In this document: positions 1-36,698 of the stretch, piece by piece
Position numbering within the stretch: the first letter of the stretch is position 1
Layout of the letters: every line of letters starts with the position of its first letter
Source of the DNA: a virus
Reading direction: 5' to 3' (one strand)
Length of the DNA: 36,698 nt
Virus record (IMG/VR): IMGVR_UViG_3300037247_000590
Location: 1-36,698 of that record
Notes under the pieces: model-generated
The model's input: only the letters and a program-made list of their open reading frames with translations
Database searches by the model: none
Told to the model about the DNA's origin: nothing
Made by a program: the position numbers and the translations under genes

Positions 1-127
1 TATTTGCCTTGAAAAAGTATTGTGTAGTTGTACTTAATCCTGTTGCCGTGGTAATTGTTTTACCTGTTAAGCCGCATTCCTGAAATCCATTTTCAATCAG
101 GTTAAACCTCTGGTCAGTTCTGAATCT
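1..127. repeat. Terminal direct repeat, left copy (assembly overlap of a circle)
   Basis: These 127 bases are identical to 36572-36698. The minus-strand gene entering from the right edge continues in the same frame here, so the repeat is one locus read twice. A length of 127 fits an assembler k-mer overlap better than a biological repeat. The genome is therefore circular or circularly permuted, about 36,571 bp long. Confidence 0.95.
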
Positions 128-529
128 TGAAATGTCAACTGTTGCACCTTTCCCGAGTGAAATAAATGTGTTCCATTCTTCACCAAGAGATGTGCAATCC
201 CCTGCCTCTATGGCCATATTCAAAGCCCACCCAAAAGCCTTTGCAACCTCATTCAATGTCAGAGAAGCACCGCTAACAGTCAAGCCGGTTTCTCCGGATG
301 TCAAGAGTTTCACTTTCCCCTCAAAATAATTAACACCATTATCAAAATAGGATTTATCCAATGCACCGGTAGAAATTACAACAGCTGTGTTGATATCCCA
401 AATTCTCAAGCCAGCATCATCTATCTGATAAATCATAGTAGATCCATCTTCAGTTGTCGCCTCTGTTGTAAATGGTGTTGAATCCATGATTGCAAATACA
501 GATCCGACTTTGCCCGTTTTAATACTCAT
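1..529 (-). CDS. Tail tube-like protein, 5' part (continues at the right end of the window)
   Basis: This is the first 176 codons of a 312-aa protein that runs off the left edge and resumes at 36571, in frame, to its stop at 36162. The start ATG at 529 has a GAGAGGGG ribosome site. Residues 106-130 (I-E-A-G-D-C-T-S-L-G, then E-W-N and I-S-L-G-K) match the same block in the neighbouring 128-aa tube protein, and both proteins begin with a K-T-x-K-V-G motif. It is inferred to be a tube-fold tail protein carrying an extra C-terminal domain, or a second tube subunit. Its place next to the tube gene and before the tail chaperones fits. The exact role is not determined. Confidence 0.7.
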   Translation of the reverse strand, partial: MSIKTGKVGSVFAIMDSTPFTTEATTEDGSTMIYQIDDAGLRIWDINTAVVISTGALDKSYFDNGVNYFEGKVKLLTSGETGLTVSGASLTLNEVAKAFGWALNMAIEAGDCTSLGEEWNTFISLGKGATVDISRFRTDQRFNLIENGFQECGLTGKTITTATGLSTTTQYFFKAN

Positions 530-553
530 ACATATACCCCTCTCTACTCAATT

Positions 554-940
554 CTACGTGTAGCTGAGCGCACCCGACCCTTGTATAGTAATACTCAAAG
601 TATCAACTGCACCAACAGCCTTAGTAATATTGAAAGCCGTTATGATTCCTGCACCTGAGTAAAATTTTGTTGCATCTTCATAAACTCTGACATCTGCCAG
701 AGCACCATCACCAGCAATGAATTCTTGCTGTAGTGCTGCCTGTGCAGTGTCGTCTGGATCGTATTTCATAGATCCGCTTACATTCCAACTTTTACCAAGG
801 GAAATTGCCTCATTCCATGTGTCGCCTATTGACGTTGTGTCTCCTGATTCAATTGTAATATTTAGAGACATATTATCAAGTGACCCAAGTTCATTACTAT
901 CAATAACCATCTTGCCGACTTTAAAAGTTTTAATAGCCAT
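554..940 (-). CDS. Major tail tube protein
   Basis: A 128-aa protein of the size and composition of siphovirus tube subunits: beta-rich, Gly/Ser/Thr-rich, no cysteines, no signal peptide. The conserved block at about residues 28-52 (I-E-S-G-D-T-T-S-I-G, then W-N-E and I-S-L-G-K-S) recurs in the next gene downstream. The subunits would stack as rings around the tape measure protein to form the tail tube. It lies directly after the tail terminator gene, the usual order. The ATG at 940 follows an AAGGAGTAAC site. The family assignment is by size, position and residue pattern. Confidence 0.75.
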   Translation of the reverse strand: MAIKTFKVGKMVIDSNELGSLDNMSLNITIESGDTTSIGDTWNEAISLGKSWNVSGSMKYDPDDTAQAALQQEFIAGDGALADVRVYEDATKFYSGAGIITAFNITKAVGAVDTLSITIQGSGALSYT

Positions 941-959
941 GTGTTACTCCTTATCTTTT

Positions 960-1436
960 TTAAGCTCCGCCATTGGCATGAGCATATATATACTGGCAAT
1001 CAAAGCTTTGTTTAAATACGCTGTAATTGCCGAAATATCCCTGATCTGTTTCAACCGTTGTTGGTGCAGCTGGTTCAATTAACAAAGCTAACAACCCGGC
1101 ATCCCCCACAATAGCCTTTTCTACATCCTGCATTAAATTGGTCCTTGCTAATATCGTATCACCTTCTCTGTCAAATATAATTGATGTTATAGAAACAGTA
1201 AATAAACTTGACATATCGTCACCTGTGTCTGAAAATATTGTCAATGCTTCTTTGGTTTCTGTCTCATCTAATATAAAACAAGCCGGAAATTTATCATTGT
1301 CTAATTCTTCTGGATGATCGATTTTTAATTTATCAGAAACAAATGCAACATTAGTCAAAAACCCGTTTACAATTGTGATATCTTCTAGTATTGATTTTAT
1401 TTCATGGATAATATCATACCTTATACTTGTTGCCAT
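960..1436 (-). CDS. Tail terminator / tail completion protein
   Basis: A 158-aa protein between the gp10-like protein and the tube protein, where siphoviruses encode the protein that caps the finished tail and joins it to the head. The N-terminal helix (I-I-H-E-I-K-S-I-L) followed by alternating strands suits the small alpha/beta fold of that family. Its ATG overlaps the stop of the upstream gene, implying translational coupling. The function is inferred mainly from gene order. Confidence 0.6.
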   Translation of the reverse strand: MATSIRYDIIHEIKSILEDITIVNGFLTNVAFVSDKLKIDHPEELDNDKFPACFILDETETKEALTIFSDTGDDMSSLFTVSITSIIFDREGDTILARTNLMQDVEKAIVGDAGLLALLIEPAAPTTVETDQGYFGNYSVFKQSFDCQYIYAHANGGA

Positions 1437-1813
1437 TATCTGACCACCTGTGAAAATTTTCTCTCTATATCATCAGCTATTGCACCGGTTAATTTTCCTA
1501 TATTTTTATCTATCGGTGGGTTGATAAAATCTCTCCCCTTTCTGAACCAATACGCACCATATCCAAAACCTTTAGGGCTTAGAACATCCGTACCAAAAAG
1601 CATATGTATATCTTTATCTTTTTTCAGAATAGTTTTCATACTTCTTTTTAATTCCCCGGTTTGTTCATTTAATACCTGACCTGACAATGAACCTATTCTT
1701 GAATCCGATATCATAATTGGACCGAACCGTTTATAAACTTTCTCAGTTATTGCTGGGAAAGCCCGGCTCCATCTTTCAATATTTTTCTTGAATTGATTCA
1801 TGTCCTGTGCCAT
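1436..1813 (-). CDS. HK97 gp10-like head-tail joining / minor tail protein
   Basis: A 125-aa protein with the features of the gp10-like family: a helical N-terminus (F-K-K-N-I-E-R-W), a central region with T-G-E-L-K-R-S, and a G-x-G-A-Y-W-F segment near residue 86. It sits between the connector and the terminator genes. Such proteins act at the head-tail interface. The start ATG overlaps the stop of the preceding connector gene by one base (TAATG). Confidence 0.6.
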   Translation of the reverse strand: MAQDMNQFKKNIERWSRAFPAITEKVYKRFGPIMISDSRIGSLSGQVLNEQTGELKRSMKTILKKDKDIHMLFGTDVLSPKGFGYGAYWFRKGRDFINPPIDKNIGKLTGAIADDIERKFSQVVR

Positions 1814-2388
1814 TAGAATATCACCTTTTTCTTATAAGGATTTAACATCTCTTTAATTTCTACTGGTATATTCTTTTCATAAGTTATTCTATTTGTTTCT
1901 GATCCTGTTGAGGTAACACCAAATCTATGAGCACTGTACTCTTTACCCCAAAAATCAACCAACATTGTTACAGCATTTACAAGGTCTTCAGGGATAGATC
2001 CGATTGCATAGCCGGCAATATATACAACTTTGATTGTTTGTCTCCCCCTCTCCCATACAACACCATCACCTATCAATTTTCTATTCTCTGCATATGTAAA
2101 ATAATCGGTTGAAGCTACAAGAGTATCCACACCAAAAACTCTAGTAGAATCTTGGTGTATTGTTGTAATAGAACTGATAGGATAATTTTTCAGAAATAAA
2201 GTTACTGAACCATCACCATCGTATATCTCTGTAAATGTTTGCTGTGCTAATATTCTAGACGTATGATTGTTAGCCCATACAGAAGCTTTAGTAATAAGAG
2301 TTTGTGTGTTTGTATCATCAGCACTTGCGGCCCCGGTTAATAATTTAACCGCTGCAACTGTGGTAAGATCTAAAACATCAATAGCCAT
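1813..2388 (-). CDS. Head-tail connector (HK97 gp6-like adaptor)
   Basis: A 191-aa protein with an N-terminal helical part (residues 1-50, D-D-T-N-T-Q-T-L-I-T-K-A-S) followed by a beta domain containing L-K-N-Y-P-I-S-S-I and Q-T-I-K-V-V-Y-I-A-G-Y. This is the usual pattern of phage gp6-like adaptors that dock under the portal ring. C-terminal helices carry A-V-T-M-L-V-D-F-W. It lies between capsid and tail completion genes. The ATG sits one base after the stop of a 50-aa gene. Confidence 0.7.
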   Translation of the reverse strand: MAIDVLDLTTVAAVKLLTGAASADDTNTQTLITKASVWANNHTSRILAQQTFTEIYDGDGSVTLFLKNYPISSITTIHQDSTRVFGVDTLVASTDYFTYAENRKLIGDGVVWERGRQTIKVVYIAGYAIGSIPEDLVNAVTMLVDFWGKEYSAHRFGVTSTGSETNRITYEKNIPVEIKEMLNPYKKKVIF

Positions 2389-2389
2389 A

Positions 2390-2542
2390 CTACCCCACCT
2401 GTAATTCTATTTTATTTTTAACAACGGGAACCTTTGGATTTTTGCTAATAAGCATTTTTAATTCTTCCCTGGTTTCATCATCCATATTATCAAGTACTGA
2501 TTTGATTATTTCCGCTTTGCTTGGCTCTCTGGTCTTTTCCAT
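2390..2542 (-). CDS. Small hypothetical head-region protein (50 aa)
   Basis: A 50-codon reading frame begins M-E-K-T-R-E-P-S-K and ends K-I-E-L-Q-V-G. It has an acidic helical centre (L-D-N-M-D-D-E-T-R-E-E-L) and a basic C-terminus. An AAGGGG ribosome site precedes the ATG at 2542, and the stop lies one base before the connector start. Short helical genes at this position can encode head or assembly factors, but no family is recognised. Confidence 0.6.
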   Translation of the reverse strand: MEKTREPSKAEIIKSVLDNMDDETREELKMLISKNPKVPVVKNKIELQVG

Positions 2543-2562
2543 AACATCCCCTTATAAATAAA

Positions 2563-2578
2563 CCCCTCCGAAGAGGGG
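2563..2578 (-). terminator. UUCG-loop hairpin after the head protein gene
   Basis: On the minus strand a 6-bp stem (CCCCTC / GAGGGG) is closed by a UUCG tetraloop and followed by TTTATTTAT. It separates the 198-aa head protein gene from the 50-aa gene. It may attenuate transcription or protect the mRNA end. The uridine run is imperfect, so full termination is doubtful. Confidence 0.55.
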
Positions 2579-2586
2579 AATAAACT

Positions 2587-3183
2587 TTATTTATTAATAT
2601 AAGCAAAGAGCAAGTAATTCTGAAAGCTGGCTGCAGTAGCATTTGCATTTGAAACATAAAGAGGATCACCTACAAATGGAGCCTGCGCTAAAATAGTATC
2701 ATCATGATGTGTAACTACAGACGCAGTCAAACCGATTACGAAGTTTGCACCATCAGCAATAATACCAAAGATTCTTATTTTCGCAAGAATCGGAATTATA
2801 ACAGCAATGTTATTTGTTAGGGTGATAGTTTTTGTGCTTAAACTTGCTACAGTGTTAAATTCCCATCCACCGCCAGTAACCTGATAAGCTATAATGTCAC
2901 CCGACGCTACAGCGTCACCAGCAGGTGATACAGGTGTATCTGTACATATTACATCTTTCTGGCTAGCAGCAGCAGCAGCGGACGCAGTTGTTCTTGAACC
3001 GGATAATATGCCACTATGCATGATCACTAAGTTGTGTGCAGTTGAACCACAAAGGTAATCCACACCAACAAGGGCCAATCTCTTTCCATTCTGTCCGGCA
3101 ACACTTTCGTCAATTGCTGTTCCGGAACTTTCTGTATGGTAATCTTTTGTAAGGTAACTTGAAATAAAAGCATTTATACTCAT
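2587..3183 (-). CDS. Probable capsid decoration / head protein
   Basis: A 198-aa protein encoded directly after the major capsid gene. It is beta-rich and Ala/Thr/Ser-rich, with an Ala stretch near residues 68-74 and long hydrophobic strands (I-A-V-I-I-P-I-L-A-K-I). That position and composition fit decoration proteins that bind the capsid surface. It is the only sizeable gene isolated by hairpins on both sides, so its expression may be set separately from its neighbours. No firm family match can be made by eye. An AAAGGAAAAG site precedes the ATG at 3183. Confidence 0.5.
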   Translation of the reverse strand: MSINAFISSYLTKDYHTESSGTAIDESVAGQNGKRLALVGVDYLCGSTAHNLVIMHSGILSGSRTTASAAAAASQKDVICTDTPVSPAGDAVASGDIIAYQVTGGGWEFNTVASLSTKTITLTNNIAVIIPILAKIRIFGIIADGANFVIGLTASVVTHHDDTILAQAPFVGDPLYVSNANATAASFQNYLLFAYINK

Positions 3184-3242
3184 AATCTTTTCCTTTGGTC
3201 AATATTTCAGACCGACCCGGTAGGGGCATTGTTAAATGTGAT

Positions 3243-3264
3243 AGCCCCCCTATACAGGAGGGCT
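3243..3264 (-). terminator. Hairpin downstream of the major capsid gene
   Basis: On the minus strand AGCCCUCC pairs with GGGGGGCU around a 6-nt loop, 8 bp with one U-G pair. The wobble would be an A-C mismatch on the other strand, so the RNA is the minus transcript. No uridine run follows, so this is more likely an mRNA stabiliser or attenuator than a strong terminator. It lies 8 bases after the capsid stop. Confidence 0.6.
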
Positions 3265-3271
3265 TTTAAAA

Positions 3272-4555
3272 TCAGCTTGCGGCTGTTTTCATTACTGCAA
3301 ATGCATCAGGTATACCAGTGACAAAGGCCTGTCGTGTTCTTGCTCTCAAGAACAGTCTATCATAAACCATTGTATCAGCAGTCTGGTCGAAGATTCTAAA
3401 CTCCATACCTACACGATTACCATGTAAGATGTGTTTAGGATTACCGAAAGCAACAAAAGCAGTAGACACAGCGGAGTCAGTTGCATCTGGCATTGCATCA
3501 CTTAAGATGTATTCATAACCGGCAAGAGTCCCTGGAGTTGTTCCAGCAGGTTTTTCCCAGATATAATCACCATCATCATTTTTCAGTTTTTTGAATATAT
3601 CAAGTATGGTTGTATGAAGAATAAACTTTGCACCGTTTCTCTTTGCCTGGGTTGTAAGTTTTGCAACAAGATCATGTAAGTCGTCAAATGTTACAGATGC
3701 AAAAGAAGTTTTACCGGCTCCAAGATTCAAGATATTTGCACCAGTATTCTGTAGTACTCCAATAAACGGAGCAGTTGCAGAATTAAGACACTGTTTATCA
3801 AATTCAGTCTGCCATGATTCTCTGAGAAGTTCCTGAAAATAGGCACCCTGATCCATCATGTTGTCCTCGCCCCATTCCTCAGTAAAAGCAATCCAAGCTG
3901 CTGCTGTTTCACATTCCAGATCAACATCATCAAAAGTTGGGTTTGTTTCGGTTTTTGCTGTAACCTCATTTGTTACCCATGTCCAGGTTGCACCAACAAG
4001 TTTTCGAGGAAATGTTATTTTCCTTACACTCATAGGGATATTCCTAACTAAGCCCATCATTGAAGATGGATCGTCGGGAATTCTTAATATCTCCCTTGCA
4101 ATTTCATCCGGTATCAAAATAGAACCTGTTACAGCATCACCTCTTAAAGGTGTACCAAGATCAGGGGCTGCGTTGATATTCCATGTTCCAGCCTTCCAGT
4201 CATCTTTACTGGCTACGTTTGTTTGTATTGATCCACCCATTTCCTTGATAACATCATATTTTTTATTCCGTATAGCATGGATAATCTTTCCAAGGTTATA
4301 CAGTTTTTCATCTGCACTTTTTACAGCATAATTATGGTTTTTCAATTCTTTAAGTGCTGCCAGTTCTACAGTGTTAACAGATAGGGCAGATTTCAATTCT
4401 GCATTTTCTACTTTCATCAGTTCAAAATCACCTACTCTCATAGACTCTTTATTGATTGCATTGATTGTTTCGGCAATCTTATTTAACTGGATATTCAGAT
4501 CCATATCTGATTTAATATCCATTTTTTCTAACATTTCAATTGTGATAGGTTCCAT
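3272..4555 (-). CDS. Major capsid protein, HK97 fold
   Basis: A 427-aa protein of the length typical for HK97-fold capsid subunits with a scaffolding delta domain. Residues 1-75 are charged and helical (probable coiled coil). A linker with K-A-G-T-W-N at about 121-126 leads to the shell domain, with E-I-A-R-E-I-L, then F-P-R-K-L-V-G-A-T-W and a late R-L-F-L-R-A-R-T-R-Q-A-F segment. It follows the prohead protease, which would remove the delta domain. A TAAATAATGG-type close junction links it to the protease gene. Confidence comes from length, motifs and gene order. Confidence 0.85.
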   Translation of the reverse strand: MEPITIEMLEKMDIKSDMDLNIQLNKIAETINAINKESMRVGDFELMKVENAELKSALSVNTVELAALKELKNHNYAVKSADEKLYNLGKIIHAIRNKKYDVIKEMGGSIQTNVASKDDWKAGTWNINAAPDLGTPLRGDAVTGSILIPDEIAREILRIPDDPSSMMGLVRNIPMSVRKITFPRKLVGATWTWVTNEVTAKTETNPTFDDVDLECETAAAWIAFTEEWGEDNMMDQGAYFQELLRESWQTEFDKQCLNSATAPFIGVLQNTGANILNLGAGKTSFASVTFDDLHDLVAKLTTQAKRNGAKFILHTTILDIFKKLKNDDGDYIWEKPAGTTPGTLAGYEYILSDAMPDATDSAVSTAFVAFGNPKHILHGNRVGMEFRIFDQTADTMVYDRLFLRARTRQAFVTGIPDAFAVMKTAAS

Positions 4556-4558
4556 TAT

Positions 4559-5248
4559 TTACTCCTCATCTTTTTTGAAAATACTTAGAGTACTTTCTTT
4601 TTTATCGAAAAGACTTGTTCCAATGGTCTCTTGGGTCTCTTCTGGTTTCTCTCTGTCCACAAATAACTGTTCCATATAATCATCTTCCCTGGTATCGGTA
4701 AGATTATGTTTAACCGCACTTACTAAAGCCGGTAAATTAACAATACTAAATTCAAACAATTCTTGTTCCCTGCTTATTACAACAGGTAGTTTATTATCCT
4801 TTTCTTCAACCTCTACTCTTGTAGTCATAAACCCAACTGAACCACTTGTCAAGATACCGGATTCTACTTTCTGCCCAATGCTCCATGCGAATTCATCAAC
4901 TTCTTTTTCAGCGAACACTGGTTTTCCAACTAAGCTTTTGCCGTCAATCCTAACATTATTCATGTTACCAATTGCCGGGATTCTATCGTCATGATTCCAC
5001 AACAACACAGGGTTAGCTTTGTAATTATCAAGCACCCAACCAGACGGGTCCACTTTCATCCCCAGTCTGTTAAGATCTCCGTTTGACATTACAAATTCAC
5101 CATTCTTAATATTGTTTACAGTGTCATATATAACAATTGTTTTCTCAACTACTCCATCAGTTCCAGAGTTTTCAATAAACCATTTATTTAATTCAAGCTT
5201 ACTCATAACAACATTTTCATTTTCTATTTTGCATTTTATAAGATCCAT
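4559..5248 (-). CDS. Prohead maturation protease (HK97 gp4 / U35 type)
   Basis: A 229-aa serine protease that cleaves capsid and scaffold parts during head maturation. Visible family motifs are N-P-V-L-L-W-N-H-D with the catalytic His at 86, G-I-L-T-S-G-S-V-G-F with the catalytic Ser at about 135-137, and E-L-F-E-F-S-I-V-N-L-P-A at 163-174. The C-terminal 45 residues are charged and probably dispensable or self-cleaved. It lies between portal and capsid genes, the classic order. Confidence 0.85.
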   Translation of the reverse strand: MDLIKCKIENENVVMSKLELNKWFIENSGTDGVVEKTIVIYDTVNNIKNGEFVMSNGDLNRLGMKVDPSGWVLDNYKANPVLLWNHDDRIPAIGNMNNVRIDGKSLVGKPVFAEKEVDEFAWSIGQKVESGILTSGSVGFMTTRVEVEEKDNKLPVVISREQELFEFSIVNLPALVSAVKHNLTDTREDDYMEQLFVDREKPEETQETIGTSLFDKKESTLSIFKKDEE

Positions 5249-5249
5249 A

Positions 5250-7829
5250 TCAACTCCCTTCTTTTTCTTTTTTGGGTACTACCTCTGATTCTTTTTTGGT
5301 TGCTTTTTCTAACCAACACCTACAATTATAACCGCCCGGTCCCTGAAGACCATTGTCAAATGTTTCGCCAACTTTCGCAAATACTCCTGTTGCTGAATCC
5401 AAATGCTCATCACGGACTAAATCATCGCCCATGTTGACCCACCGTTTAAACTCAATTCCTAATTCAATCATCGCCTCTTCAGCACCCTCGGATAATGCCC
5501 CGGCTGTTTCTGTTTTTGCAATTAAGGCGGCTCGGCTCTCTGTTATTCCATCCCATTTATTTAGGATATCTGCTGTTAGATCTGCTATTGTAATGTCACC
5601 CTTGCTTTTAATAAAATTTACCATACTATTCATTACAAAATCAGGAGATTCTTTTAACAACAACCCTCTTCTTTTTATAAAATTTGCAGCCCTCTTGATT
5701 GACAAATCATATAATCTACCACCGTATACATGCTTTGCACCGTTTGTCCAAACTTTTTTCAATGATGGGATCATATGGATTACAAATTTCCCCCCAAGTT
5801 TAAGACCTACAAAATATTTAATCAACGCCTCTGAACTCTTTGATTTATTTATGGTTGCTTCCACCTGAGGACTAAGATCATCATAAAACTCTTTTACTGC
5901 ACTTTCAATTATAGCCTCGTTCTTTTCTATAATCGCTATATCTGCGCTTGGAATAGTTTTATTAACAATTACCTTTTTGAATATCTGTAATCCTGACTCA
6001 TCAACAGGTTTGTCAAGCTGGATCCATAGAGATTTATCAAGATTCAATGCTGTGAATATTTTAGTCCGCATATCGTTTACAATTATTTCAATTTCCCGGT
6101 CTGCCACTTCATGCAATCTTTCTGTTGCAATTTTATATTTGTCTCGAGTTGCGTTTATATCTCTTGATTTGATAGATTCAATCACAAAACTCTGTACGTA
6201 ATTACTCAGTCTTGAAATTGTATACTCATCTCCGCACACACCATCTGTGATAAATTCCCTATCTCTATTTTTTATATTCATAATATCTTGAATATTATGT
6301 AATACAATTCCTCTGACACTATTCATCAATAGACTTAATTTATTAACAAGTAAATCTTTCTGCTGTTCCCAGAATAATGGATTGATTTCCCCATTCCTAT
6401 GAAGTTGGGTTAATACTATTGACCGCTGATCGTATAACCATGTCTTTAATACTGTATATAAATTCTGTGATAAGTATCCGTTATCTCTCTTCACTTTCCA
6501 GATATGCTGCTTTATGAATAATTCAGGCCAACGCTCTTCCGGCTTTGGTTTATCGAATATTGTCAGGCTGTTATTTAACTGTTCTATTATAGGAACATTA
6601 TTCTTGACTGCTGCCGATGGGATCAATGGGTCCGTAACATCAACAAAGACAAGATTCTTCCACCATGTATCACCCCAGGAAACTTTGTCCATTCCTATTT
6701 GTTCCCTGGCTTCATTCTGTGTGATTATCCCGGCCTTGACATCTTCTCTCATTCTTTTTGAAAGTAATTCTAAATCGCCTTGCAGCTCTGCAATCTCTGA
6801 AGTGTCAAATCTAATATGTAAATTAGGTGCAAATCGTTTACTAAATTCAGTCTCTAATTTAGACTCGAAGAATTTTAACATAGGTATTAGTGTTTGATTC
6901 CAAAAGAATTCCATTTGTTCTGAAGTATCACTCCCAGACAAAGGTGTTGACTCATCAGTATACCCTGCGACTATTGCCGGTACACCATACCTTCCAAGTA
7001 TTACGCTTCTATTCCATTGTTTAGATTTGAAGTATTCCATGTCTGCAGATGTAAGGGCTAATTGTGTGTAACTCGTTCCCTCTCCCAGTACCGCAGTTTT
7101 ACCACTCTTGCTTGATCCACCGTGTGCCTTATCCCACATATCCCGTATTTCTTGAGCCTGTTCCTGTGTTATGCTTTCTTCAGTTGTTAACAATCCAGCC
7201 GGGACGCCTCTGTTTTTCATAAGAGAATTATTAGATTGATTTATTAGCATGTCAGATCTTAGTTCTGGTTCCATTGCAATAAGAGGATTCACACCACGCC
7301 ATGGGGTAATTGGATTCCACTGCTGAAAGTGTATTATCTCATTGGGAGAAAAAGGGATTTTCACACTATCCTTTTGGAATTCCCATAATACAATTTCTGT
7401 TCCCTCTTTATTTAATGTATGATGCATAAATTGCGGATCTACTACAGTTATTTCAATCGGTACACCTGTGATAGTTCCCGGAGTCCTCCCTGATAATACC
7501 CAAATGGTCTCCCCTCTCATCAATACCCAAGACACAGTTGCTTCAATCAGTTGTGTTGTACTCATCATTGCATTAACATTTTTAAATAGGCTGACCGCCG
7601 GCCCCGATTCAACCACTATATCTGAATCATTAACAATCGTCAGTTTTGCCCTTACAATATTTGTAGCTATTTTATTTATGGCTATATTAACATAAGCATT
7701 TGCATTGTAGATATTATTAAGATTGAAGGTCTGACCATCTTCCCAGTTTGCTATTCCTAACCATCTGGTAAATGACCCACTAAAACTATTTTTAATTATC
7801 TTAAACTTTGATTTTAATTTTTCAAACAT
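5250..7829 (-). CDS. Portal protein fused to a MuF-type minor head domain
   Basis: An 859-aa protein, about twice the usual portal length. The first ~430 residues are a portal of the HK97/lambda type: N-A-Y-V-N-I-A-I-N-K-I-A near residue 45, P-N-E-I-I-H-F near 162, and G-V-P-A-I-V-A-G-Y-T near 282. It would form the dodecameric DNA channel at one capsid vertex. The last ~140 residues match the MuF head-morphogenesis domain: R-A-A-L-I-A-K-T-E-T, R-W-V-N-M-G, R-D-E-H-L-D and a terminal N-C-R-C-W at about 835-839. No interrupting stop exists, so this is a true single-chain fusion. The middle (about 440-700) is helical and unassigned. The start ATG at 7829 overlaps the terminase end by 8 bases. 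Confidence 0.85.
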   Translation of the reverse strand: MFEKLKSKFKIIKNSFSGSFTRWLGIANWEDGQTFNLNNIYNANAYVNIAINKIATNIVRAKLTIVNDSDIVVESGPAVSLFKNVNAMMSTTQLIEATVSWVLMRGETIWVLSGRTPGTITGVPIEITVVDPQFMHHTLNKEGTEIVLWEFQKDSVKIPFSPNEIIHFQQWNPITPWRGVNPLIAMEPELRSDMLINQSNNSLMKNRGVPAGLLTTEESITQEQAQEIRDMWDKAHGGSSKSGKTAVLGEGTSYTQLALTSADMEYFKSKQWNRSVILGRYGVPAIVAGYTDESTPLSGSDTSEQMEFFWNQTLIPMLKFFESKLETEFSKRFAPNLHIRFDTSEIAELQGDLELLSKRMREDVKAGIITQNEAREQIGMDKVSWGDTWWKNLVFVDVTDPLIPSAAVKNNVPIIEQLNNSLTIFDKPKPEERWPELFIKQHIWKVKRDNGYLSQNLYTVLKTWLYDQRSIVLTQLHRNGEINPLFWEQQKDLLVNKLSLLMNSVRGIVLHNIQDIMNIKNRDREFITDGVCGDEYTISRLSNYVQSFVIESIKSRDINATRDKYKIATERLHEVADREIEIIVNDMRTKIFTALNLDKSLWIQLDKPVDESGLQIFKKVIVNKTIPSADIAIIEKNEAIIESAVKEFYDDLSPQVEATINKSKSSEALIKYFVGLKLGGKFVIHMIPSLKKVWTNGAKHVYGGRLYDLSIKRAANFIKRRGLLLKESPDFVMNSMVNFIKSKGDITIADLTADILNKWDGITESRAALIAKTETAGALSEGAEEAMIELGIEFKRWVNMGDDLVRDEHLDSATGVFAKVGETFDNGLQGPGGYNCRCWLEKATKKESEVVPKKEKEGS

Positions 7830-9228
7830 AAATTTGCGCCCCTCGATTACCTGTTTTCTCTACAAGCCCGGTTATTGTGTCCGGTGCATCATCGTGCTTA
7901 TTCTTGCCCTCTTTCTGGTAGTTTGTCAATGCATCGTAAAACTTAGGCCATTTGTCTTTCCACCCTTCCGGCATTAAAACATATTTTTGTACTGTACTTG
8001 ATTGTGTTAGAATTCTTGCGTTTTTGTTTTTGCTTTGATGGAACCATTTGACATATGACCGTTTACCCTGGTCTCTGATTATTCTGATAATATTTCTTGC
8101 AAATGCTCTACCACCGTTATTAGATTCTACAACATCAAGTGTCGTATCGTTTTTTATTAACATGTCTGACACACTCAATTCAGTCAACTCCTGGGCGTCT
8201 TGTGTGTAAACTACATCAACAACATACCAGTATATGTCGTGTGTTTTTGCAACGATAGAACAAAGGTAATCATCCCCCTCATCCGCTGTATCTGTATAAC
8301 TCACACAACCGGTCGTTTCTTCTGGCAGTTTTAAATATGTATTAAATCCTGAGTAAAGTCTACCCTTAATGTCAAGCCGCTGCATAAGGTAGTTTGCTGC
8401 CAGTATATGAGGATCTGCAAGCTCTTTTATATCATCATATGCTTTCTGGTCAAGTATCGTGGCACACAACATTTTCCCATCACCATCAATAACCGGCATA
8501 GACAATCTGTACCATTTTTCTGGTTGTATTTCTAATACCATTCCAGACGGGTCTTTCTTGGCCCAGGGAGTATTGCAAATAATATCTAATACATTAAGTT
8601 CACTCCGTCTTGATATCCATGTGCCAGTAAACCATGTCCATAATTTTTCTAATGCTGTTTCATTGTATGCAACCTCAGCAGATTTAACAGGATCGTCTAC
8701 AATTCTTATTGACGCACCTTTACCGGTTTGAGTTCCATTTACACCGGATCCTTTATAATTAAAAAATTGACCCTCTAAAGCCCATTGTTTGTAGGACGCA
8801 TCACCATGTTTGATTCTTACATTAGGGAATATGTCACTGTAAACTATCTCACCATTGTTACTGACTCCCTGTATAATGTCCCTGGTGTACCTTGAAAAAT
8901 CATGTGCTAAATCATCATTGTATGATGCTGTCATGATTCTCTCTTTTTGATTCTTACCCAACACCCATGCTGTAAAGTTTGTCAGTGTCCTTGATTTACC
9001 GTGTTGTGGAGGCATTTCAATTATTAGTTTTTCATAAAATGCCCCATCAGGCTTTAATAGTTTACGCTCGTAGAACAGCTGCAGAGTCTCACATAATTCT
9101 TTTAAGTGTTTTTTCTCTTCAGTGTAGTATTCTGGTGATAGGGTTTGGCAGAATTCCCAGAATTTCCTACGGGATTTTTCTGATCTTACAGATTTATACT
9201 GTATTATGTTTGTTGTGGATCGCTTCAA
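7822..9228 (-). CDS. terL: Terminase large subunit (TTG start)
   Basis: A 468-aa DNA packaging motor. The ATPase part carries a Walker A-like M-P-P-Q-H-G-K-S at 72-79, Walker B I-R-I-V-D-D at 174-179 and a coupling motif C-N-T-P-W at 218-222. The nuclease part has an acidic Y-T-D-T-A-D at 311-316 and a late H-D-D-A-P-D-T-I. The first usable codon is TTG at 9228, inside the end of the small subunit gene, with GAGG 12 bases upstream. No ATG lies before Walker A, so the start must be non-ATG. The overlap with the small subunit suggests coupled translation. Confidence 0.9.
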   Translation of the reverse strand: MKRSTTNIIQYKSVRSEKSRRKFWEFCQTLSPEYYTEEKKHLKELCETLQLFYERKLLKPDGAFYEKLIIEMPPQHGKSRTLTNFTAWVLGKNQKERIMTASYNDDLAHDFSRYTRDIIQGVSNNGEIVYSDIFPNVRIKHGDASYKQWALEGQFFNYKGSGVNGTQTGKGASIRIVDDPVKSAEVAYNETALEKLWTWFTGTWISRRSELNVLDIICNTPWAKKDPSGMVLEIQPEKWYRLSMPVIDGDGKMLCATILDQKAYDDIKELADPHILAANYLMQRLDIKGRLYSGFNTYLKLPEETTGCVSYTDTADEGDDYLCSIVAKTHDIYWYVVDVVYTQDAQELTELSVSDMLIKNDTTLDVVESNNGGRAFARNIIRIIRDQGKRSYVKWFHQSKNKNARILTQSSTVQKYVLMPEGWKDKWPKFYDALTNYQKEGKNKHDDAPDTITGLVEKTGNRGAQIYV

Positions 9229-9610
9229 TTTGATCTAATTCCTCATCACTGTACTGTGATAAATCAGGTTCTTTTACTCCATGGTTTAAATCAATCTCTT
9301 GCTTATCTTTCCACCCGAAATTCTTTAATGCGAATATTGCCCCGGCTGGTGTTGATGTGAACAGTTTTTTTTCTGCAAAGTTTTCTATCCTTAGCCTGGC
9401 TCTTTTAATGGTGTAAGAGTACTCACCATGTTTTTCATAATCATAAATGCTTTGCCTTGATTCAAATCCTAAGAATAATGCAAGGCCTGTGATTGTAAAT
9501 GGGCTTCCATCTACCTCTTCAGTTACGAAATAAGCGTCAATTTTCTCTTGTATCTCTTCAGATGTTTTATATTTTGGAGGTTGTCCACCTGCATGTTTTT
9601 CACCACTCAT
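9194..9610 (-). CDS. terS: Terminase small subunit (P22 gp3-like)
   Basis: A 138-aa DNA-recognition subunit. The N-terminal G-G-Q-P-P-K-Y-K-T-S-E-E-I and helical S-I-Y-D-Y-E-K-H-G-E-Y-S-Y-T-I-K-R-A-R are typical of the gp3 packaging family, as is the later G-A-I-F-A-L-K-N-F-G-W segment. Members of this family initiate headful packaging at a pac site, in line with a genome that assembles as a circle. The C-terminal tail is acidic and overlaps the large subunit start. Confidence 0.8.
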   Translation of the reverse strand: MSGEKHAGGQPPKYKTSEEIQEKIDAYFVTEEVDGSPFTITGLALFLGFESRQSIYDYEKHGEYSYTIKRARLRIENFAEKKLFTSTPAGAIFALKNFGWKDKQEIDLNHGVKEPDLSQYSDEELDQIEAIHNKHNTV

Positions 9611-9642
9611 AACTATATTATATCTTTTATTACTATAAATGT

Positions 9643-9801
9643 CTATTTGTTGTTTTGCCCCTGGAGAATTTCCTCGTTTTTTGCTTTCATCACCATACTA
9701 ATATAAGCACTCATCTTCAATCCCAATTTGTCAGCAGCGACCTTGATATCGGCCTTAAAATCTTTGTCTAACCTAAACATGATATAATCTTCTTTAGCCA
9801 T
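9643..9801 (-). CDS. Ribbon-helix-helix (Arc/CopG-like) protein
   Basis: A 52-aa protein with M-F-R-L-D-K-D-F-K-A-D-I-K-V-A-A-D-K then L-G-L-K-M-S-A-Y-I-S. This is one beta strand and two helices in the arrangement of RHH dimers that bind DNA through the strand. It is likely a regulator of the late operon or of the promoter just upstream (10178-10206), though that is inference. An AAAGGGGATA site precedes the ATG at 9801. It is the last gene before the terminases. Confidence 0.75.
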   Translation of the reverse strand: MAKEDYIMFRLDKDFKADIKVAADKLGLKMSAYISMVMKAKNEEILQGQNNK

Positions 9802-9836
9802 TATTTTTTATCCCCTTTAAATAATCAATTTACCGA

Positions 9837-9857
9837 CCAGCACCAAGTTGATGCTGG
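9837..9857 (-). other. Intergenic hairpin before the RHH gene
   Basis: On the minus strand CCAGCAUC pairs with GGUGCUGG around AACUU, 8 bp with one U-G pair that fixes the RNA orientation. It lies between a stop and a ribosome site, and its flanks resemble those of the hairpin at 19367-19383 (AAATAACCA before, TTGATTA after). Confidence 0.6.
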
Positions 9858-9872
9858 CTATAAGTTGGTTAT

Positions 9873-10142
9873 TTATGCTACAACTCTATAAACATGCTTA
9901 TTCTGATCAGGAGTACCTACCCATTCAGAAACCCATTCTGCAAAATACTCTCCGTATGTCATATGGTCATTCCATAAGTTTGAAAAATCAGTATTTCTAT
10001 TAAAGTTTTCAGTCTCTTTGACATAAAAAGTGTAATTGGGTTCATTACTGTATCTTGACCACATATCAAGTTTTAAACCTTTTTTAGTTGTTGTTATTGT
10101 GTATCCTGCTCTTTCTTTGTTATCTTCGTATAATTTTGTCAT
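9873..10142 (-). CDS. Hypothetical protein (89 aa), first gene of the late transcript
   Basis: An 89-aa protein rich in Tyr, Asn and Trp (D-M-W-S-R-Y-S-N-E-P-N-Y-T-F, then Y-F-A-E-W-V-S-E-W). No family is recognised. It lies 36 bases downstream of a near-consensus promoter, and an AAGGAG site precedes the ATG at 10142. As the first gene of the late transcript it may be a regulator or a host-interaction protein, but that is only positional. Confidence 0.65.
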   Translation of the reverse strand: MTKLYEDNKERAGYTITTTKKGLKLDMWSRYSNEPNYTFYVKETENFNRNTDFSNLWNDHMTYGEYFAEWVSEWVGTPDQNKHVYRVVA

Positions 10143-10177
10143 AATAAACTCCTTGTTTATTTCTTAATCTTATATAG

Positions 10178-10206
10178 AGTATACTAAATTGTAATAACAA
10201 TGTCAA
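10178..10206 (-). promoter_or_regulatory. Strong sigma-70 type promoter for the late operon, with operator-like palindrome
   Basis: On the minus strand TTGACA (10206-10201) and TATACT (10183-10178) are 17 bp apart, an almost perfect housekeeping promoter. The spacer holds a palindrome, ATTGT-N4-ACAAT (10188-10201), placed where a repressor would block polymerase. It reads into the 89-aa gene, the RHH gene and the terminases. Confidence 0.8.
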
Positions 10207-10304
10207 ACAAATATTTAGAAATAATAGGGGTTTTTGGTGTTTTTTTGAAAATTTTTATAATAACCACTGGACAGATATTAGGTAAAATGTCTAATACAAA
10301 CAAA

Positions 10305-10327
10305 AACCCGACTGATCAAGCCGGGTT
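10305..10327. terminator. Bidirectional intrinsic terminator
   Basis: AACCCG pairs with CGGGTT around an 11-nt loop. Minus-strand transcripts continue as TTTGTTTGT, plus-strand ones as AGATTTTTTT. It ends the transcript of the secreted-protein gene and insulates the late promoter. Positions 10207-10304 hold no gene. Confidence 0.75.
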
Positions 10328-10349
10328 AGATTTTTTTGTGAAATATCTA

Positions 10350-10706
10350 TTATGTAAAGATTCCCTGTTTATAGTGACTTGCAAAATGCAAGTATCCTCC
10401 TCTCGATCTTTCGATATTTGTAACTATCAGGATTTTATTATCTGACTCTATAATATTTTCCATCTCAAGGCCGATGTCTGCCGATACCCCAACGGTTGTA
10501 TATATTATAACTACCTGTTTACTAAGGCAAACCGAAAGAACGGCTACACCTCCAAAATCCGGCGCCGTAACAGCCTGAATTTCTACCACTGGAAAAGTAA
10601 GAATAGTTTCTTGAGAGTTAGTGAACCCGTCAAGGTTCTCTGCTGTTACAGTCATCGAAACTGACAAAAATAAAACCAACAGCATTATTAAACCAACTTT
10701 CTTCAT
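10350..10706 (-). CDS. Secreted periplasmic protein, probable moron
   Basis: A 118-aa protein with a clear Sec signal peptide: M-K-K start, hydrophobic L-I-M-L-L-V-L-F-L-S-V, and a V-T-A site before E-N at about residues 22-23. The mature ~95 residues are beta-rich (G-G-V-A-V-L-S-V, K-Q-V-V-I-I-Y-T-T-V) and match nothing recognised. The gene has its own promoter (10741-10769) and terminator (10305-10327), the layout of a moron expressed apart from the lytic programme. Such genes often alter the host surface or exclude other phages; here that is inference only. An AAGGAGCTTC site precedes the ATG. Confidence 0.7.
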   Translation of the reverse strand: MKKVGLIMLLVLFLSVSMTVTAENLDGFTNSQETILTFPVVEIQAVTAPDFGGVAVLSVCLSKQVVIIYTTVGVSADIGLEMENIIESDNKILIVTNIERSRGGYLHFASHYKQGIFT

Positions 10707-10740
10707 AATGAAGCTCCTTGTAAAAGATTTGATTTATTTA

Positions 10741-10785
10741 AATATACCATAAACTATAATAATTGTCACCTGTTAACCCGGTGAC
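10741..10785 (-). promoter_or_regulatory. Promoter with overlapping inverted repeat, for the secreted protein
   Basis: On the minus strand GTGACA (10769-10764) and TATATT (10746-10741) are separated by 17 bp, with an extended TGG before the -10. An interrupted palindrome GTCACC-N9-GGTGAC (10765-10785) covers the -35, so a dimeric repressor could shut it. The wider 10707-10899 gap holds no convincing gene. Confidence 0.65.
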
Positions 10786-10899
10786 CCGGTCTTATGATTG
10801 AACCTACGAAATTCATCACATTAGAAACTATGGTCATTACTCCTTTTTTAGAAAACTAAATCATTTTAATTACCAGCCCATACGGGCAAGGTTTAAATA

Positions 10900-11127
10900 C
10901 TATTTTTCTTCTCCATCTTCCTCAAATAGTCCCAACTGCCCTGCTGCATCGTCAATATCTTTCTGGAGCAAACTTAGAGTTACAGCTGCAGTCTTATTCT
11001 GAGTCATTGCCAGGATTGCAGTTTTTTCGACCAATGGGACATCCAAAGTTAAGCGGATACTCCCTCCCTTTGCCGCCATTGTTGCAACCTTAATTACTTC
11101 TGCTTTGAAAAAAATCTCTGTAAACAT
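10900..11127 (-). CDS. Hypothetical phage protein (75 aa)
   Basis: A 75-aa protein with V-P-L-V-E-K-T-A-I-L-A-M then K-T-A-A-V-T-L-S-L-L-Q-K and an acidic tail (E-E-D-G-E-E-K). It resembles small early proteins seen in many siphoviruses, but no function is known. A GGAGG site lies 8 bases before the ATG at 11127. A small CCC/GGG hairpin lies on each side of the gene (10878-10890 and 11153-11162). Confidence 0.65.
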   Translation of the reverse strand: MFTEIFFKAEVIKVATMAAKGGSIRLTLDVPLVEKTAILAMTQNKTAAVTLSLLQKDIDDAAGQLGLFEEDGEEK

Positions 11128-11193
11128 ATTGCCACCTCCGTAATATTTATAATCCCATACGGGTATTATTTTACTTATTATTTACTTCCTCCA

Positions 11194-11373
11194 TTATTCA
11201 CCATCCTTAATTGCATCTTCTGCCCATGTTATACAATTATTTAATTTCACATGATCCGACTCTTTTGTATGACTCCAATCTATCTGGATAATTTTAGTCA
11301 AAGCATTCCGGTATTCCTTATTTTGAGCTTCTAACTCCTTAATGTCTTTTTCTAATTTATCTTGCCAACTCAT
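11194..11373 (-). CDS. Hypothetical small protein (59 aa)
   Basis: A 59-codon frame begins M-S-W-Q-D-K-L-E-K-D and forms a charged helix up to residue 25 (E-L-E-A-Q-N-K-E-Y-R-N-A-L), then N-C-I-T-W-A-E-D-A-I-K-D-G-E. The C-terminal part resembles that of the upstream 114-aa protein (E-Y/K-Y-R-N/D-A, late A-x-E-A-L/I-K-x-G-E), so the two may be related. Its ATG overlaps the upstream stop by one base (TAATG). Confidence 0.65.
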   Translation of the reverse strand: MSWQDKLEKDIKELEAQNKEYRNALTKIIQIDWSHTKESDHVKLNNCITWAEDAIKDGE

Positions 11374-11717
11374 TATTCACCTTCCTTGAGGGCTTCTGTC
11401 GCAACTTGATACATAGACTCAGCAGGCATACAACCATCAATGTATTTTCGTTTTATCAATTCTATAGCATCCCTATACTTCTTGTTTTCAATAACAGATT
11501 TATCAGCAACTTGGGCCAATAACTCTAATCGTTCATTCTCATTTTTCAACTTCTCAAACTCTGCCCTTATCTTATCATCTACCGGGAGAGATTCTTTACG
11601 CCATTTTTCTGCACATTCTAATCCACCGTAAGCATTATGTATTCTATCAAATGGTTTACATTCAGAATTAAACTTACAGCCTTTGCATGACTCTGCCCTT
11701 ATCTTATCATCACTCAT
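11373..11717 (-). CDS. Cys-rich hypothetical protein with an internal repeat (114 aa)
   Basis: A 114-aa protein in two parts. Residues 1-44 hold C-K-G-C-K-F then C-K-P and C-A-E-K-W, a possible metal-binding knuckle. Residues 45-114 form a coiled-coil-like helix (F-E-K-L-K-N-E-N-E-R-L-E-L). Both parts open with D-D-K-I-R-A-E, encoded by an identical 22-bp direct repeat (11558-11579 and 11690-11711), 132 bp apart and in frame. This suggests the Cys part was inserted or duplicated in front of an older gene. No function is known. Confidence 0.65.
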   Translation of the reverse strand: MSDDKIRAESCKGCKFNSECKPFDRIHNAYGGLECAEKWRKESLPVDDKIRAEFEKLKNENERLELLAQVADKSVIENKKYRDAIELIKRKYIDGCMPAESMYQVATEALKEGE

Positions 11718-11729
11718 ACTTCCTCCAGT

Positions 11730-11939
11730 CTATTTACCAAAATTATCCTCTACATCATCCATTGATTGATCATCAAACCCTTGAACTTTTAATTCTTCTC
11801 CCCTGCCTGACCAATTGCCTATGTAAGCATAACATATAGGGTCATTACATCCCCAAATAACATAACCTTTTCTGCAATTTCCCCCATCAGGAGTAAACAA
11901 ACATTTCCAGCATCTGTCCCCTTCATCTTGATCACTCAT
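11730..11939 (-). CDS. Cys-rich small protein (69 aa)
   Basis: A 69-aa protein with C-W-K-C-L-F, C-R-K, W-G-C-N-D and I-C-Y-A-Y, giving five or six cysteines in the first 37 residues. This suggests a zinc knuckle. The tail is acidic. It sits in a run of similar mini zinc-binding genes. No function is recognised. The ATG at 11939 lies two bases after the previous stop. Confidence 0.65.
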   Translation of the reverse strand: MSDQDEGDRCWKCLFTPDGGNCRKGYVIWGCNDPICYAYIGNWSGRGEELKVQGFDDQSMDDVEDNFGK

Positions 11940-11941
11940 GC

Positions 11942-12376
11942 TTACTCTATTGGTCTGTAATCTGCATCAGGTGCTGGCTGTGCTGTTTGTACTATGACAC
12001 ATTCTAATTCATAACTATAATTTGATCCGTTTAGATTTTCTTTTAGAATTTCAACATGTTTTAATAATCTACATGTTACTCTTGTTTCTCTTTTTGATTC
12101 TGGGTAGGTTTTAAACCAATATATATACCAAACATAAGCATCATCGGGAAACGGTTTACCCATGATTCGTTCATAGTCTGCTGGAGTGTAATATAATTGG
12201 ATTACTTTTTTACCTTTGCATTTTGGACATTTAACAAAACACTGATCATTATCTTGTAAATCACGATCAACTTTGTCACCCATACCCCCACACTCAGGAC
12301 AAACCTTTTCTATTGGCATCAAATCGGTTGGTTTTGAAAGATCTCTTAAACCATTGATCATTCTTTCATTCATCAT
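11942..12376 (-). CDS. Zinc-finger protein with DnaJ-type CxxCxG repeats (144 aa)
   Basis: A 144-aa protein with V-C-P-E-C-G-G-M-G at 25-33 and K-C-P-K-C-K-G-K-K at 49-57, a pair of C-x2-C knuckles like those of the DnaJ Cys-rich domain. The rest is alpha/beta (Y-T-P-A-D-Y-E-R-I-M-G-K-P-F) with no recognised fold. It overlaps the end of the upstream gene by 11 bases. It may bind DNA or protein through the zinc pair. Confidence 0.65.
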   Translation of the reverse strand: MMNERMINGLRDLSKPTDLMPIEKVCPECGGMGDKVDRDLQDNDQCFVKCPKCKGKKVIQLYYTPADYERIMGKPFPDDAYVWYIYWFKTYPESKRETRVTCRLLKHVEILKENLNGSNYSYELECVIVQTAQPAPDADYRPIE

Positions 12377-12878
12377 TCACCACCTTTTTTCTTAGATTCT
12401 TTATCTTACCCCACAACAGCCCTTTCAAGCCGTTCGTATGTGCCAAATATTCGTGAAATTTCCGGATCTCTTCTGCAGAAGGTTCTTCCTTCTCCCTCTG
12501 TTTTTTCCTTTCTGATATTTCAAAAGGATGCATTTTACCTTCACCCATTTTGTACATTCTAACTGCACCATATTTTCGTATTTTGTCACATTTGGGACAT
12601 GTAACTAAATCCTGGTCATATTCGTATTTACAAAATTCACAAACTGACATACCACCGTATCCCTTCACTTTTATTGTGATTTTATGTTTATACATTAATT
12701 CAAGGAGAATCTTTAAATTAGGCGGCCTTCCCATGTCATAATTTTCTACGATAATTTTCACTAATTTTATTTCATCCTGACTATGCAAACCGGTTAATTG
12801 ATCTTCAATTGCTTTTCTCATTCCAGCTTTATATTTACCAAAAGTTTCCTCTATTGCTTCGATAAAATCTTCAATCAT
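12366..12878 (-). CDS. Zinc-ribbon protein beside the replication gene (170 aa)
   Basis: The ATG at 12878 is preferred because GGAGG lies just upstream and the start shares TAATG with the previous stop. Residues 1-70 are helical (F-I-E-A-I-E-E-T-F-G-K-Y, then M-G-R-P-P-N-L-K-I-L-L-E-L), in the manner of helicase-loader N-domains. Residues about 83-98 carry C-E-F-C and C-P-K-C, a zinc ribbon. The C-terminus is basic. Its place after the replication initiator makes a loader or primosome role possible but unproven. Confidence 0.6.
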   Translation of the reverse strand: MIEDFIEAIEETFGKYKAGMRKAIEDQLTGLHSQDEIKLVKIIVENYDMGRPPNLKILLELMYKHKITIKVKGYGGMSVCEFCKYEYDQDLVTCPKCDKIRKYGAVRMYKMGEGKMHPFEISERKKQREKEEPSAEEIRKFHEYLAHTNGLKGLLWGKIKNLRKKVVNDE

Positions 12879-13003
12879 TAGGCCTCCGTTAGAAATCCAT
12901 TGTATTCTATTAAAAATTGATATGATTGATCCCATAAAAAGAATGCAAGTAATGCAATATCATATCCCAGATAACAACCTTCATTCTCAATATATATAGT
13001 CAT
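12878..13003 (-). CDS. Small hypothetical protein (41 aa)
   Basis: A 41-codon frame starts with ATG directly after the replication gene's stop and ends overlapping the next start, so it is bounded by coupling on both sides. It begins M-T-I-Y-I-E-N-E-G and contains a hydrophobic stretch L-L-A-F-F-L-W. The only ribosome site is a GGGG 8 bases upstream. Coupling is the main support for it being real. Confidence 0.5.
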   Translation of the reverse strand: MTIYIENEGCYLGYDIALLAFFLWDQSYQFLIEYNGFLTEA

Positions 13004-13681
13004 TTAATTACCCCATATTTTTTTTCTATATTCTTCTTGACGCTTTATTTGTTCAGCTGTTTTAAAATCCTCTCCAGGTTGATTCAAGTATTTTTCAAAA
13101 TTAGAAGGTCTAAAAAATGTTTCAATTGTAATGTATTTTTCCATTTCTTCATTATCTTTCCATTCATCATATTTTGTAGAAATTACTTTAAAACAATCAT
13201 CCTTTGTAAATTCATCCGATAGTCTAGCATGAATAGGCTTTCTTGCTGCATTCATGTGTTTTCTTTTTTGACCAGTTATCTTATTAAAATAATCTATGAT
13301 TGTATCTGTAAGGGAGAAATCTACTTTCTTCTCTTCTTTATCATTCTTATTATCACTTTCATTATCATTATCGGCTTTTTTGGGTTCCTTTGGGTTCCCA
13401 GATAACCCACTGGGTTCTTTGGCTTTCTCAGGTCTACCACCTTTTAGACCGTTAAGTCTATTACGTTCGCATATGGCATTATATTTATCTTGATTTCTAT
13501 CTAACTGTTGTTTCACAAATATAAAAGCCATTTCAGCAGATCCTGATAATTCCTGTTCTACACCACCATTTTGATATTCAAATATGGCTTTAAACAATTT
13601 ACCTGCATCCTCATTTGATAGACTTTTTACTGGTTTACTAAGATCGGTATATAATACAAAGGATTTCTTTTCACCACTCAT
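13004..13681 (-). CDS. Replication initiation / replisome organiser-like protein
   Basis: A 225-aa protein. Residues 6-65 (F-V-L-Y-T-D-L, L-S-N-E-D-A-G-K-L-F-K-A-I-F-E-Y-Q-N-G) match the N-terminal domain common in phage replication proteins (DUF6291 type). After a polar linker (about 85-120), residues 125-200 (I-D-Y-F-N-K-I-T-G, A-R-L-S-D, Y-I-T-I-E-T-F-F, F-E-K-Y-L-N-Q) match the conserved phage C-terminal domain of replisome organisers (Phg_2220_C type). It is expected to bind the origin and recruit helicase. No origin iterons were found inside the gene by eye. Confidence 0.75.
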   Translation of the reverse strand: MSGEKKSFVLYTDLSKPVKSLSNEDAGKLFKAIFEYQNGGVEQELSGSAEMAFIFVKQQLDRNQDKYNAICERNRLNGLKGGRPEKAKEPSGLSGNPKEPKKADNDNESDNKNDKEEKKVDFSLTDTIIDYFNKITGQKRKHMNAARKPIHARLSDEFTKDDCFKVISTKYDEWKDNEEMEKYITIETFFRPSNFEKYLNQPGEDFKTAEQIKRQEEYRKKIWGN

Positions 13682-13936
13682 TTATAATTTACCTTTGTGC
13701 ATCATTTCCAGTGTCCATTTATAACGTTTCAATTCCTGTTGATCTTCATATGACAACCCTTTGCGCTCTTGTTTTGTAAGGAAAATTTCATAATATAGAG
13801 ACTTTCTAACTGGTAATTTTGGCATTGGATAAATAAAGTTACTCATTGCAGAATACATCATTATGTTTAATAGCATTGGAGAAACACGTTTTCGTGTAAT
13901 TATTTCACATTGAGTAACTGGATCAATCTCTCTCAT
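13682..13936 (-). CDS. Hypothetical protein behind a structured leader (84 aa)
   Basis: The ATG at 13936 is chosen for its GAGGTGATT site; a longer frame to 14023 would read through the leader hairpin and has no ribosome site. The 84-aa product is basic (R-K-R-V-S-P-M-L-L-N, L-T-K-Q-E-R-K-G-L-S-Y, L-K-R-Y-K-W). It has no recognised family. It stands between a promoter-proximal RNA structure and the replication gene, so it may be a small regulator of replication; this is inference. Confidence 0.6.
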   Translation of the reverse strand: MREIDPVTQCEIITRKRVSPMLLNIMMYSAMSNFIYPMPKLPVRKSLYYEIFLTKQERKGLSYEDQQELKRYKWTLEMMHKGKL

Positions 13937-13947
13937 AATCACCTCAA

Positions 13948-14050
13948 ACAAAAAAGGCACTCTGTCAGGGGCTGACGTTGAACCTTTCGATTCCCCCCGA
14001 CAAAATGCCTTTACTATTTCCAATATCTTAACGTCAGTAAAGATACCCTA
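13948..14050 (-). ncRNA. Structured 5' leader: two hairpins with a kissing interaction and a terminator-like stem
   Basis: On the minus strand, hairpin 1 pairs CUUUACU (14042-14036) with AGUAAAG (14015-14009). Hairpin 2 is a 19-bp stem, 14012-13994 with 13971-13953, containing three G-U wobbles and followed by UUUUUUG. Its apex holds a GAAA-capped 5-bp hairpin (13993-13980) and a free AACGUCAG (13979-13972). That octamer is complementary to CUGACGUU (14037-14030), mostly in loop 1. Hairpin 1 and the base of stem 2 share four bases. A promoter lies directly upstream. The wobbles would be mismatches on the plus strand. This looks like an attenuator or riboswitch-like control of the 84-aa and replication genes. 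The class is not recognised. Confidence 0.7.
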
Positions 14051-14056
14051 TAAAAC

Positions 14057-14085
14057 ATACTATCCCATAACCCCGATTTAATCAA
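14057..14085 (-). promoter_or_regulatory. Probable promoter for the structured leader
   Basis: On the minus strand TTGATT (14085-14080) and TAGTAT (14062-14057) are 17 bp apart, each 4 of 6 to consensus. The predicted start near 14050 falls immediately before hairpin 1 of the leader. It overlaps the end of the upstream 55-aa gene. Confidence 0.5.
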
Positions 14086-14245
14086 GAGAATTACTCCCCT
14101 CTGACCCCAATTCAAAAGGTTTTACAGGATTTTCCTCTCTGTACCTCATCCCTTTTTGAAAGAATTTGAACGCCATTTTTGAAAATGCAGAGTCTAACCC
14201 TTCGCAATCTGGATAGAGTTTCAGGCAAATTGTCATATCATCCAT
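14078..14245 (-). CDS. Small hypothetical protein (55 aa)
   Basis: A 55-codon frame begins M-D-D-M-T-I-C-L-K-L-Y-P-D-C and contains a helix F-S-K-M-A-F-K-F-F-Q-K-G. Its ATG directly follows the stop of the upstream Cys-rich gene (TAAATG), with GATGGTGAT as a weak ribosome site. No family is recognised. Confidence 0.6.
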   Translation of the reverse strand: MDDMTICLKLYPDCEGLDSAFSKMAFKFFQKGMRYREENPVKPFELGSEGSNSLD

Positions 14246-14419
14246 TTAATCACCATCCTCTTTTGTTTCTTTCCAGTTTGGCTCGCCTAAATCAAAAGGA
14301 CATAACACCGGGTTAGCCTCAAAATATTCTATTCCGTTTTTTATTTCCACTATACAGGGGTTCCCTGGGTATAGTTTAGGTGAGCATTTATCACACTCCC
14401 ATTTTTTATTATCATCCAT
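14246..14419 (-). CDS. Mini zinc-binding protein (57 aa), paralogue of the gene at 19582-19734
   Basis: A 57-aa protein with C-D-K-C near the start, P-C-I-V in the middle and L-C-P-F-D then N-W-K-E at the end. The gene at 19582-19734 has the same frame (C-D-E-C, S-C-I-L, F-C-P-F-D, D-W-K-E), so the two are diverged copies 5 kb apart. Four cysteines suggest one zinc site. The ATG at 14419 overlaps the upstream gene by 8 bases. Confidence 0.65.
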   Translation of the reverse strand: MDDNKKWECDKCSPKLYPGNPCIVEIKNGIEYFEANPVLCPFDLGEPNWKETKEDGD

Positions 14420-14735
14420 AAAACGGCCTCAGGAACAATCCAATATCAGTATAATAAGCCCGTAAATGTGAAATTTTATTGCAATATTCTTCAAACCAAC
14501 TCAAAGGCAATGCAACATGGATCCGGTTCTGAGTAAAGAAAACTTTCCTTTTTGCGATTTCTTCAAACCCGTATTTGTCTGGGATAACATAACCATTTGA
14601 ATAAAATAGTATATCCCCTCTGGAGTATATTTTAATCTTGCTGCCCCTTTCCAGACCCGTTTCAAACCCTGCAGCTTTGAATGTTGCAAAGGTCCTGGGT
14701 GGTGATGATTTTGATATGTTCTGTATTATTAGCAT
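14412..14735 (-). CDS. Hypothetical protein (107 aa)
   Basis: A 107-aa protein with mixed alpha/beta pattern (K-I-K-I-Y-S-R-G-D-I-L-F-Y-S-N-G-Y-V-I-P, then A-L-P-L-S-W-F-E-E-Y). The I-H-V-A-L-P-L-S-W ending recalls small phage proteins of unknown role. It overlaps both neighbours by 7-8 bases, so it is part of a coupled series. Confidence 0.6.
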   Translation of the reverse strand: MLIIQNISKSSPPRTFATFKAAGFETGLERGSKIKIYSRGDILFYSNGYVIPDKYGFEEIAKRKVFFTQNRIHVALPLSWFEEYCNKISHLRAYYTDIGLFLRPFYG

Positions 14736-14980
14736 TTGTAAAACTCCTTAATTTTTGGGAACATTGTTCTGAGTTCCGTCCGTGCTGTTCTGATCGATTT
14801 AGCCAGATCCGTTAAACGGTACAGCGGATCATACTGTTTAACAATTATATCATCTAACAATTGTAAAAGGTCACCCCTTTGCTGTTCAACTTTTCTGACC
14901 TCTTCTATGCGTACACTTGACCCTGATCTATAACAGGTTAATAAAGGTTTTATCCCAAACTTCTCAATTATATTACTCAT
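14729..14980 (-). CDS. Hypothetical helical protein (83 aa)
   Basis: An 83-aa, largely helical and basic protein (S-V-R-I-E-E-V-R-K-V-E-Q-Q-R-G-D-L-L-Q-L-L, then R-T-A-R-T-E-L-R-T-M-F). No family is recognised. It overlaps the HNH-type gene upstream by 8 bases. Confidence 0.6.
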   Translation of the reverse strand: MSNIIEKFGIKPLLTCYRSGSSVRIEEVRKVEQQRGDLLQLLDDIIVKQYDPLYRLTDLAKSIRTARTELRTMFPKIKEFYKC

Positions 14981-15305
14981 TAGATTGCTCCTTCAAATCT
15001 TCTGGTATTTCATAATCAAGATCTAAAAAAATAGCTCTCAATAATGCTTTCCCCTCATTTTTCTGAATATTTAACATTACCCCATCGTTGCAATTCCCGG
15101 GATGAGTTGCCACAAGATTAAAACGGTGATTGATTACCTCTGACCCGTACTTCTGCAACCTCCATTTGTGTTTTGCAATCCTGTGCGAAATATTGAAGGG
15201 TTCCCCTGGAGTAATCCTCTTCCCACAATGTCCACAAATACCAGATTGTTCAAAAAGGATAGACCTCTTTTTCAGTTCCATCTCATAGGCTTCAATTTCG
15301 GTCAT
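14973..15305 (-). CDS. HNH-type nuclease-like protein (110 aa)
   Basis: A 110-aa protein with C-G-H-C-G-K-R at 24-30, I-S-H-R-I-A at 39-44, I-N-H-R-F-N-L-V-A-T-H at 58-68 and N-C-N-D at 71-74. This spacing of Cys pair, His, Asn and His is that of a compact HNH/zinc fold. It lies in the recombination block, next to the exonuclease and annealing genes, so a DNA-processing role is likely. It is a free-standing gene rather than an intron homing enzyme. The catalytic assignment is by motif only. Confidence 0.7.
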   Translation of the reverse strand: MTEIEAYEMELKKRSILFEQSGICGHCGKRITPGEPFNISHRIAKHKWRLQKYGSEVINHRFNLVATHPGNCNDGVMLNIQKNEGKALLRAIFLDLDYEIPEDLKEQSNE

Positions 15306-15580
15306 TGTTTTATATATCCTTTTTTTATTGTAGCTACAGAAACTTGGAGAGGTGATATGATTTTATCTGTCATTGGTGATAAATGCTTAACCATGAGCTC
15401 TGCAAGATCCGGACCACCACACACAAAAGTAAAAGGCAAATCAAAACAATGCCAGAAACCTTCTTTTATATTGTTTGCTTCGCTTTGATGGTACTGATTA
15501 AGGACAGTTTTTAACTCTTCAGGAAATTCTATTCCCATTCTTTTTTCCATCTGCTCAAGATATAAATTACCTAACATCAT
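15302..15580 (-). CDS. Hypothetical protein (92 aa)
   Basis: A 92-aa protein with an N-terminal helix (L-E-Q-M-E-K-R-M-G-I-E-F-P-E-E-L) and a C-terminal H-L-S-P-M-T-D-K-I-I-S-P-L-Q-V. It overlaps its neighbours by 4 and 14 bases. No function is recognised beyond its place in the recombination block. Confidence 0.6.
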   Translation of the reverse strand: MMLGNLYLEQMEKRMGIEFPEELKTVLNQYHQSEANNIKEGFWHCFDLPFTFVCGGPDLAELMVKHLSPMTDKIISPLQVSVATIKKGYIKQ

Positions 15581-15929
15581 TTAATACCACCTCTTTTTTT
15601 AGTACTTCTTCTTGCCTTCTTTCTGTAACTGTTCTTATTCTTCCGAATTCTTCAATTTCTTTAACCATCCATTCATAACCATAGAAGCCTTTGGACTCTT
15701 TTTTATATTTAGGTTTCTCTTTTCCGGTTATTTCTGTTGCTTTGATATTGACTGACCATCCATCCCCAAAATCATATCTATAACCATGTTTCATTGATAA
15801 TACTTTTTTAGGGATAGGGCTATCAACAGGATAAGATTTTACAATGCAATTCAAATGCCCTTCACCTGTGAATTTCCCATTCCAAGAGCCCACATTAGGC
15901 ATAGTAAGAATGTAAACTATATGCTTCAT
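15567..15929 (-). CDS. Hypothetical phage protein (120 aa)
   Basis: A 120-aa protein starting M-K-H-I-V-Y-I-L-T-M-P-N-V-G-S-W-N-G-K, with R-Y-D-F-G-D-G-W-S-V near residue 52 and a basic helical tail. The opening strand and the F-G-D-G-W motif suggest a small alpha/beta fold common in phage early regions. No activity is assigned. A GGGGGG tract ends 6 bases before the ATG at 15929. Confidence 0.6.
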   Translation of the reverse strand: MKHIVYILTMPNVGSWNGKFTGEGHLNCIVKSYPVDSPIPKKVLSMKHGYRYDFGDGWSVNIKATEITGKEKPKYKKESKGFYGYEWMVKEIEEFGRIRTVTERRQEEVLKKEVVLNDVR

Positions 15930-15944
15930 TTTAACCCCCCTTTT

Positions 15945-16442
15945 TTAAACAATTTCATGATTTATTCCCTTCAATATTTCTTCAAACTTTTTGGAATTAA
16001 TCCCTACCTGTTGCATTTCAGATATCAAGTTATCAATTGTTCTCATCCTCTGTTTTTTTGAGTAATTTGACCAACTCTTCAGCTTCCCCAACACCATTTT
16101 TTTCATTTGTGGATCCCGTCTAAGTTCTTCAGGGATATCCTCTTTTTCCTTTGCATGTTTTATAACTGGTTTACCCTCGATTATTTCAACATAAATATAA
16201 GATTGAAAACCTGCACCCAGATCCCTTTTAATCTTCTCCCGGAAGTCGTAAAAGCTCGCCCTGTCTTCACTGTGTTGCCCTGAGTTGTAGTAAACCATCA
16301 AAAGGCTATGGAATAACGAATTCTGCGCAAGAGTCCCGTCCTGCAAAGATTCAAGTTGATATTTATGGCCAAGTGAGGGAGTCTCACCCTCGAATTGAAA
16401 ATGGAAAATTCCTTTTGTTTCTGATATACAGATTCCTTTCAT
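15945..16442 (-). CDS. Hypothetical recombination-block protein (165 aa)
   Basis: A 165-aa protein encoded immediately after the exonuclease, with ATGA overlap. It contains L-F-H-S-L-L-M-V-Y-Y-N-S-G, Y-I-Y-V-E-I-I-E-G-K-P and a basic helical end K-S-W-S-N-Y-S-K-K-Q-R-M-R-T-I-D. The position is that of NinB/Orf-like accessory recombination proteins, and the basic tail would suit DNA binding. The sequence alone does not prove that family. Confidence 0.6.
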   Translation of the reverse strand: MKGICISETKGIFHFQFEGETPSLGHKYQLESLQDGTLAQNSLFHSLLMVYYNSGQHSEDRASFYDFREKIKRDLGAGFQSYIYVEIIEGKPVIKHAKEKEDIPEELRRDPQMKKMVLGKLKSWSNYSKKQRMRTIDNLISEMQQVGINSKKFEEILKGINHEIV

Positions 16443-17038
16443 TTCAGTACCTTGATCAATTTATTCCACTCTCTTTTATGGTCATACCAGTATTTATATA
16501 ATGCAGATGTGAATAGTTTTTCAGCTTGTAACATCTCAGCAGGCTTACAAATTCTTAATTTATAATCCCCTGTTTTAGTAAGATATAAATCACCTGATTG
16601 TATTTCATCATCCAGATAGCCAAATAATTGCATTGGATGCCATTTTGCAAAATAGCCTGTTTTAATATCAAGGTTTGTTCTTTCCCCATCAATTATAATC
16701 TTTCTATCTTTACGGCCTGCCCATAACATATTATCGATTTGTTTACATACTAATTGTTCTGATTCGATTACTTCAATTTCATGATCAGCTATAAACATTT
16801 CATACGCACATACGAAAGCAACCCATTCGCTGGGAATAATACTATAATCTGTAATACCATCGTCAATCATTTCAGTTATTGCATGGATAAAAGTTCCTCT
16901 GTCCATATATTCCTGAGCTATAAACTCAGTATCAATAAAACCTGAATGATCCATAATTTCATGAACTCCGGGTATCTTAACACCATCAAAAAAATATTCA
17001 TGTGTTTCATCTACATAAAAAAGTTTAGATATCTCCAT
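16439..17038 (-). CDS. PD-(D/E)XK exonuclease, RecB-like
   Basis: A 199-aa nuclease of the RecB/Cas4 fold. Visible motifs are R-G-T-F-I-H-A-I-T at 47-55, an acidic E near 89-93, D-R-K at 111-113, the core L-D-I-K-T at 123-127 and Q-L-F-G-Y at 137-141. It should resect duplex ends to give single strands for the adjacent ERF annealing protein, forming a two-part homologous recombination system. The two genes overlap by 14 bases. Confidence 0.8.
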   Translation of the reverse strand: MEISKLFYVDETHEYFFDGVKIPGVHEIMDHSGFIDTEFIAQEYMDRGTFIHAITEMIDDGITDYSIIPSEWVAFVCAYEMFIADHEIEVIESEQLVCKQIDNMLWAGRKDRKIIIDGERTNLDIKTGYFAKWHPMQLFGYLDDEIQSGDLYLTKTGDYKLRICKPAEMLQAEKLFTSALYKYWYDHKREWNKLIKVLK

Positions 17039-17609
17039 TGATTATTTTCTCCAGGAATACAATATCATAATTCTTTAATCCTGCTATCATAGCTTTCTTT
17101 TTTGGTTCAGGATAATCACTCTTTTCAAGTGCTAACTTTGCAGCTTTTCTTGATCCTTCCAAATCATTCCCCTCTTTTTTAGATGATTGGTCAGAATCGT
17201 TTATATCTTCAAAGGGGATCATGAACATCTCAGCAAGCGCATATTTATAAGTATTACTCATTGCTTTACCTGTTGTTTTATCTGAAGCGTCCGCACCCTC
17301 TCCAGCCATAGACATTACAACTGAAGAACCGTCTATAAGAGAAAGAAAAGTGAATTCAACTACATAATAAACTTTGAAAGCAACCTTTTTATCATTGCCC
17401 TTTTCTGTATAAATAGTTTCAAAATGTTGATTGATAATTTTAGGCAGAATCAAAACCTGGTTATTAGCTAAAATACCGGATAAATTATTATAGATATCAT
17501 CTATTCCTCTAAAATTATACTTTTGAAAATCGTTTCTCTGCCCCTTTTCAATTACTGGAATTGCTTTCTGTATATCAGATAGCTGTTTGTAAATAGATTT
17601 TCCTTCCAT
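17025..17609 (-). CDS. erf: ERF-family single-strand annealing protein
   Basis: A 194-aa protein with the ERF signature: F-Q-K-Y-N-F-R-G-I-D-D-I-Y at 28-40 and G-E-G-A-D-A-S-D-K-T-T-G-K-A-M at 103-117, followed by Y-K-Y-A-L-A-E-M-F-M-I-P. It coats and anneals single strands during phage recombination and circularisation of terminally redundant DNA. This suits a headful-packaging genome. A polar C-terminal tail (from about 135) is typical. The start shares TAATG with the upstream stop. Confidence 0.85.
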   Translation of the reverse strand: MEGKSIYKQLSDIQKAIPVIEKGQRNDFQKYNFRGIDDIYNNLSGILANNQVLILPKIINQHFETIYTEKGNDKKVAFKVYYVVEFTFLSLIDGSSVVMSMAGEGADASDKTTGKAMSNTYKYALAEMFMIPFEDINDSDQSSKKEGNDLEGSRKAAKLALEKSDYPEPKKKAMIAGLKNYDIVFLEKIINGDI

Positions 17610-17761
17610 TAAATGTACTCCTTTTCACCAAATTTCATGATAAATTTTCCAATAAATACCAGCAGTCTATTCCCTTTCAGCTGCCCCTTGTTTCTTATCT
17701 TTGTACTCTTATTCCACAAAGCACTTTTACTGGGCCATCTGCCTATACTTTTACGCTTCAT
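17609..17761 (-). CDS. Small basic protein (50 aa)
   Basis: A 50-aa protein, strongly basic (M-K-R-K-S-I-G-R-W-P-S-K-S, K-I-R-N-K-G-Q-L-K-G-N-R), with a short hydrophobic L-L-V-F-I-G. It starts inside the end of the upstream gene and its stop overlaps the erf start. A nucleic-acid-binding role is possible but not shown. Confidence 0.6.
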   Translation of the reverse strand: MKRKSIGRWPSKSALWNKSTKIRNKGQLKGNRLLVFIGKFIMKFGEKEYI

Positions 17762-18053
17762 TTTCCACCGCCTTTCCTATCTCCTGATTCAATTTGTATG
17801 CTGAGGATATACCTGTATGACCTTCTACTTCACATTCCTTGACATATTCAAGTTCCCAGTTACCCTCTCCGCAATGTTCATTATAACCATCATGTTTCCA
17901 GTCGGATGTTATACCCATATCATGATTTACAAATCTCTCATGTGAACAGCAATGCTGTGCCAAACAATAACCATCTTCACATAATGCCATAGGTACAACC
18001 CACCCGGGTGAATTACTGTTTATAAAAATGTAAATCTTTTTTTTATCTGCCAT
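17751..18053 (-). CDS. Cys/His-rich hypothetical protein (100 aa)
   Basis: A 100-aa protein with N-terminal strand K-I-Y-I-F-I-N and a Cys/His-rich middle (L-C-E-D-G-Y-C-L-A-Q-H-C-C-S-H-E-R) that could bind metal. It has the architecture of widespread small phage proteins of unknown role. An AAGGTGGTAAGAA site precedes the ATG at 18053, the same leader style used by several other small genes here. Confidence 0.65.
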   Translation of the reverse strand: MADKKKIYIFINSNSPGWVVPMALCEDGYCLAQHCCSHERFVNHDMGITSDWKHDGYNEHCGEGNWELEYVKECEVEGHTGISSAYKLNQEIGKAVENEA

Positions 18054-18079
18054 TTCTTACCACCTTTCTCTATATTTAC

Positions 18080-18499
18080 TTAATGTTTTATCCTAGTGAC
18101 TTTTTGCTCTTTGCAATGTTCACATTTACATAATATCCAACGCCATTTATCCGCGGCTCCCATCATATGGTCATTGTCAGAGGCCGGTTTTTTAGTTCTT
18201 TCGACAAATTCAGAAAAGCATTTAAATGCCTCTTCTTCAGATCCAAATACTGTAAGTGATTTATGGTTAAACCATTCACACATCCATGTATCAGGTTCCT
18301 TTTTTGTAGTTACACATTCAAAATTAGACATAGAAGGATTCTTTTCCATTCTGGTAGTTTTTTGTTCTGCAATAACTTTTTCTATTTCTTCAAGTGTCAT
18401 TTCTTCAGCTGTCATTAAAGAAAACCCTGTACCGTTTTTATAATCAATGTCGTCTTGATCCCATTTAAATTCAAAACTCATTATCGGATATTTTATCAT
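18080..18499 (-). CDS. Hypothetical protein with C-terminal Cys cluster (139 aa)
   Basis: The ATG at 18499 is chosen because AGGTGG lies 5 bases upstream; a GTG three codons earlier has no spacing. The 139-aa protein is acidic at first (W-D-Q-D-D-I-D) and ends with W-I-L-C-K-C-E-H-C-K-E-Q-K, a probable zinc knuckle. A hairpin (18511-18531) ends one base before the AGGTGG site. No family is recognised. Confidence 0.65.
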   Translation of the reverse strand: MIKYPIMSFEFKWDQDDIDYKNGTGFSLMTAEEMTLEEIEKVIAEQKTTRMEKNPSMSNFECVTTKKEPDTWMCEWFNHKSLTVFGSEEEAFKCFSEFVERTKKPASDNDHMMGAADKWRWILCKCEHCKEQKVTRIKH

Positions 18500-18510
18500 T
18501 CCAACCACCT

Positions 18511-18531
18511 GGGGAGATGCAATATCCCCCC
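18511..18531 (-). other. Hairpin directly before a ribosome site
   Basis: On the minus strand GGGGGGAU pairs with AUCUCCCC around AUUGC, 8 bp with a G-U pair that would mismatch on the plus strand. It ends one base from the AGGTGG ribosome site, so it could tune translation. Confidence 0.55.
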
Positions 18532-18534
18532 TCT

Positions 18535-18562
18535 AGTCCCGGATTCTTTCGGGGCTTTTTTT
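18535..18562 (+). terminator. Intrinsic terminator on the plus strand inside the minus operon
   Basis: AGUCCCGGA pairs with UUCGGGGCU around UUCU (9 bp, two wobbles valid only on the plus strand) and is followed by seven U. No plus-strand gene feeds it, so it would stop antisense transcription coming from the left. Confidence 0.6.
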
Positions 18563-18836
18563 AGTTACATTCACATAGACCACCATTATACGCATATGGA
18601 CCATCTTCACCTCTTGGATCTTCAATGTTGTAGTGTTCTCCTGCTATGCCATGCCATTCATCCGAACCATTACCGCAACAATCGCAGACCTGAACATCAT
18701 TATCATCTGAATCAATGTAATTAAAGGCATGGTTAAAAAAGTCCTCTGCTCCTAATTCATCAAGTAGATTTGATAATTCTTCAGATAATTGTTGTGTGTT
18801 CAAATACCCTGTGTTACCACATCTTGTACAAGTCAT
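18561..18836 (-). CDS. Zinc-finger-like acidic protein (91 aa)
   Basis: A 91-aa protein opening C-T-R-C-G-N-T-G-Y-L-N, a C-x2-C-x-G-x-G motif of the DnaJ zinc type, with a second C-D-C-C-G-N-G near 52-58 and C-E-C at the end. The middle is acidic (D-S-D-D-N-D). Such proteins are common in phage early regions and have no known activity. An AAGGGGAATAA site precedes the ATG. Confidence 0.65.
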   Translation of the reverse strand: MTCTRCGNTGYLNTQQLSEELSNLLDELGAEDFFNHAFNYIDSDDNDVQVCDCCGNGSDEWHGIAGEHYNIEDPRGEDGPYAYNGGLCECN

Positions 18837-18849
18837 TTATTCCCCTTTT

Positions 18850-19008
18850 TTATGTTTTAAACGGTTTTACTTTCTTGTAATCATCACAGACCAGATCTGG
18901 ATTATTCAACTTTGTGAATAATCCATCTTCCTTGAGACATCTTGCTGCAGTCTCATCCAACGGCTGGCAGTGCTTACAATCTTTACAGTACTTTTTAGCT
19001 TTTGGCAT
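18850..19008 (-). CDS. Mini zinc-binding protein (52 aa)
   Basis: A 52-aa protein beginning M-P-K-A-K-K-Y-C-K-D-C-K-H-C, with C-L-K-E-D-G near 24 and V-C-D-D-Y-K-K near 40. This gives a C-x2-C-x2-C plus two more cysteines. It resembles stand-alone phage zinc knuckles. A CAAGGTGGAAAGA leader precedes the ATG at 19008. Function unknown. Confidence 0.65.
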   Translation of the reverse strand: MPKAKKYCKDCKHCQPLDETAARCLKEDGLFTKLNNPDLVCDDYKKVKPFKT

Positions 19009-19022
19009 TCTTTCCACCTTGT

Positions 19023-19076
19023 TTATTTATTTTTCCGGACAACTGCCCGTAATTTTAGATATTGTTCTGTTGACAT
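19023..19076 (-). CDS. Possible 17-aa peptide
   Basis: A 17-codon frame (starts M-S-T-E-Q-Y-L-K, basic end V-R-K-N-K) has a well spaced AGGTGGTGATT ribosome site. It lies just after the tmRNA-like gene. It is too short to judge; the leader is the only support. Confidence 0.3.
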   Translation of the reverse strand: MSTEQYLKLRAVVRKNK

Positions 19077-19102
19077 AATCACCACCTATGAAATTTTATA
19101 AT

Positions 19103-19181
19103 TGGAGGTACGGGGAATCGAACCCCGGTCCCGGAAGATCCTTTTAAGGTTTTTATCCCGGTCGACACCATTTTTACCCCC
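19103..19181 (-). ncRNA. tmRNA tRNA-like domain without the message domain (79 nt)
   Basis: The minus-strand RNA starts GGGGGUA and ends UACCUCC-A, a 7-bp acceptor whose third pair is G-U with discriminator A. These are the alanine identity elements kept in tmRNA. The 5' part contains UGGUGUCGACCGGGAU, the tmRNA D-loop signature (E. coli: UGGAUUCGACGGGAU). The 3' part has CCGGGAC followed by a T arm CGGGG-UUCGAUU-CCCCG, again as in tmRNA. Between them only about 20 nt remain, with CCU/AGG pairing as a stub of helix P2. The tag reading frame and pseudoknots (normally ~280 nt) are absent. No anticodon arm is present and CCA is not encoded. It is cotranscribed 9 bases after a small gene. It may be a decoy for SmpB or AlaRS, or a remnant. 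Confidence 0.75.
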
Positions 19182-19190
19182 GAAGGAAGT

Positions 19191-19331
19191 TTACTTTAAA
19201 AAATTGGGCTTATATTTATCAAAGAATTTCTTATTCCTTAAAAGAGATTTCTCTCTATTCGTGAGCCCTTTCCTTTCTGCTTTTGATAAATGTTGTTTAT
19301 AGCTTACTCCAGTACTGTTATTTTCTCTCAT
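19191..19331 (-). CDS. Small basic protein (46 aa)
   Basis: A 46-aa protein, M-R-E-N-N-S-T-G-V then K-A-E-R-K-G-L-T-N-R-E-K-S-L-L-R-N-K-K-F-F. It is basic and helical, with an AAGGAG site 8 bases before the ATG at 19331. The next element downstream on the same strand is the tmRNA-like RNA, 9 bases away. Function unknown. Confidence 0.6.
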   Translation of the reverse strand: MRENNSTGVSYKQHLSKAERKGLTNREKSLLRNKKFFDKYKPNFLK

Positions 19332-19366
19332 AGCCTTTTCTCCTTAAAATTTTAATCAATCAAACA

Positions 19367-19383
19367 GCTACCCGGTGGATAGC
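19367..19383 (-). repeat. Intergenic hairpin repeat
   Basis: On the minus strand GCUAUCC pairs with GGGUAGC (7 bp, one U-G pair valid only on this strand). It is followed by TGTTTGATTGATTA. It lies between a stop and the leader of the 46-aa gene, as in the other copies. Confidence 0.6.
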
Positions 19384-19394
19384 CGTTAAAGTGG

Positions 19395-19541
19395 TTATTT
19401 ATCATTAGCCTTTCTTACTTCATAGCTTACATATTCACCCGGTTTCCTTTTATTCCTCGCTTCTATTGCCAGTTCTTCTGTGTCATGTGTTGACACAATA
19501 CATTCATAGTGATCGTCAAAATATCTACATACATTCCACAT
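19395..19541 (-). CDS. Small hypothetical protein (48 aa)
   Basis: A 48-aa protein, M-W-N-V-C-R-Y-F-D-D-H-Y-E-C-I-V-S-T-H-D-T-E-E-L-A written in groups, ending K-A-N-D-K. The mix suggests a small beta-beta-alpha unit (D-D-x-Y-E-C-I-V then T-E-E-L-A-I-E-A). A GGGGAAGAGG leader precedes the ATG at 19541, itself preceded by a hairpin repeat. No family is recognised. Confidence 0.6.
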   Translation of the reverse strand: MWNVCRYFDDHYECIVSTHDTEELAIEARNKRKPGEYVSYEVRKANDK

Positions 19542-19556
19542 ATCCTCTTCCCCTTT

Positions 19557-19569
19557 GCCCTCGTAGGGC
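19557..19569 (-). repeat. Intergenic hairpin repeat (GCCC type)
   Basis: On the minus strand GCCCU pairs with AGGGC around ACG. Flanks are ATCAATCA before and AAAGGGG after, matching copies at 19937, 20154 and 23466. Confidence 0.7.
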
Positions 19570-19581
19570 TGATTGATTTAA

Positions 19582-19734
19582 TTATCTATTTTCTAATTCC
19601 TTCCAATCTGGTTCTGTCTCTTTGTCAAATGGGCAGAATTCAGGCCATTCGCTATCCTCCCCGATATCTAAAATGCATGATGGTGTTTTCATTAGATTTA
19701 TTATATTTTCACATTCGTCACATATATATTTCAT
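19582..19734 (-). CDS. Mini zinc-binding protein (50 aa), paralogue of 14246-14419
   Basis: A 50-aa protein with C-D-E-C near the start, S-C-I-L-D, then F-C-P-F-D-K-E and D-W-K-E-L. The Cys positions and the C-P-F-D...W-K-E ending match the 57-aa protein at 14246-14419. It overlaps the upstream stop (ATGA), so it is translated by coupling. Confidence 0.65.
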   Translation of the reverse strand: MKYICDECENIINLMKTPSCILDIGEDSEWPEFCPFDKETEPDWKELENR

Positions 19735-19922
19735 GATTGAACAGCCATTTTTAAGATGATTGATTTAACTTCGTCTATGTCAAATAGATCTATGGGTGTA
19801 TATGTTGCTATTCTAATATCAAGGAGTTCTGAAGCTTCATTTTCTGACAGTCGGTTTATAACATTATCAATGCCTAATGCATTAACCAATTTTTTTATTC
19901 TGTTTCCATATTTTTTTACCAT
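19731..19922 (-). CDS. Small hypothetical protein (63 aa)
   Basis: A 63-aa protein: basic helix M-V-K-K-Y-G-N-R-I-K-K-L-V-N-A-L-G, then N-R-L-S-E-N-E-A-S-E-L-L-D-I-R-I and an acidic end. It has the full cassette leader: hairpin 19937-19950, then AAAGGAGCTTAGGG and ATG. Helical throughout; no family recognised. Confidence 0.6.
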   Translation of the reverse strand: MVKKYGNRIKKLVNALGIDNVINRLSENEASELLDIRIATYTPIDLFDIDEVKSIILKMAVQS

Positions 19923-19936
19923 CCCTAAGCTCCTTT

Positions 19937-19950
19937 GCCCCTGTAGGGGC
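19937..19950 (-). repeat. Intergenic hairpin repeat (GCCCC type)
   Basis: On the minus strand GCCCC pairs with GGGGC around UACA, beginning 8 bases after a TAA stop and followed directly by AAAGGAGCTTAGGG and an ATG. Confidence 0.75.
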
Positions 19951-19957
19951 TGATTGA

Positions 19958-20389
19958 TTAACTCAGTTGTTCTATTTCTTTGACTGCCAACTTAAAAAAA
20001 TCAGAAGGTTTTCCGGTTCCGTCTTCACATGCTTTTAAAAATGGGCATTCGTAACAATTACATTCACCACAATTCCATACTTTTAAACGCAGATCCAATT
20101 TTTTTTCAAGATAATTTCTTTTCAATACGTTAAAATTCATCCCTATCTCCTTTGCCCCCGTAGGGGCTGTTTGATCTTTTACATCATCTATATGTTTTTT
20201 CAATCTTTTCCATGATGATGATTTTTGTATATTGCTAGTATTGTTTCCTATCCAGTAAAACTTTTTTGATTTACCAGTGTATCCTATTGAATCAAAACTT
20301 ATACCAATTACATAACCTTTATAATCTCCATATTCTCCGGCTTTTAATTTACTAATTGGCTTGTTTACAATATTATTTCCTAGTGTCAT
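19958..20389 (-). CDS. Hypothetical protein that may be two fused genes (143 aa)
   Basis: The frame is open for 143 codons but carries the hairpin repeat (20154-20167) and its ribosome leader inside it. The first ~75 residues (L-K-A-G-E-Y-G-D-Y-K-G-Y-V-I, W-K-R-L-K-K-H-I-D-D) resemble the next protein upstream (A-G-E-Y-T-Y-K-S-F-T-I, I-D-S-I-R-K). The remainder from the ATG at 20141 has C-G-E-C-N-C-Y-E-C-P-F, a zinc-like cluster, and its own AAAGGAGATAGGG site. Either a stop was lost, fusing two cassettes, or both a 143-aa and a 61-aa product are made. Function unknown. Confidence 0.6.
   Translation of the reverse strand: MTLGNNIVNKPISKLKAGEYGDYKGYVIGISFDSIGYTGKSKKFYWIGNNTSNIQKSSSWKRLKKHIDDVKDQTAPTGAKEIGMNFNVLKRNYLEKKLDLRLKVWNCGECNCYECPFLKACEDGTGKPSDFFKLAVKEIEQLS
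20154..20167 (-). repeat. Hairpin repeat with UACG loop, located inside a reading frame
   Basis: On the minus strand GCCCC pairs with GGGGC around a UACG tetraloop of the stable UNCG class. AAAGGAGATAGGG and an in-frame ATG (20141) follow. Other copies lie in noncoding gaps. Confidence 0.75.
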
Positions 20390-20583
20390 TTTATTTTCCT
20401 TATGCTATCTATACAATTCTTACAATCTTTCTTTGTGTCTCTGGATTCAATCGCTGTCATGTCTTCAGCGTCTTCATAGATATTCCAGATAGTAGAAGCA
20501 GGAGAAGCACCACAAGCCATATGTTCTACTTTTCTGATTGTGAATGATTTGTAAGTATATTCTCCAGCTGTAATCTTTGTCAT
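20386..20583 (-). CDS. First gene of the minus early operon (65 aa)
   Basis: The ATG at 20583 is chosen for its AAAGGAGCTTAGAG leader, shared with the gene at 23488-23685; an upstream ATG would overlap the promoter. The 65-aa protein has A-G-E-Y-T-Y-K-S-F-T-I-R-K, T-I-W-N-I-Y and C-K-N-C-I-D-S-I-R-K. This pattern is seen again, weakly, in the next gene. It overlaps that gene by ATGA. Function unknown. Confidence 0.65.
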   Translation of the reverse strand: MTKITAGEYTYKSFTIRKVEHMACGASPASTIWNIYEDAEDMTAIESRDTKKDCKNCIDSIRKIK

Positions 20584-20614
20584 CTCTAAGCTCCTTTGCT
20601 TATCATCTAAGAGT

Positions 20615-20643
20615 AGTTTAACACGGCATGTTATACTTGTCAA
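20615..20643 (-). promoter_or_regulatory. Early promoter, leftward
   Basis: On the minus strand TTGACA (20643-20638) and TAAACT (20620-20615) are 17 bp apart with an extended TGT before the -10. It faces away from the plus-strand promoter at 20691-20719. The AT-rich gap between them repeats AAAAAGTTA twice. Confidence 0.75.
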
Positions 20644-20690
20644 CACTTTTAACAGAAAAAGTTACTTATTTATTAAAAAGTTATAGTCTA

Positions 20691-20719
20691 TTGACAATTT
20701 GGGGTATTGGGCTTATTGT
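20691..20719 (+). promoter_or_regulatory. Promoter for the structured RNA and early plus genes
   Basis: TTGACA (20691-20696) and TATTGT (20714-20719) are 17 bp apart. The predicted start is near 20726, where the folded noncoding stretch begins. Confidence 0.7.
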
Positions 20720-20725
20720 GGAGTT

Positions 20726-21130
20726 GTTCAGTGTGGTAGCTGATGAGTAATACAAACCTATCCTGTAGTTCATAGTTTTAAGGCTGTTGAACGCTTCTTA
20801 TAATTAGATCTTGGGATAGGGTCTGGTTCCGGAATTACCACCGGGGAAGCGTTGAGCAGCTTTTTTTATGCTCTAATGTTTAACTGGACCGCTTGGGGTA
20901 AGTACATCGGCGTTGAGTGGTAACAGGTGGCTATAGCTGGGAGCCTACCGGAAAGCTGGGAATTAGCCAGAAATACACGTCACCTTTGTATCGAGGTAAT
21001 GATCAAGTGGTTATCCAAGACATAAAAGGATAATCTGTAGTCCCGGTCAAAGGGCATCGGGGGAGCCTGCTTAACAGCCTATAAGGGTTGTTCCTGTCTA
21101 TATGACGGGTAGCGAGGGGTATATATTAAA
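20726..21130 (+). ncRNA. Large structured noncoding RNA, about 400 nt
   Basis: No supported gene exists between 20584 and 21147. The plus transcript folds into many compact helices: CCUAUCC/GGAUAGG (about 20758 with 20814), GAGCA/UGCUC inside AAGCG/CGCUU (20848-20895), GGUGGCU/AGCC-U-ACC (20926-20949), AUACA/UGUAU (20973-20991), GGUUAUCC/GGAUAAUC (21009-21035), CCCGGU/AUCGGG (21042-21061) and CCUGUC/GACGGG (21093-21109). AGGUG at about 20925 can pair with CACCU in the AUACA hairpin loop. The last three long helices each contain G-U pairs valid only on this strand. It resembles the large ornate RNAs of phages (ROOL and GOLLD are examples) in setting, but no known class is recognised. Confidence 0.7.
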
Positions 21131-21146
21131 ATTAAAGGAGAATATC

Positions 21147-21329
21147 ATGGTAGTAGAAATAAAAGAATTTCTCGAACATTCAAAATACTTTGCAGAAATC
21201 AATAGATGCCCTATAGATGAAATAGAGGTTAGTTTGAATGGTGAAAAGGTGTTTATTCACCCAAGAGAGAAAGAGGATTTTAAGTTTACAGGGTTAAGTA
21301 ATAGAGATTACATCGGGCTATTTTTTTAA
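21147..21329 (+). CDS. Small early protein (60 aa)
   Basis: The ATG at 21147 is chosen for its AAAGGAG site; an earlier frame would run into the structured RNA. The protein starts M-V-V-E-I-K-E-F-L-E-H and includes I-E-V-S-L-N-G-E-K-V-F-I-H-P, a compact beta pattern. No family is recognised. First gene after the noncoding RNA. Confidence 0.6.
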   Translation: MVVEIKEFLEHSKYFAEINRCPIDEIEVSLNGEKVFIHPREKEDFKFTGLSNRDYIGLFF

Positions 21330-21341
21330 AAGGAGATAATC

Positions 21342-21521
21342 ATGGCAAATGGAATTTGTAATAAATTAGATAAACTCGAAGGAAAAATAAAGATTACCTG
21401 TGATGCTGGATGTAAATATTTTAAATTTCCTCATCTTGAAACAGCTTGTGTATTAAGTGAGGTATACTCAGTTAAAAAAGGTGGAGGTTGCTATATTTAC
21501 GATAAAGGAGATGATACATGA
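21342..21521 (+). CDS. Cys-containing early protein (59 aa)
   Basis: A 59-aa protein with G-I-C-N-K-L, I-T-C-D-A-G-C-K-Y-F-K, T-A-C-V-L-S and G-G-G-C-Y-I-Y. Five cysteines suggest a zinc or disulfide-like core. An AAAAGGAGATAATC leader precedes the ATG, and its stop overlaps the next start (ATGA). Function unknown. Confidence 0.65.
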   Translation: MANGICNKLDKLEGKIKITCDAGCKYFKFPHLETACVLSEVYSVKKGGGCYIYDKGDDT

Positions 21522-21868
21522 AACAAGAAACACTAAAAAAGATTGTTGAGTTAGCTGATGGGTATCATTGGGAGGATGGGCAGGTTAATGATCCTGCTAA
21601 TTTTATATATACTCTTGATAATTTAAATCCTGAATATCAAAAAAATATATGGGAATTAGTTGATTATCCCTTACTTCTTCGAAGAGCTGCTGAAGGATGG
21701 AGCTGTGATAATCCACAGTATGAAATTATTATAGGTAGAACTTGTTTAGATATTATTGACTGGGATGGTAAAGATAATTTTCAACTTAATGATTATATCC
21801 AAACTGACGAACTTACTCAGCAAGAATTAGCAATAGAAGCCTGTTTGATTGAATTGTTGGAGAAATAA
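21518..21868 (+). CDS. Hypothetical early protein (116 aa)
   Basis: A 116-aa acidic protein: helix T-L-K-K-I-V-E-L-A-D-G-Y, then W-E-D-G-Q-V-N-D-P-A-N-F-I, L-L-R-R-A-A-E-G-W-S and a C-terminal helix. The order recalls small phage proteins that follow the line G-x-x-W...P...A-x-E-A. No function is assigned. It ends 49 bases before a terminator. Confidence 0.6.
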   Translation: MKQETLKKIVELADGYHWEDGQVNDPANFIYTLDNLNPEYQKNIWELVDYPLLLRRAAEGWSCDNPQYEIIIGRTCLDIIDWDGKDNFQLNDYIQTDELTQQELAIEACLIELLEK

Positions 21869-21917
21869 AGAGTATATAAATACTAATAGGGGTAAAGATT
21901 CTAACAGGGCATAAAAA

Positions 21918-21940
21918 AGACCCGGTGTTGTTCCGGGTCT
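21918..21940. terminator. Convergent intrinsic terminator
   Basis: AGACCCGG pairs perfectly with CCGGGTCT around TGTTGTT. Minus transcripts continue into TTTTT, plus ones into ATAAGTTTAC. It separates the plus early genes from the minus cluster ending at 21962. Confidence 0.85.
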
Positions 21941-21961
21941 ATAAGTTTACTATTTTCTATT

Positions 21962-22108
21962 TTAACCTGTTAATTTCTGTATTGCGTTCTGTATAATTTT
22001 CAGAGATTTATTATTTTCAATCAGGTTTTGACTACTCTGGTTAGATGTTGCCACTTTTTCACCCCATCGGAATTCATCATTCACTAATTTATCAATAAAT
22101 ATTTGCAT
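21962..22108 (-). CDS. Small hypothetical protein (48 aa)
   Basis: A 48-aa helical protein (I-D-K-L-V-N-D-E-F-R-W-G-E-K-V-A, then N-L-I-E-N-N-K-S-L-K-I-I-Q). An AAGGGGGAATAGAAG leader precedes the ATG at 22108. It is the last gene before the convergent terminator. Unknown function. Confidence 0.55.
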   Translation of the reverse strand: MQIFIDKLVNDEFRWGEKVATSNQSSQNLIENNKSLKIIQNAIQKLTG

Positions 22109-22121
22109 CTTCTATTCCCCC

Positions 22122-22295
22122 TTAATTAAATATTCCATTCAATATCCATAACCCATAAAAGAGGGGTAAACACAAAGCAATAGTACCACCGTAAACTTTA
22201 AAAAGAAGTTTCCACCCATCTGTTTTGACTACCATCCACCCTATGCCGATAAAAGGTATACATACTAATGTTATTCCTATTATTAATTTAATCAT
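22122..22295 (-). CDS. Small membrane protein, two TM segments (57 aa)
   Basis: A 57-aa protein with two hydrophobic segments: L-I-I-G-I-T-L-V-C-I-P-F-I-G-I-G-W (residues 4-20) and T-I-A-L-C-L-P-L-F-Y-G-L-W-I-L (about 38-52), joined by a short basic loop V-K-T-D-G-W-K. An AAAGGGAGATATAAAAG leader precedes the ATG. An early membrane protein of this size could modify the host envelope or act in exclusion, but nothing proves it. Confidence 0.6.
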   Translation of the reverse strand: MIKLIIGITLVCIPFIGIGWMVVKTDGWKLLFKVYGGTIALCLPLFYGLWILNGIFN

Positions 22296-22319
22296 CTTTT
22301 ATATCTCCCTTTATAATAG

Positions 22320-22484
22320 TTATTTCTTTTCTACATGGTATCTATTAATCCAGTATGCCTGTTGAATCATAGCTGCATCACATTGAGCTATTCTAACCTC
22401 AAAAGTTTCTTGAGGGTCAAACGGCATATAATTACATGATGACCTTTCACCATCTAACCAAGCTAAAGCTTCTTTACTGTCCAT
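22320..22484 (-). CDS. Small hypothetical protein (54 aa)
   Basis: A 54-aa protein: A-L-A-W-L-D-G-E-R-S-S-C-N-Y-M, then T-F-E-V-R-I-A-Q-C-D-A-A-M-I-Q-Q and Y-W-I-N-R-Y-H-V-E-K. Helical in the second half. An AAGGGGGATATAT leader precedes the ATG. The A-L-x-W-L-D start recalls small phage proteins of unknown role. Confidence 0.6.
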   Translation of the reverse strand: MDSKEALAWLDGERSSCNYMPFDPQETFEVRIAQCDAAMIQQAYWINRYHVEKK

Positions 22485-22499
22485 ATATATCCCCCTTAA

Positions 22500-22682
22500 T
22501 TAGATACTATCCGATATTTTCAACGCGTTTTGTATTGCTTCAACTATATTATCTGGATTCTTAAAAGTGGCTAAATCATCAGCTGCATGTTTCATTTTCC
22601 ATGCAAGGCTCATTGCTTTAAACTTGCTAAATCCATAGTGCATTAGTAATCTTTTAGCATTATACCAGTATTGTGTTCTCAC
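22500..22682 (-). CDS. Small basic protein with GTG start (60 aa)
   Basis: A 60-aa protein starting at GTG 22682 with an AAAGGGGGGATT site. It is basic and helical: Y-N-A-K-R-L-L-M-H-Y-G-F-S-K-F-K-A-M-S, then W-K-M-K-H-A-A-D-D. A 4-bp hairpin (CTAC/GTAG) lies just upstream of the ribosome site. Function unknown. Confidence 0.6.
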   Translation of the reverse strand: MRTQYWYNAKRLLMHYGFSKFKAMSLAWKMKHAADDLATFKNPDNIVEAIQNALKISDSI

Positions 22683-22708
22683 AATCCCCCCTTTCTACTA
22701 TCCGGTAG

Positions 22709-22828
22709 TTAATATAAATCGGTTGCCAGTGGTCCAGAGTTTTCATGTACTTTGTAATGTTCGAAAAACATATAGCAAAATCCACCTGATGGATTACTTT
22801 GTTTATGGCCGCAGTCGTTACAGTTCAT
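22709..22828 (-). CDS. Mini Cys-rich protein (39 aa)
   Basis: A 39-aa frame beginning M-N-C-N-D-C-G-H-K, with F-C-Y-M-F-F-E-H-Y. The Cys/His pattern could hold one zinc. It starts by ATGA overlap with the upstream gene. Short, but coupling and pattern support it. Confidence 0.55.
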   Translation of the reverse strand: MNCNDCGHKQSNPSGGFCYMFFEHYKVHENSGPLATDLY

Positions 22829-22962
22829 TCGTCGTCCCAACATTGGCAAAAGGGATCTACTGAGCCGCAATGTGTACAATAATTGGAGATTAATTCTACT
22901 CTTTCGTCATCTGTTAACTGGTTCAATATATCTATCAATTCGTTTATTCTTTTTATATCCAT
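22825..22962 (-). CDS. Small protein with C-terminal zinc-like motif (45 aa)
   Basis: A 45-aa protein with a helical start (M-D-I-K-R-I-N-E-L-I-D-I-L) and an end C-T-H-C-G-S-V-D then C-Q-C-W-D. A TAAGGTGGTAGAA leader precedes the ATG at 22962, closely matching the leaders at 23441 and 24970. Unknown function. Confidence 0.6.
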   Translation of the reverse strand: MDIKRINELIDILNQLTDDERVELISNYCTHCGSVDPFCQCWDDE

Positions 22963-22982
22963 TTCTACCACCTTATATATTA

Positions 22983-23213
22983 TTAGTCTAATTGTCTTAA
23001 TAGTTTTTTAAGCCCTCTACCATCTTTTATTGAGCTACCAGAAGCCCAGCCAGAATAAGGGAAATATAAAACTGCTTTACCGTTATAAGTAAAATCTATC
23101 CTTGTTTCGTTATGGTTTACAACGAACCCTCTTTTCTCCAATTCAGACACAGCTTTGTCCATTCTTAGAGGCTGTAGTTTACTTTCCCTGTCCTGATCCA
23201 TTCTATTACTCAT
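22983..23213 (-). CDS. Hypothetical protein (76 aa)
   Basis: The ATG at 23213 is preferred (AAGGTGG five bases away) over a GTG at 23222. The 76-aa protein ends with R-I-D-F-T-Y-N-G-K-A-V-L-Y-F-P-Y-S-G-W-A-S-G then D-G-R-G-L-K-K-L-L, a pattern common in small phage proteins with a G-W-x-S/T-G-K/S loop. Activity unknown. Confidence 0.6.
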   Translation of the reverse strand: MSNRMDQDRESKLQPLRMDKAVSELEKRGFVVNHNETRIDFTYNGKAVLYFPYSGWASGSSIKDGRGLKKLLRQLD

Positions 23214-23234
23214 TTTATCCACCTTATATATTTG

Positions 23235-23441
23235 TTAACCGAAATTTTTCTTTAGTCTATTAAGTAAAATACTCTTTGTTCTTATTGGTAATTGTTCACC
23301 TCCATATTTTATACATTCACCCATCTGGCTATTCCAATACTGTTCTTTTGTTAGACTACTATTACCAACCATTAAATCATCATCACTGAAAGCGTCCATC
23401 TTGTCTAATAAATAGTCTTTTACTTCGTCCCATGTTTCCAT
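23235..23441 (-). CDS. Hypothetical protein (68 aa)
   Basis: The ATG at 23441 follows AGGTGG by 5 bases. The 68-aa protein begins M-E-T-W-D-E-V-K-D-Y-L-L-D-K-M, contains N-S-S-L-T-K-E-Q-Y-W-N and ends basic. It is mostly helical. No family is recognised. A hairpin repeat (23466-23480) lies between it and the previous gene. Confidence 0.6.
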   Translation of the reverse strand: METWDEVKDYLLDKMDAFSDDDLMVGNSSLTKEQYWNSQMGECIKYGGEQLPIRTKSILLNRLKKNFG

Positions 23442-23465
23442 ATCTACCACCTATTTGTATTTGTT

Positions 23466-23480
23466 ACCCCCGTAGGGGCT
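23466..23480 (-). repeat. Hairpin repeat with UACG loop
   Basis: On the minus strand a CCCC/GGGG stem closes a UACG loop, 7 bases after a TAA stop. Its flank (ATCAAACA) equals that at 20154. Here a different leader follows, so hairpin and ribosome site are not always linked. Confidence 0.7.
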
Positions 23481-23487
23481 GTTTGAT

Positions 23488-23685
23488 TTAATAGTTTATC
23501 CTGATTGCTGACCAATGGGACTTATCACCTTCTTCAGAATCCCATATAATCAAATGATCAGTAGATTCTGATACTGCCAACCAATCCGGTTTTTCTATAT
23601 CGCCATTACCCAAACCAGCACAAATCTCGTGATCTGCTAATTCTGCTCTCTGTAAATCTTGGTAAAAATCTTTAACTCTTGTCAT
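23488..23685 (-). CDS. First gene of the leftward cluster (65 aa)
   Basis: A 65-aa acidic protein: helix V-K-D-F-Y-Q-D-L-Q-R-A-E-L-A, then I-C-A-G-L-G-N-G-D-I and H-L-I-I-W-D-S-E-E-G, ending S-A-I-R-I-N-Y. Its leader, GCAAAGGAGCTTAGAG then ATGACA, is identical to that of the gene at 20386-20583, though the proteins differ. It is the first gene after promoter 23716-23744. Function unknown. Confidence 0.65.
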   Translation of the reverse strand: MTRVKDFYQDLQRAELADHEICAGLGNGDIEKPDWLAVSESTDHLIIWDSEEGDKSHWSAIRINY

Positions 23686-23715
23686 CTCTAAGCTCCTTTG
23701 CTTTGATATACCTTG

Positions 23716-23744
23716 ATAATAAGGGATAGATTATCTTTTGTCAA
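23716..23744 (-). promoter_or_regulatory. Leftward early promoter
   Basis: On the minus strand TTGACA (23744-23739) and TATTAT (23721-23716) are 17 bp apart. The -35 boxes of this promoter and its rightward partner are 8 bp apart, forming an inverted repeat (TATC-N3-TGTCAAT ... ATTGAC-N3-GATA). Confidence 0.8.
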
Positions 23745-23752
23745 TCTTTTTA

Positions 23753-23780
23753 TTGACTTTAGATATCTTTTATGTATAAT
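23753..23780 (+). promoter_or_regulatory. Rightward early promoter
   Basis: TTGACT (23753-23758) and a perfect TATAAT (23775-23780) are 16 bp apart. The start would be near 23787, 12 bases before the first ATG. One repressor bound between the -35 boxes could control both directions. Confidence 0.85.
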
Positions 23781-23798
23781 GTAACTAAGAGGTGACAT

Positions 23799-23945
23799 AT
23801 GAAAACATTAGTATCTATTTCAGATGATTTAGCAGAAGTGATTAAAAAACATAGAATCAAGCATTATCCAGACTTAACACTACCTAAATTGTTAGTCAGA
23901 TTACTGTTTGACGATATTAAACAAAAGGAGGTAGACAGTAAATGA
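23799..23945 (+). CDS. Small putative ribbon-helix-helix regulator (48 aa)
   Basis: A 48-aa protein: strand T-L-V-S-I-S-D-D then helices L-A-E-V-I-K-K-H-R and L-T-L-P-K-L-L-V-R-L-L-F-D-D-I. This strand-helix-helix order and size fit RHH DNA-binding dimers, though the match is weaker than for the gene at 9643-9801. It is the first gene of the rightward unit and a candidate regulator of the divergent promoters. AGAGGTGAC precedes the ATG. Confidence 0.55.
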   Translation: MKTLVSISDDLAEVIKKHRIKHYPDLTLPKLLVRLLFDDIKQKEVDSK

Positions 23946-24514
23946 CAGTAAAAGAAATAGCAGAGTTTACAGGAAAGAATAAATCAACGATAGGCCGATG
24001 GGTTGCAAAATGCAACTCGAAATCTATAACAGAGAAAAATGTTATCTCATATAAAAGGGGTGAATCTGTTAATTATACAGTTGATGAAGTAGAAGAAATA
24101 TTAAAAGCAGGATCTTTGTCAAAGGATGCTGTAAGAATCTTGATGGATAACGCAAGGATGCCTATTGCCACTCTCGAAGAAACAAAGTCATATGAGCCTG
24201 TAAATTATGAGATCATAGGTAAAATGATCGGTATGGCTGTAAGTGCTGCAATGCTTCCGGTTGTACAACAATTACAGAATATCAGTAATCCGGTATTACA
24301 GATTGAACAGCCCAAACAGGATTATTTCTCTCTGGTCGGGTATACCTCATTGCGTAAAATAAAAACTACATCTTCAGAACTTCGGAAGATGGGTATGGAC
24401 TTACGAAAGATTGCAGGCTCACAGGGTAAAGAATTACATAAGATCCCCGATGAACGATATGGTCAGGTCAATTCTTATCCTGTTGAAATTCTTGACGAAT
24501 ATTTTAGTGAATAA
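23942..24514 (+). CDS. HTH DNA-binding protein, antirepressor-like (190 aa)
   Basis: A 190-aa protein. Residues 1-55 (V-K-E-I-A-E-F-T-G-K-N-K-S-T-I-G-R-W, Y-T-V-D-E-V-E-E-I-L) form a MerR/excisionase-like winged HTH. Residues about 128-190 (Y-F-S-L-V-G-Y-T-S-L, E-L-R-K-M-G, I-P-D-E-R-Y-G-Q-V-N-S-Y-P-V-E-I-L) match the C-terminal domain found in phage antirepressor-type proteins. The middle has hydrophobic M-I-G-M-A-V-S-A-A-M. It overlaps the RHH-like gene (ATGA), so the two form a regulatory pair. Confidence 0.65.
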   Translation: MTVKEIAEFTGKNKSTIGRWVAKCNSKSITEKNVISYKRGESVNYTVDEVEEILKAGSLSKDAVRILMDNARMPIATLEETKSYEPVNYEIIGKMIGMAVSAAMLPVVQQLQNISNPVLQIEQPKQDYFSLVGYTSLRKIKTTSSELRKMGMDLRKIAGSQGKELHKIPDERYGQVNSYPVEILDEYFSE

Positions 24515-24528
24515 GGAGAATAAACCAA

Positions 24529-24693
24529 ATGAACGATGAATTATTACAGGGGATAATAGCCCTACAGGAAACTCAGACAGCAACAATAAAAGAGCTGATG
24601 GATGTATGTACACTTCTGAAAGGACGGGTACTGGTTCTGGAAGGGTATTTTAATTGTAAGCCCCTGACCGCTGCACCATTCGAAGATAAATAA
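24529..24693 (+). CDS. Small hypothetical protein (54 aa)
   Basis: A 54-aa protein, helical and amphipathic (L-L-Q-G-I-I-A-L-Q-E-T-Q-T-A-T-I-K-E-L), then L-K-G-R-V-L-V-L-E-G-Y. It could be a short coiled coil. An AAGGAGAATAAACCAA leader precedes the ATG. Unknown function. Confidence 0.6.
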   Translation: MNDELLQGIIALQETQTATIKELMDVCTLLKGRVLVLEGYFNCKPLTAAPFEDK

Positions 24694-24707
24694 AGGAAGG
24701 TAAACAA

Positions 24708-24908
24708 ATGAATGATGATGTATACAAGAAATACTGTGATAGCAGATTCATTGGGTTTTATTTCAGACCTTTGTTTAAAAATGTCATTGTAAAATCTCTT
24801 GATTACAGAATTTTTGAAACAAGTATTGCGTTTCAAGAACTGAAACAGATTTTAGTCAAAGAGTTTAAAAAGTTCTTACATGCTTGTAGGAGCATCATTA
24901 AGAAGTAA
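24708..24908 (+). CDS. Hypothetical basic protein (66 aa)
   Basis: A 66-aa protein rich in Phe, Lys and Ile (R-F-I-G-F-Y-F-R-P-L-F-K-N-V-I-V-K, then F-K-K-F-L-H-A). AAAGGAAGGTAAACAA precedes the ATG. No domain is recognised. Confidence 0.55.
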   Translation: MNDDVYKKYCDSRFIGFYFRPLFKNVIVKSLDYRIFETSIAFQELKQILVKEFKKFLHACRSIIKK

Positions 24909-24921
24909 TCGAATAATCAGA

Positions 24922-24949
24922 CCATTACAGCATGATATCGCTGTAGTGG
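24922..24949 (+). other. Ten-bp hairpin in the leader of the 121-aa gene
   Basis: CCAUUACAGC pairs with GCUGUAGUGG around AUGAUAUC, with one U-G pair valid only on the plus strand. It lies 8 bases before the AAGAGGTGG ribosome site. No uridine run follows, so it is a leader element rather than a terminator. Confidence 0.65.
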
Positions 24950-24969
24950 ATCTCTAAGAGGTGGTAGAA

Positions 24970-25335
24970 GTGGAAAAACGTAACATTATTGGACTGGGAA
25001 TAAGAAATATTATCGGGTTTGAATTGATCCAACAGAAAATAGATGGGTTTATGTACAGGAGTAAATCCAGGGGCCTTGTCGTTATTCAATCTATGGGTCA
25101 AGAACTGGATGGTAAAATCTGGATGCATACAAGTTACTCAAGAAAAAGCAGAACCCCGACATATCAGGATACTGTTTTTATTAAAGAGAATTTTATTAGT
25201 GGTGATGTAAAGGCAATCATGATTTTCCCTAAGAAATCAGAGCATGTCAATATTCATCCTTACTGTTTGCATCTGTGGAGCTGTGAGAATAATGATGGGT
25301 TACCGGATTTTACGCAGGGAACAGGGAGTATTTAA
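24970..25335 (+). CDS. Hypothetical phage protein, GTG start (121 aa)
   Basis: GTG at 24970 is chosen because AGAGGTGG is 6 bases upstream. The 121-aa protein contains W-M-H-T-S-Y-S-R-K-S-R-T-P-T-Y, then V-F-I-K-E-N-F-I and V-N-I-H-P-Y-C-L-H-L-W-S-C. That W-x-H-x-S...P-T-Y...H-P-x-C-L-H-L-W series is shared by a broad family of small phage proteins of unknown activity. The conserved His, Trp and Cys residues could form an active or metal site. Confidence 0.65.
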   Translation: MEKRNIIGLGIRNIIGFELIQQKIDGFMYRSKSRGLVVIQSMGQELDGKIWMHTSYSRKSRTPTYQDTVFIKENFISGDVKAIMIFPKKSEHVNIHPYCLHLWSCENNDGLPDFTQGTGSI

Positions 25336-25336
25336 T

Positions 25337-25636
25337 ATGGAGAATAATATGAACGAATGGAAAGAGCTACAGATTAACAAATTACCTGAAGACATTTTAA
25401 CAGGTGGTTATGAGTTTCGATCTGAACGTAATAATGTCTACTCTAAAAAAGATCAAAAATGGTTTATTGTAATTGAAATACTTTTTGAATTATGTAAAAA
25501 CAGGGTTGTACTCTACCGGAAACCAGGACCAAAACAAGCATTAGGGGTAACAGCAGAAGAAGCAATGCAAAATATGAAAAAGGTAATGGATTCTTTTTTT
25601 GAGTCTTGCCCAAAATCACCCCCGGAGTCAGAATGA
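25337..25636 (+). CDS. Hypothetical protein (99 aa)
   Basis: The ATG at 25337 lies one base after the upstream stop, with GGGAG 8 bases away; ATG 25349 is an alternative. Longer starts would run inside the previous gene. The protein has W-K-E-L-Q-I-N-K-L-P-E-D-I-L-T-G-G-Y-E-F and W-F-I-V-I-E-I-L-F-E-L then V-L-Y-R-K-P. It resembles small phage proteins that begin with W-x-x-L-x-I-x-x-L-P-x-D-I. Function unknown. Confidence 0.6.
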   Translation: MENNMNEWKELQINKLPEDILTGGYEFRSERNNVYSKKDQKWFIVIEILFELCKNRVVLYRKPGPKQALGVTAEEAMQNMKKVMDSFFESCPKSPPESE

Positions 25637-26031
25637 GCAACGATAATAAAACATATATATTCTATCTCCCCACTTTCGTGATGCTCCCCAGGAAAACAAA
25701 AGCTGATAAAAGAATTGCTCTTAATCTGAATATATACAGGAATTTACACCCATTTGTTAACAACCAGGTAAAGCAGATATTTGAACCCATCAAAAGAGAA
25801 TTGTTCAAAGCTGAGAAGATCCGGATTACTTACTTTGTTGAAAAGAAAATGAGACGGCTCTATGATACCAGAAACATAACCGATATTGTAGATAAATTTT
25901 TCTGTGACTGGCTTGTTAAAAATGGTTATATCCCGGATGATAACTTTATGCATGTTTGTTACGGTGGGGATGATGGGACTATGGGATGTGTTACAGATAG
26001 GGTAATTGCTACGGTGGAGATTATTTTATGA
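25633..26031 (+). CDS. RusA-type Holliday junction endonuclease
   Basis: ATG 25633 (GGAG 7 bases upstream, ATGA overlap) gives 132 aa, the usual RusA length of about 120-140. Family features are Y-D-T-R-N-I at 77-82, D-K-F-F-C-D at 87-92 and P-D-D-N-F at 101-105, with a basic N-terminal strand region. In RusA the aspartates bind metal, and the enzyme cuts branched DNA before packaging or recombination. It complements the ERF/exonuclease system on the other strand. Confidence 0.7.
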   Translation: MSNDNKTYIFYLPTFVMLPRKTKADKRIALNLNIYRNLHPFVNNQVKQIFEPIKRELFKAEKIRITYFVEKKMRRLYDTRNITDIVDKFFCDWLVKNGYIPDDNFMHVCYGGDDGTMGCVTDRVIATVEIIL

Positions 26032-26129
26032 AAACATGTAGCATTGAAAATTGCAACAATAAGCATTTTGGGATCGGGTATTGCTCAAAGCATTATACTA
26101 GGTTATATCGATATGTGAAGTTGCGTTAA
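26028..26129 (+). CDS. Tiny zinc-finger protein (33 aa), possibly frameshifted
   Basis: A 33-aa frame with C-S-I-E-N-C-N-N-K then G-I-G-Y-C-S-K-H-Y-T-R-L-Y-R-Y-V-K. This is the zinc finger often found at the N-terminus of phage HNH proteins. A second coding-like stretch, A-L-K-E-A-T-G-K-S-W-E-E-I-K, is open in the -1 frame from 26102 to 26182 with no start codon. The gene may therefore be the broken front of a longer protein. It starts by overlap with the RusA stop. Confidence 0.55.
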   Translation: MKTCSIENCNNKHFGIGYCSKHYTRLYRYVKLR

Positions 26130-26183
26130 AAGAAGCAACCGGTAAATCATGGGAAGAAATCAAGCAAATAAAGGATAAATAGA

Positions 26184-26348
26184 ATGGAAAAACCATTTAT
26201 TGAATGTGAAGGGTGCCGCTGGTGGATGACTCACGGCTGTTCAAATTATGACAATTGCAGATTAATAATTGAGCAAGTGCAAGAATCGGAATTTGACAAA
26301 CTGCATGATGAGTTACCGGATGAATATTTTGAGTATGATGAAGATTAA
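26184..26348 (+). CDS. Small Cys-rich acidic protein (54 aa)
   Basis: A 54-aa protein: I-E-C-E-G-C-R-W-W-M, H-G-C-S-N-Y-D-N-C-R, then an acidic tail (D-E-L-P-D-E-Y-F-E-Y-D-E-D). Four cysteines in a C-x2-C...C-x5-C arrangement suggest a zinc knuckle. It is the last gene of the rightward unit, 32 bases from the terminator. Confidence 0.6.
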   Translation: MEKPFIECEGCRWWMTHGCSNYDNCRLIIEQVQESEFDKLHDELPDEYFEYDED

Positions 26349-26380
26349 AAACAAATAGATAGTCAGAATAATTACATTAA

Positions 26381-26404
26381 AACACCCTCTTAATTGAGGG
26401 TGTT
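26381..26404. terminator. Bidirectional terminator between early and late units
   Basis: AACACCCTC pairs perfectly with GAGGGTGTT around TTAATT. Plus transcripts end in TGTTTG, minus ones in TTTTAATG. It closes both the rightward early unit and the ~20-kb leftward late unit. Confidence 0.9.
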
Positions 26405-26407
26405 TGT

Positions 26408-26770
26408 TTAAAACTGAATACTTAAATAAGCCCCTAATCCAATGCCGGATAATCCACCAGACAGAAAACCTTTCCAATAATCAGAAATTATTTTCCTTTT
26501 GTATTCGATCAGCCAAGCTTCCCGAAGACTCGACTCTATCTTCAAGACTACTAATTCGTTCTTCAGTGTCTTCGTTTCTGTCTTCGATTCTGCTAACTGT
26601 TTCTTGATTATCGGTAATTCTTCCCTGAAGGCTTTGTTCTCTTCCCACAGCAACCTCAAGTCCGCTTTTGTTATTATCCCCATTTCCTCTGAATAGGCGC
26701 TTGATACCCCACTGAATACCGAGACAAAGAAGAATACCAATAATAAGGCCATAGATAAATTCCATCTCAT
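26408..26770 (-). CDS. Spanin-like lysis protein with signal peptide (120 aa)
   Basis: A 120-aa protein with an N-terminal hydrophobic segment M-A-L-L-L-V-F-F-F-V-S-V-F-S-G and a possible V-S-S-A site. A coiled-coil stretch follows (about 35-90: E-E-L-P-I-I-K-K-Q-L-A, T-L-K-N-E-L-V-V-L-K) and then a Gly-rich hydrophobic end (G-F-L-S-G-G-L-S-G-I-G-L-G-A-Y-L). It is the last gene of the late unit, after a holin-like gene. It suits an envelope-spanning spanin. A second frame (26481-26765) lies almost wholly inside it. Confidence 0.6.
   Translation of the reverse strand: MRWNLSMALLLVFFFVSVFSGVSSAYSEEMGIITKADLRLLWEENKAFREELPIIKKQLAESKTETKTLKNELVVLKIESSLREAWLIEYKRKIISDYWKGFLSGGLSGIGLGAYLSIQF
26481..26765 (-). 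CDS. Overlapping spanin-like protein (94 aa) in another frame
   Basis: A 94-aa frame starting 5 bases after the previous gene's ATG, with GGAG 6 bases upstream. It begins M-E-F-I-Y-G-L-I-I-G-I-L-L-C-L-G (one TM segment). It then has a charged coiled coil (I-T-D-N-Q-E-T-V-S-R-I-E, E-D-T-E-E-R-I-S-S-L-E-D-R-V). That layout is an inner-membrane spanin (Rz type). Overlapping spanin genes are known in lambda, but no lipobox is seen in either frame here, so the pair is not a simple Rz/Rz1. Confidence 0.5.
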   Translation of the reverse strand: MEFIYGLIIGILLCLGIQWGIKRLFRGNGDNNKSGLEVAVGREQSLQGRITDNQETVSRIEDRNEDTEERISSLEDRVESSGSLADRIQKENNF

Positions 26771-26774
26771 ACTC

Positions 26775-27014
26775 CTAATCCTTTATAATTATTTCTAAGC
26801 CCTTGCCGGACTTGATTGATATCTCAGAAGGAAGAATGAACCAGACGATTGAAATTGAGTTAATTATCACGACAACCCAGAGCTGATCAATTGTTACAAT
26901 TATACTTTTGTATAGATTCCAGATAGCCCAGACATTTGCAGGAGCTGCAAAGAAAAACCCTATCAGTGTTGCAATCTTCCCTTTCTCTGATAATAATTTC
27001 CACAATTTATTCAT
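26775..27014 (-). CDS. Holin-like membrane protein (79 aa)
   Basis: A 79-aa protein with two hydrophobic segments: I-A-T-L-I-G-F-F-F-A-A-P-A-N-V-W-A-I-W (14-32) and L-W-V-V-V-I-I-N-S-I-S-I-V-W-F-I-L (about 45-61), and a basic start K-L-W-K-L-L. Its size, topology and place in the lysis block fit a class II holin. Its ATG overlaps the stop of the L,D-transpeptidase-like gene (TAATG). No sequence family is certain. Confidence 0.6.
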   Translation of the reverse strand: MNKLWKLLSEKGKIATLIGFFFAAPANVWAIWNLYKSIIVTIDQLWVVVIINSISIVWFILPSEISIKSGKGLEIIIKD

Positions 27015-27505
27015 TATAGCACCTCAATAAAAATATCTTCCAATTCTTCAATAGTTGGCTCTATTATTTTAGCCATAGAAACCATTTCGGATTCACTATT
27101 CCCGCCTCTTATACATCCGTGTGTTGTTAAATACCTATGTGTATGGTGGATGTAATAGCCTGTGTCAACTTGTATATTTCCGGTAGGTTCCCAGTAATTC
27201 CCCTCTCTATCAAGATCCCATGTAAATATCTTTCGCTCAGCATCTGTCTTAATTATGACTGGACCGAACAGTTCAAATCTTTCGGTTCCCTCTTTTACCC
27301 ATTCAATCTCTGTAATCCTGTGTATCCCTGAGGGAAATTGTCGTGGATAATAAGGTTTCGGCCTTTTATTTACTGTATAGATTACCTGGTCCTTTTTTCT
27401 CTGTCCGTTTAATTCTGTTCTAACCTTACAAGTTGCCAGGAACCTTGCAATCTCAGTAATCCCATTTAATATTATAATTTCTTTCCATGTGAATATTATT
27501 TTCAT
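27014..27505 (-). CDS. L,D-transpeptidase/DUF5675-like protein, candidate cell-wall enzyme
   Basis: A 163-aa protein with F-P-S-G-I-H-R-I near 57-64, then Y-Y-I-H-H-T-H-R-Y at 117-125 and T-T-H-G-C-I-R-G-G at 127-135. The His cluster followed by T-H-G-C-I-R is the catalytic pattern of YkuD-fold L,D-transpeptidases and of the related phage DUF5675 group. It lies between holin-like genes and is the only candidate cell-wall enzyme in the window, since no classic lysozyme, amidase or peptidase is visible. It may act as the endolysin or as a wall modifier. No signal peptide is evident. Confidence 0.6.
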   Translation of the reverse strand: MKIIFTWKEIIILNGITEIARFLATCKVRTELNGQRKKDQVIYTVNKRPKPYYPRQFPSGIHRITEIEWVKEGTERFELFGPVIIKTDAERKIFTWDLDREGNYWEPTGNIQVDTGYYIHHTHRYLTTHGCIRGGNSESEMVSMAKIIEPTIEELEDIFIEVL

Positions 27506-27762
27506 GATTGACCATTCCTTTTAAGATCATCTATAGCACTCATAATATGTTCAAGTTTTACATTTATTTCTCTAACCAAACCCTCTGTCTCTATTTGATG
27601 TTCAGTGCTTTTTGATTGTTTTTTTTCTAATTTTGTAATGTCTATTTGAAGTTGTTTAATTTTCATATTCTGCCCTTTTTGCATCACAAAAAAACTTATA
27701 ATACCACCACCTATAACAAATATCCCTACAAAAATCTGAATCAAAGTATCTAATTCAATCAT
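27502..27762 (-). CDS. TM plus coiled-coil lysis-block protein (86 aa)
   Basis: ATG 27762 is chosen for its GGGGGTAAGG site. The product has one TM segment (L-I-Q-I-F-V-G-I-F-V-I-G-G-G-I-I-S-F-F-V, about 7-26) and a coiled coil (I-K-Q-L-Q-I-D-I-T-K-L-E-K-K-Q, I-N-V-K-L-E-H-I-M). This matches XhlA-type or i-spanin topology. It overlaps the next gene by 4 bases. Confidence 0.6.
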   Translation of the reverse strand: MIELDTLIQIFVGIFVIGGGIISFFVMQKGQNMKIKQLQIDITKLEKKQSKSTEHQIETEGLVREINVKLEHIMSAIDDLKRNGQS

Positions 27763-27808
27763 CCTTACCCCCTTGTAATTTATTTGGGCCCCTGCTCCTT
27801 TTGGCACA

Positions 27809-28369
27809 CTATTCTCCTTTAATTAGTAATTCTCTAAGTACATTTATTTCATTCCGTAAGTCCTGCCGTATTTTGGACTCATTAGGGTATAATTCATCTA
27901 CTGTTTTTCCATACTCACAAGCTTTTATGACTTTGTAATCAGTTGATCTTAATTCTACTTTTACTATTTCAAGTTTAATCCTCATTGGTTCTAAAACTTC
28001 AACTTCATTCTTTAAAACTTCATCAATTTCCCATTTCCCTAAAGTCTTATTAAATACTTCATATGTATAAGAAGTTTTAGGTTGTTTCGATGTCCACTCC
28101 TCTCCAGGATCAACATTTAATTCATTTATTTCGTGACTACTTTTATCATTTATATCGTAGTACTTTCCACGATTATCTGTTATTAGTTTTTCAGATATCA
28201 ATTGTTCTAAAGGTTTAAACTGTCCACCTTTTTCAATGTCAATCATATTTAAATTCATACCAACATTTCCAGTAAAATTAATAGTAGATATAAATTGAGT
28301 TCCCTTTGGCTTGTTTTTTGCACAATAATGGGCTATAATGATTTCATCTTTTACTTCAATATATTCCAT
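27809..28369 (-). CDS. Tail fibre accessory / assembly-like protein (186 aa)
   Basis: The start at 28369 shares TAATG with the fibre gene. The 186-aa protein begins M-E-Y-I-E-V-K-D-E-I-I-I-A-H-Y-C and ends S-T-D-Y-K-V-I-K-A-C-E-Y-G, R-Q-D-L-R-N-E-I-N-V-L-R-E-L-L. That ending is the pattern of XkdW- or tail-fibre-assembly-type proteins (D-Y-K-V-I-K ... R-x-x-L-R-x-x-I-N). It probably helps fold or attach the receptor-binding protein just upstream. Confidence 0.55.
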   Translation of the reverse strand: MEYIEVKDEIIIAHYCAKNKPKGTQFISTINFTGNVGMNLNMIDIEKGGQFKPLEQLISEKLITDNRGKYYDINDKSSHEINELNVDPGEEWTSKQPKTSYTYEVFNKTLGKWEIDEVLKNEVEVLEPMRIKLEIVKVELRSTDYKVIKACEYGKTVDELYPNESKIRQDLRNEINVLRELLIKGE

Positions 28370-29184
28370 TATGATACCCTTCTCCATTTTCTGGCTGTTC
28401 TATTCTTTGGACGTGTTTCTGATCCAATTCGAGGGGTTCCAAATGAACTATAAAAAACAGGAGCACCTCGAGTATTTGTATATCTCTTTCTATTACCTGT
28501 ATTAACACCACCAACGTATGCACTTGTCCCTACTTGCGGAATAGATGGCATATTTACATCAGTATTATTGACAGTATCACCATGGCCCCCAGAGAAATAA
28601 GAATCTGCGTGACCTTGAAATGCGTCATTTTGTTGTCCAGCATTAAAAACTGAAGCATTACCGCCTTCAAATCGAATAAAATCTCCTGCAAGTTCTGATG
28701 ACACATTACTCCAAGTACCTGGTAAACTTAATGTTGAAGGGTCGGAATCTCCAGGAAATTGAATATATGTTGAACCAATAGGCCAAGCACCAGATAAATC
28801 TAAATTACCAGTAATTGTTCCACCAACATTTAGATTTTTTTCTATCCCTACTCCACCTTCAACTATCAAAGCTCCTGTGTCTTTATCAGTAGACTCTGTA
28901 GTATTAAGGACTATTAAAGGACTAGCTATGGGAGATTCTATATCACCCGGTTCACCTTGATCTCCCTGTTGGCCAGTATCTCCTTGTGGTCCAGTTGGTC
29001 CTTGTTCTCCATCTTTGATTGTTGGTAAATCATTGTAGTTTTGTATTCCATCACCAGCTTTAATATTTACTGTATCTGTTTCTAAACAAAACTCCCCTTC
29101 TAAAGGAATAGGGTTTACAGATGCCCAATTAGCGGCCGTATCTCTTCTCATTTTTATCGTTGCTTCTTCTATTTTAGAACTCAT
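28369..29184 (-). CDS. Receptor-binding tail fibre with Mtd-N anchor and collagen-like repeat (271 aa)
   Basis: Residues 1-55 (A-T-I-K-M-R-R-D-T-A-A-N-W, N-P-I-P-L-E-G-E-F-C-L-E-T-D-T, K-A-G-D-G) match the N-terminal domain of phage tropism proteins. Residues about 58-82 are G-x-y triplets (G-E-Q-G-P-T-G-P-Q-G-D-T-G). The C-terminal half (W-P-I-G-S-T-Y-I-Q-F, L-P-G-T-W, then E-T-R-P-K-N-R-T-A-R-K-W-R-R) has the collar/fibre-tip pattern, likely a trimeric receptor-binding tip. No reverse transcriptase lies nearby, so it is not a diversity-generating system. Confidence 0.75.
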   Translation of the reverse strand: MSSKIEEATIKMRRDTAANWASVNPIPLEGEFCLETDTVNIKAGDGIQNYNDLPTIKDGEQGPTGPQGDTGQQGDQGEPGDIESPIASPLIVLNTTESTDKDTGALIVEGGVGIEKNLNVGGTITGNLDLSGAWPIGSTYIQFPGDSDPSTLSLPGTWSNVSSELAGDFIRFEGGNASVFNAGQQNDAFQGHADSYFSGGHGDTVNNTDVNMPSIPQVGTSAYVGGVNTGNRKRYTNTRGAPVFYSSFGTPRIGSETRPKNRTARKWRRVS

Positions 29185-29198
29185 TCCGTATACTCCAA

Positions 29199-29927
29199 TT
29201 ATGATTTTTCAAATTGCAAATAAGAACCCAATGTATCCATTTGAAAATGAAAATCAACTTCTAATAATGCTGCTGTCCCGGTAAAATCATCTGTTAAACC
29301 CGTCCCTGTAGCATCTCTGAATACTCTAAACATAATCATTGATGATATAATAGTCTGAGCTGATAAATCTATTTCTTCAAATACCGTTGCATATTGTTTA
29401 TTAGCCACAAGTGTTTCATCTAAAACTGCTGTGTTTGCATAAGTAATAGTTGTGTTAGGAAAAACATCTGATATTGCACCCGCTGAATATTCAATTCCCC
29501 ATGATACTTTCTGACTACCTGTCCCATTTGATGACGGCAACCAATGTAAATGCGGAAGTACATTTGAACCAACTTTCCAGGAGTGTGGCATCTGTACTGC
29601 AAAGAATAACTCTTTCTCTTGCGTTGCGGAAAATACATAACTAAAAACTCCGGTTGATCCACCCCCATCATCTAAGATCTGTTCAAATGATGGAGGTGAT
29701 GTTAATCCGACTTTCCCTTGAACTGCTGGCGATCTTATATCATCCCATGAAGGGCCGACATTATATTGAAGGTCAACCCATGCAGTCGTTCCGTCTCCAA
29801 GTTTAGTATATCCGGTATCTGTCTCAAGGCACCATTCGCCCTGCTTTGGAATTGGGTTTAATGATGTCCATGTTGATGATGCATCACGTCTAATCTTAAA
29901 AGTTGCTTTATTTATTTTAGATGACAC
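29199..29927 (-). CDS. Second tail receptor-type protein with the same anchor domain (242 aa)
   Basis: Residues 1-55 (A-T-F-K-I-R-R-D-A-S-S-T-W, N-P-I-P-K-Q-G-E-W-C-L-E-T-D-T, K-L-G-D-G) are nearly the same as those of the next protein, so both dock at the same site. The remaining ~180 residues differ: L-P-H-L-H-W-L-P, V-S-W-G-I-E-Y-S-A-G and a beta-rich end. This resembles the jelly-roll-like C-domains common on phage tail proteins. Having two such genes suggests a branched tip or an anchor plus fibre arrangement. Confidence 0.7.
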   Translation of the reverse strand: MSSKINKATFKIRRDASSTWTSLNPIPKQGEWCLETDTGYTKLGDGTTAWVDLQYNVGPSWDDIRSPAVQGKVGLTSPPSFEQILDDGGGSTGVFSYVFSATQEKELFFAVQMPHSWKVGSNVLPHLHWLPSSNGTGSQKVSWGIEYSAGAISDVFPNTTITYANTAVLDETLVANKQYATVFEEIDLSAQTIISSMIMFRVFRDATGTGLTDDFTGTAALLEVDFHFQMDTLGSYLQFEKS

Positions 29928-31774
29928 TACGCTCCTCCTCCATCGATTACATTTAGGCTGGATGGTCCTGAATCTCCACCATCATAAAAATCATAATCCG
30001 TTGTTGCATCTCCACCATCTAAGATTATGTATATTTTATTATCTGTTTCAATCTGTTTCAAAATAAATTGCATAGTAAAATCCTGAGTATTAAAAGACAC
30101 TCCAATAATAGTGTATCTTGATCTTTCAATACTTTCTGTCCCATCTGGTCGCTGGAAGTTGTACATAATATTATCTAATATTTTTGCAGTGTAATTATAG
30201 ACAGGAGTTTTAACACTTACTATATTTGGCATGTCCTTAAACTGCAGCATTATCTTTTCACCCAGTGCCACCGCTTCGGCTTTGGTTGCTACATGTGCCT
30301 CAAGTGGTTTTACTCTATCCTTGAATTCGTTGGCTATTGCAAAAACAAAATCCTCGAAATCTTTATTTGTGAAAGATCTCCATTCCCCGGTTAAACCGTC
30401 AAATGCGTAATTTATTGTAACACTCGAAAGTATTAAATCAGATGGATGTCTTAAACTGTCACCCCCTGGTAATGGTTCGTCAATAAATATTTCATGTGTT
30501 GGTACTCTCTTAGGGTCTTGTGTTCTGAATGTCCATCTGCCATCTGGCAAAGGGTCAAATACACCTTGATTTTGACCGCTGACAATATCCATCAATTTGG
30601 CTGTTGTCTGTAAGTTCGATTTGTCAATTGAGATATCAAGATTATTAACTGCACCCCGTTCTACTGACCATTCTATAAGATCAAAGTTTGACGAATTAAA
30701 AGTTATACCGTTATAATTTTCCATACAATGAGAGATAACATCAAGGGAATTTTGCACAGTGCTTTGCGTACATGTTACATACAGTTGTCCGGTTGTATCT
30801 GACCCTGTAAAAGTCCCGTCTGTCTCAGTTCCACCATGGCTGAAAGTCACCCCATCCTTATCTACAACAACAATCCCTGAATCGATTAAATTAAATGTTG
30901 TGTCTGCAAATGTCCAATTCCCTGCACTGGTTCTATACGCTAATCGATTGAAAGATTTTCCAAATTTCAAAGGCACTGGTGTCCCGTCAAATTTATCATC
31001 CATGCCGGAAAAGAAAAAAGGGTTGTCTGAATCTGAGTTAGAAAAAGTATTTACTGGAAGTGATCGAACCAAATTGGCAATAGGATCTTTAGCAACCATC
31101 TGGAAACTGTCAAACCCTGAATTGAATTCTTTTATTCTACCCTGTATTAATAATTCTGCCTCTGAATAATCCTGGCCATCAAATACTAATAAATGTCTGA
31201 ATGGTTGATTGTACAAATTGAGCCCTGCAAATTGGTCATAGAACCCGTCAAGATTTTGGAGAGTATAACTTGGGGTATTCCTTTGGATAGTCTGATAGTT
31301 CAATGGATTCACTGATTTACTCAGTGTGGGGGAGCCTATCAGGTCAGAAGGGTATTCTATGTCCTCATAATAGATCGATGCCCCTGAGGAGCTTATTCCA
31401 ATAGCCGCACCTGGTGTTACTCTAGGAAATTCATCAGGTGATGCATACCCTGCTATAATTATTGTGATATCTCCATTTGTTGTGTCATAAAACCAACCTT
31501 CCCCCGCTGCGTCTAGTGCTGCCTCACTTGCATGCTCTGGCAAGAGTGTTCCGTTTGCGTCAACGGATTGAATGTTTAAATATCGGGTATTTTGACTTCC
31601 AAAAAACCCAATATTCCCTACATCGTCAATGACCTCTTGATTCCCAGGTATAAGATGCTTCCTCCATTTACCGGGTGCAACATTGTGCCAGTTATCCCCC
31701 GTAATTGGTGCGTCAAATTCCAAAAGGTTTATTTTATGAGATGATGGTTTATTTAGTTCAGCATTAAAACTCAC
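29927..31774 (-). CDS. Tail hub / tip protein (615 aa)
   Basis: A large tail-tip protein, beta-rich throughout. The N-terminal region (residues 1-160) is followed by L-S-K-S-V-N-P-L-N-Y-Q-T and P-S-Y-T-L-Q-N-L-D-G-F-Y-D. A central part has R-G-A-V-N-N-L-D-I-S-I-D-K-S-N-L-Q-T-T-A-K-L-M-D-I. The C-terminus has a repeated D-G-G-D / D-G-G-G motif. These points and its place before the receptor genes fit a siphovirus hub or adhesin-bearing tip. The overlap with the upstream gene is 11 bases. Confidence 0.65.
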   Translation of the reverse strand: MSFNAELNKPSSHKINLLEFDAPITGDNWHNVAPGKWRKHLIPGNQEVIDDVGNIGFFGSQNTRYLNIQSVDANGTLLPEHASEAALDAAGEGWFYDTTNGDITIIIAGYASPDEFPRVTPGAAIGISSSGASIYYEDIEYPSDLIGSPTLSKSVNPLNYQTIQRNTPSYTLQNLDGFYDQFAGLNLYNQPFRHLLVFDGQDYSEAELLIQGRIKEFNSGFDSFQMVAKDPIANLVRSLPVNTFSNSDSDNPFFFSGMDDKFDGTPVPLKFGKSFNRLAYRTSAGNWTFADTTFNLIDSGIVVVDKDGVTFSHGGTETDGTFTGSDTTGQLYVTCTQSTVQNSLDVISHCMENYNGITFNSSNFDLIEWSVERGAVNNLDISIDKSNLQTTAKLMDIVSGQNQGVFDPLPDGRWTFRTQDPKRVPTHEIFIDEPLPGGDSLRHPSDLILSSVTINYAFDGLTGEWRSFTNKDFEDFVFAIANEFKDRVKPLEAHVATKAEAVALGEKIMLQFKDMPNIVSVKTPVYNYTAKILDNIMYNFQRPDGTESIERSRYTIIGVSFNTQDFTMQFILKQIETDNKIYIILDGGDATTDYDFYDGGDSGPSSLNVIDGGGA

Positions 31775-32150
31775 TTGATATCCTTATATAAAATTCTTCA
31801 TAACTTGCATCCGTTGACCCTTGTGGTTGATAATACATTTCATATGGTCTGACAGGGTGTAAACAAAAGTGCCTAAATCCCACCTCAAGATTCTTATATC
31901 TTAATCCAGCTTTAAATAAATAATCTGATTCAAAAGGTATATAAGATTTTTCATTTATTTTATCTTGAAAATATGTTTTTACAGCCCCACCAATAAATAA
32001 ATAATCAAATAATATTATCTCTGCATCTAAAGTAATATAAAATACAGATTCATTTTTTATGTAACTATATTCTTCAGATATACTATTTAAACTTTCATAG
32101 AAAGGTGAGTACCCAAGCTCTAAAAAATATAATAATATTAACCAGTTCAT
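31764..32150 (-). CDS. Outer-membrane-barrel-like protein within the tail module (128 aa)
   Basis: ATG 32150 (TAGGT 5 bases upstream) gives 128 aa. The start M-N-W-L-I-L-L-Y-F-L-E-L-G-Y may be a short signal or anchor. The rest is amphipathic strands (F-Y-I-T-L-D-A-E-I-I-L-F-D-Y-L-F-I-G-G-A-V, A-G-L-R-Y-K-N-L-E-V-G-F-R-H) and it ends Y-I-R-I-S-S-E-F, with a terminal Phe as in outer-membrane barrels. About 5-6 strands are visible, fewer than a full 8-strand barrel. It could be a superinfection-exclusion or host-envelope factor, or a tail-tip part. Confidence 0.55.
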   Translation of the reverse strand: MNWLILLYFLELGYSPFYESLNSISEEYSYIKNESVFYITLDAEIILFDYLFIGGAVKTYFQDKINEKSYIPFESDYLFKAGLRYKNLEVGFRHFCLHPVRPYEMYYQPQGSTDASYEEFYIRISSEF

Positions 32151-32157
32151 ATAATAC

Positions 32158-32865
32158 CTACCACGATAATAATGTTTGAAGCAATGTGCCAACACCTTCA
32201 GTTATACCGAGGTTTGCAATACCACCAACTCCTGCAAACTGCATCAGAGGAAATATAAGCTGGTTTGTTAAACGCCTTTCAACATAACAAACAGCATTAA
32301 AGTCTAATGCACCATTTATTAGCATAAAATCACCAATATCAGGGATAAAAGGGGCTATCTTTTGAAATATATCATCATGTGATACGTTTCCAGTAATAAA
32401 ATTATCACTTGTAATTCTCTTTGAATTATATTCAATATACCCATCAAGTTTAACGTTATTTTGTGTCAATAATAAACTTTTACTCAAGTATAGAGTTCCA
32501 CCAGAATCCTTAAACATAGAAAAGAAGTATCTGTCAGTTTGACCTGATTCATACCATCCCTGTAGAGCATCATTCCAGACAGGAGCTACTGAAGTAAACA
32601 CAAACACACCACCACTTACATCATACATTATATAGAATATAGTACTGTTGGAAATACCAGCATATCCTGTTGGTGTTTCATCTCCTGAAAAAACTTTAAA
32701 CAAAGCCCCGTTGACTTCAAACTTTGAACCAACTTTTACAACTGGTGCAGCCCCACTATCAAATTCAGATATTGTAATATCTGACTTTCCAATATATGCG
32801 ACCTCTATAGTGGCAAGCATTTTATCATAATCAAAATCTGGTGAATTTACTTGTTCAATCGACAT
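32158..32865 (-). CDS. Tail-tip associated protein (235 aa)
   Basis: A 235-aa protein, beta-rich (I-T-I-S-E-F-D-S-G-A-A-P-V-V-K-V-G-S-K-F-E, R-Y-F-F-S-M-F-K-D-S-G-G-T-L-Y-L-S-K). It has a Gly-rich end (F-A-G-V-G-G-I-A-N-L-G-I). It lies between the distal tail and hub genes. The K-V-G-S-x-F-E...G-x-L-F-K-V pattern fits a tail-tip or fibre-base domain. No named family can be assigned. Confidence 0.55.
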   Translation of the reverse strand: MSIEQVNSPDFDYDKMLATIEVAYIGKSDITISEFDSGAAPVVKVGSKFEVNGALFKVFSGDETPTGYAGISNSTIFYIMYDVSGGVFVFTSVAPVWNDALQGWYESGQTDRYFFSMFKDSGGTLYLSKSLLLTQNNVKLDGYIEYNSKRITSDNFITGNVSHDDIFQKIAPFIPDIGDFMLINGALDFNAVCYVERRLTNQLIFPLMQFAGVGGIANLGITEGVGTLLQTLLSW

Positions 32866-32875
32866 TATTCTCTCC

Positions 32876-33619
32876 TTATAATTCTTCTATAAATGCAATA
32901 GCACCTTTCTGGAATGTGCTTTTTCTTAGATAGGCTGTGTGTATTCCATCACCATCTATTGTTACATACATTACAATGTTAATATCTGTTTCATCAAAAA
33001 ATACAAAGAACGGTATGCTACTGTCTACCTGATCAAAAAATGCTTCCAGTTCTGCAACTTCTGCAACTGTAAGTTTTTTCCATTGGATTGAAATTGTTCT
33101 ATATTTTGGATAGATATTACCAAAAGAATTCCCTGCATTTGATCTCACTTTAACTGTATCGCTTTTATATGACCGTGAAACTTCAGGGGCTATACTTGGA
33201 GGTGTTAAAGCATCACAACCCGATACCCTACCGAGTTGGATAAATGTATCTGTATTACCAGCATCAATTATATTAATTCTCCAATACCTAAAACTTCCGC
33301 CTGTAAATTGTTTTGATATTATGCCGGCAACCCTTGTCAAAGTTTCATCAACCGATGGAGCTCCCCATGAATCAGTTGCATTACCCTGGAACTCTAAAGT
33401 TGTCACACCAGAAGATATATTATGATTTGCAAGGTTAATACTATTTACAGTCACAGGTACACCAGCATCAAAAACGATTGTCAGTGTCGTAGTTCCTGCA
33501 AGTGTTCTTGTTACCCTTTTTAATGATGAGATTAATATATTCCCTCTGGAAAAATTTATATTTTCTGAGTTCTGAGTTAATACAGAATCTTTCAAAGTTT
33601 CATTGCTCATAATAACCAT
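32876..33619 (-). CDS. Distal tail / discoidin-like tail protein (247 aa)
   Basis: A 247-aa protein directly after the tape measure, the slot for the distal tail protein. Residues about 55-130 (N-S-I-N-L-A-N-H-N-I-S-S-G, L-E-F-Q-G-N-A-T-D-S-W, F-R-Y-W-R-I-N-I-I-D-A-G) have the jelly-roll pattern of F5/8 discoidin domains, which bind carbohydrate or act as tail joints. The C-terminus has F-F-V-F-F-D-E-T-D. The start shares TAATG with the tape measure stop; an ATG three codons further on is an alternative. Confidence 0.6.
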   Translation of the reverse strand: MVIMSNETLKDSVLTQNSENINFSRGNILISSLKRVTRTLAGTTTLTIVFDAGVPVTVNSINLANHNISSGVTTLEFQGNATDSWGAPSVDETLTRVAGIISKQFTGGSFRYWRINIIDAGNTDTFIQLGRVSGCDALTPPSIAPEVSRSYKSDTVKVRSNAGNSFGNIYPKYRTISIQWKKLTVAEVAELEAFFDQVDSSIPFFVFFDETDINIVMYVTIDGDGIHTAYLRKSTFQKGAIAFIEEL

Positions 33620-35475
33620 TATATTTGATCTCCTGTATTACTGACAAACTTTCTATTGTCAACTCCGTTCTGTATCAATCCCCAAAAGCCCCCTGACTCT
33701 TCAACCTGTATCCATATTCTATCCTGACCACCAATGCCCCCCCCGCTTCCACTTGTAGGTGTTACTGTCACATTTTCTTGGCCTGACTCTCCGACCTGGA
33801 TCAATGTTGGTTCGTTTGCTGTAAAGGATCCACCAGTCGCAAATGACTGGACCAATCCACTGGCTGCAAACGCAGTTGCTGCAGCTGCTGTATATGCAAT
33901 AGCCGTAGGTATACCTAATCCAAAGGGTGTGGCTAATGCTAAAGCTGCTCTGACTAATGCCTCTTGTGCAAGCCCTTCAAGTATTGCTGACATTGCATTT
34001 TTCCCGGCTTGTTTTAATGTATCCCAAATAGTTACACCGTCTTCACCAATCTGCTTAAAAGTAGATGCGAAAGCACCAAGCCCGTTTTCGGTTAAAGATT
34101 GCCAATTTAATTCTAAATCTTTTAATGCTGCTGCTTGTCTCCCTATACCAATTAGCCCCTCTGCGTGTGCAAGGGCAGTTGCGTCTGAAACTTTTATAAT
34201 TGAATTATGTAATTCTTCTTCCTCATCTATACTTATAGCTCTTAAGTCATTACGTTCTGCTGCCAGTTCATTTATTAACTGCATAACTTCAGGTACATCT
34301 TTAAACTTACTTAGTTCATTTATTTCTGCTTGAATTAGTTCTAATTTCCTTTCGTCTGTCGTTAATGATGCAATCCTTATTTCTTCAAGCCTCACTATTG
34401 CTGTTTCTTCTGCTGCACCAGAGGCAATTGCAAATTGTGCAGCTGCTGCCTTTGCAGAGTCACCTGCTGCAATTGCATCCGCATACCTTAACTCTAAGGC
34501 TGTAGTCAACCTTATATTATCCGCAAGTGTCCGTGCTTCTATTCCTGCATCTATTAAAGCTTGTGTAAATGAATCGCCAAACCCTTTTGACATTCTCTCT
34601 GCTGCTTCTGCTCCTGCTTCTACAACTAGATCTAATTCTTTAAGGCTTCTGTTTGATGTATCAATACCTTCTGCCATTTCTCTAATAAATTGGTTTGCCT
34701 CGTTAGTTTTTGCAAGCCAGTTTGCCATGCCTTTTACTAAAGAATCTATAGTTACTAACATAGGTGTTACCCCTTCATTAACTATAGCCCCTAATTCTTC
34801 GTTCAATGATTTAGTAGATTCCTTTAATCTTTTTTGTACATTAGCATGGGATTCCCAAGTTCTCGAAACGTCACCAATTGCATTCCCACTTTGCTCAGTT
34901 GCAAATTGTAAAGCTGTAAATGCTTTTGCTTGTAATAATGTTTTCCCTTCAACTTCTGTATAAAACTTGATAGCGTCTTTATACTCTTGTGTGTTTTGGT
35001 TTATTATAATTCCAAGCCCTTTTGCTTGCTCTGATTGGCCTAAAAGGGCAGCAGTTAAAGCTTCACTAGCTTTGGCTGTCCCCCCCTCAAAGTTTGAAAA
35101 TGAGGCCAGGTCCCCAGCTAACGTATTAACTTGTAATGATAACTCAGCAGCCCCTTCTTGAGTAAATCCTAACCCTGTTAATAAATCCGCTGTAGTCCCT
35201 AGTAGTTCCCTTGATGTACTATCCGCAAGGCCGAAACTATCTGCAAAATCATCAGCCATTGACTCAGCTTCACGTGACATATCCCTAAAAACGGTTGCAA
35301 ATTTAGAGCCTATTTCATCTGCATCACTGGCAGCATCTGACCAAACTTTTGCAGCTTTTGCGGCAACAAGTAAAGCTGCTGTGGCAACCCCTGCACCTAC
35401 TGCAAATTTTTTTAGGCTCCCCGACTTGTCAGCACTAGTGATTATGTCAACGAATACTTTTGTCCGTGCCGCCAT
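33619..35475 (-). CDS. Tape measure protein (618 aa)
   Basis: A 618-aa helical protein, Ala-rich with long amphipathic helices, an early hydrophobic segment (V-G-A-G-V-A-T-A-A-L-L-V-A-A-K-A, 25-40) and L-L-G-T-T-A-D-L-L-T-G-L-G-F near 92. A membrane-like helix lies near the C-terminus (about 515-560), followed by T-G-G-S-F-T-A-N-E-P. This is the usual architecture. At about 1.5 angstrom per residue, a known approximate rule, the tail would be near 90 nm. It sits between the chaperones and the distal tail gene. Confidence 0.85.
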   Translation of the reverse strand: MAARTKVFVDIITSADKSGSLKKFAVGAGVATAALLVAAKAAKVWSDAASDADEIGSKFATVFRDMSREAESMADDFADSFGLADSTSRELLGTTADLLTGLGFTQEGAAELSLQVNTLAGDLASFSNFEGGTAKASEALTAALLGQSEQAKGLGIIINQNTQEYKDAIKFYTEVEGKTLLQAKAFTALQFATEQSGNAIGDVSRTWESHANVQKRLKESTKSLNEELGAIVNEGVTPMLVTIDSLVKGMANWLAKTNEANQFIREMAEGIDTSNRSLKELDLVVEAGAEAAERMSKGFGDSFTQALIDAGIEARTLADNIRLTTALELRYADAIAAGDSAKAAAAQFAIASGAAEETAIVRLEEIRIASLTTDERKLELIQAEINELSKFKDVPEVMQLINELAAERNDLRAISIDEEEELHNSIIKVSDATALAHAEGLIGIGRQAAALKDLELNWQSLTENGLGAFASTFKQIGEDGVTIWDTLKQAGKNAMSAILEGLAQEALVRAALALATPFGLGIPTAIAYTAAAATAFAASGLVQSFATGGSFTANEPTLIQVGESGQENVTVTPTSGSGGGIGGQDRIWIQVEESGGFWGLIQNGVDNRKFVSNTGDQI

Positions 35476-35792
35476 TACTTACTCCTTGACGCTTCTTGAA
35501 AAATCTTAATACTATCTATTACCCAACATGGTTGATCTGTCCAATGATCCCCAGGAAAAGGAAATCCAAATTCTTTCCAATCACTCCACACATCAAGATA
35601 CATTAAAAAATCCTCCGTAATAAGATTTTCCGGGCATTGGTCATATGTCTCTTTTCCAATATTCCAAGGAACTCCACCGTTACAACCTCTTTCTATCTTA
35701 TCGTTATCAGTACAATCAACACAAAGTATCCTTGAACTAACACCGGTTTCTATTTCCTTTTTCTGACTTTCCCTCAACCATAGAAAAGCCAT
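35475..35792 (-). CDS. Tail assembly protein with Cys motif, before the tape measure (105 aa)
   Basis: A 105-aa protein with I-L-C-V-D-C-T-D, R-G-C-N-G-G and Q-C-P-E-N, then a Trp-rich end (V-W-S-D-W-K-E-F-G-F-P-F-P-G, W-T-D-Q-P-C-W-V). It ends one base into the tape measure start, the slot of the second tail chaperone (GT). No frameshift site was recognised between it and the preceding gene. The Cys pattern suggests metal binding. Role inferred from position. Confidence 0.55.
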   Translation of the reverse strand: MAFLWLRESQKKEIETGVSSRILCVDCTDNDKIERGCNGGVPWNIGKETYDQCPENLITEDFLMYLDVWSDWKEFGFPFPGDHWTDQPCWVIDSIKIFQEASRSK

Positions 35793-35794
35793 TG

Positions 35795-36151
35795 TTATTT
35801 TTTTGCGTCTACCTTTGCCTCCATCTTTATAAGTATAGGTAGTAATTCTAAGTACAATCCATTCAACCCAGGATTGTCTAAAATGTCACGCCCGTTAGTT
35901 ATCTTTGTAACCTCTTTCCCTTCGTCCGTTATGGTCAGATTTTTTATATCATGTACCATGCAACTAAACATAATATCCATGTCATATTCAATCTGGACTG
36001 GTTTTTTTATCCGGCCATTGTTAGACTTTTCTTCAGGATGGATTATTAAACTTTTCCTGAATTCCGATGTTGAAAGATTCCTTAATTTCATTTTCACATC
36101 TGGAAAACATTTTGATGTATATTCAATCTCTCTTTGTATATTTACATTCAT
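35795..36151 (-). CDS. Tail assembly chaperone (118 aa)
   Basis: A 118-aa protein with M-K-L-R-N-L-S-T-S-E-F-R-K-S-L and D-M-D-I-M-F-S-C-M-V-H-D-I, a helical fold like that of gpG-type chaperones, which coat the tape measure during assembly. It lies two genes before the tape measure. In many siphoviruses a programmed frameshift extends this gene; here the next gene has its own ATG two bases after the stop, so the two may be separate. Confidence 0.6.
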   Translation of the reverse strand: MNVNIQREIEYTSKCFPDVKMKLRNLSTSEFRKSLIIHPEEKSNNGRIKKPVQIEYDMDIMFSCMVHDIKNLTITDEGKEVTKITNGRDILDNPGLNGLYLELLPILIKMEAKVDAKK

Positions 36152-36161
36152 TCTATCCCCT

Positions 36162-36698
36162 TTAAAATCTTGCTAATTGACTCGTAACCTCGAAAGTAGT
36201 TGATTCCTGGTCCAAAGATCCAACTGATTTATCTTGTGTAAATCCCGTCCTGATTGCATTGCATATATATCCTGCAGATCCGTCTTCGAATAGTTTAAGC
36301 AAAAATAGTTTAGTATTTAAGAACCCTGCAGCGGCAGTATTGAAAGCTGTAAAGCCTGTTAAGGTCACGAATAAATCTGTTCCAGTTGTTCCTGCAGATA
36401 ATGCAACAGTGGAAGAAGTCCCCGTTGTGTCAGAAGTACATCGTAAATCACCATTAACCAATTCAAATTTTGCCCCGGCCGCAAGTGTAGCATTTAACAA
36501 AACTAGAACCGCTTCATATGTTACATCAGAGCCAGTTGTAAAATCCTCTTCAACTACTCCGGCCCCGTCAATATTTGCCTTGAAAAAGTATTGTGTAGTT
36601 GTACTTAATCCTGTTGCCGTGGTAATTGTTTTACCTGTTAAGCCGCATTCCTGAAATCCATTTTCAATCAGGTTAAACCTCTGGTCAGTTCTGAATCT
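36162..36698 (-). CDS. Tail tube-like protein, 3' part (5' end lies at 1-529)
   Basis: The right-edge part of the 312-aa tail protein. Its first codons here (36698-36572) are the same bases as 127-1, and the frame runs on without stop to 36162. The C-terminal ~130 residues (Y-E-A-V-L-V-L-L-N-A-T-L-A-A-G-A-K-F, G-T-D-L-F-V-T-L-T-G-F, L-F-E-D-G-S-A-G-Y-I-C-N-A) are beta-rich and absent from the 128-aa tube protein. They may form a surface or Ig-like extra domain. Starting at an internal Met at 36500 would be wrong. Confidence 0.7.
   Translation of the reverse strand, partial: RFRTDQRFNLIENGFQECGLTGKTITTATGLSTTTQYFFKANIDGAGVVEEDFTTGSDVTYEAVLVLLNATLAAGAKFELVNGDLRCTSDTTGTSSTVALSAGTTGTDLFVTLTGFTAFNTAAAGFLNTKLFLLKLFEDGSAGYICNAIRTGFTQDKSVGSLDQESTTFEVTSQLARF
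36572..36698. repeat. Terminal direct repeat, right copy
   Basis: Exact copy of 1-127; see the left copy. It lies inside a tail gene and has no independent function visible. Confidence 0.95.

Follow-up and report, generated by a model that had tools for sequence, protein, structure and literature searches.

Genomic setting and coding potential

The window, that is, the whole stretch of 36,698 nucleotides that was analysed, is IMG/VR record IMGVR_UViG_3300037247_000590. A perfect 127-bp direct repeat lies at both record ends (positions 1-127 and 36572-36698), and the record thus represents a complete phage genome, circular and about 36.6 kb long, with a G+C content of 36%. The genome encodes an HK97-type capsid, a portal, a terminase, an ERF recombinase and an Mtd-type tail protein, the latter with an Mtd N-terminal domain and a collagen-like stretch (28369-29184, minus strand). 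Since no reverse transcriptase was found in the whole phage genome, a diversity-generating retroelement is not apparent despite the Mtd-type tail protein. The phage is isolated, its best terminase relatives being two short contigs with 64-75% identity. The minus strand carries the majority of the genes, with the main block at 554-20646. Just outside the 5' end of this block sits the structured stretch under study (about 20726-21124, plus strand), flanked by two divergent promoter-like sites (20643-20615, minus; 20691-20719, plus). The features of the locus are as follows:

20615-20643, minus strand: divergent promoter TTGACA-17-TAAACT, for the minus-strand gene block
20691-20719, plus strand: promoter TTGACA-17-TATTGT
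20726-20867, plus strand: Segment A, with a 5' hairpin (20728-20732/20739-20743), a single-stranded stretch and a long branched hairpin leading into U7
20780-20867, plus strand: intrinsic-terminator-like hairpin of Segment A, an 18-bp interrupted stem with two smaller capping hairpins
20868-21124, plus strand: Segment B, a putative read-through leader, moderately structured, with possible closure by 20867-20874/21116-21123 (p 0.45)
21147-21329, plus strand: 60-aa gene, first in the operon, AAAGGAG ribosome-binding site
21342-21521, plus strand: 59-aa cysteine-containing gene, AAAGGAG
21518-21868, plus strand: 116-aa gene, AAAGGAG
21918-21940, no strand assigned: hairpin between the plus-strand operon and the next minus-strand genes, T run on the minus side

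The promoter at 20691-20719, which the original prediction had placed there, was seen in the sequence and in a promoter scan, as one of 34 genome sites that score at least 10/12, against about 14 expected. To judge from its sequence it may fire, and transcription would then start near 20726. Elsewhere, a further divergent promoter pair (23744, minus, and 23753, plus; 11/12 matches each) has a helix-turn-helix gene downstream (23942-24514), and the two together are probably a second regulatory switch.

That the stretch holds no supported gene, as also predicted, was borne out by ORF, codon-usage and family searches, all of which were negative. The longest ATG, GTG or TTG ORF wholly within the stretch is 38 aa, and no ribosome-binding site was found at any of its ORFs, in-frame starts included. 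The two best open plus-strand frames overlap (20804-20920 and 20917-21030, 38-39 codons). Both score acceptably under a simple codon model and appear protein-like at first sight; their third-position G+C is 42-54%, and their synonymous codon usage is lower than that of 100% and 99.4% of 170 true-gene windows. Neither frame, single or joined, had a family match in Pfam or PHROG. Coding by frameshift was also rejected, as the joined 74-aa frame found a best phage match of only E = 8 and no PHROG. The stretch, showing neither phage codon usage nor a ribosome-binding site, is non-coding. A small protein encoded here is extremely improbable: open frames of 38-39 codons are present, but with atypical codons, no family matches and starts that lack a ribosome-binding site.

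Strand-specific folding and a terminator-like hairpin

The G+C content of the stretch is 46%, against the genome-wide 36%. The structure claimed for the plus strand was upheld: that strand folded with a z score of -2.6 (416 nt), while its reverse complement gave -0.2, which is chance level, and the stretch had the lowest minimum free energy among 180 genome segments of 400 nt, in a scan with 10 shuffles per segment, so that single z values are noisy. Stability is unevenly distributed. The interval 20756-20867 folded at -40.2 as compared with -26.2 +/- 3.3 for shuffled sequences (z -4.27, 0 of 500 as good; minus strand, -1.29), whereas 20867-21124 reached a z score of -1.84, with 9 of 300 shuffles as good; the reverse complement of the latter folds worse than random (z +1.33). 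At least eight helices, all predicted by folding one single sequence, have a pair probability of about 0.9 or higher, and they are spread over both halves of the plus strand:

20780-20788/20855-20863: helix, p about 0.9 or more
20790-20798/20845-20853: helix, p about 0.9 or more
20802-20813/20817-20828: helix, p about 0.9 or more
20829-20832/20841-20844: helix, p about 0.9 or more
20888-20896/20913-20921: hairpin ACCGCUUGG/UUGAGUGGU (20888-20921) with a 16-nt loop, p 0.90
21009-21016/21028-21035: hairpin GGUUAUCC/GGAUAAUC (21009-21035), p 0.92
21073-21080/21085-21092: hairpin AACAGCCU/GGGUUGUU, the first of an adjacent two (21073-21109), p 0.93
21093-21098/21104-21109: hairpin CCUGUC/GACGGG, the second of the two, p 0.99
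20756-20759/21117-21120 and 20867-20874/21116-21123: possible closing helices, p 0.42-0.45

Thus, the stretch is real, non-coding and structured on the plus strand. A proposed pseudoknot was not confirmed: AGGTG (20925-20929) and CACCT (20981-20985) exist, but the folding model pairs both elsewhere, and a 5-base match is not evidence, because dozens are expected by chance (about 80 complementary 5-mer pairs in 400 nt).

The original prediction had overlooked that the first domain ends in U7. The 18-nt arms 20780-20797 and 20846-20863 make the interrupted helix of the terminator-like hairpin, the final G-C pair closes at C20860, and U7 (20861-20867) follows directly, so that at 20780-20867 a GC-rich stem stands directly before a U-run. 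A GC-rich hairpin abutting a U-run is the layout that stops RNA polymerase. Among 90 tracts of at least six T on both strands, the tract at 20861 adjoins the strongest hairpin (-38.4 kcal/mol). The second-strongest adjoins a tract at 13955 on the minus strand, in a second hairpin-plus-T6 element (13948-14060, minus, z -6.1) that occupies a gap within the minus-strand gene block; there, the upstream CTGACGTT can pair with the cap AACGTCAG, as in an attenuator or pseudoknot, and a comparison of this element with Rfam gave nothing above noise. The layout of hairpin and U7 at 20780-20867 suggests that transcription from the 20691 promoter would naturally yield an RNA of about 142 nt, corresponding to Segment A terminated at U7, and that the remainder would be made only by read-through.

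A possible operon leader and its alternatives

The 3' end of the stretch reaches to about 20 bases from the AAAGGAG site of the 60-aa gene, and no terminator-like site was found between 21124 and 21147. The 60-, 59- and 116-aa ORFs show codon usage normal for phage genes; a family search with the three returned no significant match. By analogy with known systems, promoter, terminator-like leader and small genes appear to form an attenuated-operon arrangement. We suggest, in a reading that could equally prove right or wrong, that the stretch is the terminator-controlled untranslated leader of this short plus-strand phage operon and acts by premature termination. From a start near 20726, the majority of polymerases would halt at U7 after the 20780-20867 hairpin, leaving a stable product of about 142 nt. 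Under a certain condition, which could be antitermination by phage or host, or a change in how the leader folds, read-through of Segment B (20868-21124) would allow expression of the three small genes. Segment B may also have a role of its own. An antiterminator-Q-like gene (11942-12376) and the 13948-14060 element fit antitermination control, without proving it.

Like attenuated or antitermination-controlled leaders, the locus has a promoter, a structured untranslated leader and a terminator-like hairpin with U7, followed by genes. Unlike such leaders, it has a long branched cap (about 49 nt, as opposed to the short loop of textbook terminators) and no Rfam match. Also counted against the leader are the missing homologues, the lack of any antiterminator pairing better than chance among those sought, and the G+C content and several hairpins of Segment B, which exceed the needs of a plain leader. 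No known ligand, leader peptide or antiterminator fold was recognised in the stretch.

The stretch had been likened to ROOL and GOLLD, as a single ornate RNA of about 400 nt. It is, like these, phage-borne, non-coding and rich in helices. However, a cmscan of all 4227 Rfam 15 families with E values up to 10 matched neither ROOL nor GOLLD, the sole matches being preQ1-II (16.8 bits, E 6.7) and a piece of a lncRNA, ST7-OT4_3 (10.1 bits). ROOL in phages is often located near tRNA islands (PMC12286853), whereas ARAGORN detected no tRNA anywhere in this circular genome, and many GOLLD exceed 800 nt (PMC12286853), whereas the non-coding stretch spans about 400 nt. In addition, the stretch is shorter than ROOL and GOLLD RNAs and, unlike them, contains a strong internal terminator-like hairpin and has no relatives among the collections searched. 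What is supported of the earlier interpretation is that the stretch forms a non-coding, structured unit of transcription under its own promoter; one continuous ornate RNA of about 400 nt is not supported.

The search for relatives covered several collections. With blastn, no homologue of the stretch was found in 50,697 phage and 72,556 plasmid records, and the RNA was absent from 50 terminase-related viral contigs, from about 780 bacterial genomes and from the sequence flanking 119 loci found by pattern match. When IMG/VR was scanned with exact or translated patterns taken from RNA segments, a 19-mer gave no match and a 14-mer at least 119, none of which was borne out by alignment; IMG/VR relatives sought through the neighbouring 60-aa and 143-aa proteins and the ERF recombinase were likewise not found. 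A 36-nt match in one genome was discarded as chance, because the similarity stops there. A template RNA of a retron or diversity-generating retroelement was rejected, as the genome has no reverse transcriptase and the region is repeated nowhere else in it.

A single ornate phage RNA of about 400 nt that belongs to an undescribed class, acts in trans and is processed or read through past U7 is still an unlikely explanation. The folding energy, lowest of the 180 segments, the G+C content far above that of the genome, the helices of high probability in both halves and the possible closing helices all speak for it, but it would have to accommodate a strong internal terminator layout, closing helices at p just 0.42-0.45, a Segment B that folds weakly above shuffles (z -1.84) and the failure to find relatives. 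We consider it quite doubtful that Segments A and B form one molecule, the first example known of an undescribed class of large ornate trans-acting phage RNAs, made by antitermination past U7.

Alternatively, the RNA of about 142 nt could itself be a trans-acting small RNA, with Segment B a mere 5' UTR of the next genes. Like terminator-ended bacterial small RNAs, 20726-20867 has the classical anatomy of a 5' hairpin, an unpaired middle that could serve as seed and a terminator; unlike them, it has no homologue, and the same anatomy is fitted by an attenuator. This, too, seems improbable to us. Less probable again is a chance-structured, G+C-rich intergenic relic of acquired host DNA or of a decayed gene, functionless as RNA. 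The absence of homologues, the z score of Segment B and the overlapping open frames at 20804-20920 and 20917-21030 would be expected of such a relic, but both frames show non-gene codon usage and no protein match, and a promoter and a strong hairpin with U7 in the correct order are unlikely in a relic.

Were the terminator-controlled leader confirmed, it would be a modest addition, another phage operon with small genes behind a structured terminator. One long ornate molecule would be a new class, and nothing in the present evidence shows so. The stretch is an orphan, and its chief use is therefore to query larger metagenome collections.

A tRNA-like domain of tmRNA

At 1.5 kb from the structured stretch lies a second non-coding element:

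19103-19181, minus strand: tRNA-like domain of tmRNA, 79 nt, without the mRNA-like domain (Rfam tmRNA, 53 bits)

About 303 model positions are deleted in the Rfam match; G3-U70 is present and CCA is not encoded. We considered whether the structured stretch might supply the messenger part of the tmRNA in trans, and rejected this, as no relative of the stretch occurs at any of the tRNA-like-domain loci listed.

A scan of IMG/VR for the short form, in which 117 matches were examined, found at least 91 further domains with both T stem and acceptor stem, and those listed comprise at least 69 distinct sequences. Among the matches listed, both stems covary strongly, with all four Watson-Crick types seen at each of the acceptor pairs 4-69, 5-68 and 6-67 and of the T pairs 49 to 51, and G3-U70, the alanine identity pair, is kept in 69 of 70. 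No SmpB was found in 43 scan records, mostly carriers and many of them fragments. An unannotated tmRNA consisting of the tRNA-like domain only was also found in Streptomyces phage BRock (KX925554.1; 394-474 of locus L416; Rfam tmRNA, 64.5 bits), an isolated phage, between the tRNA-Val and tRNA-Cys genes; it differs from the permuted tmRNAs of cyanophage S-CAM1 and the crAss-like cr7_1. The single published case of this form is that of mycobacteriophage DS6A, where strong inhibition of tmRNA by a similar molecule was reported, perhaps through titration of SmpB (PMC4131195; also PMC11915505).

Together, the viral-contig domains, BRock and DS6A make the form with the tRNA-like domain only look widespread in phages, to go by sequence matches, and we found no statement to this effect in the literature searched. 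With DS6A as precedent, the RNA at 19103-19181 likely serves as a decoy for the tmRNA-SmpB rescue system of the host. The tRNA-like domain matters more than the structured stretch, for it suggests the presence in many phages of a stripped tmRNA that could titrate the host's ribosome-rescue system.
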